A stretch of DNA of 64,000 nt. Origin: Pirellulaceae bacterium. GTDB taxonomy: Bacteria > Planctomycetota > Planctomycetia > Pirellulales > Pirellulaceae. The stretch spans positions 62,001-126,000 of the forward strand of contig BPJU01000015.1 in the NCBI GenBank assembly GCA_026004775.1, written 5' to 3'. The notes below the pieces were generated by a model. That model ran no database searches. It had not been told where the DNA came from and worked only from the letters and a program-made list of their open reading frames with translations. Below, one piece after another: positions 1 to 64,000 of this stretch. The position numbers and the translations under genes are program-made. Positions within the stretch are counted from its first letter, which is position 1. Each line of letters opens with the position of its first letter.

Positions 1-1
1 C

Positions 2-697
2 GGGTGGGTATTGGGCAGTATCGAAACCCATGACTGCCTGTGCCGGTGTCTGGCATGCGAAACGGGACTGAAAATCGTGTCGGTCGATTACCGGCTTGCA
101 CCGGAACACCGCTATCCAGCCGCCGTCGAGGATGCATGGGCCGCCGTCAACTTCTTGTACAACGAGGGCCGGCATTGGGGAATCGATGGCAAAAGGTTGA
201 TCGTCGCCGGCGACAGTGCCGGCGGTAATCTGGCTGCTGTTATGGCGCTCAAAGCACGCGACGAAGGGGCGATCCGATTATCCGGTCAAGTACTCTTATA
301 CCCCGTGCTCGACCACGATTTTGATACCGACTCGTATCGAGCTTTTCAGGAGGGCTACTACCTTACACGCTCAGCCATGATATGGTTCTGGGACCAATAC
401 GTGCCTTGGATAGAAAAACGTAACGAGCCATATGCCGCCCCGCTGCGATGCGCGGATCTACAGGGGCTGGCACCGGCCGTGATCGTGACGGCCGAGTGTG
501 ACCCGTTGCGTGACGAAGCGGCTGCCTATGCCGAGCGGCTCCAGCAGGCGGGCAACAGCGTCTTATACCGATGTTACGAAGGAATGATTCATGGGTTCGT
601 AAGGCGACTACGATTCTGGACAGCCGGCCAGGAAGCGTTGGGGCTGATCGCCCGCCAGATCCGCCGGTGGGTGGAAGGTGATCTGGATCGAGATTGA
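2..697 (+). CDS. alpha/beta hydrolase (HSL-type carboxylesterase/lipase), 5'-truncated by the window edge
   Basis: Predicted cytoplasmic serine esterase of the hormone-sensitive-lipase family. The open frame already reads GWVLGSIETHD at base 2, matching the stretch just after the HGGG oxyanion-hole motif, so the true start lies upstream of the window. The TTG at base 11 is not a credible start. The nucleophile elbow GDSAGG and the SVDYRLAPEHRYPA segment that precedes it are typical of the family. The catalytic Asp probably sits in ECDPLRDEA and the catalytic His in GMIHGF near the end. The visible 231 residues hold the whole triad; only the N-terminal cap and oxyanion loop are missing. The gene converges on the HD hydrolase at 794. 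The substrate cannot be inferred. Confidence 0.9.
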   Translation, partial: GWVLGSIETHDCLCRCLACETGLKIVSVDYRLAPEHRYPAAVEDAWAAVNFLYNEGRHWGIDGKRLIVAGDSAGGNLAAVMALKARDEGAIRLSGQVLLYPVLDHDFDTDSYRAFQEGYYLTRSAMIWFWDQYVPWIEKRNEPYAAPLRCADLQGLAPAVIVTAECDPLRDEAAAYAERLQQAGNSVLYRCYEGMIHGFVRRLRFWTAGQEALGLIARQIRRWVEGDLDRD

Positions 698-793
698 GCT
701 GCGGCGGACGGCCGCGGTTTGACAGGGAATCGCTCCGTACCCGATGCGCCCGATCGAAACTGCCCGCCGGTACAGCCGGCCGGACGGTCCAAT

Positions 794-1387
794 TTAGTCC
801 GGGGCCGAGCCGACCGGTCGTGTGCCATCACCAGGCAGCAACCCTAACTGGGCGGCGTGCGGTCGCAATGCCTGGATCATGAAATTGATGTGCTCTTCCA
901 GTGGTACTCCCAAGTCCTCGGCGCCTCGATAGATATCCTCCCGGTTGACATTGGCGGCGAAGCTTTTTTGTTTCAGTTTCTTGATGACGCTTCGCGCTTC
1001 AAGATCTTCCAGCCTCTGCGGGCGGACCATCGCCACGGCCATGATGAAACCGGCCAGTTCGTCACAGGCGTACAGAGCCTTGTCGAGCAGCGAGCGGCGC
1101 GGGCAGTCCGGCAAGTAATCGGCATGGCTCTTGATCGCATAGATCACCTCTTCCGGATACCCCCGCTCGGCCAGAATCGCAGCTCCTTTGAGCGGGTGGT
1201 CTGGGGGTTGCGGCCAGCGCTCATAATCGAAATCATGCAGCAACCCGACGATGCCCCACTTCTCTTCGTCCTCGCCGAACTTTCGGGCGTAGGCGCGCAT
1301 CGCCGCTTCTACCGCCAGCATGTGCCGCCGCAGACTCTCACTTTTCGTATATTCGCACACCAATTGCCACGCATTTTCTCTTGTCAT
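794..1387 (-). CDS. HD-domain phosphohydrolase family protein
   Basis: Metal-dependent HD hydrolase of 197 aa with no further domain. The HD signature is visible as a His in LRRHMLAVE, the HD pair in LLHDFDYERW, then HPLKGA and KSHADYLPD, followed by DKALYACDEL. This arrangement is that of small stand-alone HD proteins often annotated as HDIG hydrolases. I chose the ATG at 1387 because GGAG lies 6 nt upstream; the ATG at 1402 would add five residues but has a weaker ribosome-binding site. The substrate is unknown. It lies downstream of the TPR gene on the same strand, with about 100 bp between them. Confidence 0.8.
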   Translation of the reverse strand: MTRENAWQLVCEYTKSESLRRHMLAVEAAMRAYARKFGEDEEKWGIVGLLHDFDYERWPQPPDHPLKGAAILAERGYPEEVIYAIKSHADYLPDCPRRSLLDKALYACDELAGFIMAVAMVRPQRLEDLEARSVIKKLKQKSFAANVNREDIYRGAEDLGVPLEEHINFMIQALRPHAAQLGLLPGDGTRPVGSAPD

Positions 1388-1489
1388 GGAATGCTCCGCC
1401 ATGCCAGGCCCCGTGCGAACATGGGCAAACTCAAGAAAGTACTGCGGGATGGGCTATCGGAATCGTGCCAGGTTGCCGGAGACTATGCA

Positions 1490-3169
1490 TCATGTTTCCA
1501 GCAGGTTCTTCTTGGGGATATCCGGTTTTTCCTTGGTTTCCTGCTTTTCACGGAACGGTTTTCCCTGCCGGTAGGTTTCCAGTTCTTTTTTCAATTGTTC
1601 CTTTTGTTCGTCATTTTCGCCGAGTTCCACAGCTTTGGTCGACCATTTGATAGCATTTTCGAAATCGCCCAGTTCGGCATAGGCCGACGCGAGAGTACTG
1701 AGGATGTGCGCCTCTTTGTAGTCGGTCAATTCGCAGGCTTTGAGCGCTAATTCCAAGGCCCGCTTGCCGTCGCGCAGCGAATCTTCCGGCGAGGTGGCCA
1801 AGACCCAAGCCAGGTTATTGAGCAATCCGCTGTCATCCGGCTTCAGTTGTAAAGCTCGATTGTAGTCTTGAATCGCTTCGGCATGCTTCCCGATACTCAA
1901 CAGGGCATCTCCTCGAGCGCGTAGTGCTTGCCAATTGGTGTCGTCTTTTTCGATGATTTCGGTCAAAATCCGTATGGCTTTCCGAGGCCGGTCATCCGCC
2001 ATGCAATAGTAGGCCAACTGAAGTTTGTATTCCGCATTGTTCGGATCGTGTTGGATGAGAAGTTCCATATCTTGAATGGCATCGGTGTAATTTTTCTGGT
2101 AGGCGTAGGCTTGGGCGCGCATGCGGATGGCCAGCACCAGACCCGGTTGGATCTTGAGCACGGTCTGGATGTCGTCCAGAGCGGCTTTAGGGTTCTCTTT
2201 GAGCAAGTGTACCTGGGCTCGGAACAACAGCGTGCGCACGTCGCGACCGTCACGTTTGACCGCTTCATCCAGGTCCCGCAGTGCCGCGTCGTAGTCCTCT
2301 TTGGCCAAGTAGACTTGAGCCCGGGCAACAAGCGCGGCCGGCGACTCTTTGTCCAGCTCCACGGCCCGATTGGCCCATTCGAGGGCGTCGTCCAGCTTGT
2401 CGTCCTGCCGCAGAAGCAGCTCAACGAGAGCCAGGATGTTGGCGAGTTGTTCGGGGTCGTCGCGAGCCAAGTCGCGAAAGATGTGTTCGGCTTCTTCCAC
2501 TTTACCGTTTTCGGCCAGCAATCGTCCGTAAAGTTGGCGGATCTGAACGTTGCTCGGATCGGCTTCCACGGCCAACCGCAACTCTTCCAGTTGCTGCTCG
2601 GGATTGTCACGCAAGCGTGCCCGCAAGGCGTACACTTCGGCTCGCGCCGCCGGTTCGTCGGCCAGCCGCAGTAACTCTTCCGTCGCCTTCAGACCCAGTT
2701 GGCGATCGCCATCCGGCAACAAACAAAGCTCGGCCATCAGCCGGTAGGCTTCCGCCAGGTCCGGCACGTGTTCCGTGGCTTTCTTCAGATCGTCCAGCGC
2801 TCGATCCCGGAGCGTCTGCCAGGAGGGTCCGAACAGGCGTGGCCGCCCCAGCCGGCTGGCCGTCCGCTGGGCCCGCTGCAACAGGCACGAAGCTGCCAGT
2901 TGGTGCGCCAACACGGCATCATCCGGCTGGAGGCCTTCGGCCAGAGCTTCTTCGGCGAGTTTCAGAGCTTCGTCCAATTGCCGCTCGGAGCGAGCCTCCA
3001 AGTGTAATTTCATCGCCTGCTGCAGCTTTTCCCAGCCGGATGCGGTCTGCTGGGCCGCAACCGGCAACGGGGCGGTTGCCAACCAGGTTGCCACAACCAC
3101 GATGCCCGCGTGCACGGCGTAAAGCAAGCCTGTACCTGTGTGCCGCTTTGCGATAGGATCGACTTTCAT
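1490..3169 (-). CDS. secreted tetratricopeptide-repeat (TPR) protein
   Basis: About 559 aa. The N-terminus MKVDPIAKRHTG is followed by a hydrophobic stretch ending in PLPVAAQQ, which reads as a Sec signal peptide. The rest is a run of roughly ten TPR units, for example AALVARAQVYLAKEDYDAAL, LRARGDALLSIGKHAEAI and LSTLASAYAELGDFENAI. The tail is charged and rich in Lys and Glu. TPR superhelices mediate protein-protein contacts, and nothing here indicates the partner. The ATG at 3169 has AAGGTGG just upstream and puts the signal peptide at the N-terminus; the upstream ATG at 3187 would add six residues. It diverges from the TrmH-like gene at 3262. Confidence 0.85.
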   Translation of the reverse strand: MKVDPIAKRHTGTGLLYAVHAGIVVVATWLATAPLPVAAQQTASGWEKLQQAMKLHLEARSERQLDEALKLAEEALAEGLQPDDAVLAHQLAASCLLQRAQRTASRLGRPRLFGPSWQTLRDRALDDLKKATEHVPDLAEAYRLMAELCLLPDGDRQLGLKATEELLRLADEPAARAEVYALRARLRDNPEQQLEELRLAVEADPSNVQIRQLYGRLLAENGKVEEAEHIFRDLARDDPEQLANILALVELLLRQDDKLDDALEWANRAVELDKESPAALVARAQVYLAKEDYDAALRDLDEAVKRDGRDVRTLLFRAQVHLLKENPKAALDDIQTVLKIQPGLVLAIRMRAQAYAYQKNYTDAIQDMELLIQHDPNNAEYKLQLAYYCMADDRPRKAIRILTEIIEKDDTNWQALRARGDALLSIGKHAEAIQDYNRALQLKPDDSGLLNNLAWVLATSPEDSLRDGKRALELALKACELTDYKEAHILSTLASAYAELGDFENAIKWSTKAVELGENDEQKEQLKKELETYRQGKPFREKQETKEKPDIPKKNLLET

Positions 3170-3261
3170 GGCACCACCTTGAATCAATAGGGCAGGACTC
3201 CCACGAGTTGGTTCTTTCTTATTATGCCGTGTTTTGGTGTATCCGGCTATCCGAGTTACTT

Positions 3262-4077
3262 ATGCGAATCAGCAGCGTACACAATCCTCGACTGAAGGCG
3301 GCGGCACGGCTGCGGGACCATGCCGAACGCCGGCGAAGCGGTCGCACTTTGGTTGACGGCCTGCGCGAGATCGCCTGTGCTTTGCGCCACGCCGGTTGCG
3401 TCGAATCGTTGTTTTGTCTGCCGGAGGCATGCACCAGTGACCAGCACCAACGCTTGTTGCGCGAAGCCGCCGGGCAAGGAGCGGTGTGCTACGAGTTGTC
3501 CGAAGCGGCGTTCCGGCGACTGGCCTACGGCGAACGGGGCGATGGGATGGTAGCCGTCGTGCGCTGCCCGGTGGCGTCGCTCGAACAACTGGCTTCGGCC
3601 GGCCGCCCGCTGGTGGTGGTCCTGGAAGCCGTGGAGAAACCGGGCAACATCGGCGCCGTAGCACGAACGGTTGATGCCACAGGCGGGGCCTTGATCATCG
3701 CCGATGGCCGCACCGACATTTTTAACCCCAACGCCATCCGCGCCAGTCTTGGTACACTCTTCACCATCCCCGTAGCCGAAGGTACGTCGACCGAGGTGCG
3801 CCGATGGCTCGAGCAGCACGACTATCGTGTGGTGGCTGCCGCCGTGGAAGCGGAAAGGATCTACTGGGAAGTGGATCTGGCAGGCCGGACTGCTTTCGTG
3901 CTGGGCAGTGAGGCCGCCGGGCTATCCGACTGCTGGAAAGGCGCCGGTATCACGCCGGTCCGGTTGCCCATGCGAGGTGCAGCCGACAGCTTGAATGTGT
4001 CGGTTACGGCGGCGGTGCTGGCATTCGAATGGTGCCGCCAATCCGCCGCTCATACCGGCCAACCGCCCAGCCGTTGA
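3262..4077 (+). CDS. TrmH/SpoU family RNA 2'-O-methyltransferase
   Basis: Transfers methyl from S-adenosylmethionine to a ribose 2'-OH in rRNA or tRNA; the exact nucleotide is not inferable. The N-terminal part, with ISSVHNPRLKAAARLRDHAE, is the SpoU substrate-binding domain. The C-terminal SPOUT domain carries motif 1 (EKPGNIGAVARTVDA), motif 2 (VLGSEAAGLS) and motif 3 (LPMRGAADSLNVSVTAAV), the trefoil-knot cofactor site. I use the ATG at 3262 (MRISSVHN) because it begins the family domain; the open frame extends 18 codons upstream with no matching sequence. About 271 aa, normal length. The stop abuts the CorC-like gene's stop with no gap. Confidence 0.9.
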   Translation: MRISSVHNPRLKAAARLRDHAERRRSGRTLVDGLREIACALRHAGCVESLFCLPEACTSDQHQRLLREAAGQGAVCYELSEAAFRRLAYGERGDGMVAVVRCPVASLEQLASAGRPLVVVLEAVEKPGNIGAVARTVDATGGALIIADGRTDIFNPNAIRASLGTLFTIPVAEGTSTEVRRWLEQHDYRVVAAAVEAERIYWEVDLAGRTAFVLGSEAAGLSDCWKGAGITPVRLPMRGAADSLNVSVTAAVLAFEWCRQSAAHTGQPPSR

Positions 4078-5367
4078 TTACCATTCGATCCGTACTCGCC
4101 GCACTCTGCGCGTGTCAGCCTCCAGCACGGTGAACTGCTGCTCGTTAATCTGAAACTTCTCACCGGCTGCGGGAATCCGCCCCAATTGGCTGATCAAGTA
4201 GCCGGCAATCGTGTCGTAGTCGTCGTCTTCGTCGATACCCAGGTCCAGTTGGCGATTCAGTTCGCTGACCAGCACCGTGCCATCCACCTCACAACTGTTG
4301 GGACCGGTGCAGACGATGGCGGGAGTCGGGTCGGGCTTTTCGGTTTCGTCGAAAATCTCCCCCACGATTTCCTCCAGAATGTCTTCGGTGGTGATCAGCC
4401 CTTCCACGGCACCATATTCGTCGACGACCAGAGCCAGGTGGCGTCGGGAAGCGAGTAGTTCGGCCAACAGCGGGTCCAAGCGTGTGCGCCTGGGTACGAA
4501 ATAGGGCGGCCGCAGCAGTTCCTGCCACGGTTTGCGTTTGGCGGGCAGCTCCAGCCACTGGGGCAACAAGTCTTTCAGGTAGAGGATGCCGATAATGCGA
4601 TCCAGCGACCCGTCGTAGACGGGGATGCGAGCTCGGCCGCAACGAGCCGCCTCACGCATCAATTCGTCCCACGACACGCTTGCCGGCACTGCCCGGATGC
4701 GGTCCCGCGGCGTCATGACGTCGGCCACATCGCGGTCGGCCAAGGCAAGGATTCGGTCGATCATTTGCCCGGCACTGGCAGCCAACCAACCATGGTGGAC
4801 GCCGACGGCGATCAACTGATGCACGCTTTCGGTGAACTGCTCGACCTGCTCGACCCGGCTGTGCGTATCGGAATCTGACGGGTGTGTACCGGCCGCTCGC
4901 TCCCAAAACCGCACCACCGGCAGCAGCAAGCCGGCCGGCCAGTACCAGAGGGGCCACATGCGATGGAAGAACTCGGGGCGGCCCCAGCGAGCAATCGCCA
5001 ATGGCAGGATGAAACCGGCCAGCAACGCCAGAGCGACCACCAGGCCCAATGGCAAAACATCCCTGGTCAGCTCGGACCGGGCAACATCGTTACCGGAGGG
5101 GATCCAGGCACGCCAGCGGTAAATGGTAAGCGCTGCGGCCAGGCCGAGGCCGGCGGCCGTCGCGCCGCAACAGGCAAGCCGCACGGCCTGCCCCCTTTGC
5201 TCGATCTGAGTGGCGCGCGTGGCATTGACTCGCCGCGCATAACGCAACAGCGCTTGAAGGGTTACGGCATCCAGCCCGTGAGCCGCCACAGCAAAGTGGA
5301 GCGTGGCGAGCCACGCCATCGATACAGCCGTGATGTAGACGATCTGATCCATCGCTCGGAGGGTCAC
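4078..5367 (-). CDS. CNNM/CorC-HlyC family CBS-domain membrane protein
   Basis: Integral membrane protein of about 429 aa, of the type annotated as hemolysin-C/CorC or CNNM transporters. Three or four hydrophobic segments lie in the first 160 residues. They are followed by a CBS pair (VADVMTPRDRIRAV to GILYLKDLL, and a second CBS containing LALVVDEYGAVEGLITTEDILEEIVGEIFDE), then a CorC/HlyC C-terminal domain (DDDYDTIAGYLISQLGRIP). The VDEYG...TxEDxLEExVGxI signature is diagnostic of the family, which is linked to Mg/Co homeostasis. The GTG start overlaps the ybeY stop (GTGA), so it is translationally coupled as last gene of the phoH operon. An ATG at 5352 is an alternative start. Confidence 0.88.
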   Translation of the reverse strand: MTLRAMDQIVYITAVSMAWLATLHFAVAAHGLDAVTLQALLRYARRVNATRATQIEQRGQAVRLACCGATAAGLGLAAALTIYRWRAWIPSGNDVARSELTRDVLPLGLVVALALLAGFILPLAIARWGRPEFFHRMWPLWYWPAGLLLPVVRFWERAAGTHPSDSDTHSRVEQVEQFTESVHQLIAVGVHHGWLAASAGQMIDRILALADRDVADVMTPRDRIRAVPASVSWDELMREAARCGRARIPVYDGSLDRIIGILYLKDLLPQWLELPAKRKPWQELLRPPYFVPRRTRLDPLLAELLASRRHLALVVDEYGAVEGLITTEDILEEIVGEIFDETEKPDPTPAIVCTGPNSCEVDGTVLVSELNRQLDLGIDEDDDYDTIAGYLISQLGRIPAAGEKFQINEQQFTVLEADTRRVRRVRIEW

Positions 5368-5885
5368 CGGATACTACGGGGAGGCGTGAGTTGGGCGATG
5401 TACCGCTTGCCCAGCCGATTGGTCTCGGCATGGCGCTCGGCCAAAGCCGGATCGACCTGCCCCAAGTAATAGCACTCAGCCCGCCGCATCCGCCGGCGCT
5501 GTGCCGGATCGGCGTCCTCATAGCCGACCAGATGCAAGCATCCGTGGATGAAATACAAAAGCAACTCGTCGGCTACGCCCCACCCGATGCGCTCCGCCTC
5601 ACGCCTCGCCGTGTCCCCGCACGCGATCACCTCGCCATCCAGCCAACCGGGATGTTGGCCCTCATCCAATCGAAAACTCAACACATCCGTGGTGTAGTTG
5701 TGTTCCAGATAGCGTGAGTTGAGTTGATACATCTGCGCATCATCAACCACTGCCAGGCTGAGTTCCCCGTACTGCACACCGGCATCGGCCATGATCGTGC
5801 CAACCACCCGCCGGACGCGACGCCGGTCGAGCGGGTAGCGGCGAGGGCAAGCGATCGCGATATGCAACTGAGGAAAGGGACTCAC
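5364..5885 (-). CDS. ybeY: endoribonuclease YbeY (rRNA maturation factor)
   Basis: Single-strand-specific metallo-RNase of 173 aa involved in 16S rRNA 3'-end maturation and ribosome quality control. The NSRYLEHNYTTDVLSFRLDE segment matches the conserved YbeY region, and the metal site is HGCLHLVGYEDAD. The usual motif is HGxLHLxGYDH, with three His ligands. Here the first two are present, but the third position is Asp, with Glu replacing the preceding Asp. An Asp could still bind zinc. It sits 10 bp after the 7TM-HD gene and overlaps the CorC-like gene, which matches the widely conserved phoH-ybeY-corC order and supports the assignment. Confidence 0.93.
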   Translation of the reverse strand: MSPFPQLHIAIACPRRYPLDRRRVRRVVGTIMADAGVQYGELSLAVVDDAQMYQLNSRYLEHNYTTDVLSFRLDEGQHPGWLDGEVIACGDTARREAERIGWGVADELLLYFIHGCLHLVGYEDADPAQRRRMRRAECYYLGQVDPALAERHAETNRLGKRYIAQLTPPRSIR

Positions 5886-5895
5886 GGTAGATTCC

Positions 5896-8235
5896 TTAAA
5901 CGGTTTGTTGTTGAGGATATTTCACGCGACTGTGATAAAATGCCGTGACAGATTTTACCAGACTTTCTTCGATCAATCGCAGTTCGCGCAACGTCAAATT
6001 ACATTCGTCAAATTGTCCATCGAGAAGTTTATTGAGGGCAATTTCATGGATGAGATTCTCGATGCGGGACGGGTTGGGATCGACGAGTGTCCGGCAGGCG
6101 CTTTCGGCCGCATCGGCCAACATCATCACCGCGGCTTCTTTGGTTTGTGGTTTGGGACCGGGATAACGGAAGCTCCCTTCGTCCAGCTCCCCATAGTCGG
6201 GATCGCCGGCATGGCGCTTGGCCGCCTGGTCATAGAAGTACGCGACCAGTGTGGTGCCGTGATGCTGTTCGATGAAATCGATGATCGATTGCGGCAGTCG
6301 GTGACGGCGCGCCAGTTCCACGCCGTCTTTGACGTGGGAGATGATCACCAGCGTGCTCATCGCCGGCACCAGCCCGCCGTGGGGATTACCGCCCGTTCCC
6401 TGGTTTTCCACGAAGTATTCGGGTTTGAGCATTTTGCCGATGTCATGGAAGTAGGCCCCCACCCGAGCCAGCAGGCCGTTGGCCCCGATCGCTTCGGCAG
6501 CGGCTTCCGCCAAAGCCGCTACGTTGATCGAATGGTTATAGGTCCCTGGGGCTCGGCGAGCCAATTCCTGCAACAGCGGATGGGCCGGATCGCCCAGTTC
6601 CAACAGACTCAAGTCGGTCTGCACGTCGAACCACCGCTCCACGAACGGCAGCAGGCCCGTCATCAACAAGGCCGCCAGGATCGAAGCGAAACCGTACCAG
6701 CAGGAACCGGCGGCCAGCAAAGCAATAAAGGTGATGGGCGAATCGGGCGGGAACCACCGCTGGTAGAAGGCGGAAGGATTCGGGGCGGCGAACGGCTGTC
6801 CGAACAGCGTCCCCAGACCTGCGGTAGTGGCGGCTACCATGGCTGCGGCCAGTGTGCCGACCACCAACAGGTGCGTGCGGTGCCGCACGCGTCCCAACAA
6901 CAAAGCCGGCGCGGCTGCCGAAGCCACCAGCAAGATGAATTCGGGAAGCTCAAAGCCCACCGTCACCACCACGATCAACCCCACGGCGGCGCTCACCAAC
7001 AGTGCCAGCTCGCGGTGATAGGCGATCGTAACGGTCAGCGCCAGTAGCGTCAGCGGAATGGTCTCGGCCCGCCAGCCGCCCCGTGATGTGCTGATGGCCA
7101 GACAGACCGTCACCACCACCACGGCCAGCATTTGTGCCAGGCGGCGCGGATCGCTGAGCAACCGCACCTCGTGAAAATAACAGTACGTCCCGCACAACAC
7201 GTACAACGCCAAATACATGCCCAACACGGCACAACTTCGGGCCAATATGGACCAGGAATCAAGCTGGTCGAGCATCGCCTGATATTCGCGTCGCAACAGG
7301 GCCAGCTCGGCATCTCCCAACGGCCGGCCGGCCGGCACCAGGCGTGTGCCCACCAGGTAAGATACCTCAACCGGCTCCACACTCTGTTCGGCTTTGCGAC
7401 GCTCGGCCTCCGAGGCATCTTCATCCAGCGAGAGTGTGACCGGCAATTTGTGTATCCGTATCCATTGCGCTGCCAGGCCTGCAAGCAGCGCTGCCTGGGA
7501 CTGATCGAAGCCGGCACCCGCGAAGCCTTCCTCCAAGTTTTCGTCCAGGCGCGCCATCACTTCGGCGATCCGCACTTCCCGTACTTCCACACGGTGTCGG
7601 CTTTGAGGGCTGCCGGCCGGATAGACCCACAACGTCATTTGGCTGCCGTCTTCCATGCGGTGTGTGAGGCTCTCGAGCAGTCCGTTGCGCTCCGCATCAG
7701 CCAGAGCCAGTTGCAGGCCGCGTTCAAAGCGAGTCAGTTCCTTGTCGTCGGCCAGGATCTGATGGATTTGTTGATAGACGGTCGGGATTTGGTCCGGCGG
7801 GGACTCCGGCGGCAGGAAATCCCGCCAGTATTCGGGGGCTTGGGGGCTGGTGGGCGGCGTGCTGAGGAGCTGAAACAGGTGGTTTTTCAGGGCCTTGCGC
7901 AGTTCGACCAGCGGTTGGGGGTCGTTCCGGTAAATACAGACCGTTTCGGCCCGCGCTTGCCGGCGACGAGCTTCCGTGGCCGCCTCGTCCCGCATGCGGA
8001 ACGCCACGCGTGCGGTAATGTCGCGGCCGGGCACATAGCCGCTGCGGTAAGGGAAACCGGGAGCCCAGGCGCCGCTCAAAACGAGCAAACACAAGGCGGC
8101 CCCCATGGCAATGCCCAGGTTCCGCCACACGACCGGGTCCCGGCCCCAGGCGAGCCATTGGGCGGTGCGCCCAGGAATCACCACGCGTCGATTGACACGT
8201 ACGGCACGCGATCGACTCGTACTACCTGAGGACAT
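5896..8235 (-). CDS. 7TM-HD cyclic-dinucleotide phosphodiesterase family protein (PgpH/YqfF-like)
   Basis: About 779 aa. A short cytoplasmic N-terminus leads into one membrane helix (LGIAMGAALCLLVLSGAW), an extracytoplasmic domain of roughly 300 residues, a multi-helix membrane block, then a cytoplasmic HD domain. The HD residues are seen in TYNHSINVAAL, AYFHDIGKMLKPEYFVENQ, ISHVKDG and EQHHGTTLV. Characterised relatives (PgpH) hydrolyse c-di-AMP, so a second-messenger phosphodiesterase is likely but inferred. I set the start at the ATG at 8235, 2 nt after the phoH stop; the longer frame reaching 8349 would run into phoH and shows no domain. Second gene of the phoH operon. Confidence 0.9.
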   Translation of the reverse strand: MSSGSTSRSRAVRVNRRVVIPGRTAQWLAWGRDPVVWRNLGIAMGAALCLLVLSGAWAPGFPYRSGYVPGRDITARVAFRMRDEAATEARRRQARAETVCIYRNDPQPLVELRKALKNHLFQLLSTPPTSPQAPEYWRDFLPPESPPDQIPTVYQQIHQILADDKELTRFERGLQLALADAERNGLLESLTHRMEDGSQMTLWVYPAGSPQSRHRVEVREVRIAEVMARLDENLEEGFAGAGFDQSQAALLAGLAAQWIRIHKLPVTLSLDEDASEAERRKAEQSVEPVEVSYLVGTRLVPAGRPLGDAELALLRREYQAMLDQLDSWSILARSCAVLGMYLALYVLCGTYCYFHEVRLLSDPRRLAQMLAVVVVTVCLAISTSRGGWRAETIPLTLLALTVTIAYHRELALLVSAAVGLIVVVTVGFELPEFILLVASAAAPALLLGRVRHRTHLLVVGTLAAAMVAATTAGLGTLFGQPFAAPNPSAFYQRWFPPDSPITFIALLAAGSCWYGFASILAALLMTGLLPFVERWFDVQTDLSLLELGDPAHPLLQELARRAPGTYNHSINVAALAEAAAEAIGANGLLARVGAYFHDIGKMLKPEYFVENQGTGGNPHGGLVPAMSTLVIISHVKDGVELARRHRLPQSIIDFIEQHHGTTLVAYFYDQAAKRHAGDPDYGELDEGSFRYPGPKPQTKEAAVMMLADAAESACRTLVDPNPSRIENLIHEIALNKLLDGQFDECNLTLRELRLIEESLVKSVTAFYHSRVKYPQQQTV

Positions 8236-8237
8236 AA

Positions 8238-9200
8238 TTATCGACGATGAGCCTTGTGAGCCGCATCGGCCCCTTGCTCGTAAGCCTGAACGATCTGTTG
8301 CACGAGGCGGTGGCGGACGATGTCCCCGCGGTCCAAATACACCTGGCAAATCCCTTCGATCCCGCGCAGCCGATGCAGGGCATCCACCAGCCCGCTTCGC
8401 GTCCCCTCGCGAAGATCAATCTGAGTAATGTCACCACAAACCACGATTTTCGCCTCGTTGCCCATACGGGTCAAAAACATTTTCATCTGCGAGACGGTGG
8501 CGTTCTGCGCCTCATCCAAAATAATGAATGCCTCGTTCAACGTCCGCCCGCGCATGTAGGCCAGGGGAATCACTTCGATGACGTCCTGCTCCATGAAGCG
8601 CTTCATCAGCTCATAATCGATCATGTCGCGCAACGCATCCAGCAGCGGGCGCAAGTAGGGACCGATCTTGGCATAAAGATCCCCCGGCAGAAACCCCAGA
8701 CTCTCCCCAGCCTCAACCGCCGGCCGCACCAGCACGATCTTCCGCACCAGGCGGTGCTTCAACGCTTCGACCGCCAATGCCACCGCCAAATAGGTCTTGC
8801 CCGTGCCGGCCGGCCCCACCACGAACGTCAACGGATGCTCACGCACCGCCTGCACGTACCGGGCCTGCCCCACGGTCCGCGCTTCAATATGCCGGCCACT
8901 CTGGTACACGTCGATCGGTGATGAACGCACCGCCGGGCCCTTGCCCAACAACCGATCGACTACCATCCGTACGTCGTCGACTGTCAACATGCCGCGGCGG
9001 GCCAAATGAGCCTGCAACTGTTCCAGAGCTTCCGTAGCCTGCTGAACGTCCCCTTCGGCCCCCGCCACACGGATCTGGCCGTCACGATGCGTAATCTTGA
9101 CGTGAAAAGCTTCCCGCAATAACCGAAGATGCTGATCCCGGGCCCCAAACAGCGGCAACAGCCACTCGGGATCCATTAAAGACACGGTGGCTTGTATCAT
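8238..9200 (-). CDS. phoH: PhoH-like ATPase
   Basis: P-loop ATPase of about 320 aa. The N-terminal KH-like portion (EAFHVKITHRDGQIRVAG) precedes the PhoH domain, which has Walker A GPAGTGKT and a Walker B-like FIILDEAQNA, then LTRMGNEAKIVVCGD. Members are RNA-linked ATPases or helicases. Being encoded next to ybeY suggests a role in RNA metabolism, but its exact activity is not settled. The start at 9200 (MIQATVSL) matches family N-termini; the open frame runs 28 codons further without similarity. First gene of a four-gene minus-strand operon. The roughly 290 bp upstream contain a 15-bp dyad at 9398. Confidence 0.92.
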   Translation of the reverse strand: MIQATVSLMDPEWLLPLFGARDQHLRLLREAFHVKITHRDGQIRVAGAEGDVQQATEALEQLQAHLARRGMLTVDDVRMVVDRLLGKGPAVRSSPIDVYQSGRHIEARTVGQARYVQAVREHPLTFVVGPAGTGKTYLAVALAVEALKHRLVRKIVLVRPAVEAGESLGFLPGDLYAKIGPYLRPLLDALRDMIDYELMKRFMEQDVIEVIPLAYMRGRTLNEAFIILDEAQNATVSQMKMFLTRMGNEAKIVVCGDITQIDLREGTRSGLVDALHRLRGIEGICQVYLDRGDIVRHRLVQQIVQAYEQGADAAHKAHRR

Positions 9201-9397
9201 CGACCCTGCGCCGCCCTCACAGACGACGCCCCACATCCGCTGAGCCGCCTGCTGGTCTCCCGTCGAGACCCATCCGGCCCCCAAACGGCTCTCTGCGTCG
9301 CAGCTTGCCGGGTTGCAACTTGCCCTGCAAACCCGACCGCGCTATCCAACCATAGTCCCTGCCGACCCCGGTAGCAAGGTCGGCTGCCGTCTTCATA

Positions 9398-9412
9398 CCA
9401 CCTATGGTGTAT
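9398..9412. promoter_or_regulatory. candidate operator or promoter element, 15-bp dyad box (copy 1)
   Basis: CCACCTATGGTGTAT lies in the cdsA-phoH gap about 200 bp upstream of phoH. It contains CACC-TAT-GGTG and, allowing one extra base, the symmetry extends to ATAC on the left and GTAT on the right. An AT-rich tract (ATATAAAATG) follows. An identical 15-mer occurs at 18767-18781 upstream of another gene. Function is inferred only; a few shared 15-mers are expected by chance in 64 kb. Confidence 0.3.
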
Positions 9413-9494
9413 ATAAAATGACACCATTGTTCAATCCGGTGATGCCTTCCGGGCCGGATACTGTAATTTTACGGCTCAATCAGGGCACAGCGGT

Positions 9495-10403
9495 CTACTC
9501 GACCCAACCGAAAGCCCAAAAAGCATAGTTTACAGCGGCCGACCACAAAAGCGAGTCAAGCAGGTCCAGGGCACCTCCCAGCCCAGGTAACCACCGTCCG
9601 GAATCTTTTTGCTGGACATCGCGTTTGACAAGCGATTCGGCCAAATCGCCCGCCGCGGCCGCCACGGCCAAGGTCACACCCAATACGGCCCAGCCGGTCC
9701 AATGGGGCGCCTTGGCATGGGGAACCAGCCACGGACGGATCAGCGCTACCAGCAGAAGGACGGCGGCGACGGCAAATACAACCCCGCCGATCGCCCCCTC
9801 GATCGTCTTGTTGGGACTCAAATAAAACGCCAGTTTGCGGCGGCCCAGCGTGCTCCCCACAAAATAGGCACCGCTGTCGGACAGTTTGACCGTGACCACC
9901 AAGGTGACCAGCGCAAACATTCCTTGCTCATTGCTTGCCAGACATCGTGTGGCCAACAGAAATGCCAGCGGTACGGTCACGTATACTACCGACCAGGCTG
10001 TGCCGGCCAGCCGCAAGATGGCTTGACCACCCGGCTGTCGAAAGCGCCCCATTTCCGCAATCCACACCAGAACCAGGCCTACGAATTGTCCGGCCAAGTA
10101 GCAACCAAAGACGCGGGTGGCCGTGAGCGGTTCGTCGGACAGCCCTACCAGGCTCTGGTATACCGGAACAGCCATGGCGGCCATCGGGCAGGCTGCGGCT
10201 AGAAGCCAAAGCAGCGCCGGCGGACTACCGAACACCGCCTGGCACAACCCATGCAACTCCCAGACAGCCAACAGCGTCAGGGCGGCTCCCAGCGGATAGA
10301 GCCAGATGCCGGGAGCCACTTCGCCCCATCGGTAGTCCAAGACCGCCAGCAGTAAAGCAGGAGTGATGAGAGCTGCGGCCCACGCCAGCCGGACACTCAG
10401 CAC
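9495..10403 (-). CDS. cdsA: phosphatidate cytidylyltransferase
   Basis: Makes CDP-diacylglycerol from phosphatidate and CTP for membrane phospholipids. It is a polytopic inner-membrane protein with about eight hydrophobic segments. The conserved region reads KLSDSGAYFVGSTLGRRKL, then SPNKTIEGAIGG, GDLAESLVKRD and KDSGRWLPGLGGALDLLDS. The signature normally ends PGHGGxLDRxDS; here the His is Leu and the Arg is Leu, while the Asp residues and Lys-Asp pair remain. The start is the GTG at 10403, which overlaps the uppS stop (GTGCTGA) and has GAGGAG 8 nt upstream. The frame extends to 10544 but would lie within uppS. 302 aa. Third gene of purA-uppS-cdsA. Confidence 0.92.
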   Translation of the reverse strand: MLSVRLAWAAALITPALLLAVLDYRWGEVAPGIWLYPLGAALTLLAVWELHGLCQAVFGSPPALLWLLAAACPMAAMAVPVYQSLVGLSDEPLTATRVFGCYLAGQFVGLVLVWIAEMGRFRQPGGQAILRLAGTAWSVVYVTVPLAFLLATRCLASNEQGMFALVTLVVTVKLSDSGAYFVGSTLGRRKLAFYLSPNKTIEGAIGGVVFAVAAVLLLVALIRPWLVPHAKAPHWTGWAVLGVTLAVAAAAGDLAESLVKRDVQQKDSGRWLPGLGGALDLLDSLLWSAAVNYAFWAFGWVE

Positions 10404-11164
10404 GACCGCAACTCCTCTTCCAGCAATCCGCCGAAACGACGCCTGCGGTTGGCATAAGCTCGTATCGCCCGATGCAGATCCGCTTCCGTAAACTCCGGCC
10501 AGCAGATCTCCGTCACATACATCTCCGCATAACTGATCTGCCACAACAGGAAGTTACTGATCCGCATCTCGCCGGCTGTGCGGATCACCAGGTCCGGGTC
10601 GGGCATTTCTGCCGTATAGAGCGACTGTTGGATTGTCTGTTCGTCGATCTGGTCGGGGGCGAGTTCACCCCGAGCCACCGCCTGGGCGATACGGCGCATG
10701 GCGTCGACCAATTCGGCTCGGCCCCCGTAATTGATCGCCAGGCACAGGCACATGCCGGTATTGCCCTGGCTCATCTGGATCGTCTTGTCCATTTCCCGCT
10801 GGGTTTCTGCGGGGATACCTTCGCGGCGTCCGATGACTTGCACCGCAATATTCTGGCGCATCAACGTGGAGCGCTCTTCGATCATGTACTGTTGGAGCAG
10901 ATGCATCAGGAAATCCAGCTCCAGCGGGGGCCGTTTCCAGTTTTCGCTGGACAAGCAGTACAGCGTCAGTTGCTGTAGCCCAAGACGGGCACACTCTTCG
11001 ACCGTGCGCCGCACACTGGCCACTCCCCGGCGATGGCCTTCGATGCGGGGCAGTTGCTGGCGACGCGCCCAGCGGCCATTGCCATCCATGATGATGGCGA
11101 TATGGCGAGGGAAGCGTTCCGGCGGTATTTCAGCCAACAAGGCCTCGGTTGCCGTCTGCACCAT
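10397..11164 (-). CDS. uppS: isoprenyl transferase (undecaprenyl diphosphate synthase family)
   Basis: Cis-prenyltransferase that condenses isopentenyl units onto farnesyl diphosphate to make the lipid carrier for envelope glycans. The signature motifs are complete: HIAIIMDGNGRWA (catalytic Asp and diphosphate binding), GHRRGVASVR, LTLYCLSSENWKRP, and DPDLVIRTAGEMRISNFLLWQ, ending with a PEFTEADL stretch. 255 aa, normal for the family. The ATG at 11164 shares a base with the purA stop (TGATG), so translation is probably coupled; an in-frame ATG at 11176 lies inside purA. It is followed by cdsA with a 7-bp overlap, an order (uppS-cdsA) conserved in many bacteria. Confidence 0.95.
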   Translation of the reverse strand: MVQTATEALLAEIPPERFPRHIAIIMDGNGRWARRQQLPRIEGHRRGVASVRRTVEECARLGLQQLTLYCLSSENWKRPPLELDFLMHLLQQYMIEERSTLMRQNIAVQVIGRREGIPAETQREMDKTIQMSQGNTGMCLCLAINYGGRAELVDAMRRIAQAVARGELAPDQIDEQTIQQSLYTAEMPDPDLVIRTAGEMRISNFLLWQISYAEMYVTEICWPEFTEADLHRAIRAYANRRRRFGGLLEEELRSC

Positions 11165-12495
11165 CAAGCCGTACACCTGCTACTGGCGGGCTGAGCATGC
11201 CCGCTTTGACCATTTTCAAGAAAAATCGTCTGGTTGCGTTCCGGTCCCACACTCACCAGAGCTATGGGCCGGCCTACCCATTGGCTGATCCGCTCCAGAT
11301 ATCGGCGGGCTTCCAGCGGCAGAGCCTCGTAGGAACGCACGTCACTGATCTCGCAACGCCAGCCCGGCACGGTCTCGTAAACCGGCTGCACTCGGCGCAG
11401 ATCATCCACATGGCTGGGAAAATGCTCCAGCCTGCGACCGTCCAGCTCATAGGCGACGCATATCTTCAGCTCGTCCAGGGCGCTCAACACATCCAGCATC
11501 ATCACAGCCAGCACGTCCACACCACTGAGCCGGGCCGTATAACGTACGGCTACCACATCCAGCCACCCACACCGGCGCGGTCGCCCGGTGGTGGTACCGT
11601 ATTCCCGCCCCCGCTCGCGGATCAATTGCCCTAGTTCGTTCTCCAACTCTGTAGGAAAGGGTCCTCCTCCCACACGCGTTGAATAGGCTTTGACCACTCC
11701 ATAGGTTTTGTGGATCCAGCGGGCGGGCACTCCGGCACCGGCCGAAACACCGACGCCGGAGCTGTTGCTGCCGGTGACGAATGGAAACGTGCCGTGATCG
11801 ACATCCAGCAGAGCTCCCTGGGCCCCCTCATAAAGAATACGACAATCCTGCTCCACCGCATCCAACAAGAAGGCGTTGGTATCGCGCACGAAGGGGGCCA
11901 GTTGTTCCGCATAGCCTCGATACTCTTCGTAAATCCGGTCGCCATCCAACTCGACCGGCCGCCCAGCCCAACCGCTCAACATCCGACTCTTGACCCGCGC
12001 AATCTCGACGATCCGCTCCCGCAAGGCCGGGCGATAAAGGTCCCCCAAACGCACCGCCATGGTTCGGCCGACCTTGTCGCGATAACAGGGCCCGATCCCC
12101 CGCAAGGTCACTCCCAGTTTTTCACCCACCACCATCGCCTCGTTGATCAGGCGATCTTCTTCCAGGTGCCAGGGGAACACCACGTGCGCCCGGTCGCTGA
12201 TCCACAACCGTCCTTCACAATGCACTCCTCGCGAAGCAAGCTGTCGGATCTCTTCGAGCAGCGTTTTCGGATTGAGCACCACGCCGGTGGCGATGATGTT
12301 CTGCACCCCTTCGTACAGGATGCCGCTGGGAATGTGATGCAGCGTATACGTGCTGGCTCCGACACGGACGGTGTGCCCGGCATTGGCTCCTCCTAAATAC
12401 CGCACCACGATCTGGTGCTCCCCCGCCAGCAAGTCCACCAACTTGCCTTTGGCCTCATCACCCCACTGCAATCCAATGACACTTGTTCCCGGCAC
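11164..12495 (-). CDS. purA: adenylosuccinate synthetase
   Basis: Catalyses the GTP-dependent condensation of IMP and aspartate, the first committed step of AMP synthesis. 443 aa. The N-terminal loop reads GLQWGDEAKGKLVDLL, where the commoner form is QWGDEGKGK, so one Gly is Ala. Further matches are GGANAGHTV (catalytic His), RGIGPCYRDK, EGAQGALLDVDHGTFPFVT and TTTGRPRRCGWLD. The C-terminus carries an unrelated tail (QSGHAQPASSRCTA). First gene of the purA-uppS-cdsA minus-strand operon; transcription probably begins in the 390-bp gap upstream. Confidence 0.95.
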   Translation of the reverse strand: MPGTSVIGLQWGDEAKGKLVDLLAGEHQIVVRYLGGANAGHTVRVGASTYTLHHIPSGILYEGVQNIIATGVVLNPKTLLEEIRQLASRGVHCEGRLWISDRAHVVFPWHLEEDRLINEAMVVGEKLGVTLRGIGPCYRDKVGRTMAVRLGDLYRPALRERIVEIARVKSRMLSGWAGRPVELDGDRIYEEYRGYAEQLAPFVRDTNAFLLDAVEQDCRILYEGAQGALLDVDHGTFPFVTGSNSSGVGVSAGAGVPARWIHKTYGVVKAYSTRVGGGPFPTELENELGQLIRERGREYGTTTGRPRRCGWLDVVAVRYTARLSGVDVLAVMMLDVLSALDELKICVAYELDGRRLEHFPSHVDDLRRVQPVYETVPGWRCEISDVRSYEALPLEARRYLERISQWVGRPIALVSVGPERNQTIFLENGQSGHAQPASSRCTA

Positions 12496-12882
12496 GCTAA
12501 TCCGTCCTTCTCAGTGATAGGCTCGGTGATAGAGGAAACAAACCTTGTCAAGTCGTCACCTTGCCAGACACGGTTCTGGTCAACCCAAACACGCTAGTTT
12601 ACATCGGACGGGGGCTTCTCGCCAACGCCTGCTGGCCGGGATTGGATCGGTCACTCGGCCTTTCGGCTATCTGGATGAGGGCGGTCCTCGGTGGTCGGTA
12701 AAGTAGTGGCTTGGAGTTTCCCCCCGTTTACCCGATCAGCTCAGCCGGCATGGTATCATGACGGCTGGGTGCGGGTGCGACGGCGGCATCCGATAACCAT
12801 TCTGTATGCATGTCGTATAAATGCATTGTAAATAGCGGCGGTTGCAACGGCACTTGCCATCGATAACAAGGAGATCAGGCCT
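12496..12882. other. divergent intergenic region between purA and the isomerase-like gene
   Basis: No gene seen in these 387 bp. The region must hold the promoters for purA (leftward) and the isomerase-like gene (rightward). Near the right gene there is an AT-rich patch with two ATGCAT palindromes at 12806-12811 and 12821-12826, and an AAGGAG ribosome-binding site just before 12883. Frames on the minus strand here are antisense continuations of the right-hand gene. Confidence 0.6.
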
Positions 12883-13791
12883 ATGGCTCAACAAAAGGTT
12901 GATCGGCGAACGGTATTGTCGGCAGGCGTTGTGGCTGCGGTAGGCGCTGTAGCATCGCTGGAGTGGGCACGCGGCGTCGAGCCGTCGGTTCAAGCTCAAA
13001 CCGATATCCCTGGACGAACTCCGCATACGCGCTTCGCAGTGAATGTGGAGATGTGGTGGCGGGGTTTGGATTTTCTGGAACGCGTGCGGCGCGCGGCGGC
13101 CTTGGGATTTCCGGCCATCGAGTTCTGGCCCTATGAGAACAAGAACATACCGGCGTTGGCGCAATTGTGCCGTGAATTGAACCTGGCCGTCGCGCAATTC
13201 ACGGCCTGGGGATTCACTCCCGGTATGAATCATCCGGACAATGAAGATCGGTTCGTGGCCAAAATCGAAGAAGCTTGTCAGGTGGCCCATCAACTGGCGT
13301 GCGACAAGATGTGTGTCGTGGCGGGCAATAACCAGCCGGGAATGACCCAGGAACAGATGCACGCTCAAGTGATCAAAGCCCTTCGCCGGGCCGCGCCCAT
13401 CGCCGAACGCCACAAAGTAATGCTCATCCTGGAACCGATGAACGGCCGGGTCGATCACCCCGGGCATTGCCTGTACGGAAGTGAGGCGGCCGTGCGAATC
13501 TGCCGCGCCGTAAATTCGCCCTACGTGAAGATCAATTGGGATCTTTACCACATGCAGATTTCCGAAGGGGATCTGTGCGGTCATCTGCGCGAAGGCTTTG
13601 ACCAGTTGGGCTATGTACAGATCGCCGACCACCCGGGACGCAATGAGCCGGGCACGGGTGAGATCCATTACAACCGGGTGTTGAAGGAGCTTTACGATTT
13701 GGGGTACCGCGGCTACGTAGGTTTGGAACTGCGGCCAAAAACGGATGAATTGACGGCCGCTCGCGCTGTTGCGGCTGCCGATCAGTGGTAA
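12883..13791 (+). CDS. exported hydroxypyruvate isomerase-like TIM-barrel protein
   Basis: 302 aa of the sugar-phosphate isomerase/epimerase (AP endonuclease 2-like) superfamily. The N-terminus (DRRTVLSAGVVAAVGAVASL) is a twin-arginine-type signal, implying export of a folded, metal-bound enzyme. The barrel then shows FPAIEFWPYENK, VAQFTAWGF, LILEPMNGRVDHPGH, VKINWDLYHMQISEGDL, IADHPGRNEPGTGEI and YVGLELRP, with the usual Glu-Asp-His-Glu metal-site pattern of hydroxypyruvate isomerases. AAGGAG lies upstream of the ATG. Monocistronic, or leading into the DUF1549 gene 116 bp downstream. The substrate could be another ketose. Confidence 0.82.
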   Translation: MAQQKVDRRTVLSAGVVAAVGAVASLEWARGVEPSVQAQTDIPGRTPHTRFAVNVEMWWRGLDFLERVRRAAALGFPAIEFWPYENKNIPALAQLCRELNLAVAQFTAWGFTPGMNHPDNEDRFVAKIEEACQVAHQLACDKMCVVAGNNQPGMTQEQMHAQVIKALRRAAPIAERHKVMLILEPMNGRVDHPGHCLYGSEAAVRICRAVNSPYVKINWDLYHMQISEGDLCGHLREGFDQLGYVQIADHPGRNEPGTGEIHYNRVLKELYDLGYRGYVGLELRPKTDELTAARAVAAADQW

Positions 13792-13907
13792 AATTAGGGT
13801 AGCCTGCTGGAGCGGTGTAGCCTGCTTCCAAACAAACGACGAACAGGACCGGTTCCAGCGGCCGAGGCCACGTGGGATGGGCCGCTCTTCCAGCGAAGGT
13901 GTTCACC

Positions 13908-15482
13908 ATGCGCTATCGAACTCTACAGGTTATCGGGGCTCTGGTGTGGGGGAGCTTGGTTGCAGTCGTTGTCCTACCCGTCGAGGCGCAAAGCGGGCCT
14001 TCAAGTTCGGCGGCGGATCGCGAGCGGGCGTGGGCGATGGCCGAGCGGGTCGATCAGGCGCTGCGCAGCCGCTGGCAAGCGGCCGGAATCGACGTGGCCC
14101 CTGTGGCTGATGACAGCGAATTCCTGCGCCGCGTCTATCTGGACCTTACCGGAAGCTTGCCTCCGGTGACGGTGACCCGTCGGTTTTTGGCCGATCCGCG
14201 ACCGGGGAAACGGCGTGAGTTGGTCGACAAACTGGTCCACTCACCACGCTTCGCCGCTCATATGGCGGCCGTTTGGCGGCGCATCCTGGTACCGCGAAGC
14301 CTGGAGCCCGACCAGGTTCCCAACGCGGTGGGGTTCGAGCGATGGCTGGAGCAGCAATTCGCCGCGCGAGCCCGTTTTGACCACATCGTGGCCGACTTGC
14401 TGACTGCCGAAGGCGATGGAACCCGCGGCCCGGCTCTCTATTATGCCTCGCTGGAAGCCAAGCCCGAAAAGCTGGCCGCCAGTACGGCAGCCAATTTCCT
14501 GGGATTGCAGATCCAATGCGCCGAGTGCCACGACCATCCGTTCGATCACTGGAAGCAGCGGGATTTCTGGGGTTACGCGGCGTTTTTTGCCCAGTTACAG
14601 CGGCCAGCGGATAACCTGCCTGGGAATTTCGTGGTCGCCGATACCGACTCGGGCGAAGTCTACTTGCCGGGTACCGATGAAGTCGTGCCGCCTCGATTCT
14701 TGAGCGGCGAACTGGCTCCGAACGATGGATACGGCACGCGCCGGGCACGCTTGGCGATCTGGATGGCTTCACGCGACAATCCGTATCTGCCTCGAGCCGC
14801 CGTCAATTGGGCATGGTTCCTGTTGTTCAATCGGGGCCTGGTGCACCCGGCAGATGATCATGGGGCCCATAACCCGCCCAGCCATCCGGAGGTGCTCGAC
14901 GAATTGACGGAATTCTTCATTGCCAGCGGATTCGATTGGAGCTTGCTTATCCAAACGTTGGCTTCCACGAACGCCTATCAACTGTCGGGTAAAGGGCCCA
15001 CGGATACCGTACCTCCGGAGGCATTTGCCCGGCATTTGCCGCGAACACTGGATGCCGAGACTCTGTTCGACATCATTCTCCAGGTTGCCGGCCAAAATGC
15101 TTCCCCGTCCGCATCGGGCATCAACGCCCGTATACTGGACGCGAATCGCATCCAGTTTGTGTTGCGGATGCAAGCCGCCAACAGCCGCGAACCTACTCGG
15201 TACGAACGCGGTGTTCCTCAGGCACTGTTGCTGATGAACGGCCCGTTGATCGATCAACTCACCAGCCCTCAGTCCAGCCGGCTCCTGCAAGCAGTCGGCG
15301 CGCCGTTTTTCTCCGACGAACAGCGATTGGAAGCCGTTTTTCTGGCGACGTTGTGCCGGTTTCCGACGGAAACCGAACGGCGCATGTGCATGAACTACAT
15401 CGACCAGGCGGCAGACCGCAGCAGTGCCTTGGGTGATGTGCTGTGGGGCATCTTGAACAGTGCCGAGTTCTGTTTGAACTAG
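13908..15482 (+). CDS. DUF1549/DUF1553 domain-containing secreted protein
   Basis: About 524 aa of a planctomycete family of unknown function. After a signal peptide (MRYRTLQVIGALVWGSL...PVEA) comes DUF1549, with FLRRVYLDLTGSLPP and QCAECHDHPFDHWKQRDFW. The CxxCH in that motif resembles a haem c site, but haem binding has not been shown to my knowledge. DUF1553 follows, with RAAVNWAWFLLFNRGLVHP, NPPSHPEVLDELTEFF and FDWSLLIQTLASTNAYQLS. The ATG at 13908 is preferred over 13872 because it begins the signal peptide. It lies 10 bp ahead of a DUF1501 gene, the standard pairing for this family, so the two products probably act together at the cell surface. Confidence 0.9.
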   Translation: MRYRTLQVIGALVWGSLVAVVVLPVEAQSGPSSSAADRERAWAMAERVDQALRSRWQAAGIDVAPVADDSEFLRRVYLDLTGSLPPVTVTRRFLADPRPGKRRELVDKLVHSPRFAAHMAAVWRRILVPRSLEPDQVPNAVGFERWLEQQFAARARFDHIVADLLTAEGDGTRGPALYYASLEAKPEKLAASTAANFLGLQIQCAECHDHPFDHWKQRDFWGYAAFFAQLQRPADNLPGNFVVADTDSGEVYLPGTDEVVPPRFLSGELAPNDGYGTRRARLAIWMASRDNPYLPRAAVNWAWFLLFNRGLVHPADDHGAHNPPSHPEVLDELTEFFIASGFDWSLLIQTLASTNAYQLSGKGPTDTVPPEAFARHLPRTLDAETLFDIILQVAGQNASPSASGINARILDANRIQFVLRMQAANSREPTRYERGVPQALLLMNGPLIDQLTSPQSSRLLQAVGAPFFSDEQRLEAVFLATLCRFPTETERRMCMNYIDQAADRSSALGDVLWGILNSAEFCLN

Positions 15483-15492
15483 GGGACGAGCC

Positions 15493-16794
15493 ATGGTGCG
15501 GTTGGAACGGCGGCGGTTTTTGCGTGCAGTTCTGGCGGGCGGGACGGTAGGAAGCTGTGCCGGATGGTTCGCACCGTTGGTTCGAGCCTTACAAGGGCAT
15601 CCGGCGCGCCGCCGCCGGTGCGTCGTACTGTGGATGGCCGGCGGCCCGAGCCACCTGGATACGTTCGATCCCAAACCGGGTCACGCCAACGCGGGAGATC
15701 TCGGGGACCGGCCCACATCCGTGGCCGGATTGCGGATCGGCGAACTGTTGCCTCGCCTGGCACAATGGGCGCACCGGCTGGCACCGGTACGGAGCCTCTC
15801 GACGCGCGAAGGTGACCATACACGGGCAACCTACGCCGTGCGCACCGGACGCCGCCCCGGTGGACCCATTGCCGACCCGGATCTGGCCGCACTGCTGGGA
15901 AAAGAACTGGCCAGCCAATCCTCGGACCTGCCGCATTCGGTTAGTATCGACCCGCCGGTGTTCATCAACCCGGCCGCTTTCAGTCCGGGATTTTTGGGAG
16001 CGTCTCATGCCTCGGCTGTCGTCGGCGTATTGGGTGAGGCTGAGGAAGGCGGCCAATCGTTTCCGCGATTGGGGCTGGATTACCTGGAAGGGCTCACGCA
16101 GCGGCGCACCTGGCGCAAAGAGTGGCTCCAGTGGCTGGAAAGCCAGTATGTGGAAAGCCGCAAAAGCGAAAACGCCCTTGCGCACCAGGTAGCCTACCAG
16201 CGCGCGCTGCGGTTGCTGGAAAGCCCCGCAGCGAAGGCATTCAGCCTCGAGCAAGAACCGGACCAGGTACGCGAACGGTATGGCAAGTCGGTCTTTGGCC
16301 AAGGCTGCCTGCTCGCCCGCCGTTTGCTCGAACAAGATGTTCCGTTCGTCGAAGTATGTCTCGGCTCCCGTGAACTGTCGTGGGATACCCACAACGACAA
16401 CTTCTCGCGACTGCGAAAGTTGTGTGAGGAACTGGATACGGCCTGGAGTGCCTTGCTACAGGAGCTGGATGAACGCGGGTTGCTCGAAGAGACCACACTG
16501 CTATGGATCGGCGAATTCGGCCGTACACCGGCGATCAATCAGAACGCAGGCCGAGACCACTATCCGGACGCCTGGAGCTGTGTGTTTGCCGGCGGCGGCA
16601 TCCGCGGCGGACAAGCCTTCGGCAAGACAAGCGCTGGTGGTGAGGAAGTGGTGGAAGGAAAAGTGAGCCAGGCCGACGTGCTGGCCACACTGGCGGCGGC
16701 ACTGGGAGTCGATCCGGCTCGTGAAAATATCACGCCGTTGGGACGGCCCGTAAAACTTTTCGACGGCACGCCGATTCGGGATCTCTTGACATAA
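15493..16794 (+). CDS. DUF1501 domain-containing protein (Tat-exported)
   Basis: 433 aa. The N-terminus MVRLERRRFLRAVLAGG is a clear twin-arginine signal. The body matches DUF1501, a family with an alkaline-phosphatase/sulfatase-like fold but no established function: LWMAGGPSHLDTFDPKPG near the start, YGKSVFGQGCLLARRLLE in the middle, then GEFGRTPAINQNAGRDHYPDAW and KVSQADVLATLAAALGVDP at the end. The His and Asp residues in those blocks are candidate metal ligands. It lies 10 bp after the DUF1549/1553 gene and 12 bp before the EF-hand gene, so the three form an operon. Confidence 0.9.
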   Translation: MVRLERRRFLRAVLAGGTVGSCAGWFAPLVRALQGHPARRRRCVVLWMAGGPSHLDTFDPKPGHANAGDLGDRPTSVAGLRIGELLPRLAQWAHRLAPVRSLSTREGDHTRATYAVRTGRRPGGPIADPDLAALLGKELASQSSDLPHSVSIDPPVFINPAAFSPGFLGASHASAVVGVLGEAEEGGQSFPRLGLDYLEGLTQRRTWRKEWLQWLESQYVESRKSENALAHQVAYQRALRLLESPAAKAFSLEQEPDQVRERYGKSVFGQGCLLARRLLEQDVPFVEVCLGSRELSWDTHNDNFSRLRKLCEELDTAWSALLQELDERGLLEETTLLWIGEFGRTPAINQNAGRDHYPDAWSCVFAGGGIRGGQAFGKTSAGGEEVVEGKVSQADVLATLAAALGVDPARENITPLGRPVKLFDGTPIRDLLT

Positions 16795-16806
16795 GGATCG
16801 GGGGCG

Positions 16807-18717
16807 ATGCTTGGCCCGATAGCCCTACGTGGTTGGCTGCGAATCGCCCTCATCGGGTTGCTTCTGGCAGGACCGGTCGTTCACGGCTGCCGGCCCTCAG
16901 GTAACGAAGCTTCCCGTGACGCGCCGCCGACAAGTGACCTTGTCTCCCATCAAGAACTTCCCGAACCCGAGCCCGCTGCCGAACGTGCTGGCGAAGGTGA
17001 GGAGCGACAAGCCGGCTCGTCGAACAACACCGGTGCGGGCCAAACCCGACCAAGCCCGGAATCGCCGCGGAAATCGGCCGGAGCGATCGCTCGGAATGAG
17101 GCCGGCGAATCCACGCCCGAACACGATCCCGGAGATGCCTGGCGGCGCGCACCGCGCTTGCGATGGATCTTCTTGACCGACAGGGGACCGATCCTGCTGG
17201 ATTGGCTCATTGAAGTAGACGATCGCCCCTACTACGAAGCCCGTCGCGAACTGGATCAAGCTGCTTTACAGCTTGTGCCGATCGACCGGCAGGTCTCCTG
17301 GGCGGAACTGGCTTCGGAATCCATTTTTCGGCTCTTTGACACGCCACAGTCACCCGATGGTTCGATGTCGGCGTCGCTTACCCGCCCGTATGACGAAAAC
17401 CAGGACGGACAGGTGCAGGCTGCGGAACTTGTTCGTTTTCTGGAGACCCATCCGCGATGGGGACGAGTTTTTCAGATGCCGCGCAACCTGCCGGCCGACT
17501 CGCCCAATACCGCCGATGACTCGTTTTGGCAATGGGTCGATTACGACGGCAGCGGTCGGTTGGAACAAGTCGAATGGAAGAGGATCGGCATTGACTGGCT
17601 CGATCAACACGATCGGGACGGCGACGGGTTATTGAGCGCGCGAGACTTTACCGACCCGGTTGCCACCAGCCCGCTGTCGGACACGATGCAGGCGATAAAC
17701 ATGACGGAAACGGACGTGGTGATGCTCGACGGGCGCTTCGACTGGACAAGGCTGTTGTACCGGATCGAGGAGCGTTACGGCTTTGGACGACCGGTTCAAT
17801 CGGGTATGTGGGAAGAGCAGGTTCTTTTCGACGAATTGGATGCGAATCGAAACGGCATGTTGGATGAAGAAGAGGTAAGTGGCTTGGAAAAGATCGATCC
17901 GCACCTCGTGATGCACGTAAGCTGGGCGGCACCCGACCAACCGCCAGCCGGCGCGGCCGGCTTTGGCGGTACGTCGCGGTTGGCGATCGAGGCCACACCG
18001 CGCAGTGTGCGCCCGAAACTCGACCAAGTCGGCCCCAGCCGCTGGTTGTTGACGGCAAACGCCCTTAGCCTTGTCATTCAGGTCAGCGACACTCTGCCCT
18101 TGGGCCAGGCAAACGATAACCTCTTTTCACAACTCGATCGTGACATGAACAACTATTTGGATCGCGGGGAACTGGCGAGTTTCATGGCGTTTGACGGTGT
18201 GCCCTTCTCCTGGTGGGATCGGGATGCCAACGGTCAAGTCGATCCGGATGAATTCTCGGACCTGTTGGCTAAGCTGGAGACCGTGCTGCGGCTGCGGTTG
18301 GAGGCCGGATTGGTGAAACGCGACGACCGGCTGTTCACGTTGCTCGACCTCAATCAGGACGGACGCCTGTCGGCTCGGGAACTGCTGGCTGCAGAGAAAC
18401 TTTTGGCTGATGCCGACCGGAACAAGGATGGTGTCGTCGAGGTTGATGAGCTGCCGGCCGGCTGGCGAGTGGTGTTGGTTCGTGGAACGGGTGGACCGCC
18501 GCGCCCGATCATGACAGACGCCGTTGCGAACCGTGGTGGCCCCGCATGGTTTGCGGCCATGGATACGAACGGAGACGGCGACGTTTCGGTCAACGAATTC
18601 CTGGGCCCTCAGGAGCTATTTGATACGCTGGACCTGGATGGTGACCGGCTATTGAGTGTCGAAGAGGCGGTGCGGGCTGAATCGCAGTTTCCTGCCACTG
18701 CGAGCCAGCAACGCTGA
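16807..18717 (+). CDS. multi-EF-hand calcium-binding protein, probable lipoprotein
   Basis: 636 aa. The N-terminus has a hydrophobic helix ending at Cys 28 (VVHGC), a slightly unusual lipobox, then about 85 low-complexity residues rich in Pro, Glu and Ser. Ten EF-hand loops can be read, at roughly residues 195 (DENQDGQVQAAE), 244, 269 (DRDGDGLLSARD), 344, 444, 470, 513, 536, 585 (DTNGDGDVSVNE) and 608. Most keep Asp at positions 1, 3 and 5, Gly at 6 and acid at 12, so calcium binding is likely. It is third in the operon with DUF1549/1553 and DUF1501, suggesting a calcium-dependent surface assembly. That role is inferred. Confidence 0.85.
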   Translation: MLGPIALRGWLRIALIGLLLAGPVVHGCRPSGNEASRDAPPTSDLVSHQELPEPEPAAERAGEGEERQAGSSNNTGAGQTRPSPESPRKSAGAIARNEAGESTPEHDPGDAWRRAPRLRWIFLTDRGPILLDWLIEVDDRPYYEARRELDQAALQLVPIDRQVSWAELASESIFRLFDTPQSPDGSMSASLTRPYDENQDGQVQAAELVRFLETHPRWGRVFQMPRNLPADSPNTADDSFWQWVDYDGSGRLEQVEWKRIGIDWLDQHDRDGDGLLSARDFTDPVATSPLSDTMQAINMTETDVVMLDGRFDWTRLLYRIEERYGFGRPVQSGMWEEQVLFDELDANRNGMLDEEEVSGLEKIDPHLVMHVSWAAPDQPPAGAAGFGGTSRLAIEATPRSVRPKLDQVGPSRWLLTANALSLVIQVSDTLPLGQANDNLFSQLDRDMNNYLDRGELASFMAFDGVPFSWWDRDANGQVDPDEFSDLLAKLETVLRLRLEAGLVKRDDRLFTLLDLNQDGRLSARELLAAEKLLADADRNKDGVVEVDELPAGWRVVLVRGTGGPPRPIMTDAVANRGGPAWFAAMDTNGDGDVSVNEFLGPQELFDTLDLDGDRLLSVEEAVRAESQFPATASQQR

Positions 18718-18766
18718 GCGCACGGGCAGGCGTCCGGCCGAGCGGCTGGGCTGTCCAACTGATATG

Positions 18767-18781
18767 CCACCTATGGTGTAT
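18767..18781. promoter_or_regulatory. candidate operator or promoter element, 15-bp dyad box (copy 2)
   Basis: CCACCTATGGTGTAT, identical to 9398-9412, in the gap between the EF-hand gene and the second DUF1501 gene and about 190 bp before the latter's start. The symmetric core is again CACC-TAT-GGTG followed by an AT-rich tract (TTTGTATTTG). Function is inferred from position and symmetry only. Confidence 0.3.
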
Positions 18782-18970
18782 TTGTATTTGCACTTTATTT
18801 GGTAACCTGCGGCTGTGAAACATTGACAACCGTGGATGTATTCGCGATACTCAAACCAGAATCGGAACGAAAAATAGACAGGGAGGCTCGGGGTGAAGGC
18901 GGTCCGCCGTCGCGGTGTGCGACGGCGTGTTAGCAGAATTGAGGGCGGACCAAATCAGGAGAGCTGCCAA

Positions 18971-20455
18971 ATGTTAGTGATTCCCGGACAACCTGGCAAG
19001 GATCTGTGTGATCGGCATTTGGGGGTGACGCGCCGAGCGCTTCTGCGAGTCGGGGGATCGCTGGTGGCCGGTATGTCGTTAGCCGAAATCTTACGGCTGA
19101 AGGATGCTCAGGCGGCCGAGTCGACCGGTACGCCGCGGAAGCTGAGCGGAAGCGGGTTTGGTCGAGCCAAGAGCGTGATCTTTATTTACTTGCAAGGTGG
19201 TCCGAGCCATCTGGATTTGTGGGATCCGAAGGACGACGTTCCGGATAACGTGCGGAGCGTTTTCAAGCGGATACAGGCAAAAGTGCCGGGCATGGATGTA
19301 ACGGAGCTGTTGCCGAAATTGGCTCAGGTCACCGACAAATTCACGTTTATTCGTTCGATGAGCTATACGCCGGTGGGGCTTTTCAATCATACGGCAGCCA
19401 TTTATCAGATGCATACCGGCTACACGGCGGACAAGGTCAGTCCGTCCGGGCAGTTGGAGCCGCCTTCGCCGAAAGACTTCCCGACGTTTGGTTCCCAAGT
19501 GATACATTTGCGGCCGCCCGAGGTGCCGATGTTGCCGTTCGTGATGATGCCTCGGCCGTTGCAGGAGAGCAATGTGGTGGGCAAAGGCGGTACGGCCGGT
19601 TTCCTGGGGCGTGCTTATGATCCGTATTATCTTTTCCCGCCCGGTGACGACATGGATATGAACAAAATGGATCGTATTCGGGTGGACGATTTACAGTTGC
19701 GCCCCGAAGTGCCGGTGGCCAGGCTGGAGCGCCGGGCACGTTTGCGTGATTTGATCAATGACGGGATGCCGGTGATCGACAAGGCGGTCAAGCAGTACGA
19801 TTTGGATGCCTATTATGAATCGGCATTGAGTTTGGTGATTTCCGGGCGGGCTCGCGAAGCGTTTGACTTGAAGAAAGAGCCGGACAAGCTGCGCGATCAG
19901 TATGGGCGCAACACCTTCGGCCAGTGCTGTCTGTTGGCTCGGCGTTTGATCGAGGCGGGTACTCGGGTCGTGGAGATCGTCTGGCCCAAGGTTGCCAACT
20001 CCGATAATCACTCGTGGGACGTTCATACCGGGCTTTCGCAGCGCATGCGTAACCAGTCGGCGCCGATGCTGGATGCCGGGCTGGCGACATTGCTGGAGGA
20101 CATGGACCAACGCGGCTTACTGGAAGAGACGTTGGTGGTGGCGGTAGGAGAATTCGGCCGCAGTCCGCAGCGGGGCGTCAGCACATCGGGCAACAGCAAC
20201 AGCGACGACGGCCGCGATCACTGGCCGTATTGCTACACGGCCGTGATTGCCGGCGCCGGCATCAAGCGAGGTTTCGTCTACGGAAAGAGCGACCAGACCG
20301 GTTCGGCTCCCGTGGAAAACCCGGTGCATCCTACCGAACTGCTGGCCACCATGTATTACGCGCTGGGTATCGACCCGCTGACGATCGTCTACAACCATTT
20401 GAACCAGCCGCGTGAATTGGTGAAGGCCGACCCGGTTACGGGGCTGTTCGGCTGA
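18971..20455 (+). CDS. DUF1501 domain-containing protein (second copy)
   Basis: 494 aa. A Tat-like signal lies about 20 residues in ([20 protein letters not shown]), after a short leader containing [11 protein letters not shown] that is common in this subfamily. The DUF1501 blocks are [57 protein letters not shown] and [21 protein letters not shown] chose the ATG at 18971 because AGGAG lies 9 nt upstream; a GTG at 18893 would add 26 residues before the Tat region. No DUF1549 partner is adjacent, so it is a stand-alone transcription unit, unlike the copy at 15493. Function unknown. Confidence 0.9.
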
Positions 20456-20612
20456 TACGATCCGGCTGTCCAGGTGTTCGTTCCGCAAACGCCTTTCCCA
20501 CGGCCCTTCTCGGCCTCTGGGCCAAGAGTTGGTATATTAGTGTCTTTCCGCTACCGCGGTGGCCTGAGGATAGGGTAGCCAGCACTTGGTTGCACTCCGG
20601 AGGGAAGTGTCC

Positions 20613-21078
20613 ATGAGTATCGAAGCCAGGATTGCCGAACTGAAACTGGAAATTGCCGCCGCCGCCGAAGCCGGCTGGGGTCTATCAGCCGGTGCTGGTG
20701 GTCGGCAATATGGCCTATGTTTCCGGACACGGGCCGTTGAAGCCCGATGGGACGATGATGACCGGACGAGTTGGAGCGGATGTCGACCAGCAGGGAGGCT
20801 ATCAGGCGGCCAGGCAGGTGGGACTGGCGATGCTGAGCAGTCTGCGGGTCGCTCTGGGCAATCTGGATCGAGTCAAGCGCCTGGTGAAAACGCTCGGGAT
20901 GGTCAACTGTACGCCGGATTTCACGGCTCACCCGGCAGTGATCAACGGCTTTAGCGATCTTTTCAAAGAGATCTGGGGACCGGATCTGGGCGTGGGTGCC
21001 CGGAGCGCTGTCGGTATGGGGTCGTTGCCGGGCAACATTACGGTGGAAGTGGAGGCGATTTTCGAACTACACGGTTAG
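20613..21078 (+). CDS. RidA/YjgF family protein, frameshifted near codon 14 (possible pseudogene)
   Basis: Family members deaminate reactive enamine/imine intermediates. The gene starts with ATG at 20613, 9 nt after GGAGGG, and reads MSIEARIAELKLE, the usual beginning of one RidA subgroup. It then needs a frame change: removing one base at about 20652 gives LPPPPKPAGVYQPVLVVGNM and the complete domain (AYVSGHGPLKPDG, GARSAVGMGSLPGNITVEVEAIF) to the stop at 21078. The repaired product is about 154 aa, normal length. Without repair, the first frame runs to 20954 in nonsense, and the domain frame has only a TTG at 20653 with no ribosome-binding site. Either a real mutation or a sequence error. 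The stop overlaps the converging gene by 4 bp. Confidence 0.8.
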
Positions 21079-21356
21079 TGGGTGTCCGCCTCTTGGAGCG
21101 GATCGGCTGGGACCGCGGCGGTTGATGGTTGCGGTGACTGGTCGGCGGTGAACACGACTTGTTGGGAGGACGGCGGTTTGGGAAGCCTCTCCAGCCAACC
21201 GGCCAGCCAGCGCGGTGGCGGGATGCACGGATAAGAAAGTGCATAGACAAACCACGCGTCACGCAGCGGGCCCAGACCGAAAAAGGCGGCAGCCACGACA
21301 CCCAGTGCCAGGTTAAGAATCGAAAAAAGGATGACCATCACCAGCCACAGAAACAT
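21075..21356 (-). CDS. small membrane protein of unknown function
   Basis: About 93 aa, not recognised. The N-terminus MFLWLVMVILFSILNLALGVVA and the stretch following it form one or two hydrophobic segments. Then a short amphipathic region (RWLAGWLERLPKPP) and a polar Pro/Ala/Gln-rich tail probably face the cytoplasm or periplasm. The ATG at 21356 has GAGG 5 nt upstream; the longer frame to 21392 is unlikely. It converges on the RidA-like gene with a 4-bp overlap and diverges from metG. The plausible ribosome-binding site and membrane-protein composition support it as real. Confidence 0.55.
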   Translation of the reverse strand: MFLWLVMVILFSILNLALGVVAAAFFGLGPLRDAWFVYALSYPCIPPPRWLAGWLERLPKPPSSQQVVFTADQSPQPSTAAVPADPLQEADTH

Positions 21357-21486
21357 AACAGCCTCGCGTTGCACGGCACAGCTCGCAACCACGGGTTCAC
21401 GGTAAGTTTAGCTTACACCCCAAGCTCCGGCCGACTGGTCGACGCGAAAAACGTCAAATTCGATATTGCTGATTCCGGGAGCAACT

Positions 21487-23511
21487 ATGGCGGGACGGAG
21501 ACTATTGGTTACCGCTGCCCTTCCCTATGCCAACGGGCATATCCACATCGGACATCTGCTCGAATACGTGCAGACGGATATCTGGGTGCGCTTCCAGAAG
21601 CTGCGGGGACACCGGTGTATTTATATTTGTGCCGATGATACGCACGGCACCCCCATCATGATCCGTGCCCGGCAAGAGGGGCGCAGCGAGCTGGAACTGA
21701 TCGCGGAAATGCAACAGCACCATACGCGGGACTTTGCGGATTTTGAAATCGCCTTCGACCATTATGGCAGCACCAACAGCCCGGAGAATTACGAACTGTG
21801 CCAGCGCTTTTGGCGGGCGTTGCGCCAGGCGGGGTTGGTGGTCGAAAAAGAGATCCAGCAGTTGTTCGACCCGCAGGCCGGCGTCTTTCTGGCGGATCGG
21901 TTTGTCAAAGGGACGTGCCCTCGTTGTGGAGCCCCCGATCAATACGGCGACAATTGTGAGCGTTGCGGGCAGACCTATCGGCCGACGGAACTGCGCGACG
22001 CGCGCAGCACGCTTACCGGCGCGACCCCCGAGCTGCGCACGACCCGCCAATTGTTCGTGCATCTGGAAGCCCTCCGCCCGTTCCTCATCCAGTGGACGCA
22101 GGAGGCCGACCATGTGCCGCGCGAAGTGGCCAACTACTTGATGGGGCATTTTCTACACGAGCCGTTGCGAGACTGGGACGTGTCGCGGCCGGCTCCCTAC
22201 TTCGGCTTCGAGATCCCCGACAGCCCCGGCAATTATTGGTACGTCTGGTTCGATGCGCCGATCGGCTATATCGCTTCTACGGCTGCCTGGTGCAAATTGC
22301 ACGGGGAGTCACTGGAAGATTGGTGGATGAATCCCGAAGTGGAGATCCATCATTTTATCGGCAAAGACATCACCTACTTCCACACGCTCTTCTGGCCGGC
22401 CATGTTGAAGACGGCGGGCTTCCAATTGCCACGGCGCATTCACATCCACGGCTTTCTTACGGTGGACGGACGCAAGATGTCCAAGCGCGATGGGACATTC
22501 GTGCTGGCCCGCACGTATCTCAAACATCTCCAGCCGGTCTATTTCCGATACTACCTGGCCTCGAAATTGGGCCCACGGTTGGATGATGTGGATTTGAATC
22601 TGGAAGAGTTCGTCAACAAAGTCAATTCGGACCTGGTGGGAAAGGTAGTCAATCTGGCGTCGCGCACAGCCCGGTTTGTGCAAGGGCAACGATTGTCCGA
22701 CGCCTATCCAGACGACCAGGGGTTGTTTGCTCGCGGTGTGGAAGTCGGAAACGAGATTGCGGCAGCCTATGAAGAAGGGGATTACAGTCGCGCCATGCGC
22801 GCCATCATGGGGCTGGCCGACGCAGCCAATGTCTACGTGGAAACGGCCCAGCCCTGGAGCTTGCAAAAAGATTCCGACCGCACCGCAGAACTTCGGGATG
22901 TCTGTACCGTGGCGCTGAGCCTTTTCTGGCAAATTATGGTCTACTTGTCGCCCGTCACCCCGTCGCTGGCGGCAAAAACTGAATCCCTGTTCGGCAAGAA
23001 AATCAGCCGATGGGAAGATGCCGCACAGCCTTTGACACAGACCGCCGTGGGGACGTTCCAACATTTTCTCCAACGAGTCGATAGGAAGGATGTGGATGCG
23101 ATGATCGAGGAAAGCCGCGAACCGATTCCGGCACCGACTTACCAAGACAGCGATGCTCCCTTGAAGGCAGAACCTCTTGCACCGACCTGCACCATCGAAG
23201 ACTTCGCCAAGGTCGATTTGCGGGTGGCTCGTGTGGTGGCTGCCGAAGATGTGCCGCAAGCCAAGAAACTGCTGAAACTCACCGTCAGCCTGGGCGGCAA
23301 CGAACGGCGAACCATCTTCGCCGGAATCAAGGCGGCGTATAAACCCGAGCAATTGGTGGGAAGGCTGGTGATCATCGTGGCGAATCTTGCGCCTCGGCAG
23401 ATGAGCTTCGGCGTCAGTGAAGGGATGGTCACCGCGGCCGGTACCGGAGGACAAGACGTTTACCTGCTGTCGGTCGACGAAGGAGCCAAGCCAGGCCAGC
23501 GCGTCCACTAG
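21487..23511 (+). CDS. metG: methionyl-tRNA synthetase
   Basis: Charges tRNA-Met. About 674 aa. The catalytic domain has the HIGH motif in [11 protein letters not shown] and a KMSKR version of KMSKS ([12 protein letters not shown]). A zinc knuckle insert is seen as [17 protein letters not shown]. The anticodon-binding helical domain follows. The C-terminal tRNA-binding EMAP/Trbp111-like domain ([18 protein letters not shown] to GQRVH) also serves for dimerisation in homologues, so this is the long MetRS form. The ATG at 21487 has GGGAG 5 nt upstream; an upstream start at 21466 would add seven residues. Monocistronic as far as can be seen. Confidence 0.97.
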
Positions 23512-23614
23512 CCGTTCCATTCCGGCGTGAGCCCCCGGGCTGTCACGGCTCGACATCCTGCTGACAACCCCCAACACGGGTTTGGGACACCCGGGTCATG
23601 TTCATTGGGGATCG

Positions 23615-25543
23615 TTAGAAACGTACGTCCACCCCGGCTGTAAGGCCCTGAGACCAGAAGTCGGTTTCGTGGAAAGTGAATCGAGGGCGTGCCGGGCCCG
23701 TCAACGGACCTGACGGTGGTGGTAAAAGTCCCGGATTGAGATCCCTATCGATGATTTCCCCGGCACGTACCACGTTACTCATGTAGAGGAAGTTGTATCC
23801 GACAGTGACTCGCGCCCAATTCGTCAATTGCAATCCGAGTGTTAGTCCCAGTTCGGGAAGAATCGCGAATTCATCGCGTGAGCGGAAACCGATGTTGCTC
23901 GATTGAGCCAGCACGCCGCCGGTGAACGTCTGTGGTCCGGTTCCATCGTCGATGATGGACCTCCCCTCGATGCGGACGGTTTGCCGGTTGTTGCCCAGCG
24001 CGATCCTGCCGGCTCCCGTCAGAATCCACCGCCCGCGGCGACGTTCCCATACGATCCCCACTTCGCCTCCATGGAATTCGTTGCCCGTTACAAACAGGTC
24101 CTCGGCAAAAGTGGTCGTGCCGGTACTCAAATCCGTCGAATTGTGGCGAATGTCGACCTGGTCCGAAAGACGGGCAAAGCGATAACCGCCGGTAAGATCG
24201 ACGCGGTAACCGTTCACGAAACCACCTTGAGGGTCACTTGTGCCGCAGCACAGACTCCAGCGGACGCGACCACCGGCATTCATCCAATGGGTGATGGCCT
24301 CGCCCGAAACGTCTCCGGAAGCAACTCCGGGAAATGCAATCAGCTCAGCGGCTTCCGCACCTGACACGATATCAAAGTAGGGCCGCGCCAATATGAGATT
24401 TCCGTTGGAGCTGCGCTGGAAGTTCTCCTGCGGGTCGTCCAGTTGAAAATAATCGACTTCAACACCCCAGCGTCTCCACGGCCCAAGCCACATGCCACCC
24501 GAGACACGCCAGCCCACCTGATCCGTGTCATTGACTTCGGAGTTGCCGAAGAGCACGGTCGTAGTGGGCAGTCCGAAAACACCGGCCGAGGCCGCCGGGG
24601 TGCCCGCCGCACTGGTCGTTACCAGCGGCGGCAGTTCCAGGCCGCTTGTCCACCAATGCAGATACTCGCCCTGAATCCAAAACCGCTCCGGTGAAGGACA
24701 ACTCCCCTGCATGGCTGCCAGGCCGCGAGCTCCGCTCGAAGGGCATAGCCCCAGCCAACCAGAGGTGTGAGGATCGCCAGGCGAGCTATACGGCGGATCG
24801 GACCAATATGGCGTGCTCGGACGGGAACGCAATTCTTGCGGCGCCTCGAGCGTATATGGATCGGTGAAAGAATCGGGCGGGGGCAAACTGTCGGCCTGAG
24901 CCGTTTTCACGTTCTTGTCGCGTCGTGGGCGGCTTGTTTCGGCGAAATCCTGAACGTCCCGCGAATCGCGATCAGTTGCCGATTCGCTGGTCCGGCTTCC
25001 CGCACCTCGCTTCGGCAGTGCCGGCTCGATGTGGTTGGCCGTCTGTACCGCTGCGGTAGGGGATACCTCGTCCGTCAAATTGTCCGAGGAGACGCGTGGC
25101 TCTTTGGATGGAGAAGAATTGCCCTCGGAAGTGACGACGAATGTTGGGCTTGGAGGCGGCGACGTTCCAAACAGCCATGAAACGAGCGGATTGCCGCTGC
25201 TGGAGCTGGCATAGGCACGCTCGACAAGTAACACTCGCGTCCGTCCATCCGGCAGCAGATCATACCGCCCTCGCAAAATTACCTCCTTGTTCACCAGCGG
25301 CGCCAGCTCCAGTCCATCCGCCGGTACCACCGGCAGCCATGGTCCAAACCAGCTTTCTTCCAGCAAGAACGGCACACGTGACGTGGGGCTTTGCGTATTG
25401 AGCCGCAGGCGTCCTGTCCAATAGGTTCGCTCAACGGCTGACAATCCATTGGGTGCGTCCCGTTCGGTTACCTGTCCCCAGGCTCTCGTCGAAGGGAAAA
25501 CCAACACCAACCCTACCACGACAAAAATATGCCTCGGTTGCAC
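23615..25543 (-). CDS. BBP7 family outer-membrane beta-barrel protein
   Basis: Planctomycete BBP7-like protein of about 642 aa. The GTG at 25543 is preceded by GAGGAG 9 nt upstream and begins a clean signal peptide (QPRHIFVVVGLVLVFPSTRAWGQ); an ATG at 25573 has a poorer site. Residues of about 150 to 290 are low-complexity, rich in Ser, Pro and Thr. The barrel part starts at ERFWIQGEYLHWWTSG and alternates aromatic and polar residues in strands, such as GWRVSGGMWLGPWRRWGVEVDYF and DLTGGYRFARLSDQVDIRHN. It ends GLTAGVDVRF, a terminal Phe typical of barrel proteins. Probably surface-located; role unknown. It follows the RND operon at a distance of 370 bp. Confidence 0.85.
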   Translation of the reverse strand: MQPRHIFVVVGLVLVFPSTRAWGQVTERDAPNGLSAVERTYWTGRLRLNTQSPTSRVPFLLEESWFGPWLPVVPADGLELAPLVNKEVILRGRYDLLPDGRTRVLLVERAYASSSSGNPLVSWLFGTSPPPSPTFVVTSEGNSSPSKEPRVSSDNLTDEVSPTAAVQTANHIEPALPKRGAGSRTSESATDRDSRDVQDFAETSRPRRDKNVKTAQADSLPPPDSFTDPYTLEAPQELRSRPSTPYWSDPPYSSPGDPHTSGWLGLCPSSGARGLAAMQGSCPSPERFWIQGEYLHWWTSGLELPPLVTTSAAGTPAASAGVFGLPTTTVLFGNSEVNDTDQVGWRVSGGMWLGPWRRWGVEVDYFQLDDPQENFQRSSNGNLILARPYFDIVSGAEAAELIAFPGVASGDVSGEAITHWMNAGGRVRWSLCCGTSDPQGGFVNGYRVDLTGGYRFARLSDQVDIRHNSTDLSTGTTTFAEDLFVTGNEFHGGEVGIVWERRRGRWILTGAGRIALGNNRQTVRIEGRSIIDDGTGPQTFTGGVLAQSSNIGFRSRDEFAILPELGLTLGLQLTNWARVTVGYNFLYMSNVVRAGEIIDRDLNPGLLPPPSGPLTGPARPRFTFHETDFWSQGLTAGVDVRF

Positions 25544-25573
25544 GACGAGGAACTCCTCGAATTGCAGCGGCAT

Positions 25574-25913
25574 CCATCTTGTCCAGCGACACTATGAGAC
25601 CTGCTGGATCGCGGCAGCACGTATAGTAACGAAGTCCAAGACCGTCAAGAGGAAAAGCGAAAAGGCATCGCGGGAAATGCGCGCGTCGATAATTTTCAAT
25701 AAACCGCCCTCATTACCTGATGCACGCAATCAAACACATTTTCGTGATGGAAATGGGTAGGGTGACAAAAAGCGGCACCTTAGAAAAATAGGCGGTCTGG
25801 GTTGGGGGGCAAACCGGGAAGCATGGGCTGGGGTTCCGTTCGTGGCAAGAACGGCATTAGTTGAGCTTCTCTGGCGAGGCGCGAATAGCATCGGTGAGGG
25901 AAACCGGCGGGCA
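25574..25913. other. intergenic region between the RND pump and the BBP7 gene
   Basis: No gene seen in these 340 bp. Both flanking genes are on the minus strand, so this stretch holds the end of the RND transcript and the likely promoter of the BBP7 gene. It is locally AT-richer (for example GATAATTTTCAATAAACC at about 25688). I see no clear terminator hairpin. Confidence 0.5.
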
Positions 25914-28900
25914 TCAATCGGCGACGGCGACCTGGGGTGCGAACCACCGATACAGAGCCGGAAGGACCAGCGACGTCAGCAGTGTGGCGGTTATCAAGCC
26001 GCCGATCACGACCGTTGCCAGGGGGCGCTGGATTTCTGCGCCGTCGCTATGAGAGACCGCCATGGGAAGGAATCCCAGAGAGGCGACCAGTGCTGTCATC
26101 AAGATGGGCCGAATACGGTTAAGCGCCGTGGTCAAAATGGCCTCTTCCATCGACAACCCGGATCGGCGAGCGTGTTCGGCAGCATTGACCCATACCAGCC
26201 CATTCAACACGGCTACACCGAACAGAGCAATGAATCCGACACCGGCCGAAACGCTGAACGGCATGCCGCGCAGTGCCAGTGCATAGACGCCCCCGCATGC
26301 GGCCATCGGTATCGCCAGGAAAATAAGGAGTGCCAGGCGCACGGAGTTCAGGCTGATCTGGAGCAACAACAGAATCAATAGCAGGGCGATGGGCGTTACG
26401 ATCATCAGTCGGGCCGAAGCGGTTTGTAGATTACGGAAATCGCCGCCCCACTTCAGTTCGTAGCTGGGAGGCAGCTTCAGTTGGCGGGCGATTTGCTGTT
26501 GTGCCTCGAGCACGAAACTGCCGACGTCACGGCCACGTACATTGCACTGCACATGGGTCCTGCGCCGCATGGCATCGTGCTCGATCGACGGCGGACTCTC
26601 CTCGGCTACCACCTGGGCCACCGCCTCCAGCGGGATGGGAACGCCGTCGATCTGGGCCACCGGCAATTGCCGCAGTAGCGACACATTCTCCCGCCATTCA
26701 GCCGGAATCCGCACCAGAATCGGGAAACGCGCTCTTCCCTCGTAAACCGTTCCCACCGGGCGCCCGCCCAAGGCGGCTACCACGTTTAAAATATGGTCTG
26801 CCTCCAGGCCGTAGCGCACGAGTTCACTGCGGCGGGGCGAAATGCGTAATGTGGGCAAATCGGCCTGGTATTCCGCCTTCACGTCCGCCGCTCCGGGTAT
26901 GCGACGCAGTATCCGCTCCACCTCCTTGGCCAGTCGGTTCAGCGTGGCAAGATCATCTCCATAGATCAGCGCCGCCACATCGGCTTTGACACCTGCCACC
27001 AATTCATCGACGCGCATCTCGATCGGCTGTGTGAATCCAAATGCGACTCCGGGTATTTCACGGCGAAGCGCCTGGTCCATCTGTTCGATCAGTTCGTCCC
27101 GACTCTTGCGCTGCGGCCACCGGCTGCGGTGTTTTAGGATTACCCACACATCGGTTTGGTGCACCCCCATCACGTCATTGGCGATTTCGGGTCTGCCCGT
27201 CTTGCAGAATACCGTTTCTACTTCGGGGAATCGTCGTAGCACCTTCTCGATTCGGGTAGACATATCGACCGCGGCTTCCAGTGTGGCACTGGGGAGCCGT
27301 ACGGCTTCGATAAGAAGGTCGCCTTCTTCCAAACGAGGCATGAATTCTGCTCCTAATCGCAACGCGACAGGGACACTGGGCAAGGCGACAGCCAGCGCCG
27401 CAACTACTGTCAGCAGCGGCCACCGTACCGCACGGCTCACCACCGGCCGGTACAGCCGTTTAACCCAGCGAACCAGCCACACCTCGCGTTCCTGCACCCG
27501 GCGCGGCAAAACGAACGTCGCAAGGGCGGGCATCAACGTCAGCGATATCACCAGGGCGCCCGACAGAGCAAAAAGCACGGTGAACGACATAGGGCGGAAA
27601 AGTTTTCCTTCGGATCCTTGAAGTGCCAGAATGGGCAAATAGACAATTGCTATTATCAATTCCCCAAATAAGGTTGGCCTGCGAACTTCAACGAATGCAT
27701 CGCGAATAATGGTAAATCTTGGCTGTTTTCCGTCGGCATGGGAAAGCCGTCGCATACAATTTTCGATAGTAATTACGGAACTGTCGACAATCAGTCCAAA
27801 GTCGATGGCACCCAGACTCATGAGGCTGGCGGAAATGCCCGTGATATACATCAAATTGGCAGCCCATAACATCGACATGGGAATGGCCATCGCTACTAAT
27901 AGTGCTGCGCGAATACTACCGAGCATCGACAATAGCACAATCACCACAAGGACGCTTGCCTCGCTCAAATTCTTGGCGACGGTACCGATCGCTCGATAAA
28001 TCAGCCGGCTGCGGTCATAGAGGATTTCGATGTGCACGTCATCTGGGAGTGTTTGCTGGATTTCTAGGAGGCGTTTCTTGGCAGCTTCGACGACCGTTCG
28101 TGAGTTCTCTCCGATCAGCATCATCACCATTCCGGTGACAATTTCACCTCGCCCGTCGCGCGTGGCGGCCCCCTGGCGCGTCAGAGGTGCGATCTGAACC
28201 GACGCCACATCGCGCAGCAACAGCGGCGTACCGTCCGGCTGGCGGCGAACCACGAGCTGTTCCATTTCGGATATGGAACGCAGCATCGCCTCACCGCGCA
28301 GGAATCGCTGCTCGTCATGGTGAACCACATAGCCTCCTCCAGCCGTACCATGGTTGCTCTCGATACAGCGAAATAGCTCCTCGAACGTCACCCCATAACT
28401 GCTCATCCGCACCGGATCGGGCCGGATTTCGTACGATTTGAAGAAGCCCCCGTGCGAATTGACCTCCGTCACGCCCGGCACTTCACGCAAGCGTGGCGCG
28501 ATGTCGAAATCCAACAACGCCCGCAGTTCCATCAGTGATCGTCTGTCACTTCGAAGCTCGAATTGGAGTATTTCGCCCAGGGCCGTGCTCAAAGGGCCCA
28601 ATTCGGGTGATCCAAATGCCGGCGGAATCGCTGCCGCGGCTGCCGGCAATCGCTGAGCCACCAACTGGCGCGCCCAATAAATGTCCGTACCCTCCTGAAA
28701 GACCACCGTCACCAGAGATAATCCAAACTTGGAAACACTGCGGATCTCTTCTACCTTCGGCAGCCCACCCATCGCGGTTTCGATTGGATAACTGATATAC
28801 TGCTCGACTTCCAAGGGCGACAGCGATCCAGCCTCCGTCACAATCTGCACCTGGATATTGGTAAGATCCGGAACGGCATCCAGCGGTAAATTCACCGCGG

Positions 28901-28988
28901 AATAGACCCCGGCACCGGCAACAAGTAAGGCAAGCACGAGTATGACAAAGCGGCGACTGATGGAGAGGTTGATCAACTGTGTCAGCAT
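25914..28988 (-). CDS. heavy-metal efflux RND transporter, CusA/CzcA family
   Basis: Inner-membrane proton-driven pump of about 1024 aa, the full length for the HME-RND subfamily. It begins LINLSISRRFVILVLALLVAG, has PLDAVPDLTNIQVQI and PIETAMGGLP early in the first periplasmic domain, and GAIDFGLIVDSSVITIENCMRRL in helix 4 with the proton-relay Asp. The second half repeats the fold and ends with AEHARRSGLSMEEAI and further helices. CusA/CzcA pumps export Cu/Ag or Co/Zn/Cd; the metal cannot be told reliably from reading. The ATG at 28988 is used; a GTG at 28994 adds two residues. It lies 34 bp after the adaptor gene, and no outer-membrane TolC-like partner is in the window. Confidence 0.93.
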   Translation of the reverse strand: MLTQLINLSISRRFVILVLALLVAGAGVYSAVNLPLDAVPDLTNIQVQIVTEAGSLSPLEVEQYISYPIETAMGGLPKVEEIRSVSKFGLSLVTVVFQEGTDIYWARQLVAQRLPAAAAAIPPAFGSPELGPLSTALGEILQFELRSDRRSLMELRALLDFDIAPRLREVPGVTEVNSHGGFFKSYEIRPDPVRMSSYGVTFEELFRCIESNHGTAGGGYVVHHDEQRFLRGEAMLRSISEMEQLVVRRQPDGTPLLLRDVASVQIAPLTRQGAATRDGRGEIVTGMVMMLIGENSRTVVEAAKKRLLEIQQTLPDDVHIEILYDRSRLIYRAIGTVAKNLSEASVLVVIVLLSMLGSIRAALLVAMAIPMSMLWAANLMYITGISASLMSLGAIDFGLIVDSSVITIENCMRRLSHADGKQPRFTIIRDAFVEVRRPTLFGELIIAIVYLPILALQGSEGKLFRPMSFTVLFALSGALVISLTLMPALATFVLPRRVQEREVWLVRWVKRLYRPVVSRAVRWPLLTVVAALAVALPSVPVALRLGAEFMPRLEEGDLLIEAVRLPSATLEAAVDMSTRIEKVLRRFPEVETVFCKTGRPEIANDVMGVHQTDVWVILKHRSRWPQRKSRDELIEQMDQALRREIPGVAFGFTQPIEMRVDELVAGVKADVAALIYGDDLATLNRLAKEVERILRRIPGAADVKAEYQADLPTLRISPRRSELVRYGLEADHILNVVAALGGRPVGTVYEGRARFPILVRIPAEWRENVSLLRQLPVAQIDGVPIPLEAVAQVVAEESPPSIEHDAMRRRTHVQCNVRGRDVGSFVLEAQQQIARQLKLPPSYELKWGGDFRNLQTASARLMIVTPIALLLILLLLQISLNSVRLALLIFLAIPMAACGGVYALALRGMPFSVSAGVGFIALFGVAVLNGLVWVNAAEHARRSGLSMEEAILTTALNRIRPILMTALVASLGFLPMAVSHSDGAEIQRPLATVVIGGLITATLLTSLVLPALYRWFAPQVAVAD

Positions 28989-29022
28989 GGCCACAATCCG
29001 AATGGAACCATTTTCTGTTTTT

Positions 29023-30454
29023 CTATTCCGGCTCGTTCTCCAGCAGTAATGCCGACTTGAGCAGGAATACGTTGTCTACGGCCACCTTTTCGCCTTCGCT
29101 CAAGCCGGATAGGACCGCCATCTTGGCGTCCTGTGAAGGGAGGCATTCGATATCACGGCGCTGGAAGCCGTCCTCCGGGGTTTTTACGAAGACGAACGTC
29201 TTGCCTTGATGGGACACCACAGCCGACTCGGGTATTTGAATGAGCGGTTGCTGCCGCGCCGACCGGAATGTGTACTTCGGCAAACATGCCCGGACGGATG
29301 TGGCCGTCGGGGTTTTCGATTTCCAGCACGATGGGAATGGCTCGGCTTGCGGCCGACGCTTCACGGCCCACAAATACGACTCGGCCACTGGTTGGCTCCT
29401 GAGTTTGTCCCGGGAAGGCTACCTTGAGGTGCTGCCCGGCTTCGACTTGTGCGCTCCACCAGTCTTGCTCGCGCAGCTCGGCACGCACCCATAACCGGCG
29501 GGTATCGGCGATCAGAAACAGGGGGTCGCCAGGAGCGACTCGTTCGGCTGGAGCCTTGTAGCGGCGTTCCACCGTTCCCGCGGTGGGGGCCCGTACTTCG
29601 AACAACGACAGGTCTTGCGCTGCTTGTGTATCTGCGGGCGACTCTTCGTAACCGAGCACCGTCGCCAAGCGCCGGCGGGCACTATCCCGCCGCCGCTGCG
29701 CTTCGTTGCGAGCGACGAGGGCCTGATTGCGGGCCTGTTTCAACTGGAATTCGACTTCTTCGCATAAACCCCACAAGGCGGCGGTTGCCGTATGCAACTC
29801 CAACTCTCGCTCGACCTGCGTAGGACGGGTCAAAGCCCGGTCTTCGGCCAGAGAACGAGCCGCTTCGGCGAGCTGTCGTGCGGCCTGCCAGCGAGCGTAT
29901 GCCGCCATCAGCTTCTCGCGAGACTGTCCCAGAGGAATATCCCGAAAATCGGTTTCCAACTGCTTGACGTCAGGCTGGTTCCGCATGGCTGCAATTAGTT
30001 TCATAGTGTTGCCGTAGATGAGGTCGGCCCATTGGAGCTGCTGTTCGGCCAATGCCAACTCCTCGTCACGCAGTAGCAACTCACTGCGCATCGTAGCCAC
30101 CTCGGCACTGCTCAACTGGGCAATTGCTTGCCCCAGTTTCACCGCGTCGCCCGGCTGGACCAACATCTTGAGAACGATAGCGTTGGCCGTGGCCGGCACT
30201 TCTACTCGCCGCGTCTGGTCATAGTCGGTGCGCGCCGGAACTCGCCGTGTCGGCTGCCACGGCGCTACGCGAGCTTCGGCCAGAGAAATGGTAACCCCAG
30301 CGGGTAACGAAACAGTCGTAGGTGCTTCCGGCGAATTGGGCTCGACTGCTTGTGGACTGGCATTCCAGAACCATGACCACGACCAGCCACCCAGAAGTAC
30401 TCCACTGGCGAAAGCTCCCACCACGAGTGCTCCGGTAAACCAACGTGCGCGCAT
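29023..30454 (-). CDS. efflux RND periplasmic adaptor (CusB/HlyD-type), frameshifted near its 3' end
   Basis: Membrane-fusion subunit linking the RND pump to an outer-membrane channel. The start ATG at 30454 begins a signal anchor (MRARWFTGALVVGAFASGVLLGGW). Beta-barrel and lipoyl parts follow (DYDQTRRVEVPATANAIVLKM, VQPGDAVKLGQAIAQL), then an alpha-helical hairpin, a second lipoyl half (VRAPTAGTVERRYKAPAERV) and RPGMFAEVHIPVG. At about 29257 one extra base shifts the frame. The original frame ends at 29153 in unrelated sequence, while the next frame continues the domain as RQQPLIQIPESAVVSHQGKTFVFV to a stop at 29023. The repaired product is about 476 aa. Loss of about 75 C-terminal residues could disable the pump unless this is a sequence error. 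Confidence 0.85.
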
Positions 30455-30712
30455 CGTTGTGCCCTTTTTCCGGGAAGGTACCCAAAAAGGCAAATCATCG
30501 GTCAATCACCGTTCGGCCAGGCTGTCCAGATACAGGCCATCAGGGCGGCCCTTGGCCCGGCCAGGCATCAACAGCGCGCAATACCAGACCACGCGCGCCA
30601 TGAGGCGCTCGAAAAGAGTGTGACAAGAAAATCCCGGGGAGCTCCGCCGACAAAGTCCCGCACTACGGGCGCCACCGTTTGGTCCAACCGAGTCGCATCG
30701 TTGGGCAAGCCG

Positions 30713-31090
30713 TCAAGGCAATACAACCAAGTTGCCGCAACTCACCGTAAACGGTGCCACCGGCAGCAGCAATTTCCCGGCGGGATACTGCGTAAGACTT
30801 TCCGGGCAACCATCTTCATCAGGAAACCCCGGCAACACAAAATGCCAGTGCCATCCCACATGCAGATGTGACGGCGAAACAAGCCGGCGCTTCGGATCGC
30901 CTTGCATCTGCTCCAGCAACGACCCATGGTAGCGTACGAAATGCTCCCACAAGAAAGGCCGCCGGCCAAGGTCATCGGGTCCGACATCGTGCTGGTGGAC
31001 AATCGGAATCGGCCCTTGCCAAAGAGCCACCATCACCGCCCCATACGGGAGCCAGTTGCACCTGTACCGACGGTGCCGGCACCTGCCCAT
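30713..31090 (-). CDS. hypothetical His-rich exported protein upstream of the metal efflux genes
   Basis: About 125 aa, family not recognised. The chosen ATG (31090) is about 10 nt after GAGG and gives a basic N-terminus (GRCRHRRYRC) followed by a hydrophobic stretch (WLPYGAVMVALWQGPIPIV) like a signal peptide. The mature part is His- and Trp-rich: VHQHD, HFVRYHGS, SPSHLHVGWHWHFVLPGFPDEDG. These clusters could bind metal. It is on the same strand as the adaptor and RND genes, about 260 bp upstream, so it may be a periplasmic metal-binding accessory. That role is inference. An alternative start is the ATG at 31033. Confidence 0.5.
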   Translation of the reverse strand: MGRCRHRRYRCNWLPYGAVMVALWQGPIPIVHQHDVGPDDLGRRPFLWEHFVRYHGSLLEQMQGDPKRRLVSPSHLHVGWHWHFVLPGFPDEDGCPESLTQYPAGKLLLPVAPFTVSCGNLVVLP

Positions 31091-31184
31091 CTTGTACAAT
31101 CCTCGTCCACGCTTCGTTCGTGCGGTAGTCTAGTTCGAGTTACCCCATTATTCTATTGTTACTTGCTGGACCGGACTGTTGCAA

Positions 31185-31787
31185 ATGGTGGTGCCGATGG
31201 GCGAGGCTTTGCACAATACGGGATGTCACCGCCCGGTGTTGCGATTGCATATTGTGGGCAGCAAAAACCACGGCAAAACGACGCTCATCGAACAGTTAGT
31301 GCCTGCCTTGAAGGCCCGTGGCTGGAGAGTCGGTACGGTCAAGCACACGCACCACCGGCACGAACTGGACGTGCCTGGCAAGGATTCCCACCGCCACCGC
31401 ATGGCGGGTGCCGAGCCGGTAGCAGTGCTGAGTCGAGACCTGGTGGCTGTCTACATTCCGCGGGGAAGGGATTCGAGCCAGGAGCCTTATGACTTCTTGG
31501 AACGCTGGTTCGACGCCTGCCACATCGTCCTGGTGGAAGGCGATATGCAGGCACGCGGCGCGAAGATCGAGGTCTGGCGTGCTCAACTCGGAACGCCCCC
31601 TCGAGCCATCGAAGATCCGTCGATCCTGGCCGTGGTCACTGACGATCCGGTTTGCGTCCAAGTGCCCGTCTTGCCGCGACACAATCTGGCACCGCTCGTT
31701 TCCTGGATCGAGCAACTGCTGCACGACTCCCGTGCAAACTCTCAGCCAGAGCCGCCATCCGGCAGTAGCCTTCCGCCAGGCAATTAG
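31185..31787 (+). CDS. mobB: molybdopterin-guanine dinucleotide biosynthesis protein MobB
   Basis: P-loop GTP-binding accessory protein for molybdenum cofactor nucleotide attachment. About 200 aa. Walker A is GSKNHGKTT, followed by LIEQLVPALKARGWRVGTVKHTHH and the DVPGKDSHRHRMAGAE block typical of MobB; FDACHIVLVEGDM supplies the Walker B region. No other molybdenum-cofactor gene is nearby, so it stands alone. The start is uncertain among TTG 31179, ATG 31185 and ATG 31197. The stop codon is the end of an 8-bp sequence (GCAATTAG) that is repeated after a MITE inserted immediately downstream. Confidence 0.88.
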   Translation: MVVPMGEALHNTGCHRPVLRLHIVGSKNHGKTTLIEQLVPALKARGWRVGTVKHTHHRHELDVPGKDSHRHRMAGAEPVAVLSRDLVAVYIPRGRDSSQEPYDFLERWFDACHIVLVEGDMQARGAKIEVWRAQLGTPPRAIEDPSILAVVTDDPVCVQVPVLPRHNLAPLVSWIEQLLHDSRANSQPEPPSGSSLPPGN

Positions 31788-31998
31788 GTAACCGTTCACG
31801 GTTGAATCACAGGCTGTTTCGGGGCCTGGCTTCCACAGGTGCGGAACACTTGCGTGTTCCGCATACGGAATGCGGACGCTTCGCGAAGATTTTTTCGTTG
31901 CGGAAGTCTTGCGGCGGCCGCTACCGCGTCCGCCTTGCGACTTCCGCTACCCCATAAGCCAATATCGTGTTCTTCATTTGCTCACCGCGAACGGTTAC
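31788..31998. mobile_element. MITE-like element, copy A, with perfect 8-bp target duplication
   Basis: A 211-bp non-coding element. The left end is GTAACCGTTCACGGTT and the right end, read inward, is GTAACCGTTCGCGGT. It is flanked by identical 8-bp direct repeats GCAATTAG at 31780-31787 and 31999-32006. Internally there is a perfect hairpin at 31840-31863 (arms TGCGGAACAC and GTGTTCCGCA around TTGC) and a wider pair GCGGAAGTC/GACTTCCGC. Related copies lie at 43824 and 58260. GTAA ends with 8-bp duplications fit the IS66 family, so a parent IS66 transposase is inferred. It inserted at the very end of mobB; the duplication preserved the stop codon. Confidence 0.88.
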
Positions 31999-32059
31999 GC
32001 AATTAGCTTGCTGCTTGCGCGGCGGGCGGATTGGATCACGTGAAATCTCCCGGAAGTGA

Positions 32060-33451
32060 CTACTGAGAACCGCGCGGCGGAAGGTCAGGGGCATCGTGCG
32101 CGGGCAACCAGCGAGCAAGTTCCTGTTTGATGGCGGCATAGTCGGAGCGGCCGGCCAGGTTTTGATACTCGAAAGGGTCGGCCATTTCGTTGTACAGCTC
32201 TTCGTCGCCATTGGCATAGCGAATATACCGCCAGGCTTCTGTACGTACCGTATGGTTGCCCCGCCCGTAGGTGGTAATAGCCGGCAGCTCCCAGGGTGCC
32301 TGCGGATCTTTCAACAAGGAGACAATACTCCTGCCTTCCAAGTGTTCAGGCCGGTCCAGACCCGCCAGCTCACACAAGGTTGGATAAACACAGAGAAAAT
32401 CGACCGTGCGATGGCACTGTTGTCCAGCCGCGGTCAACCCGGGTACTCGCCAGATGAGTACGCTGCGAGTCGGCTCCTCCCACAAGGCGAATTTCCGCCA
32501 ATGGGACTTTTCGCCCAGGCTCCAGCCGTGATCGCTCCACAGCACGACGATCGTATTGTCGCGGTACTGCGACTGATCCAGCGCATCGAGCAGCCGCCCG
32601 ACCTGAGCATCAGCAAAGGCGATGGTGGCCAGGTAAGCACGGACCGCTTCACGCCATCGCCCGGAGCTGAGTATCGCTCGGTGATCTCCCTCGGGCCTCG
32701 CCATCCGCCGTCCGGCCGAAGGAACATCTTCCAGATCATCCTCCCGATATGGTGGTAGTTCGATCGAATCGAGCGGAAACATATCAAACCATTTCTTGGG
32801 TACGGCGAACGGCATGTGCGGTTTGTAAAGCCCAATAGCCAGGAAAAACGGCCGGTCATGTTTTTCTCGTAGCTTCTGAATACCAAAGTCGACGACTTGA
32901 TAGTCGGGCATCTCCTCGTCTGGATTGGCCAGAGGATAGAATTTGATTCCTCCTACACCGTCGTCGGGAGCTTCCGGGTGCCGAACGAGGCGGCCTCCAT
33001 GGCCGGCGAAATAGTCGTCCCAATGCCCGCCGCGATCCTGCGGCCCGTGGTAGATTTTGCCTGCTCCCCATACGACATATCCGGCTCGTGCAAAATGACT
33101 GTTCAACAATTGTGTTTCCGGTATGGCGGGACGCCAATCCTGCGAATTCAGATAGCAACCGGTACTGCTTGGCCGCCGGCCGGACATCAGGGCGGCTCGA
33201 GACGGATTGCATGCCGGCGCCGCACAGTAGGCTCGCGAAAAGCTCACGCCTTGGGATGCGAGCCGATCCAGATTGGGCGTGCGGGCCTGAGGGTGCCGGC
33301 CCAGGTGTCCCACCCAATGATTAAGATCATCGATGGCGATGAACAACACATTGGGCTTCGGTACCGGTTCATCCGCGTTGACCGGAACTGTTGCCACCAT
33401 CCAAACGCACAAAATCAACCACCAGCAACTCTTTGCGAAACAGTGGCACAT
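32060..33451 (-). CDS. secreted sulfatase (iduronate-2-sulfatase-like)
   Basis: Hydrolyses sulfate esters, probably of sulfated polysaccharides taken from algae or mucins, as in many planctomycetes; substrate inferred. 463 aa. A signal peptide (MCHCFAKSCWWLILCVWMVATVPVNA) is followed by PNVLFIAIDDLNHWVGHLG with the metal-binding Asp pair. The formylglycine signature is CNPSRAALMSGRRPSSTG, so maturation by a formylglycine-generating enzyme is expected; none is encoded here. Further ligands are LWSDHGWSLGEKSHWRKF. It ends with LYNEMADPFEYQNLA, typical of iduronate-sulfatase-like enzymes. The ribosome-binding site is AAAGGA. It follows the methyltransferase gene by 23 bp. Confidence 0.93.
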   Translation of the reverse strand: MCHCFAKSCWWLILCVWMVATVPVNADEPVPKPNVLFIAIDDLNHWVGHLGRHPQARTPNLDRLASQGVSFSRAYCAAPACNPSRAALMSGRRPSSTGCYLNSQDWRPAIPETQLLNSHFARAGYVVWGAGKIYHGPQDRGGHWDDYFAGHGGRLVRHPEAPDDGVGGIKFYPLANPDEEMPDYQVVDFGIQKLREKHDRPFFLAIGLYKPHMPFAVPKKWFDMFPLDSIELPPYREDDLEDVPSAGRRMARPEGDHRAILSSGRWREAVRAYLATIAFADAQVGRLLDALDQSQYRDNTIVVLWSDHGWSLGEKSHWRKFALWEEPTRSVLIWRVPGLTAAGQQCHRTVDFLCVYPTLCELAGLDRPEHLEGRSIVSLLKDPQAPWELPAITTYGRGNHTVRTEAWRYIRYANGDEELYNEMADPFEYQNLAGRSDYAAIKQELARWLPAHDAPDLPPRGSQ

Positions 33452-33474
33452 GGCAAGTTATCCTTTCGACCAAT

Positions 33475-34302
33475 TCAGGAACCGGGTATGATGAGGCCCG
33501 TCGAGCTTCCCGTCACGGTGGCGACGCGGCGTGCCTTGATGCGCACGTAGGGGGCAACGAAGAGCGAGCGGTGGCCCCAGGAACCTGTGGGGGCGGACGA
33601 ATCGGCGTGTTTGGGTTCGATCAAGTCTTCGATGACGAACCCGCTCCGGCACAATTCGCCCAGCAGCTCTTCCCAACGGTGCAAGAATTCTTGCGTGCCG
33701 GCTTCCCGCAGCCGACTGGGGGGAGCCGGCGGCAAGGGACCGCTCCTGTAGTAAGGCTCCTGCAGGCAGTAGCCATACGGTGTGGGTAGGAGGGTGGTTT
33801 GGAGGCTGGTCGGCTGCTTGTGTTGGGAGATATACAGCCCGCCGGGCCTCAGCACCCGCGCCACTTCGCGATACAACGGCCTCACATCCCTGATGTAACA
33901 GGTGCTGACCGGCTGCACCACCAGGTCGAATTCCCGGTCTGCCAGCATGGAAAGCTGGTCCATCGAGCTTTGGATAGTACGGAGAGCCAGACCTCGTTCG
34001 GCGGCGACTTGCCGATCCAGCTCCAGCATCGCATCACTGATGTCCACCACGGTGACCACGGCACCGGCTGCCGCATAGAGGGGGCCATGTTTGCCGCCAC
34101 CCGCGGCAAGACACAGCACGTGCCAGCCGCGTATCGACGGCCCCAGCCATTGGCATCCGTCCACGGCGCGCAATGGATCGCGGAATTCGGCGTCTTCGGC
34201 GGGCCAGGTCAGGGCGTGCCGCTTGCGTACCATACGGTTCCACGCACGCCGGTTCGTCTCCACCACCGGCTCGCTACCACCTGACGGGTTATTCACTTCC
34301 AT
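33475..34302 (-). CDS. class I SAM-dependent methyltransferase
   Basis: 275 aa with a Rossmann methyltransferase core. Motif I reads VLCLAAGGGKHGPLYAAAG (the usual GxGxG is AAGGG here), motif II TVVDISDAMLELDRQ, then SSMDQLSMLADREFDLVV and EVARVLRPGGLYISQHKQ. The C-terminal third, with WEELLGELCRSGFVIEDLIEP, resembles small-molecule or quinone-type methyltransferases, but the substrate is unknown. It is the middle gene of a minus-strand run: oxidoreductase (62 bp upstream), this gene, then sulfatase (23 bp downstream). Confidence 0.85.
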   Translation of the reverse strand: MEVNNPSGGSEPVVETNRRAWNRMVRKRHALTWPAEDAEFRDPLRAVDGCQWLGPSIRGWHVLCLAAGGGKHGPLYAAAGAVVTVVDISDAMLELDRQVAAERGLALRTIQSSMDQLSMLADREFDLVVQPVSTCYIRDVRPLYREVARVLRPGGLYISQHKQPTSLQTTLLPTPYGYCLQEPYYRSGPLPPAPPSRLREAGTQEFLHRWEELLGELCRSGFVIEDLIEPKHADSSAPTGSWGHRSLFVAPYVRIKARRVATVTGSSTGLIIPGS

Positions 34303-34364
34303 AACAGCGATTCAAAAGCCAGAAGGTACCGCGTCGGTTTTGCCCCGTCTGGCCCGGCAGGTTT

Positions 34365-35411
34365 TCACCGGTCAACAGCGGCTATGCGATGTTGTGCTTC
34401 CCGGGCCGCGCGCTCCATTACTTCCTGGATCGAGACGGGTTCACCGCCGCGACGCTTGCTTTCATCCGCGGCCTCCATGAAGGCGTAAATCTCGAGTGTT
34501 TCCTGGGCGGCCACAGGGGCCTGGCCTGTGCGAAAGAATTTTACGATTTCTACTACCAGTGGCCGATACCCGGGATAAGGCCCCAGCGGTACGATCTCTT
34601 TTTCCGCATAGACCGTCCCGCCATACCCGCTCTTGCCCTGCCGAATACCCCGAAAAACCCCTACACGGCCGCCTTCCCACAGGCCGACGACTACATCGGT
34701 ACCAGGACTATGGGTACGGCTCACCGAACGACAACCCGTGCCCATGACGCTGAAGAGCGCCTCGACGCCGTGAATGCCGTACCAGAAGAGATCCGGATGC
34801 GTCGGCTCCAGCGAACAGGGGCTATATGTGTCGCACCCAACTACCTTGCCCCATTGACCCTGGCGTGCCTGTTGGGCCCCCTCCAGATAGCGCAGCGACG
34901 ATGAGGAGAACACGGGCGTGTCGTACTTGGCGGCAAGCTGATAAAGCGCTACGGCATCGGCCAAAGTGCCAGCCACCGGTTTGTCGACGAACATGGGACG
35001 TCGCGCCCGCAGCACCGGTACGGCTTGCTCCAAGTGAGGCCGCCCGTCGTTGGTTTCCAACAACACCGCGTCCACCTCGGCCACCAACTGCTCGATGGAG
35101 TCCACAATGCGAACCCCCATCTGCTGGATTTGCTGGGTGTACCCCGGTACACGACTGACACTGGAAGCAATGTCGGGACTACCCTTGGGATAAGCCGCCA
35201 CTACCCGGCAACCAGCTACATCTTCTGCAGGATTGGGATCATTCAAAATGCGAGTAAAGGCGATAACGTGGGAAGTATCCAATCCAATGATACCAACTCG
35301 AATTGTCTTTTCGGGTTGCTGTGCCGTACTAACATGCCCTGAGAAAACAGGTAGCAGAATGGATACGATTCCCAGAAAACATGTCACAAATACTATTTGT
35401 CGCCTGCTCAC
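34365..35411 (-). CDS. exported Gfo/Idh/MocA family oxidoreductase
   Basis: 348 aa. The signal peptide (SRRQIVFVTCFLGIVSILLPVFSG) has an RR near the start, consistent with Tat export of a cofactor-bound protein. The NAD(P)-binding Rossmann fold follows (RVGIIGLDTSHVIAFTRILND), where the usual GxGxxG is GLDTSH, so cofactor binding may be altered. Further conserved parts are VDAVLLETNDGRPHLEQAVPVL and RPMFVDKPVAGTLADA, carrying the family EKP-like motif as DKP. The C-terminal domain has WYGIHGVEALFSVMG with the His expected in the active site. Likely acts on a sugar or inositol derivative. Start of the oxidoreductase-methyltransferase-sulfatase run. Confidence 0.88.
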   Translation of the reverse strand: MSRRQIVFVTCFLGIVSILLPVFSGHVSTAQQPEKTIRVGIIGLDTSHVIAFTRILNDPNPAEDVAGCRVVAAYPKGSPDIASSVSRVPGYTQQIQQMGVRIVDSIEQLVAEVDAVLLETNDGRPHLEQAVPVLRARRPMFVDKPVAGTLADAVALYQLAAKYDTPVFSSSSLRYLEGAQQARQGQWGKVVGCDTYSPCSLEPTHPDLFWYGIHGVEALFSVMGTGCRSVSRTHSPGTDVVVGLWEGGRVGVFRGIRQGKSGYGGTVYAEKEIVPLGPYPGYRPLVVEIVKFFRTGQAPVAAQETLEIYAFMEAADESKRRGGEPVSIQEVMERAAREAQHRIAAVDR

Positions 35412-35534
35412 AGTTCGTCTCCTTTTCTCATCAATGACCCGCGACTGGTAGTCGCGTAATCACGTGTTAGGATGGCGGCTCGGAAGTGTAATGGGTTGCT
35501 TTGGGCTTGTGCAAGAAAGTCGCCCTATGGGTAG

Positions 35535-36674
35535 TCAGCGCTGTTTGCGGTAGATACGGCGAACGCGATGATTCAACGTATCGCCGACGTACACGGATCC
35601 ATCCGGGCCGACACAGATACCGTGAGGGCGGTTCAACCGTGCCTGGAGTGCGGGGCCGCCGTCACCGCCAAATCCGCCCTGCTGCGGGCCCTGCCCGGCG
35701 ATCGTGCTGATGGTGCGTTTTGCCATGTCGATCATGCGGACGGCGTGGTTTTCCGTATCGGCGATATAGATATTCCCCGCCGCATCCAGTGCAATTCCCT
35801 TGGGTCCGTGAAATGCCGCATCACGCAGCGGAGCCGTTTGGGCCTGGAAACCGGCTTGTCCGTTGCCCGCCAGGTGTTGCCACGTGCCGCGGGCAAGATC
35901 CAGCCGCCAGACGCTGTGGCCTTCACGCAAGGCGACCCACAAACTACCGCTGGTGGTAAACAAAGCTCGCGGTCCCAGCACCGGACGTCCGACCGCCGGT
36001 TGGCCGTCCTGAGGAAGCAGCCGGCTGCCGTCCCCGGCGATACTGTCGATCAGTCCGGTCGCCAGGTCGACGCGCCGGATGCGATGGTTACCGATGTCGG
36101 CCACGAAAAGCCACCGTTCTGAGGAATCCAGCGCAATGCTGTGCGGCTGGCGAAATCGAGCCTCCCGAGCCGGCCCGCCGTCTCCGCCATAGCCCGGCTC
36201 GCCCGTCCCCGCCACTGTCCGAATAATCCCGGACGGGTCCACCGCCCGAATCAGATGATTCTGCATTTCCACAAAGTACATCGTTCCCCGTCGATCAAAA
36301 CGCACTTCGTACGGTTCATTCAACGATGCGTGCGTTGCCAGCCCACCGTCCCCGGCATAGCCGCGCTGGCCGGAGCCCGCCACAACTCGAGCCCATTTCT
36401 TGTCCAGCGAGATGGCCCATACGCGGTGATGGCCGACTTCCGTTACGTACAAGCGCCCGTCCGGCCCCAACTCGACTCCAAACGGCTGGCTGATGAACAC
36501 TACCATAGACGGGCCTTCATTAACTCCCAATTCGGAGGATCCTGACCCAGCTACCGTTTCGATAAACCACTGCTCAACAGCGACACCCTGCACCTCCACA
36601 AGCAAAAGGACCACCGGCAACAGCCACGGGACCACCCGAGGCGGCGCCCACGCAGTTTTTCGTAACCGGTTCAC
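35535..36674 (-). CDS. secreted NHL-repeat beta-propeller protein
   Basis: 379 aa. A signal peptide (RVVPWLLPVVLLLVEVQGVA) precedes six or so NHL repeats, each with the pattern PxGIALD-xxGNIYIADxxNHxVRxID, for example SQPFGVELGPDGRLYVTEVGHHRV, GPKGIALDAAGNIYIADTEN and NRPHGICVGPDGSVYVGDTLNHRV. Intervening TVAGTGEPGYGGDGGPA loops are typical of bacterial NHL proteins. NHL propellers bind proteins or glycans; no catalytic motif is seen. It follows the M13 peptidase gene by 39 bp on the same strand. Confidence 0.88.
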   Translation of the reverse strand: MNRLRKTAWAPPRVVPWLLPVVLLLVEVQGVAVEQWFIETVAGSGSSELGVNEGPSMVVFISQPFGVELGPDGRLYVTEVGHHRVWAISLDKKWARVVAGSGQRGYAGDGGLATHASLNEPYEVRFDRRGTMYFVEMQNHLIRAVDPSGIIRTVAGTGEPGYGGDGGPAREARFRQPHSIALDSSERWLFVADIGNHRIRRVDLATGLIDSIAGDGSRLLPQDGQPAVGRPVLGPRALFTTSGSLWVALREGHSVWRLDLARGTWQHLAGNGQAGFQAQTAPLRDAAFHGPKGIALDAAGNIYIADTENHAVRMIDMAKRTISTIAGQGPQQGGFGGDGGPALQARLNRPHGICVGPDGSVYVGDTLNHRVRRIYRKQR

Positions 36675-36713
36675 GGTGTGGCTCCCTGTCGGGGAATCTC
36701 TTCAATCGGTCGC

Positions 36714-38792
36714 TTACCAGATGCGTACTCGTTTTTCGGGCGCGATATACATTTTGTGTTGCGGTTGCACGCCGAAAGCGTCATAAAAGGCATCGATGTT
36801 CGAAACAATGCCGATGACGCGGTAACGTGCCGGTGAATGGGGATCGGTAAGCAACCGCCGCCGCAATTCCTCCTCTCGGTATTTCCGCCTCCAGACCTGC
36901 GCATAGCCCATAAAGAACCGTTGCTCACCGGTCGTCCCTTCTATCACCGGCGACGGTCGTCCCTCGAGCGACAACTGGTATGCCGTGAAGGCGATGTTGA
37001 CGCCTCCCAAATCACCGATGTTCTCACCCAAAGTCAATTCCCCATTGATCGCCATGTCTTCAAACGGACGGTACTGGTTGAACTGCTCGACCAGCTTCTT
37101 GCCGCGTTCTTCAAACGCCTGTCGATCCTCTTCCGTCCACCAGTTGCGAAGATTCCCGTCTCCGTCGTATTTGCTCCCCTTGTCATCAAAGCCATGGCTC
37201 AGTTCGTGCCCGATTACCGCACCGATGGCCCCGTAGTTGACGGCGCTGTCGGCATCCAACTGGAAAAAAGGCGGTTGGAGGATAGCGGCCGGGAAGACGA
37301 TTTCGTTCATGAGCGGATTGTAATAGGCATTGACCGTTTGGGGATTCATGTGCCATTCATCCCGATCTACCGGTTTACCGAGTTTGTCGAGCATCCGCTG
37401 GTACTCGAACGCGGCAGCACGCTGGAGATTCCCGGCATAATCGTCCGGCCGAATTTCCAGAGCCGAATAATCTTTCCATTTGTCGGGATAACCGACCTTG
37501 ACCCGTACTTTGGCCAGTTTTTGCAGAGCTTGCTGCTTGGTGGCCTCGCTCATCCAATCCAATTGCCGGATGCGATGGGCAAATGCCCGCCGCAGATTCT
37601 CGACCAACTCAAGCATTGCCTCCTTGGCCTCAGGACGGAAATATTCTCGAACATAGATTTTCCCGACCAGTTCACCGATTACCCCGTCCATCATTTCCAG
37701 TGCTCGTTTCCAGCGTGGCGGCGGTTCGGCGACACCTCGCAACGTCCGGCTGTGGAACTCAAAATGCAATTGTTCCAGTTCTTCGGACGAAGCCGGCGCG
37801 TATGCATCCGCAATCTGAAAGCGCAAATAGTCTTGCCAGACGTCCAGCGAAAAATCTTTTAATAGTCCGTCCAGAGCCTTGAAATAATCCGGTTGGCGAA
37901 CAATAAGCGACTCTTGTTCGTGAACGCCCGCGCCACGAGCAAACTCCTCCCAGGAGACGTTTTTCCACATCGCTTGCAGCTCGGCGGCCGGCAACTTGTT
38001 GTAAGTGCGGACCGGATCGCGGTTCGTGACGCGATCCCACTGGTGGTGGGCCAGGGCGGTTTCCAGTTCCAGGACATGCCGGGCTATCCGATCCGGGTGC
38101 TGCAAACCCACCGCCTGGCACAACCGTACGACATAACTTCGGAATGCTTCCCGGATGCGCTGGAACCGGGCATCGTCGAGCAGATAATAGTCCCGGTCCG
38201 GCAGTGTCAAGCCGCTCTGCGAGACGTACGCCGCGTAGTGGCTGGACCGGCGGGCATCCGGCGCGACAAACACGCCCAGCGGCGTGCTGATCCCGCGCCG
38301 CTGGTTTTCCGACAAAAACCGCACCAGATCCTCCAAAGAGGCAACTTCGTCCACACGCTCCAGCTCTGCCCGCATCGCCGCCATACCACGCTCGGCACGC
38401 TTCTGGAGGTCCATCGCGGATCGGTAGAAATCGCCTACCTTCTGTTCGTCCGAGCCGGCCGGTCTGTCCGGTTTGTTGGCTAACTCTTCTACGATTTTGC
38501 GCAGTGCCTGGCGACTTTGATCGGTAAGATAAGTGAAAATCCCGTAATCCGATTTGTCGGGGGGAATCTCTGTTTTTTCCAGCCAAGTGCCGTTGACGTA
38601 CTGGAAAAAGTCGTCTTGCGGAGCGACAGACTTATCGAAGCCGGACCAGTCAATCCCCGAAGGCCGCTCGGCGTTGGCTGTACCTAAGATGACAAGCATC
38701 AGGCAGCACAGAGAAAATACAATAGCACGTTTCCAGGTAGCGACTGTGACTACCGCGATGTCAAAAGACAACCAAATCGGTTTTCGCTTCAT
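36714..38792 (-). CDS. M13 family metallopeptidase (neprilysin-like)
   Basis: Zinc endopeptidase of 692 aa, exported. The N-terminus MKRKPIWLSFDIA has a hydrophobic stretch ending LVILGTANA, a signal peptide or anchor. The peptidase_M13_N domain begins DWSGFDKSVAPQDDFFQYVNG. The catalytic site is VIGHELSHGFDDKGSKYDGDG, with zinc ligands from HELSH and the third from LGENIGDLGGV. The substrate-binding NAYYNP motif is present, and the end is HKMYIAPEKRVRIW, where the family usually finishes with a CxVW. The start at 38792 has AGGAG 7 nt upstream; the longer frame to 38885 lacks support. Confidence 0.94.
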   Translation of the reverse strand: MKRKPIWLSFDIAVVTVATWKRAIVFSLCCLMLVILGTANAERPSGIDWSGFDKSVAPQDDFFQYVNGTWLEKTEIPPDKSDYGIFTYLTDQSRQALRKIVEELANKPDRPAGSDEQKVGDFYRSAMDLQKRAERGMAAMRAELERVDEVASLEDLVRFLSENQRRGISTPLGVFVAPDARRSSHYAAYVSQSGLTLPDRDYYLLDDARFQRIREAFRSYVVRLCQAVGLQHPDRIARHVLELETALAHHQWDRVTNRDPVRTYNKLPAAELQAMWKNVSWEEFARGAGVHEQESLIVRQPDYFKALDGLLKDFSLDVWQDYLRFQIADAYAPASSEELEQLHFEFHSRTLRGVAEPPPRWKRALEMMDGVIGELVGKIYVREYFRPEAKEAMLELVENLRRAFAHRIRQLDWMSEATKQQALQKLAKVRVKVGYPDKWKDYSALEIRPDDYAGNLQRAAAFEYQRMLDKLGKPVDRDEWHMNPQTVNAYYNPLMNEIVFPAAILQPPFFQLDADSAVNYGAIGAVIGHELSHGFDDKGSKYDGDGNLRNWWTEEDRQAFEERGKKLVEQFNQYRPFEDMAINGELTLGENIGDLGGVNIAFTAYQLSLEGRPSPVIEGTTGEQRFFMGYAQVWRRKYREEELRRRLLTDPHSPARYRVIGIVSNIDAFYDAFGVQPQHKMYIAPEKRVRIW

Positions 38793-38907
38793 GCGATCGC
38801 TCCTAATAGTTCGACGATTAGTAGTATGCCCGCGTTCTGCCATGCCGCTCTCCGGCCGCTGCTGCATAGAGCGATAGCCCCACACGCGCCCGCGCTTCGG
38901 TCAGGGA

Positions 38908-41709
38908 TCACTCCCACGAGTAAAGCAGAACGAAGGTGGCTTGTCCATCCTGCCAGCGAACCGGCACCAGCAGTTCAGTGCGGCCCTGGACTTCTCGCAA
39001 GAGCGGCTCCGCCCCTTCCAGCCTCAGGTAGCCTTGATTATCGAGATGAAAGATCGGCTGGCCGTCCAGTTGGCGGATGTTGCCCGCAGCGACGCGCATG
39101 TAAAGACCGTCCTTGGGGGACTGGCTATGTAATGTCAGCCGGCGTGGTACCGGTTGACCTCGACCGGCTCCTGCCGGGTCCAATCGGTCATCCACCACCA
39201 CATCCCCGAAGCGATAATGGAACGTCGGGCGGCCATCGATTGTCGTATCATAGCCAAGAAACTGATAGCCTGATGCGCGAGGTGGGGCGGTGGGCCAGGG
39301 CTGGTCAAGCGACTCCAGATAGGCAAACGGAGCACCCTCGACCATCGACCAGACATGATCGCCGGCTGGAGGAACGAATCCGGCTCCGCGATTCGTCCAG
39401 TGCATCGTTACATCCAGGAAACGTCCCTGCCAGAGCAGCGCCAACCGCATCTGCTCGGCGTCAAATGCCATGTGAACGCCTTCCGGGAATCCTACGGCGA
39501 TGGCTCGTGCTCCGGCACCCGCAATGAAATTGCGGTAGACGATCGCCCGATCGACCGGCACCAATTCCATGGGAGGCGTCACCAGACCGGCGGGAATGCG
39601 GGCGCGGGGGCCGTCTTCCAGATAGGCCCAAATGGCGGCGATTTGCAAATCGCAATCGGCACCCAAATAGTCCAGCAGGCTCTTGCCCTCCATCGGCCAG
39701 GCACTGGGCATCCGTGTTCCGGGACGAAATGCCGCTGGATTGCGCATGTAACGATGGAACCACTCAGGCCGCAACCGATCATGCATCAACTGGAGATTGA
39801 TCGACTGGATGCCTTGCGCCGGGAATCGGCCGAATGTGTGGCACTTAACGCAACCGAAACCGCCTTCACCCACCATCGCCCATCCGGCCATTTTTACTTC
39901 GGAGATGGGAACCGGAAACTGGACGGGCGGCAGAGGTTGCAAAGCGTCTGCCTTCGACCACAGTGCGGCCAGATGTCCCACGGCCGCCAGCCCGAACTTC
40001 GGCATCCGCGTCACCATGTAGGGACGGTCATTGGCACCTTCGGCCAGAATCCGCTGCAACCACGCCTCTGTCAACTTGCCCCCCACCCCATCCAACGGCG
40101 GCGGTAATCGCCCTTCATCACCCATTTCCGGAGTAGTTGTGGTGAAGAAAGCATTGAACTCAGGCGTCACTCCACCGATTCCGTCGCGTTGATGGCAAGC
40201 AAAACAGGAGTAGGTGGCCATCGTAAGCTGCCATTGCTGGCGGGGCGGCAGCACCTCGGGCGGTCGCTTCAAACGCTCCACCATTTGCGTCAGGGCTTGC
40301 CGTTGTTCTTGCGAAAGACGATACCGCGGTGCCGTTCGAGGTGGATCCGGCGCAAGACAACCACGAGCCGGGTCCAACCGATCGGCAGGCGGTATCCCCT
40401 CCAGCACCGGCATGGGTGATGAATCCGACAAGGCGTGGCATGCGGCACAACGCAGAGTCTGGAAAAAGCGGCCACCCTCTTCCACCAGCCGCTCGTCTGC
40501 GGTTACCGAGGTTGGGCCCAGCCTGCGGAGAACTTGCGGCGCGTCGTCCGGCACGATGCCGGCGAACAATTCATCCAGCGGCCGGCGCTTCATGCCGGGC
40601 CCTTCCACTTCACAAACCAAAATCTCCTCTCCCGCGTGCTCGAAATAGTCTACCCGCACGGGATAAATTCCCGCTTCCAGCCGCACGTCGGTGGATTTTT
40701 CCTGGGAAGCATGGATGCCGTCGTTGTCGATGAGCACCCGTCCATCGAGCTCCAGCCGCGCCCCGTCGTCCGACCTCAGCCGGAAGCGGTAGATCCCCGC
40801 TTGCATCACACGCAATCGACCCTCAAAGCGCAAGGCGAAAAAATCTTTGCGCTTTGCCACACCCACACCGATTCGATCGGCCTCTCCCACCGCCGCAGGT
40901 TGCAACTCATCCAACCGAGGTAGCTCATTCCACCGCCCCTCGTAATAGGCGTAGCGGACGCGAGAGACTTCGGGCAGTTGCAGCAGGAAAGCGGCCATGG
41001 CACGAGCTTCGTTCTCATCGAGCCGGAAATCCGGCATGCGGGCCGCCCGGCGTACGGCCAGCGGATCCCGCAAAAAGGCAGTCAACCCTTCCAGGGTGTA
41101 CTTTGCCGAGACATGGCTTAAAGGTTTGGCGGAAGGTGTTCCCGCCATGCCGGGCCTCTGATTGCCGTGGCAGGCGGCGCAGCCGATCGAATGAAAGAGT
41201 GTTTCGCCCTGCCCGCGCGACCCGGCAACAGGCAATTCCTCGCGAGCCGAACCGCCTTTGGCAGAGAGGAAGTGCACCAGAGCCGAAACGATGCGGGGCT
41301 TCTCATCGGCAGCAAATCCGTGCAGCACGTCCGGCATCACCGTACCGGGATGGGCTGTATACGGGTCAGCCAAGAATCGTTCCAGGTAAGCGGCACGGAC
41401 TCGGGCAGTCGTCTCTGCCAGGATAGGAGCCGCAGGCAGTTCCAGATGCTCCCGCCAACCTTCGCTTACCTTGTGACAGGCACCGCAACGCAGTTCCTGC
41501 CACAAATAGCGGCCATCGGCGCCGCTTTCTTTCGTTAGCGCTTCGGGCCAGCGTCGCCAGGCCGGAAGGGCGATTTCGGTTGCCATTGCCGGCGTTGCCA
41601 GCAACCAACCGATCCCTGCCAGAAGAAAACACAACAGCCGGCGTGCAATCGCAACAGGAAATGTGTCAGCCGCCTTTTTAGCGAAAAAAACTGAAGCCAC
41701 TGCAACCAT
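38908..41709 (-). CDS. multihaem (five CxxCH) cytochrome c protein with a PA14 domain
   Basis: About 933 aa, exported (FPVAIARRLLCFLLAGIGWLLATPAMA). Five haem c attachment motifs are seen: CGACH at about residue 75, CAACH near 176, CAACH near 420, CFACH near 503 and CVKCH near 621. Between the second and third lies a PA14 domain (YYEGRWNELPRLDELQP, FRLRSDDGARLELDGR), a carbohydrate-binding beta-barrel. The last 250 residues form a beta-rich part without recognised motifs. The combination fits a planctomycete periplasmic electron carrier tied to sugar oxidation, which is inference. Start ATG 41709 has GGAG 9 nt upstream; a GTG at 41724 is the alternative. Confidence 0.88.
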   Translation of the reverse strand: MVAVASVFFAKKAADTFPVAIARRLLCFLLAGIGWLLATPAMATEIALPAWRRWPEALTKESGADGRYLWQELRCGACHKVSEGWREHLELPAAPILAETTARVRAAYLERFLADPYTAHPGTVMPDVLHGFAADEKPRIVSALVHFLSAKGGSAREELPVAGSRGQGETLFHSIGCAACHGNQRPGMAGTPSAKPLSHVSAKYTLEGLTAFLRDPLAVRRAARMPDFRLDENEARAMAAFLLQLPEVSRVRYAYYEGRWNELPRLDELQPAAVGEADRIGVGVAKRKDFFALRFEGRLRVMQAGIYRFRLRSDDGARLELDGRVLIDNDGIHASQEKSTDVRLEAGIYPVRVDYFEHAGEEILVCEVEGPGMKRRPLDELFAGIVPDDAPQVLRRLGPTSVTADERLVEEGGRFFQTLRCAACHALSDSSPMPVLEGIPPADRLDPARGCLAPDPPRTAPRYRLSQEQRQALTQMVERLKRPPEVLPPRQQWQLTMATYSCFACHQRDGIGGVTPEFNAFFTTTTPEMGDEGRLPPPLDGVGGKLTEAWLQRILAEGANDRPYMVTRMPKFGLAAVGHLAALWSKADALQPLPPVQFPVPISEVKMAGWAMVGEGGFGCVKCHTFGRFPAQGIQSINLQLMHDRLRPEWFHRYMRNPAAFRPGTRMPSAWPMEGKSLLDYLGADCDLQIAAIWAYLEDGPRARIPAGLVTPPMELVPVDRAIVYRNFIAGAGARAIAVGFPEGVHMAFDAEQMRLALLWQGRFLDVTMHWTNRGAGFVPPAGDHVWSMVEGAPFAYLESLDQPWPTAPPRASGYQFLGYDTTIDGRPTFHYRFGDVVVDDRLDPAGAGRGQPVPRRLTLHSQSPKDGLYMRVAAGNIRQLDGQPIFHLDNQGYLRLEGAEPLLREVQGRTELLVPVRWQDGQATFVLLYSWE

Positions 41710-41949
41710 GAAACGCAACTCCACGGTAAATCATGGCCGCCTGATGCGGCAACGTCACCGTCAATAATATCGGGGGGCGCTTTGTGCGGGGGCGGCTGGC
41801 AGCATACCGCTTCGCCGCGGTCAAGGCAGGCGGCCGAGGCAACACCCTCACCGCTGTGACGGTCATTGTACCGGGCGGCCGCGGAACAACAACCGGTGCA
41901 GCGTGGTTGGTGTGGAGTCGGGAGAAAGGGTACCCAAAAAGCCGTCTTC

Positions 41950-42159
41950 TTACCGGCGCGAAATGTTGCGCAAGAACGACACCACTGTGTGCCCGGTCAT
42001 CATGCCCAAAAGGTAGACGATAACAATCAGCAGCGCTAAAGGCATGGAAACCCTGATGGTAAATATGGAAAGAGTAACCATCGAAATATTTTGTATCACA
42101 AATAAAACGACTAACGCAATTATGAGAATAGTTGCCACAGCACGTATGTTTTGCATCAT
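41950..42159 (-). CDS. LapA/DUF1049 domain-containing small membrane protein
   Basis: 69 aa with two transmembrane helices: MMQNIRAVATILIIALVVLFVIQN, then a short loop MVTLSIFTIRVSMPLAL and a second helix ending VYLLGMMTGHTVVSF. The FVIQN...V.L.....MPLALLI..VYLLGMMTG pattern is that of LapA (DUF1049), in E. coli associated with lipopolysaccharide assembly. The start at 42159 has AAAGGA 6 nt upstream; the frame to 42207 has no upstream similarity. It lies between the amidase start side and the cytochrome, with no operon relation seen. Confidence 0.8.
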   Translation of the reverse strand: MMQNIRAVATILIIALVVLFVIQNISMVTLSIFTIRVSMPLALLIVIVYLLGMMTGHTVVSFLRNISRR

Positions 42160-42256
42160 GAGTAGTCCTTTCAACGCGAAACCCGAACGGCTGATCCCTA
42201 GTGGCACGACCGGCTTATCTATTTTAGCTGCATATGATGGATTTTGCGATCACCGA

Positions 42257-43672
42257 TCAATTGGCGGCAAGTGACGGGCGGCGCCGCCAGTATTCAGTGG
42301 CTTGCTGGAAAAAGTAGGCAAGCTGAAGTACGGCAAAATCACCGAGCGGCGGCCCCACGATTTGCAGACCTACCGGTAGTCCCTCGGACGAAAAACCCGC
42401 CGGTACGGAGATCGCCGGCAGACCTGTGGCCGAAATCCAATAGCAGGATTTCATCCAATCAAGGTAGGATCCCATCCGGATGCCGTTGATTTCCTGAACG
42501 TACGGCTGTTGGACGTCAAAAGGCAAGACTTGAACGACGGGTGCCAAAAGAAAGTCGAATCGCTGGAAGAATTGGAGCATGCGGTGGTAGATTCGGGTCC
42601 GAAGTGCTTCTGCTCGAGCTACATCCTGTCCGGAAAGACGTTTACCTTGTTCCACATTCCACACGATGGTTTCTTTAATTTCACCGGGGTAGCGGTCGAT
42701 AAGGTCCGAATACATCCATGCGAACCGCCAGGCGCGGAGCGTACAGAACACTTCGTCTGCATCGCTCAGATCCGGATCCGCTTGCTCGACGACACAGCCG
42801 GCTTGATGGAATACGGCGAGGCTGTTTTCGAGCACATCCAGCACGGGGCGCTCCACCGGCAGGCCGCCCAGGGTGGGACTCCAGGCCAGGCGTGTGCCAC
42901 GGAAATCGCGTTCCAGCGGCTCGAGAAACCGCTCCCCCGGCTCGGGCAGCGAAATGGGCGAGCGCCGATCGGGCCCCGCGATCACGGACATCAACAAGGC
43001 GACATCTTCCACCGTGCGGCCCATAGGACCTGCCACGTTGAGCGTGAACCATCCCATCGGATCAGGCCATAAAGCGACTCGACCGGCCGAAGGCCGAAAC
43101 CCGACCACATTGCAGAACGAGGCCGGATTGCGCAGCGAACCGCCGGTGTCGGTGCCGTCAGCCAAAGCCGCCATGCCGCACGCCAGAGCCACAGCCGCTC
43201 CCCCACTGCTGCCACCACAGGTGCGGCTGAGATCGTACGGGTTGCGCGTGGCACCGAAAAGTCGATTAAACGTTTGCGATCCCGCGCCGAACTCCGGTGT
43301 GTTCGACTTGCCTACCATGATGGCTCCGGCCAGCCGCTGCCGCTCGACAATCGCCGCGTCGGAAGTCGGCACGAAATCGCGAAATACCGTCGAGCCGTAG
43401 GTGGTTCGAACCCCCCGAGTTTCGAAAAGATCTTTGTGCACGACTGGAAGTCCGTGCAATCGGCCCGTAGCCTGTCCGCGCGCCTGCTGTTCGTCGGCCA
43501 GTCGCGCTTGCTCCAAGGCCTGCTCTGCCGTCACGGTCACCACCGCGTTGACCACCGGATTCCACTGTTCGATCCGCTCCAGACAAGCCGAAACCAACTG
43601 GCGGGCCGACAACTCGCCTTTCTTGATCAATCCCGCCAACACCGTGGCCGGCAAATCGCACAAGTCGCTCAT
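42257..43672 (-). CDS. amidase (amidase-signature family)
   Basis: About 471 aa, amidase-signature hydrolase. The catalytic Ser-cisSer-Lys triad is visible: Lys in LPVVHKDLFETRG, and the Ser residues in TCGGSSGGAAVALACGMAALADGTDTGGS. The remainder is normal (GFRPSAGRVALWP, TGLPAISVPAGFSSEGLPVGLQ). It may hydrolyse a carboxamide or act as a GatA-like subunit; no gatB or gatC is present, so a stand-alone amidase is more likely. The start could be ATG 43672 or TTG 43678, the latter 5 nt after AGGAGG. The region upstream holds MITE copy B. Confidence 0.9.
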   Translation of the reverse strand: MSDLCDLPATVLAGLIKKGELSARQLVSACLERIEQWNPVVNAVVTVTAEQALEQARLADEQQARGQATGRLHGLPVVHKDLFETRGVRTTYGSTVFRDFVPTSDAAIVERQRLAGAIMVGKSNTPEFGAGSQTFNRLFGATRNPYDLSRTCGGSSGGAAVALACGMAALADGTDTGGSLRNPASFCNVVGFRPSAGRVALWPDPMGWFTLNVAGPMGRTVEDVALLMSVIAGPDRRSPISLPEPGERFLEPLERDFRGTRLAWSPTLGGLPVERPVLDVLENSLAVFHQAGCVVEQADPDLSDADEVFCTLRAWRFAWMYSDLIDRYPGEIKETIVWNVEQGKRLSGQDVARAEALRTRIYHRMLQFFQRFDFLLAPVVQVLPFDVQQPYVQEINGIRMGSYLDWMKSCYWISATGLPAISVPAGFSSEGLPVGLQIVGPPLGDFAVLQLAYFFQQATEYWRRRPSLAAN

Positions 43673-44265
43673 CGTCAACCTGGCCTCCTACCCCGAATGC
43701 CTTCTATGTCTTTCCAAACCCCGATCACCTGAACAGCCAGCCTCCGCGATCCGCATGGATTCTCGGCCAAAGGCAGGCACCCTGTCCAGCCCATGCCCGG
43801 AAAAAGGGTGGGTTACCAACTCTGTAACCGTTCACGGTTGAATTTGAGGGTCGTTCGGTGCCTCACCATTGAAAGTGCGGAACACTTGCGTGTTCCGCAT
43901 ACGGAAAGTAGACGCTTCGCGAGGATTTTTTCAATGCGGAAGTCTCACGGCGAAACGCTGGCGCGTTCCGCCTTGCGACTTCCGCTACCCCCTAAACCAA
44001 TATCGTTTTCTTTATTTGCCAACCGTGAACGGTTACCCAACTCTTTTGGTCCGTTCCGCCGCCAGCGGAAGGCTTGCGCATTCCGCTCTGGGCTATGAAA
44101 AAACACTTTGCGACTCGGCTATTCATACGGGACGACTCCGGCTGCCGCTGCTGCATGCACCCGGCAAAGTCCGCTACCATCCAGGGATTAGAAGTGATTT
44201 AAAGCTTGATCGCGGGATGATTCCCTTTCGAGCCGGCAAACGATGGAAAATAATCAGCAAATTTT
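43673..44265. other. intergenic region with MITE copy B
   Basis: 593 bp without a supported gene. From left to right: the probable amidase promoter (about 43673-43815), an 8-bp repeat CCAACTCT, MITE copy B (43824-44036), the second CCAACTCT, then about 220 bp up to the dehydrogenase stop. That last part contains another short inverted-repeat-like stretch (TTCCGCCGCCAGCGGAAG at 44054), resembling the internal sequence of the element and possibly decayed. ORFs here of about 100-142 codons lie across the MITE and are not genes. Confidence 0.6.
43824..44036. mobile_element. MITE-like element, copy B, with perfect 8-bp target duplication
   Basis: 213 bp with perfect 16-bp ends GTAACCGTTCACGGTT in inverted orientation. 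It is flanked by CCAACTCT at 43816-43823 and 44037-44044. It shares the internal TGCGGAACAC-TTGC-GTGTTCCGCA hairpin with copy A, and the CTTGCGACTTCCGCTACCCC stretch near the right end. It differs from copy A in the middle (a CACGGCGAAACGCTGGCGCG segment replaces GCGGCGGCCGC). No transposase is encoded. Located upstream of the amidase. Confidence 0.88.
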
Positions 44266-47200
44266 TTACTGATTGGGCAAATATCTCCAATTCTTGATAA
44301 AAGAAATTAGATCAGCCATTTCTTGCAAGGAAATGTTCTGTTCGAGCCCCTCGGGCATGAGAGATTGACCGGTAGATTGTATCATTTCGATATCACTTCG
44401 GGGGAGAACCTCGGTCTTATTTTCCGCCTGGCGGAGCGTGATGCTGGTGGCTGTTTCCGAGGCGATGATACCGGTCAGCACACGGCCGTCCGATGTCTGG
44501 ACGATATAGCTGATATAATTCCCGTCAATGGCTCGATTGGGTTGCAGGATATCTACCAGCAGTTGTTGAGGTGTCTTGGTGCGGGAATCGGAAATGTCCG
44601 GCGCGACGTCTACGCCCAGAGAGCCGATTCGGTGGCAGGTGGCGCAATGCCGAGCGAACACGTCTCGGCCGCGGCGCGGGTCGGCCGGCAACTGGAGGCA
44701 AGGCTGATAGCGTTCCAGCACCACTTGACGATCCTCACTGACTCGCAACGACGCCAGTTGGGCGACGCGCGTGCGGATGTCCGGGAGGGAATGTTTTTGC
44801 AGGCGAGCGAAATCGGCGGCTGCCACCTGCCTGGGCGGCAAGCGGCCCTCTTCCATCGCCCGCACCAGCCGTTCGGCTACCTCCCGGCGTGCCAGCGCCG
44901 CTTCGACCAGGGATGTCCGCACCGCCGGAAGCTCTTGAATAAACCGGCCAATGAGCGTTTCCCAAAACGCCTGGTCGGAATCAGAAGTAGCCTGTCTGTT
45001 TGATAAAAAGCGTATAGCGGCCACGCGCAAAGCGGTGGGTTGGGCTGTGTCCAGCGCAAGAGTGCGTAGAAGATCCGTTTGCGGATCGAAGCGTAGTAAC
45101 TCCATGGCTTCGATGCGCCGTGACTCCGGTAACGCACCGTCGGAAGCGGCTCGCTCTTCTTGTACCACCAATTCACGCCACCGGACCTGGCGCGGGTTTT
45201 CGGACAGCCAGGCGAGTGCTTTAGGACTTCGGCGGGCCCATCCCGCCAGCAGGCCGGCTAGGGCACGACGAGCCATCTCAGCGGTCAGAGCCGGATCGGA
45301 AACGGCCAATGTGATCAACCGATCCAGTACTTCCGGCCGCGGATCAGAAACTTGTCCGGCGGTGCGGGCCACGTCGACGATGGCATCGACCAGCCGCGTA
45401 GCACCTTCTTTGGCGGCTCGTTCCACGAGCGTCACGAGCAGTGAATCGGCCAGTGGACCGGCGGCCAATTGGACGGCCCGGCGGGTCCACACGTCATCGG
45501 CACTGCGTTCAAGAATGGTAGCCAGCGCCTCGAGCTCTTCGCGGCGGGCGGGGATCAGCCAAAGTGCTGCCTGGAAACGCACGCGAGCATCTGCGTCACC
45601 GGCCTTGGCGGCCACGCGGTTACGCCAGGAGGGGTCCTCCCGGAATCGCTCGCTCAGGATCAGCGCCTGCTCGCGCAGCTCCGGTGCGGGATCTTCCAGC
45701 GCTTCAGCCAGTAGATCGGCATCCAGTTGGTGCAATCCTTCCAGCAGCCAGAGTGCGTGAACTTTCGTTACCGTGGTGGTAGCTTCGGCGGCCAGGCGTC
45801 GCAAAGCTTGATCGATCTGGGGCGGTTCGTTTTCCAGGATGAGGCGCGCGGCCGTCTCTCGCTGCCAGGCATTGGGATGCTCCAGAGCCTTCAGCCATTG
45901 CTCCGGGGTGCTGCCCACCGGATCGGATCGGGGCGGCGCACCGCTGCGCCGGATCCGCCAAATGCGCCCGCGGTCTCGACCCAGATACAGATCCGGACGC
46001 CGCTTCAGTTCCTCCGGCATAAATTCGGGATGCTCGATGACCGCCCGATACATATCGACAACGTAAAGCGCTCCGTCCGGGCCCAGTTCCAGGTTTACCG
46101 GTCGAAACCATTCGTCGGTGCTCGCCAGGAAATCGCGATCGTCATAAGCGGGACGTGACGTAAAAGTAGCCCCGGCCGCCTCCGGAATCTCGCGGTGCAC
46201 CAGGTTTCCGGTCGGTTCGCACACGAAAATGTTGTTTCGGTATTCTTCCGGCAAGGCGGTGCCGCGGTACCAGAGCACACCGCAGGCGGCGGTGAATTGG
46301 TGTGCGTGCAGGTTGGAGGTCGTCCAGGCGCGCGTCAGCGGGAAGACTCGCGAATTCTCCGCAAATGCCGCCACATCCTGCATCACCTCCGAGACGGCCA
46401 CGCCAGGACTGCGCGCCAAATAACGATCCTCCAACACCACATGCCGGCACGGATTTCGGTTGCTGCACACGAAGCGATGGCCGAAGTCATCGAACGCGAG
46501 ACCGAATTGTCCCAATCCGGAAACCGGTTCGTAGAACGACCCGCGAGGATCAAACCGGAAGTCGCGATTGCGGATCGACACCACCGGCAATCCGGGGCGG
46601 CGCACATCCCGCACCTCGCCACCCCGCAACCCATTGGCGATGTAGATCATGTTGTCCAACGCCAGCACCGGATGATTGGCCCTCAGTTGCGAATTGCCCT
46701 CTGTAAACCCCTCGAACCAGGTCTCCGAGACATCGGCTTGGCCGTCCCCGTCGGTGTCCCGCATCCAGATCACCCGACCTGACAGTGTGACCAGCAAGCC
46801 GTCTCGCCAAGGCTGAACTCCGGTGGGAAACAGCAGGTGTTCCGCAAACACGACTGCCGTTTCATAACGCCCGTCGCCATCCGTGTCGGTCAAGCGGCTG
46901 ATGCGCGATAAAGGCGGTTGGCCTTCCGGAGGGCCATCCGGGTAGTCGATCATCTGGACCACCCACATGTGACCCGCTGCATCGAAGCGTATGGCGACCG
47001 GATCGATCACGTCCGGTTCGCACGCCACCAGCTCGATCACCAGCCCCTCCGGTAAACGGAAAGTTTGCCGTGCTTGCTCCGGTTCCAAAGGCAATGGGGT
47101 TTGGAGCAGGGTTGGGGGAGAATCTTGCCCGGTTTGGCCGCACGCGCAATAAGGCCCCCAGTCCAGAGCGAGAAATGCGGCACAGACAGGCAGCAGGTGC

Positions 47201-47292
47201 ATGGCTTGCAAAACGGATGGGAGAAGTGGGCGTTTCGTGCGGTGAACCCGGTCAAGAGAATATTTCGTGGCATTATGGTCGGATACGTTCAC
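44266..47292 (-). CDS. PVC-type dehydrogenase with HEAT-like repeats and a C-terminal haem c domain
   Basis: About 1008 aa, typical of planctomycetes and verrucomicrobia. The N-terminal beta-propeller resembles glucose/sorbosone dehydrogenases (FRLPEGLVIELVACEPDVIDP, SRISRLTDTDGDGRYETAVVF, ELGPDGALYVVDMYRAVIEHP). Middle residues of about 460-830 form HEAT-like helical repeats (LEDPAPELREQALILSERF). The C-terminus carries a c-type haem site, ARHCATCHRIG, and the family ending SLQEMADLISFIKNWRYLP. Likely a periplasmic sugar-oxidising electron donor. The GTG at 47292 has AAGGAG 9 nt upstream; the ATG at 47301 has AGGAG directly against it and is less likely. Last gene of a minus-strand cluster, 42 bp after the MetE-like gene. 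Confidence 0.9.
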   Translation of the reverse strand: MNVSDHNATKYSLDRVHRTKRPLLPSVLQAMHLLPVCAAFLALDWGPYCACGQTGQDSPPTLLQTPLPLEPEQARQTFRLPEGLVIELVACEPDVIDPVAIRFDAAGHMWVVQMIDYPDGPPEGQPPLSRISRLTDTDGDGRYETAVVFAEHLLFPTGVQPWRDGLLVTLSGRVIWMRDTDGDGQADVSETWFEGFTEGNSQLRANHPVLALDNMIYIANGLRGGEVRDVRRPGLPVVSIRNRDFRFDPRGSFYEPVSGLGQFGLAFDDFGHRFVCSNRNPCRHVVLEDRYLARSPGVAVSEVMQDVAAFAENSRVFPLTRAWTTSNLHAHQFTAACGVLWYRGTALPEEYRNNIFVCEPTGNLVHREIPEAAGATFTSRPAYDDRDFLASTDEWFRPVNLELGPDGALYVVDMYRAVIEHPEFMPEELKRRPDLYLGRDRGRIWRIRRSGAPPRSDPVGSTPEQWLKALEHPNAWQRETAARLILENEPPQIDQALRRLAAEATTTVTKVHALWLLEGLHQLDADLLAEALEDPAPELREQALILSERFREDPSWRNRVAAKAGDADARVRFQAALWLIPARREELEALATILERSADDVWTRRAVQLAAGPLADSLLVTLVERAAKEGATRLVDAIVDVARTAGQVSDPRPEVLDRLITLAVSDPALTAEMARRALAGLLAGWARRSPKALAWLSENPRQVRWRELVVQEERAASDGALPESRRIEAMELLRFDPQTDLLRTLALDTAQPTALRVAAIRFLSNRQATSDSDQAFWETLIGRFIQELPAVRTSLVEAALARREVAERLVRAMEEGRLPPRQVAAADFARLQKHSLPDIRTRVAQLASLRVSEDRQVVLERYQPCLQLPADPRRGRDVFARHCATCHRIGSLGVDVAPDISDSRTKTPQQLLVDILQPNRAIDGNYISYIVQTSDGRVLTGIIASETATSITLRQAENKTEVLPRSDIEMIQSTGQSLMPEGLEQNISLQEMADLISFIKNWRYLPNQ

Positions 47293-47334
47293 GTTTTCCA
47301 TCTCCTTCCCAAGAACCGGTGTCGGGTGCAACGT

Positions 47335-48372
47335 TCAGTCGCAGCCTATCTCACGCCGCACGATCTTTACACCGCTTACCAGATTGGCCAGTTTTTGGCG
47401 GGAAGCCCAGCGGGCTGTTTGGCTCAATCCACAATCCGGAGCCAGCGCCAGGCGTTGGGCCGGCACATATCGCAGGCACAGCCGCGTTCGTTGGGCGACG
47501 TCGGCCGGAGTTTCTATGTAGTAGCTTTTTACATCGATTATTCCCACCGCCACGTCAAATCGCTCGGCAAACCGTGCGAGAATCTCCACTTCGGAAAATT
47601 CGCGGTTTGCCATTTCCAAATGCACTTCGTCGACATCCAACTCCAGGAACTCGGGCAACATCGGTGCGTAGCTGCGCAGCCCGACAGCCCGGCCCTTATA
47701 ATTGCCGAAACAGAGGTGTGTGGAAACACGGCAGTGCGGGCGGAGCCCCGCCACCGTTCGGTTAAAAATATCTACCAGTCGGTTGCGATCTTCCCGATAG
47801 GCGTAGCAACTCATCGACGGTTCATCGACCGTAATTTCGCGACAGCCGGCCGCTACCAGGCGTTCCAACTCCTGCCGAACGATCGGCACCAGAGCTTCGG
47901 CCACAGCGTACCGGTCAGGGTATTGGGAATTGGGAACCAGGCGCCCGCTCAATGTGTACGGTCCCGGCACACTCATTTTGAGGGCTACTCCCTGCGGCGC
48001 TACCCGCCGGAGCCGCTGGAATTCCTCGACGGTTCCCAATCCGTTCGGAGCAGAAAGAGGGCCGACGATACGATGGCGGCCGCGTTGATCGTGCGCCGGC
48101 GGACCGAAGCGGCGAGCCGGCCTCGCCTCACGCTCGATACCCTCCAGGAACCCGTAAAACGACAGGTTGAAGTCCAGCCGCGTCTGCTCTCCATCCGTAA
48201 TCACGTCCAGCCCTGCCGACAACTGATCGTGAACCGCCACGATCACCGCGTCCTCCTGGAGCTCGCGCAGGTCGTCCGGCCCGAATTGTTCCAGATGGGC
48301 GCAAGCCAATTCCAGCCAACCGGGCCACGGGTAGCTTCCAATGACAGTGGTACGAAGCGGACGGGGTTGCAT
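47335..48372 (-). CDS. cobalamin-independent methionine synthase-like protein (MetE C-terminal domain)
   Basis: 345 aa, about the size of the catalytic MetE C-terminal domain alone, without the N-terminal half. The zinc ligands of MetE can be matched: His and Cys in VSTHLCFGNY, Glu in VHLEMANREF, and Cys in LAPDCGLSQTARW. Other shared blocks are TTVIGSYPWP at the start, ISDGEQTR-like VITDGEQTR and ITVDEPSM. Stand-alone core enzymes can transfer methyl groups to homocysteine or related thiols; the methyl donor here is unknown. It sits in a cluster with SIS, SDR and epimerase-like genes, so a non-methionine role is possible. Confidence 0.85.
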   Translation of the reverse strand: MQPRPLRTTVIGSYPWPGWLELACAHLEQFGPDDLRELQEDAVIVAVHDQLSAGLDVITDGEQTRLDFNLSFYGFLEGIEREARPARRFGPPAHDQRGRHRIVGPLSAPNGLGTVEEFQRLRRVAPQGVALKMSVPGPYTLSGRLVPNSQYPDRYAVAEALVPIVRQELERLVAAGCREITVDEPSMSCYAYREDRNRLVDIFNRTVAGLRPHCRVSTHLCFGNYKGRAVGLRSYAPMLPEFLELDVDEVHLEMANREFSEVEILARFAERFDVAVGIIDVKSYYIETPADVAQRTRLCLRYVPAQRLALAPDCGLSQTARWASRQKLANLVSGVKIVRREIGCD

Positions 48373-48389
48373 CGCCAGGTTGCTCCCGG

Positions 48390-49223
48390 TCAGGAAGGCA
48401 ATTCCGATTGGGCTCGGCCGGAATGACTCGCACCGGCACCCGCCAACAGGGCTCCCAGGCGCCGCCCGTGTTCATCGTAAGCCTCTTCGAACAGGCGTCG
48501 CGACCGGTCGGGCCCCACCACATTGGCTGCGGCGAGCACCGGCGGCAAGGCTCCACGCGAAGCCAAACGCGAGGCGACTTCGGCCTTGATCGCGTTGACA
48601 ACCAGGGCTCCTCCCACGGTGGAAACTGGAGCGATCGGTGTTTCCACGCCGGCCAACCGGACCACGGCGTCGCCGGGAGGGGCTCCGGTATCGAGCACCA
48701 GGTCGGCTACGTCGGGCAATTTGAGCCCGCGCGGGTGCCGGCTCGCCATCGTTCGCGAATGCGCTACACTCACTAAGGCCACCACGCGGATGCCGGCCCG
48801 ACGGAATAGCTCGGCCATTTCCACGGTCACGACACTCACCCCGCTAGACGAAATTAGCAGTGCGCAGTCGCGCGCATCCAGGGCAAAATTCCTCAAAATG
48901 CGTTCTGCCAGCCCGGGACAGTTTTCCAGAAACATTGCCTGCCTTTGCCCATTGGCCCCCACCACTTGATTGTGGAAAGTCAGCGACAGCTCCACGATCG
49001 GATGAAACCCGGGGAACGATCCGTACCGGGGCCACATTTCCTCCACCAGGATGCGGCTGTGTCCGGCGCCGAACAGATGCACGACGCGACCTTGGTGAAT
49101 ACTTTCGGCGAACCAGTCGGCGGCTTGCTCGATCGCCGCTTTCTGCCGCCGCACCGATGCCAACAGCCATTCACAGGATGCCAGATACTGTTCTGTCGCT
49201 GAAATCTCGGGACTATTACTCAT
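48390..49223 (-). CDS. SIS domain phosphosugar isomerase/binding protein
   Basis: 277 aa, a stand-alone SIS domain of the kind found in amino-sugar isomerases and kinase-regulator families. Conserved parts are GRVVHLFGAGHSRILVEEM, ALDARDCALLISSSGVSVVTVEMAELFR and GIRVVALVSVAHSRT; ISSSGxS is the phosphosugar-binding Ser cluster. The C-terminal part has TVGGALVVNAIKAEVA. The ATG at 49223 is chosen because it begins the domain (MSNSPEISATEQYL); the open frame runs 77 codons upstream without similarity. It is 17 bp upstream of the MetE-like gene on the same strand. The specific sugar is not known. Confidence 0.83.
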   Translation of the reverse strand: MSNSPEISATEQYLASCEWLLASVRRQKAAIEQAADWFAESIHQGRVVHLFGAGHSRILVEEMWPRYGSFPGFHPIVELSLTFHNQVVGANGQRQAMFLENCPGLAERILRNFALDARDCALLISSSGVSVVTVEMAELFRRAGIRVVALVSVAHSRTMASRHPRGLKLPDVADLVLDTGAPPGDAVVRLAGVETPIAPVSTVGGALVVNAIKAEVASRLASRGALPPVLAAANVVGPDRSRRLFEEAYDEHGRRLGALLAGAGASHSGRAQSELPS

Positions 49224-49450
49224 TTTCCGTTCAGTTTGGGCCGGCCTCTCGTCCCCATGCGCTCCTCGGCTGCGGAGTACAACTTGGTCAATACTGTTCA
49301 TCATAGGTTGCCAACGCCCGCCGATCCACACGCCTGGAAAGCGCCGCTGGATCACACGGTGAACACAAACCGACGAAGCGATGTCGCATCTGCGGTTTTG
49401 CTTTCGATGGGTGGATGGCCGGTGAATCGCGCCGTAAGGCAAGACGAGGT

Positions 49451-50326
49451 TCAATCGTGGGGCGAAGAGCGGATCGCCACGGCGCCCGAATCGGTGACGG
49501 TCCAGCCGCCGTCGACGGCGATCACTTGGCCGGTGACCAGGCGGGATTCGTCGGACAAAAGGTAAACGACGGCGGCCGCCACGTCACTGGGCAGGCCGGG
49601 CCCGCCCTGCCCTAGCGGCTGCTTGCGCCGCAGAAACTCCTGGATCTGGTCATCGGCCAGGGCCCGCTCGGCCATCGGGGTTTGGATCAGACCGGGTGCC
49701 ACAGCATTGACACGGATGTTCCACGGTGCATAAAAGGCGGCCGCGGCTCGGGTCAGTCCGACTACCGCCGCTTTGGCGGCCGCATAGGCGTGAGTGGCAA
49801 AGTGCCGTGGGGCCGGGTGATCAGCCAATACCGAGGTGATGTTGACGATCGAGCCTTGTCCGGCACGCATCAGGGGCTCGAGCGCCGCGCGGTTCGAATG
49901 ATAAACCGTCTCCAGATTCCACCGCAATGTCTCAGTCCACCCTTCCCACGGGATTTCGTGCAACGGACCATCCCCCAAGGCTCGCCCGCTCCCTCCGGCC
50001 ACGTGCACCAACCCATCCAGGCGGCCCCAGGTCTGGATGGCCAGGCGGACGGCCACGACGGATGTTTCGGGATAGCGAGCGTCCCCGATCACCAGACGCA
50101 CGTGGCGGTGGCGCAGAGCCGGCAGCCAGGGAAGCGGCGTTGCCGCTTTGGGCATAAGCCCCGCAGCCACCAAAGTCGCACCACCGGCAAAACACGCCTC
50201 GACAACCGCAGCCCCGATCCCGCCCGTGCCGCCCATGACCACGATCACTTTCCCGGCCAGCCGTCCGGATGGCTGGGTCTGCCGAACAACCGGGTTGGGA
50301 TCCCTGTCATCGACGGGTTCATTCAT
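49451..50326 (-). CDS. short-chain dehydrogenase/reductase (SDR)
   Basis: 291 aa. Classical SDR: NAD(P)-binding VIVVMGGTGGIGAAV, the NAG-equivalent DGLVHVAGGSG, catalytic Ser in VNITSVLADHPAP, then YAAAK and NIRVNAVAPGLIQTPM. The C-terminal VTGQVIAVDGGWTVT is the usual family ending. About 20 polar residues precede the domain. The electron acceptor and substrate are unknown. It is between the epimerase-like gene (88 bp upstream) and the SIS gene (227 bp downstream), all on the minus strand. Confidence 0.92.
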   Translation of the reverse strand: MNEPVDDRDPNPVVRQTQPSGRLAGKVIVVMGGTGGIGAAVVEACFAGGATLVAAGLMPKAATPLPWLPALRHRHVRLVIGDARYPETSVVAVRLAIQTWGRLDGLVHVAGGSGRALGDGPLHEIPWEGWTETLRWNLETVYHSNRAALEPLMRAGQGSIVNITSVLADHPAPRHFATHAYAAAKAAVVGLTRAAAAFYAPWNIRVNAVAPGLIQTPMAERALADDQIQEFLRRKQPLGQGGPGLPSDVAAAVVYLLSDESRLVTGQVIAVDGGWTVTDSGAVAIRSSPHD

Positions 50327-50414
50327 CGAGCAGCTTCCACCTGTATGCGGATTCGCGCGGTTACGGCGCTAAACTGATTCTTATGCGTAATCGCGATGGT
50401 CCTGGGAATCATTG

Positions 50415-51335
50415 TCATCTTCGCGGGATGAAATTTCGCAGATATGTATGGCATTGGACAAGTGAAGCTTTTCGCGACTCCAAACTGTCTTCATAGGCAC
50501 GGTCTTCCACTTCCACGCAAATCGGCCCTCGGTAACCAACGTCTGTCAATACGGAAAAGAATTTGCCCCAGTCGATCTCGCCCAGTCCGGGTAGTTTCGG
50601 AACGTGATATTCCAGCGGTGTGGCAAGAATACCGACGTCATCCAGCCGGTGGTGATCGATCCGCACATCCTTGGCATGGATGTGGAACAACCGCTGCGAG
50701 AATTCGCGAAGCGGCTTCAGGTAGTCCATTTGCTGCCAGATCATATGCGATGGGTCATAATTCAACCCGAAAAAGGGGCTGGGAATCTCAGAAAACATGC
50801 GGCGCCAGATGGCGGGGGATATCGCCAGATTCTTGCCGCCGGGCCATTCGTCACGAGTAAACAGCATCGGGCAATTCTCGATACCGATTCGCACCTGGTG
50901 CTCTTCAGCAAACGCTACCAGTGGTCGCCAGACTTCCAGGAAGCGCTGCCAGTTTTCGTCGATAGAGCGAGTCCAGTCGCGGCCTACGAACGTATTCATC
51001 TGCCGGATACCCAGACGCGCCGCGGCTTGAATCACCTTGCGGATGTGTTCGACGGCAGCCTGAGATTCCCCGGCATTCGGTGACAGCGGATTCGGATAAT
51101 AGCCCAGCCCGCTGATGGCTACTCCCGTGGATTCCACCAGGCGGCGCACCGATTCGGCTTGTGTATCAGAAAAGTCCGTGACGTCCAGATGCGTCACGCC
51201 TGCATACCGCCGCTCAGCCTTGCTGACAGGCCAGCACATGATTTCCACGCAGTCATAACCTGTTTCGGCAGCGAATCGGAGCACTTCCTCCAGTGACAAC
51301 TCAGGCAGGATCGCGCTGACAAAACCAAGTTTCAT
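50415..51335 (-). CDS. sugar phosphate isomerase/epimerase (TIM barrel, IolE/EC-like)
   Basis: 306 aa. Reads as an AP endonuclease 2-like barrel: [97 protein letters not shown] and [16 protein letters not shown]. The Glu-Asp-His-Glu metal pattern is present (IENC, YDPSH, HAKD, VEVED). The start at 51335 has AAAGGGG 9 nt upstream and opens the domain; the open frame continues far into the upstream region, overlapping the divergent receiver gene, and is not credible there. First gene of the minus-strand catabolic-looking cluster. Confidence 0.88.
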
Positions 51336-51522
51336 GGCTATCAACCCCTTTCGTGCAGATTTGCCGCAGCCGCGTTTTGTTTGAGCCTCCAGCGCCAACG
51401 AAACGAATCCGATGCATGTTCGACCACAATGTGCTAGACTAACTCCATGCCCGATCCATGGGACCGACCGATCATGGTGGCATAGAGGCAGGGCGTCTGC
51501 AAGACATCGCGAGGGTACAACG

Positions 51523-52431
51523 ATGGTGCGCATCCTGGTCGTCGATGACTGTGCTGCCGACCGCCACGTGATCAGGAGGCTGCTTGAGAAGCGGGAAGAG
51601 TGGCAGGTTGAAGAAGCCTCGGACGGAAAGCAGGCTTTGGCGAATATCCGGCAGTCACCCCCCTCGCTGGTATTGACCGACATGCAGATGCCCGGTTTGG
51701 ATGGCCTGGAATTGGTGCGGGTATTGCGCGAGCAAGTCCCCGGACTGCCGGTCGTGCTCGTCACGGCTCGGGGAAGTGAAGAACTCGCGATGAAAGCTTT
51801 ACGAGCCGGTGCGGCCGGCTATGTCCCGAAACGATTGTTGGACAGCGAACTGGTCGACGTTGTCGACCGCGTGCTGGACGTCGCCCTGGAACAACAGAAC
51901 TATTACGCTCTGCTGCGCGAACTGCGGCGCGTCCGGTGGCGCGTCAGCTTGCCCAACGACAAGACGTTGATACGAGCCCTGGTCAGTTTCGTGCGGCGGC
52001 AGATGTGGGAAATGCATCTGGGGGACGAAGCCCAACAGTTTCAAGTGGCTCTGGCCCTGGAAGAAGCTCTCTCCAACGCCTTGTACCACGGCAACCTGGA
52101 ACTGGACTCCAGCTTGCGGCAAACCGACATCGACGCCTTCTACCAACTGGCCGAATCCCGCTCGCGACAGGCTCCCTACAAAGATCGCCGAATCGAAGTA
52201 ACGGCACTTCTCAGTCCTGAACTTGTGCGCCTGCGCGTCCAAGACGAAGGACCGGGTTTCGATCCCGCACAAATTCCCGATCCGACTGAGGCGGAAAACT
52301 TGGAGAAAGTCAGCGGAAGAGGCATTCTGCTCATGAAAACGTTCATGGATAGCGTGCGTTTTTTGGGTAGGGGCAACATCGTCATCATGCTCAAGCGCTT
52401 ACAGCCAATGCCGTATTTCTACAAAGGATAG
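51523..52431 (+). CDS. response regulator receiver fused to an RsbW-like HATPase domain
   Basis: 302 aa. The receiver has [12 protein letters not shown] (acidic pair), phospho-acceptor Asp in [18 protein letters not shown] and VPKRLL (Thr and Lys switch residues). The C-terminal ATPase has an N-box [19 protein letters not shown], a G1 box [11 protein letters not shown] and a G2 box [13 protein letters not shown], which together define the RsbW/SpoIIAB anti-sigma kinase group. A 30-residue insertion lies between N and G1. GAGG lies 8 nt upstream of the ATG. The STAS gene follows after 3 bp. The inferred logic is that phosphorylation controls binding of a partner by the ATPase domain. Confidence 0.9.
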
Positions 52432-52434
52432 CCG

Positions 52435-52800
52435 ATGAACGACACGTCATGGGCGATCCGCCGGGAGAGAAATGTCCTGGTAGTGCAAGTTACTGGTCCT
52501 CTGGGAGAATTTGATCGCCGGTTGGTCGAGCAGTTTACCCAAGAGGTGCAGAACGCCTTGCAAGGTCAAACCGGGGCTTCCTTGGTGGTGGATCTCGGCG
52601 ACTGTACGCTGTTAGGCTCCGGCGCGCTGGGGGCGTTGATCCGTTTGAGAAATGAAGTGGTTGCGTCCGGAGGCCGCGCTGCCTTGAGCGGAGCCACTGG
52701 CCCGATACTGACCATTGTGCGAACCGTGCGTCTGGATCGGATGTGGGAGCTGTACGACACGGTGGATGCCGCCTTGTGTGCGCTCAGCCCGGCAACCTGA
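52435..52800 (+). CDS. STAS domain anti-sigma factor antagonist-like protein
   Basis: 121 aa, a single STAS domain (LVVQVTGPLGEFDRRLVEQ, SLVVDLGDCTLLGSGALGALIRLRN, RLDRMWELYDTVDAAL). In SpoIIAA-type proteins the phosphorylated Ser lies in DSSGLG; here the aligned stretch is GSGALG, with Gly at the usual phospho-Ser position and Gly replacing the Asp. The product may therefore bind the ATPase without being switched by phosphorylation, or use the remaining Ser. It is 3 bp after the receiver-ATPase gene, so co-transcribed. Confidence 0.85.
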   Translation: MNDTSWAIRRERNVLVVQVTGPLGEFDRRLVEQFTQEVQNALQGQTGASLVVDLGDCTLLGSGALGALIRLRNEVVASGGRAALSGATGPILTIVRTVRLDRMWELYDTVDAALCALSPAT

Positions 52801-53214
52801 GCAGGCTGACGCTCGTCGGACAAGAGTCATTTTTCACCAGATCTGTGTTCATTCCGCCACGCGCTTCGTGCACGGCCGGCATCTTGGGCCGAATCGGTTT
52901 TTTTTTCACTTCCGGAGCAATGGGCGCAATCAGTCTTTTTACAAGCAGCACCGTACGAACTACTAGCGGAACTGGTGTTTCGGTGAGCATGCCCCACTTT
53001 GGACGAAAAAGGGTGACGTAGAATTCGATTACACGAGGGATGCACGCCGGACAGTAGATTTAGCGCCTATCCGAAAACCGGTTCGAGGGCCTATCGATAA
53101 AGGAACCAAGAGCGATTTTCGGATAGGTAATTAGTTAAATCTTGTCAAAAAGGTGCCAGGTTGGGGCTCGGCAGACTTGAGGATCGTGGTACTGATCGGA
53201 AATGAGGGCAAGGA
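52801..53214. other. intergenic region upstream of the diguanylate cyclase gene
   Basis: 414 bp with no supported gene. It holds a T-rich tract at about 52907 (GGTTTTTTTTTCA), a 12-bp inverted repeat at 53066-53127, and the ribosome-binding region of the GGDEF gene (GAGG 7 nt before GTG). Short ORFs of 60-90 codons on both strands show no family features. Confidence 0.5.
53066..53127. repeat. 62-bp inverted repeat, possible remnant of a small transposable element
   Basis: CCTATCCGAAAA (53066-53077) and its exact complement TTTTCGGATAGG (53116-53127) are separated by 38 bp. TTAG occurs on both sides (53060-53063 and 53131-53134), though the outer spacing is not symmetric. Could be a MITE remnant or a long hairpin acting as terminator of the STAS transcript. 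No other copy is obvious in the window. Confidence 0.4.
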
Positions 53215-54345
53215 GTGAGAATCGATCAGGTTGACGTTTTTATTTTGGGGATGGTGCTGGGGGCGGCGCTGGTCGGCGTGGGCGTGCTGCTGGCGGTGGG
53301 CGTGGTACGCCGGCTTTTTCCGATCAGCCAGCCTACCGCCGATCAGTTGTTGCAAGTTGCTCGTCAACTGATGCGGTGGAGCCGCGCGGTCGCCGACGAT
53401 GTGGCCCAGTTCGACTCGACGCTGGAGGAATTCACCGCGGCAAGCGATGCACTGGCCGGTGGCGACGCCGGCGACCCGCGTGCGGTGGAACGCGTACTGG
53501 AGGCGAATCGGCGGCTTCGCCAGAGGCTCCACCAGGCCCAAATCACTCTGGCCAAAAAATCGGCACTGATCCGCGAATTGATGCACCGTTCGGACACTGA
53601 CCCCCTCACCGGCATCCATAACCGCCGATACTTGGAAGACCAGATGCGTCGTTTGATGGCCCAGGCCAGGCGGCATGGGCGTTCGCTTTCGGTCATTTTT
53701 GTGGACGTGGACCGTTTCAAGTCCATCAACGACCGCTGCGGGCACGCGGCGGGTGATGATCTTCTGAAGAAGACCGCCCAGCGGCTGCGTTGCGAAATCC
53801 GCGAGCAAGACGTGCTGGGACGGTACGGCGGGGAAGAATTCTGCCTGCTGTTGCCCGACACCGGACTGGAAGCAGCCTGTGCTACGGCGGAACGCCTGCG
53901 CTCAACAGTCGCTCAGCTTCCCTGCCCGGGGGACAACCACCGTCCGGTCACGATCAGTTGCGGCGTCGCTGTTTATTCGCCCGGAGAGACGGCCGAACAA
54001 TGCTGGAATCGAGCTGACCAGGCTCTTTACGCTGCCAAACGAAACGGCCGCGATCAAGTCTGGTACCACAACGGTGCCCGCCTCTGCCGCTACACGACCG
54101 GCGGAAACGCCGAGGTTACCGGATGTGGGCCGTCAGAACCGGACGCTTCCAGCCGCCAACTGCGCGCCGCAAGCCAGGCGGCCGATGGCGGACCCCCCGC
54201 TCCGCGATTGACCCGGTCTGGGCGACAACCCGATATGGCTCAACCGAACGACGATGCGGTTGCGGACCATTGGCAGGAGATTTGCGGGCGGCTGAGACGG
54301 CGGCTACAGGAAGTACTTGCTGAGGCGGATCGGCCACCGCCGTGA
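53215..54345 (+). CDS. diguanylate cyclase (GGDEF domain) with N-terminal membrane anchor
   Basis: 376 aa. One N-terminal transmembrane helix (VFILGMVLGAALVGVGVLLAVGVV), a predicted helical stretch, then a GGDEF domain at about residues 125-285: DTDPLTGIHNRRYLEDQM, IFVDVDRFKSINDRCGH, and the active site RYGGEEFCLLLP (GGEEF form). Synthesises c-di-GMP from two GTP. No RxxD inhibitory site is visible before GGEEF. A 90-residue polar tail follows, ending in a helix (DHWQEICGRLRRRLQEVL). The start is GTG 53215, 7 nt after GAGG. It is 414 bp after the STAS gene, so not certainly in one operon. Confidence 0.9.
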   Translation: MRIDQVDVFILGMVLGAALVGVGVLLAVGVVRRLFPISQPTADQLLQVARQLMRWSRAVADDVAQFDSTLEEFTAASDALAGGDAGDPRAVERVLEANRRLRQRLHQAQITLAKKSALIRELMHRSDTDPLTGIHNRRYLEDQMRRLMAQARRHGRSLSVIFVDVDRFKSINDRCGHAAGDDLLKKTAQRLRCEIREQDVLGRYGGEEFCLLLPDTGLEAACATAERLRSTVAQLPCPGDNHRPVTISCGVAVYSPGETAEQCWNRADQALYAAKRNGRDQVWYHNGARLCRYTTGGNAEVTGCGPSEPDASSRQLRAASQAADGGPPAPRLTRSGRQPDMAQPNDDAVADHWQEICGRLRRRLQEVLAEADRPPP

Positions 54346-54483
54346 AAATGATTCTTTTGAAAACCCATAACCGGCGATGGATAATTCTTGCTGCCGGTAA
54401 CCCAACTCCCGGCGAATATGCCGTAGGCAACACCTGCCATCCGCCCTTGTTCGCGGCTGTGGTCTATTAGCGGCCTCGCTGGA

Positions 54484-55377
54484 TTACGGGTCCCACGTCA
54501 CCGGTTCTTGTCCCGCCCGTGTTCCAAGTGCGTGATATACCGCCGGATCGATCGTGGTAGAAATGTTGTGGACCGAACCATCGCACATGAGAAACTGGGC
54601 GATCGTGCGGTGAGGAGCGGAAATGTCACGATCATCACTCAGCGGATGATTCGGTGTGTGTCCTGTCTGGAAAAGTACCATGTGGCCGTGGTCATCGGTG
54701 GGGTCAAGAATATCGCGCACGGCACCGGCCCAGGTCGTCTCGTATTCGAAGTGATTACCATGCACGCCCCCGCTACGAAACGGCCCATTCTCCCGCTCGC
54801 CCACCGCAAACGTGTTACTTAATCCGTCCCGTATATCCGCAAGACGTGTGGCGCTGTTGCGACTGAAAACACCGTCGCGTTTTTCCGGTGTATCATCCAA
54901 GTCAGGCGGGCCGAAGTTGGCGACATAGCTAGCCATCGCGTATCGTTCGTCACCCATTTCCACAAATCCGTCCCACGAGCGATGATCACTGGGGCAAAGA
55001 AACACCGGCAGATGCCGCTCGCGTGGAATACGATTCACATTGTGATAGATCGGAAATCGAAAATCGAATTCGTCGTAGATTTGAGGCAGCTCGACGAAGG
55101 GCAATAACATAGCTCCCCAGGAAAAGCCGGCGGCATTGCCCTGAGGGTCGAAGCGAAACAAATAACCCGGCGGCAGGAGACGAAAGGCGTTTTCGTAGTT
55201 ATGCAGAGCGATCCCGAACTGCCGCAGATTGTTCTTGCAACTCATCTTGCGTGCCGCCTCACGCGCTGCCTGGACCGCCGGCAACAACAGCGCGATCAGG
55301 ATGCCGATCACAAAGATCACCACCAGCAGTTCGATCAGCGTGAACCCGGATCGAAAGCATGTCGGACGGCAGTTCAT
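54484..55377 (-). CDS. DUF1559 domain protein with type IV pilin-like N-terminus
   Basis: 297 aa. A prepilin-type N-terminus, SGFTLIELLVVIFVIGILIALLLPAVQ, with the conserved cleavage Gly and Glu 5, is followed by AAREAARKMSCKNNLRQFGIALHNYENAF, the DUF1559 signature. It ends with the family tail QFLMCDGSVHNISTTIDPAVYHALGTRAG. These proteins are abundant in planctomycetes and likely assemble or are secreted via a type II/IV system; the exact role is unknown. It starts 3 bp after the upstream His-rich lipoprotein gene, so they are co-transcribed. Confidence 0.93.
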   Translation of the reverse strand: MNCRPTCFRSGFTLIELLVVIFVIGILIALLLPAVQAAREAARKMSCKNNLRQFGIALHNYENAFRLLPPGYLFRFDPQGNAAGFSWGAMLLPFVELPQIYDEFDFRFPIYHNVNRIPRERHLPVFLCPSDHRSWDGFVEMGDERYAMASYVANFGPPDLDDTPEKRDGVFSRNSATRLADIRDGLSNTFAVGERENGPFRSGGVHGNHFEYETTWAGAVRDILDPTDDHGHMVLFQTGHTPNHPLSDDRDISAPHRTIAQFLMCDGSVHNISTTIDPAVYHALGTRAGQEPVTWDP

Positions 55378-55380
55378 TGC

Positions 55381-55659
55381 CTATTTCCCTCGTTGCTTTT
55401 GTTGTCCTGCGGAGCCGGTGGCGGGTGCATGTTGGTGGGGATGTGAGTGCCCGCCTACAAACCCGTTGGGATGCGTATGGTCGTGAGTCACCCCCGGAGC
55501 ATGGACATGATAATGGGCGTGCGAGGATTCCTGCAAGGGGGCCACAGGCTGGTCGCGGCCGGCCGTTCCGCAGCCCAGGAGCTGCGCGCAAAGCGCCAAT
55601 AAACCAAGGAGTTTGCCAGTGCAGCGATATCCGCAAGCCGTGGTTCTCGCCACCGACAC
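55381..55659 (-). CDS. small His-rich lipoprotein
   Basis: About 92 aa. After a GTG start (GGAG 5 nt upstream) comes a signal sequence with lipobox LLALCAQLLGCGTAG; acylation at the Cys is likely. The mature part is only about 60 residues and full of His: SHAHYHVHAPGVTHDHTHPN and GGHSHPHQHAPATG, 14 His in total, so metal binding is plausible. It is 3 bp upstream of the DUF1559 gene and directly downstream of tRNA-Leu. The frame can be read back through the tRNA gene (MPEWRNWQTRW...), which is the usual false translation of tRNA-Leu, so that part is excluded. Start uncertain (GTG 55653 possible). Confidence 0.6.
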   Translation of the reverse strand: MSVARTTACGYRCTGKLLGLLALCAQLLGCGTAGRDQPVAPLQESSHAHYHVHAPGVTHDHTHPNGFVGGHSHPHQHAPATGSAGQQKQRGK

Positions 55660-55694
55660 ACAAACTCCTGTCAAGACGCTTAAAAAACCCGGAG

Positions 55695-55780
55695 TGCCGC
55701 AGGAGCGAGTCGAACCCACACGAGGTTTAACCCTCACTGGATTTTGAGTCCAGCGCGTCTGCCAATTCCGCCACTCCGGC
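55695..55780 (-). tRNA. tRNA-Leu (anticodon CAA), with mismatched T-stem and acceptor pairs
   Basis: 86 nt on the minus strand. The 5' acceptor is GCCGGAG. The D-arm, the anticodon arm CTGGA-CTCAAAA-TCCAG (anticodon CAA) and the long variable arm (GAGG...CCTC) are all clear, the last marking a class II tRNA-Leu. The T-loop is TTCGACT. With the T-stem GTGGG/CGCTC two pairs fail (T-T and G-G), and the acceptor 3' strand CTGCGGC leaves one G-G. No CCA is encoded. It may be a functional but divergent tRNA or one with a damaged 3' half. Confidence 0.8.
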
Positions 55781-55844
55781 AAGGCTGCACCCTCGTCCCA
55801 TTGATTCTAGATACCCGGCTGGGTGCAAGCAAGAACCCGGCCCG

Positions 55845-58130
55845 TCAGGGATCGGTGCATTCGGCGAGTATCCGCCGGTAGGTTTCCCGAGCCACATCGT
55901 AGGCAGCCGCCGCCTCTTGACGCTCTTCCGGCCGGATCCGATCCTTCTTGGCATTCCAGCAGACATCGACCGCCTTCAGGCACCACTCGGCACTACGGCG
56001 GCTGGCGCGAATCGGTTTGCCGTCCACCTCGACGAATATGGGATTGGTGTGGCACGAGGGAAAGATTCGCAGCGCCACCCAGCACGATTTTTCGGGACGG
56101 TAAGAGAACCGCAAGCTCTCCACGTGTCCGTCGGCTTCCAGCTCTTTGCGCTCCACCGCCACCCCGTTGACCACCAGCTCCACTGGCACACGGCGTGTGT
56201 CGCCGATACGAGCTCGTTCGATGTGCCAGTAAGGTTTCTGGTCCAGGGGGCGCGAGCGAATATCTTCTTGAGGGGTTTCGGCAAGCAGCGCGGCAGCCCG
56301 CACCGATACATCGAGTCTGTCGCCGGAGCGGCAAGCCAGGACACTGGCCCGTCCTCCCTCACCCGGCTCACCCACCCCCAGACCATTGATCTGGAAATCG
56401 AACAGGTGGCTCAAGCCGTCGCAGCAGTAGCTGCGGCCATCCCGGATACCCATCACCCAGGTGTCGTAGTCGAGCGGTTGCCCCGGCGGAATCTTGACAT
56501 AGGCGCGCCCCAGACCGACACGCTCACCGTAGATGCACGGAAAGTCTGTCTCGCCGCTTATGCGGCAGGTAAAGCCACAATTCAGGGTGTGGTACCAGAT
56601 ATTGAGTTCCCAAACAGCGGGAGTATCGACAGCCGAAATAAAATCACATACTCCGTGAACGACGTCCACGATGTATTCGTTGGCGCCGATTCCGTCGAAA
56701 GCGGGCATATGGTAATTGGGTAATTCATTTCCGGGGACGGCCAATCCCCAGCCACTATGAGAAAATCCGACTACTCCTCCCTGCTCTTTTCCCCACCGGA
56801 GTATCGGCAGATCCCAACTGGGCCATTCCTCGATGCGCGTGGTACCCGGGTAGTCATCTTCTTTGAGTCGCAGCAGACACAAGTGCCCGGCATGGGAACT
56901 CGGAAAGCCGGATACTTCCACATCGTACCTCATTAAGTATTTGTCTGTCGATAATTTGCTCACTGCTCCTTCGAAGAACTGCTTCTGGTAGTACCAGCAC
57001 GGTCCCCAGGACAGCACGCAGCCCACGTTCAGGTCTTCGCCCAGAATGTGGCGCATCATGTCTTGAGGCGTCACACCTTCCGTGGGCGATTCGTAGTGGG
57101 CGCACCCGGCGGCGTGGACATGATGGTCGCCGGAATACCAGTGGTAGTCGGTCATGCGTATCCAGCGTTCCAGTTGGAAGCGTTCGCGGTGTTGTGGGAC
57201 AGCCGGCACCGTGATGGTGCGGGTCAACCGCCGGTATTCCGGGCCGCGCGTATACGTCACCTCAAACGTGCCTGGCGGCAGCAGTACCGATTCGCCGTCG
57301 TGCCGATAAATCTGATCATGGAAAAAGAAATCGGGTGCCAGCCGCCGCGAGCGGGCTGGATAGACGCGCCCCTGCGGATCCCGAAACACGAACTGCCCCA
57401 TGGTCGGTGAACCGTCGACGTCGCGCACTTCCAGGATCACTTCCACGGCAGGATCCGCCTCGAAGAGCACCGGCAATTCGCTGCGGAAACCCAAATCCTG
57501 CGTGCCCTGGCCGACATCGAACACCAGCGTTGCTTCGCGCTTGCCCGCATCACGGCTGTAAATCTGGATGATGCGGTATTCCAAAGGCAGGCCGGAAAGG
57601 CGTGGCGTAAGCGGTTGCTGGTCGAATGTGGCCACGTCCATCCAGCGATTCTCGACGTCGGCAGGAGTAATCGTCGGTTTCGGCGACGGCGAAGCCGTGG
57701 AGCGGTGATGAATCGGTTCGGACTGCGGGCTGGTGACGCGCAAAGCGGCCGTCACCCCCGCCTCATTGTGCACCTTCACCAAAAACACGCTCCAGCCATG
57801 CTGCACCAGGCGCGCCGTGACAGGACCCCGCTGCACCTTCACCCGGCTTTCCGGATTGATATGCACCGCAGCCAGCACCAACGGGTCCAGAGCCTCTTGA
57901 ATCGCCAACACCGACTCGGCACCCTCCAGCCGCAAAGCCTGCTCCAGCCGCTGAAGCTGCTGGCCGGCGACCGGCTGCCCCAGGAACTCCAGCGCCGACA
58001 GCAGCCGCCGCACTTGAGCCTTCAAAGGCTGTGGCTCCACGCCTCCCACCACCGGCAACTCTTCCCCACGCACCACGGACGCAAAAATCGCCACTACCAC
58101 AAGCCAAACCACGGTTAACCTGCGCTGCAT
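55845..58130 (-). CDS. CehA/McbA-like PHP-superfamily metal-dependent hydrolase
   Basis: 761 aa, exported: MQRRLTVVWLVVVAIFASVVRG then about 370 residues of beta-rich N-terminal domains (VRDVDGSPTMGQFVFRDPQGRVYP) without a recognised motif. The metal-binding domain starts WYSGDHHVHAAGCAHYESP (HxH-type) and continues VVGFSHSGWGLAVP and GANEYIVDVVHGVCDF; CehA-like proteins hydrolyse esters or phosphoesters. The ATG at 58130 is 7 nt after GGGAGG and begins the signal peptide. A longer frame to 58433 crosses MITE copy C and is an artefact. Monocistronic. The substrate is unknown. Confidence 0.82.
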   Translation of the reverse strand: MQRRLTVVWLVVVAIFASVVRGEELPVVGGVEPQPLKAQVRRLLSALEFLGQPVAGQQLQRLEQALRLEGAESVLAIQEALDPLVLAAVHINPESRVKVQRGPVTARLVQHGWSVFLVKVHNEAGVTAALRVTSPQSEPIHHRSTASPSPKPTITPADVENRWMDVATFDQQPLTPRLSGLPLEYRIIQIYSRDAGKREATLVFDVGQGTQDLGFRSELPVLFEADPAVEVILEVRDVDGSPTMGQFVFRDPQGRVYPARSRRLAPDFFFHDQIYRHDGESVLLPPGTFEVTYTRGPEYRRLTRTITVPAVPQHRERFQLERWIRMTDYHWYSGDHHVHAAGCAHYESPTEGVTPQDMMRHILGEDLNVGCVLSWGPCWYYQKQFFEGAVSKLSTDKYLMRYDVEVSGFPSSHAGHLCLLRLKEDDYPGTTRIEEWPSWDLPILRWGKEQGGVVGFSHSGWGLAVPGNELPNYHMPAFDGIGANEYIVDVVHGVCDFISAVDTPAVWELNIWYHTLNCGFTCRISGETDFPCIYGERVGLGRAYVKIPPGQPLDYDTWVMGIRDGRSYCCDGLSHLFDFQINGLGVGEPGEGGRASVLACRSGDRLDVSVRAAALLAETPQEDIRSRPLDQKPYWHIERARIGDTRRVPVELVVNGVAVERKELEADGHVESLRFSYRPEKSCWVALRIFPSCHTNPIFVEVDGKPIRASRRSAEWCLKAVDVCWNAKKDRIRPEERQEAAAAYDVARETYRRILAECTDP

Positions 58131-58718
58131 GGCCGTCCTCCCTTCTTGCATCTGCCGGATTCCGCCCCACCATACCCATTTCCTTCTAACACCCCCGGCA
58201 TCCGATCGCAAGCTGAAAACAAAAAAACCACTAAGCCGATGGGTAGCATAAAAGACGATGCAGCCGTTCACGGTTAGCAAATGAAGAATACGATATTGGC
58301 TTATGGGGTAGAGGAAGTCGCAAGGCGGACGCGGTAGCGGCCGCCGCAAGACTTCCGCAACAAGACTTCCGCAACGAAAAAATCTTCGCGAAGCGTCCAC
58401 ATTCCGTATGCGGAACACGCAAGTGTTCCGCACCTGTGGAAGCCAGGCCCCGAAACAGCTTGTGATTCAACCGTGAACGGTTACCGAGGCAGGAATCACA
58501 AACAAATCTTTCCCTAGCATGAAATGACCAGTCTTCTATTTGAGATCGGCCAGAAATAGAGTGCAGCGGCTATGGCCGACGTGTGCGGTGGGCGGGAAAG
58601 CCAGCCGGCTAAGGAGGCAATCCCGTGCGGCAGAACAGAGAGAAAGCTCCTGCGGATCCGCAATCGGCGAATCTTATTCTTGTGCCGAGTTAGTATTAAT
58701 GAAAGTAACACCGAAATA
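58131..58718. other. intergenic region with MITE copy C
   Basis: 588 bp without a supported gene. From left: 129 bp including the promoter and leader of the CehA-like gene, MITE copy C (58260-58484), then about 230 bp up to the TM2-domain gene's stop. That last part has no clear feature apart from an AT-rich stretch before 58719. ORFs that cross the MITE, such as 58231-58470, are not genes. Confidence 0.55.
58260..58484. mobile_element. MITE-like element, copy C (no target duplication visible)
   Basis: 225 bp in inverted orientation relative to copies A and B. The right end is perfect (GTAACCGTTCACGGTTGAAT read inward). The left end is degraded (GCAGCCGTTCACGGTT). Flanking 8-mers AAGACGAT and CGAGGCAG differ. 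The interior matches copy A closely (same GCGGCGGCCGC and CTTCCACAGGTGCGG stretches), plus a 14-bp tandem duplication AAGACTTCCGCAAC at 58348-58361 and 58362-58375, which explains the length (211 + 14). Confidence 0.85.
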
Positions 58719-59180
58719 TCAAAACCATTCTTGTTTCTTTACAACATACTTGTAATAGAAGTCGGAATCCGAGGTACTAAGATAAATAATTCCCTCCACT
58801 ATACCCAGGATCCATGTGGCCAAAGCAAGAGCCCCGCAAGAAAGGATGGTGGTCAAGCAGATAATAAGCCCGGCTGTACGAAATCCGAGCCAGAACTTGT
58901 GGACGCCCAAAGCGCCGAACGCCAGGGCCAGCAGGCCGGCCCAGAGACGAAGGAATCGGACATCGGTGTCGGGAGAATACGGCGGCGGGGGCGGCGGGAT
59001 GTCGGGGAAGTCCCACTCGGGAAAAACGTCGCGGACGGGTTGCCAATCCGGCATGCCGTGCCTCCACGCCAGATCGTCGGGACGTATGCGTCCTTGATCG
59101 ACAAAACGGCGCAGTTCTTCTTCGGTATAAGGGCCGAATTGCTGTCGGGCAACATTGGCCACATACCATTCGCGATTCAT
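58719..59180 (-). CDS. GYF_2/TM2 domain-containing membrane protein
   Basis: 153 aa. The N-terminal part is a GYF_2-like (DUF4339) domain: REWYVANVARQQFGPYTEEEL to DLAWRHGMPDWQPVRDVFPEW. A Pro-rich linker (PDIPPPPPPYSP) joins it to a TM2 domain with two helices: LLALAFGALGVHKFWLGFRTAGL with the family G-x-x-G-x-H-x-F-Y/W motif, and ILSCGALALATWILGIVEGIIYL. Function unknown. The start ATG at 59180 is divergent from the MFS gene with a 255-bp gap between them. Confidence 0.85.
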   Translation of the reverse strand: MNREWYVANVARQQFGPYTEEELRRFVDQGRIRPDDLAWRHGMPDWQPVRDVFPEWDFPDIPPPPPPYSPDTDVRFLRLWAGLLALAFGALGVHKFWLGFRTAGLIICLTTILSCGALALATWILGIVEGIIYLSTSDSDFYYKYVVKKQEWF

Positions 59181-59435
59181 CCAGGGCTCCTTGGGTTTGC
59201 GGCTGAGGCAGCCGACACAAGACGGGTCAGGTGGATTATACCGAGTTCCGCGCGCCGATCCAAAAAACGCGAGGTGGGTTTTCGCCCTCTGTGCGCTGCG
59301 GTATCATGCACCGCGCTGTGTTTTGCGGTCGTGTTGTCCGGCGGCCACAAGAACGCGTTATGGCTGCCATGCAAGAGGCGAAGCGGCCGATCAGGGACGG
59401 TCCAACCGAGGGGCTCCGTCAGCCAGGGGAGTGCC

Positions 59436-60911
59436 ATGACTAACAGTGGTAGTTCGCCAGCGGCACACAGTCGCCTGGTGATCGGGTTGGTCTGTTTTAT
59501 TGCAGCCATCGGGTTTGCTTTCGACATCTATGAACTGTTGATGCTGCCGCTTATCGTGCGTCCGGCGCTGATGGAACTGGGCAACCTTCGGCCCGGTACG
59601 CCGGAATTCGGCCGGTGGGCGGCCGTGTTGTTTTATGTGCCGGCGATTGCCGGCGGCATTTTCGGGTTGCTGGGCGGCTATTTGACCGACCGCCTGGGGC
59701 GACGTCGTGTGCTGACCTGGAGTATCCTGCTGTATGCCTTCTCGGCCTTCGCCGCCGGTTATTCCACCAATTTATACATGCTGTTGGTATTCCGGTGTCT
59801 GGTGTTCGTCGGGGTGTGCGTCGAGTTTGTGGCGGCAGTGGCGTGGCTGTCGGAACTGTTTGTCGATCATCGGCAGCGGGAAGCCGCGTTGGGCTGGACC
59901 CAGTTCTTCTCGTCCTTCGGCGGTTTGCTGGTGGCCGTGGCCAACGGAATCGCCAGTGATTGGGCCCAAGGCAAACCCGCCGTGTTGATCCAGGATCTGG
60001 TGACTCTACCGGCCGTGCGGCTGCCGGAGATCCATCTGCCGGCTGCTTTGGCCTTCCTGGGCCAGATCCAGGACCATGCCGCTCCATGGCGCTACACGCT
60101 GATGTCGGGGCTGATCCCCGCCCTGCCCTTGATCATCATCCGTCCCTTCTTGCCGGAATCGCCCGGTTGGCTGGCCAAGAAACGGGCCGGCACATTGAGG
60201 AGGCCGTCGATTCGTGCCTTGTTTTCCCCCGAGCTTCGCCGCGTGACCTTGGTAACGACAGCCATGTTCGCGTGCAGCCTGGGCGCCGCTTTCGGTGCCA
60301 TCCAACAGTTTCCGCAAATCGTGCCGGGACTTCCCGACCTGCAAGCCGAAATCGCAAAAGAAACCGAAGGACTTCCTCCCGCGGAAGCCCGGCGGCTGAA
60401 GTCGCTCAAAGAACAACAAACGGCCGCGCATGTCCAGAAGATTCAAGAGATCGGGGGGCTGGTGGGACGAGGCGCATTCGCCGTGCTGGCCATGTGGATC
60501 GTCAGCCGGCGATTGCTGATCCGGCTGTTCCAGGTTCCCGGCTTGCTGCTGATGCCGATCATCTTTGCCTGGGCAGCGCGAGTGAATCTGCACTTGATGG
60601 AGTTGGGAGCGTTTCTGGCGGGGTTCTTTACCGTGGCACAATTGAGTTTTTGGGGCAACTACTTGCCCCGCGTCTATCCCATTCATCTACGGGGCACCGG
60701 TGAGAGCTTTGCCGCGAATATCGGGGGCCGACTGATCGGCACCTCGTTCGCCTTCATCTCCAACCTGTTGGCCGCCGCAGCCTTCATCCCCGGCTCCGCA
60801 CATCCGGAAAAGATGGCCTATACGGCCGCCATCGTGGGCACGTCCGTATACGTGGTCGGGTTGGCTTTGAGCTTCCTGATGCCCGAGCCGAAAAGTTCGG
60901 CCGAAGAATAA
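59436..60911 (+). CDS. MFS transporter (sugar/organic acid porter-like)
   Basis: 491 aa, about 10-12 membrane helices. The N-terminal segment SRLVIGLVCFIAAIGFAFDIYELLML and the motif GGYLTDRLGRRRVLTW between helices 2 and 3 match the sugar-porter/aromatic-acid group. LPESPGWLAKKRAG marks the end of the sixth helix, and a long cytoplasmic loop with KLKSLKEQQTA-like helix follows (ARRLKSLKEQQTAAHVQKIQE). LRGTGESFAANIGGRLIGT is in the second half. The ATG at 59436 follows AGGGGAG; the longer frame to 58572 is spurious since it crosses the TM2 gene. The substrate is not known. Confidence 0.87.
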   Translation: MTNSGSSPAAHSRLVIGLVCFIAAIGFAFDIYELLMLPLIVRPALMELGNLRPGTPEFGRWAAVLFYVPAIAGGIFGLLGGYLTDRLGRRRVLTWSILLYAFSAFAAGYSTNLYMLLVFRCLVFVGVCVEFVAAVAWLSELFVDHRQREAALGWTQFFSSFGGLLVAVANGIASDWAQGKPAVLIQDLVTLPAVRLPEIHLPAALAFLGQIQDHAAPWRYTLMSGLIPALPLIIIRPFLPESPGWLAKKRAGTLRRPSIRALFSPELRRVTLVTTAMFACSLGAAFGAIQQFPQIVPGLPDLQAEIAKETEGLPPAEARRLKSLKEQQTAAHVQKIQEIGGLVGRGAFAVLAMWIVSRRLLIRLFQVPGLLLMPIIFAWAARVNLHLMELGAFLAGFFTVAQLSFWGNYLPRVYPIHLRGTGESFAANIGGRLIGTSFAFISNLLAAAAFIPGSAHPEKMAYTAAIVGTSVYVVGLALSFLMPEPKSSAEE

Positions 60912-61063
60912 CGGCTCAAGCCCGATCCGTCCGCGAGGCCACCCGTATCCGATCCGACCACCGATCGATACGGATCGAACCGATCCGGACCGGCGGATGA
61001 CGAACCGCCTGGCCTGTGCGACAATAAATCGGCGCATACGCTGGTGGGGAGCAAGGGCCAAGG

Positions 61064-61933
61064 ATGCGACGGCTGGCGGGTACGATACGTTCGGTGCCGC
61101 AAGTCTTCACTACTTGGGCGAGGGAGTTTTCCGATCGAGCTCTGGAACTCCTCTTTCCACCCGTCTGCCGGCTGTGCCACACATTATTGGAAGAATCGGA
61201 GCACGGGCAGCCGTTCTGCCGATCCTGTCAAGGTCGCCTTGTTCCTTTTCACTGGCCATTGTGCCAGCGGTGTGCACATCCTTTACCCGAGTTTGTGGTG
61301 GCGGCCGAACGATGCCCGCACTGCCAGGATCGCGATTATGCGTTTTCTCGGGCAGCCGCCTTCGGGCCTTATGAAGGCGCTTTGCGCGAGGCGGTGATTC
61401 GGGCCAAGCAACGGCAGTACGAACCCTTGGCGATGGCTCTGGGACGATTGCTCGCCGAGCGTTTGGCTGAATGTTGGACCGAATATCGACCCGATCTGAT
61501 CATCCCCATGCCGGTACACTGGTGGCGGCGATGGCAGCGAGGGGTGAACAATGTGGAGCGGATCGGCGAGCAGGTGGCGGCTCGCTATCAGGTTCCCCTG
61601 GCCTGCCGGATCGTCTACGTGAAGCGGCGCACTGCCAAACAGGGAACGCTGCTTCCTCAGGAACGGTTCCGCAACGTGAAAGGTGCTTTCCGCGTGCGCG
61701 GAGCGTGGCGCGTGCGGAACAGACACGTATTGCTGGTTGACGACGTGCTGACGACCGGTGCTACGGCCGGCGAGGTGGCTCGAGTTTTGCGCCGCGCAGG
61801 AGCCTTGGAAGTGCGGGTGGCCGTGGTGGCTCGAGGCCTGGGGGCTTCCTGGGCCGGACGCCCGCAGCTTACCGCTCCATCCGCCCCAACAGCCGCGACT
61901 TCCCCACCCGTCGATGCGCCGCCGAGGTCATGA
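61064..61933 (+). CDS. ComF family phosphoribosyltransferase-like protein
   Basis: 289 aa. An N-terminal zinc-finger part has CRLCHTLLEE, CRSCQGRL, CQRCAHPL and CPHCQDRD, the four CxxC pairs of ComF/GntX proteins. A phosphoribosyltransferase core follows (FGPYEGALREAVIRAKQRQ, LIIPMPVHWWRRWQRGVNN, VKRRTAKQGTLLPQERFRNV) ending with the PRPP loop HVLLVDDVLTTGATAGE. ComF homologues act in DNA uptake during natural competence, but many members are of unclear role. A 35-residue Pro/Ala tail is unusual. No other competence genes are near. Confidence 0.92.
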   Translation: MRRLAGTIRSVPQVFTTWAREFSDRALELLFPPVCRLCHTLLEESEHGQPFCRSCQGRLVPFHWPLCQRCAHPLPEFVVAAERCPHCQDRDYAFSRAAAFGPYEGALREAVIRAKQRQYEPLAMALGRLLAERLAECWTEYRPDLIIPMPVHWWRRWQRGVNNVERIGEQVAARYQVPLACRIVYVKRRTAKQGTLLPQERFRNVKGAFRVRGAWRVRNRHVLLVDDVLTTGATAGEVARVLRRAGALEVRVAVVARGLGASWAGRPQLTAPSAPTAATSPPVDAPPRS

Positions 61934-62121
61934 CGAAGCAGCCGAAAAAAACTGCGCACCGCTCCACCTGCCCCGGATACTCCTCAGCGGGTCGCAAAGC
62001 AAACGCGATCCGCCCACCGGCAGCAGCACACGAAAAGCCGCGGTGATAGCCGGCCGGTGGATCGTGCAGTAAAGTGAGGGGAAATGGGGCGACGAGCCGT
62101 TGGTTGGCTAAGGTATCGAAC

Positions 62122-63051
62122 ATGCAACCTCTGCGATTGGGTACGCGCACCAGTCCCTTGGCGCGCTGGCAAGCCGAGTGGGTCGCCAGGCGGCTGGAGC
62201 AATTGGGTATTGCGGTCGAGTTGGTGGGTATTACCACCGAAGGGGACGTGCGGGGCGGATCGCTGGCTGCATTCGGCGGCGTGGGAGTCTTTACCAAGGA
62301 GATCCAAAAGGCGCTGCTGGAAGAGCGCATCGACATTGCGGTCCATAGTTTTAAAGATCTACCCGTTCAGCAGCCGCCTGGATTGTGTGTGGCCGCGGTG
62401 CCCGAGCGCGCTCGACCGTTCGATGTGCTGGTATCGAACTGTGCCTGTACGGTCGAGCAGTTGCCGCCGGGAGCCCGCGTCGGATCGGGAAGCGTTCGCC
62501 GCCGCGCTCAACTGGCCCACTGGCGTCGTGACCTGCGGTTTGCCGACGTACGCGGCAACGTCGATACGCGACTGCGAAAATTGGACGAAGGTCGCTACGA
62601 CGCTCTGGTGCTGGCTGAAGCCGGACTGGCACGCCTGGGCAAGGCCTGGCGGATCGCCCAGTCTCTGGAGCCGCCGCGTTTCTTGCCGGCGGTTGGACAG
62701 GGAGCTTTGGCAATCGAGGTGCGAACCGACGACCAGCGGGCAAGGGAACTGGTCCGGCCGTTGGATGATCTGGCCAGCCGAGCCGCCGTAACTGCGGAAC
62801 GAGCTTTGCTGGGACGACTACGCGCCGGGTGTCTGGCTCCGGTTGCGGCCTGGGGAAGGCTGGAAGACGGCGAGTTGGTATTGGATGCCGTGGTGTTGGA
62901 TGCAGCCGGCCAGCGCCGAATCCACGCCGCCAGGCGCGCTCGGCCGGAAGAGGCGGAGTCCTTGGGGCGACTCTTAGCCGAAGAACTCCTGCAGCAAGGC
63001 GCCGACCACCTCCTGTCGACTCGCCAGGTGCCCCGCCCGTATGGCGACTAA
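62122..63051 (+). CDS. hemC: hydroxymethylbilane synthase (porphobilinogen deaminase)
   Basis: Polymerises four porphobilinogens into hydroxymethylbilane for haem and related tetrapyrroles. About 309 aa. The start is ATG 62122 (MQPLRLGTRTSPLARWQAEWV). Key blocks are FTKEIQKALLEERIDIAVHSFKDLP (substrate contacts, catalytic Asp), VGSGSVRRRAQL, RGNVDTRL and PAVGQGALAIEVR. The dipyrromethane cofactor attaches to the Cys in LRAGCLAPVAAWG, where the common form is GGCQVPIA. Normal length. The open frame before the start (from 62074) is not conserved. No other hem gene is in the window. Confidence 0.95.
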   Translation: MQPLRLGTRTSPLARWQAEWVARRLEQLGIAVELVGITTEGDVRGGSLAAFGGVGVFTKEIQKALLEERIDIAVHSFKDLPVQQPPGLCVAAVPERARPFDVLVSNCACTVEQLPPGARVGSGSVRRRAQLAHWRRDLRFADVRGNVDTRLRKLDEGRYDALVLAEAGLARLGKAWRIAQSLEPPRFLPAVGQGALAIEVRTDDQRARELVRPLDDLASRAAVTAERALLGRLRAGCLAPVAAWGRLEDGELVLDAVVLDAAGQRRIHAARRARPEEAESLGRLLAEELLQQGADHLLSTRQVPRPYGD

Positions 63052-63108
63052 TAAAAATCCAGCGGCAAACCGTTCAGCCAATCAATCCGTCACCAATCCG
63101 AAGGCAGT

Positions 63109-64000
63109 TCAAGGAGCAACGGCCTGCCGGGCCGCCTCCAGGGCACTTTGCCGAATCGCCTGCTCCACCTGCTCCAATTCGGCTACCAGTTCCAGATTGG
63201 CCCGATACAAACTGCTAAGCTCACTACGAAGAGCGCTCAATTGCTGGCTCAGCGTATCCGCAAGCGCCGTAACGAAAGACTTTTCTTGGCGCACATGATC
63301 CAGATCTTCGGTGACCTGTACGCGTTCAGTCTGTTTGGCCTGGATGACTTGAGCGATTGCGGCAAGCGACTGTTCGAGTTTTCGTTTGTTGTATTGCGTC
63401 AAGCCGATCTGATTGCGCAAGTCCACCCAGCGATCGAAATAGTTGTGGAACAGGAACTGAAAATCGCGCAGCGGCCGTACATATACCGGTTCGATGGGCC
63501 GGCACGTGCCGTCGTTGACCAACTGATCGGCCTGTGCTTTGGGCAGCACCGCCACAGCGCCTTGCGGCATCGACACCGTGCCCGACTCGCCTCGCTGCAA
63601 GAAACTCACTTGTGCCTGCCCCTGGGCGTCATAGAAGCGACTGGACATGACACTTTGGGAGGTTTCGCTGTCGACTTTCTCCTGATACGGTTTGAGAAAC
63701 TCGACTTTCACGAACTGTTCTTCGGGCGGGTCGGTAGGTTGCGCACGCCCTCCATCGCGAACATAACGCGTGACGATGGCTTGCAGAGCGGTATCCTGCA
63801 CCGGATACGGTGAAAACTGAAGCACTTGCTGGACGATCTGTTGCACTTCCTGAGCATTGACCTGACCGAAAATCGGTTCGTTCTCGGCCGCCAGGTTCGG
63901 CGTTTGCTCCGGATCGGTGAAGATGAAATGGTCGTCCTGAGGGAGGATCTCGTACAAAGCCCATGTGGCGTTGTTGACGAAGTTGCCTTGGAAGTCGACT
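63109..64000 (-). CDS. hypothetical protein with C-terminal coiled coil, 5'-truncated by the window edge
   Basis: At least 296 residues; the frame continues past the right edge (VDFQGNFVNNATWALYEILP before the apparent TTG start at 63957). Not recognised as a named family. It contains EVQQIVQQVLQFSPYPVQDTA, a mixed region (YVRPLRDFQFLFHNYFDRW), then a long coiled coil from about LEQSLAAIAQVIQAKQTERV to ELVAELEQVEQAIRQ. No cysteines beyond one, no clear signal in the visible part. It converges on hemC with 57 bp between the stops. Confidence 0.65.
   Translation of the reverse strand, partial: VDFQGNFVNNATWALYEILPQDDHFIFTDPEQTPNLAAENEPIFGQVNAQEVQQIVQQVLQFSPYPVQDTALQAIVTRYVRDGGRAQPTDPPEEQFVKVEFLKPYQEKVDSETSQSVMSSRFYDAQGQAQVSFLQRGESGTVSMPQGAVAVLPKAQADQLVNDGTCRPIEPVYVRPLRDFQFLFHNYFDRWVDLRNQIGLTQYNKRKLEQSLAAIAQVIQAKQTERVQVTEDLDHVRQEKSFVTALADTLSQQLSALRSELSSLYRANLELVAELEQVEQAIRQSALEAARQAVAP

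Follow-up and report, generated by a model that had tools for sequence, protein, structure and literature searches.

A family of MITEs with IS66-type ends in a planctomycete genome, with one copy at the stop codon of mobB

Insertion sequences of the IS66 family and the prokaryotic MITEs are the described systems closest to the element analyzed here. In the sections of the literature cited, IS66 insertions in Frankia carry 8-bp repeats and ends that start with GTAAGCG (PMC11946415), two IS66 elements are given with 8-bp repeats (PMC3281130), and a 15-bp IS66 end is listed as GTAACCGTCCGGGCA (PMC12888890; see also the cited parts of PMC9769881 and PMC8024623). A first-pass annotation of this locus had stated that GTAA ends with 8-bp duplications are reported for the IS66 family, and the Frankia repeats and ends, as given in the cited part of PMC11946415, agree with that statement. 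As presented in the cited part of a review, prokaryotic MITEs are short, have terminal inverted repeats, occur in many copies, and are held to be moved in trans by a related insertion sequence (PMC10969869); the main text of that review, in the part cited, contains no occurrence of IS66. The family described here resembles these MITEs in all four respects and, unlike them as covered in that part, comprises two subfamilies that appear to recombine and to nest in older elements. In Pseudomonas syringae, MITEPsy1 is likewise a short element with IS-like ends and was shown to move, but it has another end sequence, a length of 100 bp, a 4-bp duplication, and six copies (PMC3189936, in the part cited).

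Among IS66 elements, the short form with DUF6444 is comparable. It shares with the MITE the GTAA ends and, going by published IS66 elements, the 8-bp duplication; IS66 transposases of relatives carry near-identical ends, and relics are present in the host. Unlike that form, the MITE has no gene, and its presumed host parent is reduced to fragments. Our searches of the open-licence PMC literature found no description of this MITE family. Our verdict is that the family is new, is of the known MITE kind, has been recently active, and has a partner that is reduced to relics or missing. It documents high-copy IS66-type MITEs in a planctomycete whose genome shows nested insertions, mosaics among the copies, and only fragments of a parent, and it provides a system for testing end recognition by IS66 transposases and how MITEs survive once the parent is lost.

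The insertion beside mobB and its family in the host

The window, meaning the whole stretch of DNA that was analyzed, comprises 64,000 nucleotides of a Pirellulaceae bacterium (assembly GCA_026004775.1, contig BPJU01000015.1, positions 62,001 to 126,000 of the forward strand). It contains the following features.

31179-31787, + strand: mobB, the host gene that ends at the insertion (reading frame; Pfam MobB, E 2.4e-37)
31780-31787, no strand: left copy of the target-site duplication, GCAATTAG; holds the mobB stop codon TAG
31788-31998, + strand: MITE of subfamily 1, 211 bp (inverted ends, genomic copies, consensus comparison)
31788-31802, + strand: left terminal inverted repeat, GTAACCGTTCACGGT (read from the sequence)
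31840-31863, no strand: inner palindrome, TGCGGAACACTTGCGTGTTCCGCA (sequence and fold analysis)
31898-31953, no strand: second inner hairpin, about 50 bp (sequence and fold analysis)
31984-31998, - strand: right terminal inverted repeat, GTAACCGTTCGCGGT (read from the sequence)
31999-32006, no strand: right copy of the target-site duplication, GCAATTAG (read from the sequence)
32060-33451, - strand: sulfatase gene, convergent with mobB (reading frames and domain search)
43824-44036, + strand: MITE of subfamily 2, 213 bp, flanked on both sides by CCAACTCT (genomic copies and flanks)
58260-58484, - strand: older subfamily 1 copy, 91% identical and longer by insertions (one end mutated)

The 211-bp element, its inverted ends, and its identical 8-bp flanks at mobB, all claimed in the first-pass annotation, were read directly in the sequence. 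The right end is ACCGCGAACGGTTAC on the forward strand (31984-31998), and the two 15-bp ends differ by a single A/G mismatch. By calculation, random identity of eight bases at a fixed place has a probability of about 1.5e-5. The list of open reading frames contains none of 80 amino acids or more wholly inside the element. Since the sulfatase gene is convergent with mobB, the element has a gene 3' end on either side. The MITE landed at the stop codon of mobB, and the protein is not shortened. The earlier statement that the duplication regenerates this stop is correct in placing the stop in the flank; the better reading is that the left copy holds the mobB stop and that the right copy is the duplicate.

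As had been proposed, the element was compared with the host genome (6.14 Mb in 30 contigs, 99.9% complete). At least 40 copies of subfamily 1, the window copy included, were recovered with 94-100% identity, each matched in full or short of one base; because only 40 of 187 candidates were scored, the number is a minimum and does not include the copy at 58260-58484. Subfamily 2 (213 bp) has at least 28 copies at 90-100% identity, counted among the 40 of 179 candidates that were scored, with L145, L152, and L160 matched over less than the full length. The positions of the two subfamilies do not overlap, and the host thus holds at least 68 MITE copies at 68 distinct places. A pattern search of the host found GTAACCGTTCNCGG 89 times on one strand and 90 times on the other, versus 0 times for the reversed control.

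The subfamily consensus, made with locus L150 left in its unturned orientation, has perfect 16-bp ends, GTAACCGTTCACGGTT, versus 15 bp with one mismatch in the copy beside mobB. Compared with the consensus of 30 copies, the window copy has 5 differences in 211 positions, and four of these recur in other copies. Together with the perfect duplication, these few differences support the earlier claim of a recent insertion. Four copies of subfamily 2 at different sites (L134, L136, L138, and L140) are identical to the consensus of that subfamily, and L157 and L158 look like mosaics of both subfamilies. No target duplication was seen at the third window copy (58260-58484).

A third, older group consists of elements of about 460 bp with the same ends (L064:447-909 and L066:492-956). 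The subfamily 1 MITEs L006 and L022 sit inserted in elements of this group.

Target duplications, empty sites, and distribution

Flanks were surveyed for 30 copies of subfamily 1 and 28 of subfamily 2. Of these 58 copies, 32 had flanks that agreed at 8/8 bases and 13 more had flanks that agreed at 7/8 (45/58 together). The other 13 copies, with fewer than 7/8 matching bases, include L152 (the copy split by the ISKra4-type element), L154, and L156, whose ends were misplaced by the script. In a control that paired left and right flanks of different copies (2,756 pairs from 53 copies), 8/8 matches made up 0.15% and 7/8 matches 0.15%. Three pairs of copies (L024/L025, L143/L144, and L158/L159) share flanks through duplication of a longer segment, and because such pairs contribute to the control matches, the true chance rate is below 0.15%. 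Apart from these three pairs, the flanks differ from copy to copy rather than being shared by all. Perfect repeats of 9, 10, or 11 bases were absent from the 53 copies with both ends placed.

Paralogous empty sites were found for several copies. The cleanest is L137 versus L151, where a single GATTGAGG is present; further ones are L022 versus L066 and L050, L006 versus L065, and L024 versus L051, the last with a diverged target. These sites concern copies where the MITEs sit in repeats and not the copy beside mobB. The repeat of L137 and L151 is the IS-like sequence in which L061 also lies; it carries an HTH_Tnp_1 gene and is taken for an IS3 relative. As the same sequence holds both, L061 and L137 may be one insertion copied along. 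The copy number, the 8-bp duplications at unrelated sites, and the paralogous empty sites bear out the classification as a MITE.

Among 60 genomes, only the host was matched by the element. The 59 relatives, none of them of the host genus, gave no match at E 0.001, so occupation of the same position in distant taxa was not found. A scan of GTDB 220 species for an exact 29-base pattern of one end, which may not include records closest to the host and does not detect diverged copies, found it elsewhere only in two contigs of the metagenome-assembled genome Gemmatales bacterium KatS3mg105. These contigs are near-identical alleles (99.65%). Their MITE copies show 96.7-97.6% identity for subfamily 1 and, for subfamily 2, 98.1-98.6% with a further copy at 91%; the duplications read there are GTTTTTTA, TTTTTTCT, and TGGTTTCG, and IS66 relic fragments are present as well. 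A comparison of 3.3 kb of genes from the KatS3mg105 contigs with the host gave no match at E 1e-10, a result that shows little, as it had no positive control, and the contigs thus yielded no empty site from a strain. Viral contigs gave four matches to the 18-letter end pattern, one of which (L203) matches the end of the sister MITE over 21 bases; none of the four is accompanied by a facing end at three mismatches or fewer, and the matches are taken as chance. Plasmids and phages gave no match.

IS66 transposases with matching ends

The pattern GTAACCGTTCNCGGT occurs in 19 of 392 genomes of the phylum, with many copies only in the host (85 + 86) and in G290 (48 + 44). Single matches elsewhere are at chance level, the reversed control being found in about 21 genomes. 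G235 has two exact ends, both at decayed IS66 genes. With a piece of its transposase as the query, 11 of the 392 genomes were matched, and in 7 of the 11 (G235, G088, G223, G302, G373, G164, and G260) an end within two mismatches of GTAACCGTTCACGG, the first three bases being fixed, lies near the gene. The other four (G102, G344, G122, and G239) have no end within two mismatches nearby. By calculation, about 0.01 such end matches are expected by chance in 3 kb. Ends of this kind are present on both sides of the gene at L110/L161, L165, and L168 and on one side at L162, L163, L164, and L169. The proteins of L162, L163, L164, L165, and L168 match both NCBIfam transpos_IS66 and DDE_Tnp_IS66, and the L110 piece matches transpos_IS66, whose cut-off is exceeded by L162, L164, and L168. 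None of the three two-ended elements (L110, L165, and L168) has an 8-bp duplication; L165 has a 9-base repeat. This counts against the IS66 reading and slightly lowers our confidence in it. G181 has a more distantly related IS66 with GTAACCG ends, and one of its three copies listed (L121) shows a perfect 8-bp duplication.

At L165:978-2500, the 1,523-bp IS66-type element has GTAACCGTTCAC ends and the apparent 9-base flanking repeat GCCGTAATG.

G290 contains a different MITE with the same ends, with 92 exact ends in all, and its assembly (84% complete) gave no match to an IS66 transposase. The state of a MITE family orphaned of its transposase may recur in G290. A two-ended 252-bp copy of this MITE, with the duplication CTTCCGTC, is located at L105:1526-1777 (contig C40 of G290).

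In the host assembly, only fragments of an IS66 with GTAACCGTTCACGG ends were found and no intact one. Profile A1, representing the IS66 proteins of relatives, matched only ten short host fragments (E 0.002 to 0.64). Eight of the ten align to the same C-terminal columns and, because several are related repeats, are not all independent evidence. A relic fragment lies between two ends at L188 (723 bp), L189 (568 bp), and L186 (one end mutated). Using tblastn with composition correction off, the C-terminal piece from G235 matched fetched host loci at E 2.5e-6 (L187) and 1e-4 (L186), and N-terminal pieces gave E 3e-4 (L193) and 0.001 (L191), two loci that have no clear ends near them. These values are optimistic because the search was confined to loci selected beforehand. 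Five relic peptides had no IS66 match in Pfam or NCBIfam. Similarity between MITEs and relics is limited to the ends, with at most 39 bases at 87% (subfamily 2 versus L063). On sequence grounds, we read the host fragments as remains of an IS66 parent. The designation of the element as IS66 type in the first-pass annotation is thereby supported by transposases with such ends (GTAACCGTTCA) in other planctomycetes and by the host relics. An IS66 element with such ends, for which that annotation had proposed to look, exists in other planctomycetes and as fragments in the host but was not found intact in the host.

Proposed mobilization and its alternatives

The element is a non-autonomous transposon (MITE) whose ends would be recognized by an IS66-family transposase, a DDE enzyme with DUF6444 at its N-terminus. 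Element lengths of 1.5-1.7 kb make it probable that this transposase is of the short, single-gene kind. DDE transposases cut their target in a staggered manner. An IS66-family enzyme would have inserted the MITE in trans, with a stagger of 8 bp that, upon repair, would yield the target duplication. Judging from sequence comparison, the MITE was very probably inserted by such a transposase, and we infer that this enzyme, now decayed or absent from the assembly, did the moving.

Other sources of mobility were considered. The only long IS66 genes found in the host, three copies with open frames of 578-599 amino acids, belong to elements with GTAAGCGTACACC ends, and they were rejected as the direct parent because the ends differ. 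That these elements cross-mobilized the MITEs is unlikely. They do provide the only long IS66 genes in the assembly, their ends agree by count with the MITE ends at 11/15 bases, and some MITEs look very recent; however, the relics with MITE ends match another IS66 branch, and the three GTAAGCGTACACC-ended copies lack an 8-bp duplication, their flanks agreeing at 1, 4, and 2 of 8 bases. A history in which the family outlived its own IS66 partner and went on moving with the help of another IS66, whose ends match at only 11/15, is held to be improbable to the same degree. An ISKra4-type transposase between two GTAACCGTTCACGG ends on contig C2 was also considered as the mover. There, a 2,087-bp stretch (L061) has the same ends and a perfect CCTCAATC duplication and holds an ISKra4-like gene. 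That gene, however, belongs to an 1,865-bp element of its own, with GGGTGCAGGTTGCACTTTG ends and a 9-bp GAATTTGAG duplication, lying inside a subfamily 2 MITE, and a second such element, with both of its ends, occupies C1:1-1865 without MITE ends in that search. An ISKra4 partner was rejected on its own ends, the 9-bp duplication, and the second copy, and we consider the chance that it moved the MITE to be close to nil.

It is very unlikely that the element is a functional repeat (a terminator or an RNA- or protein-binding hairpin) and not a transposon, even though the fold of its strand is far stronger than that of shuffled sequence (z -6.5), its hairpins are conserved, and its copies are biased away from genes. 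Among 42 copies whose flanks agree at 7/8 or 8/8 bases, three segment duplicates having been dropped, 6 lie inside open reading frames of 200 amino acids or more, versus 68% of control positions. The simplest reading is that most examined copies lie outside long frames because gene-breaking insertions were lost. Against a functional repeat, duplications at unrelated sites and empty sites speak for transposition, the two Rfam matches fall well short of their thresholds (E 0.37 and 0.85), and in 18 sequences compensatory change is seen at only 3 of 63 predicted pairs. Terminator-like sites are near expectation (one versus 0.5), and the 42 copies have no evident bias in orientation to gene ends or toward gene 3' ends. 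An RNA or terminator function was rejected on Rfam, covariation, and gene-end orientation. Insertion in trans by an IS66-family transposase is the reading that we prefer.

The 1,865-bp ISKra4-type element is located at L061:723-2587 (G000:C2:592222-594086) and the second one at G000:C1:1-1865. At L061, two overlapping frames each encode a part of the ISKra4-type transposase.

Independently of full MITEs, the inner hairpin of about 50 bp is also present on its own in the KatS3mg105 contigs and, as weaker matches, at five places in fetched host loci (79-87% identical). Sites of the lone hairpin are L197:90-145, 3639-3694, 5403-5458, and 5567-5624 and L194:1858-1910 and 1928-1977.
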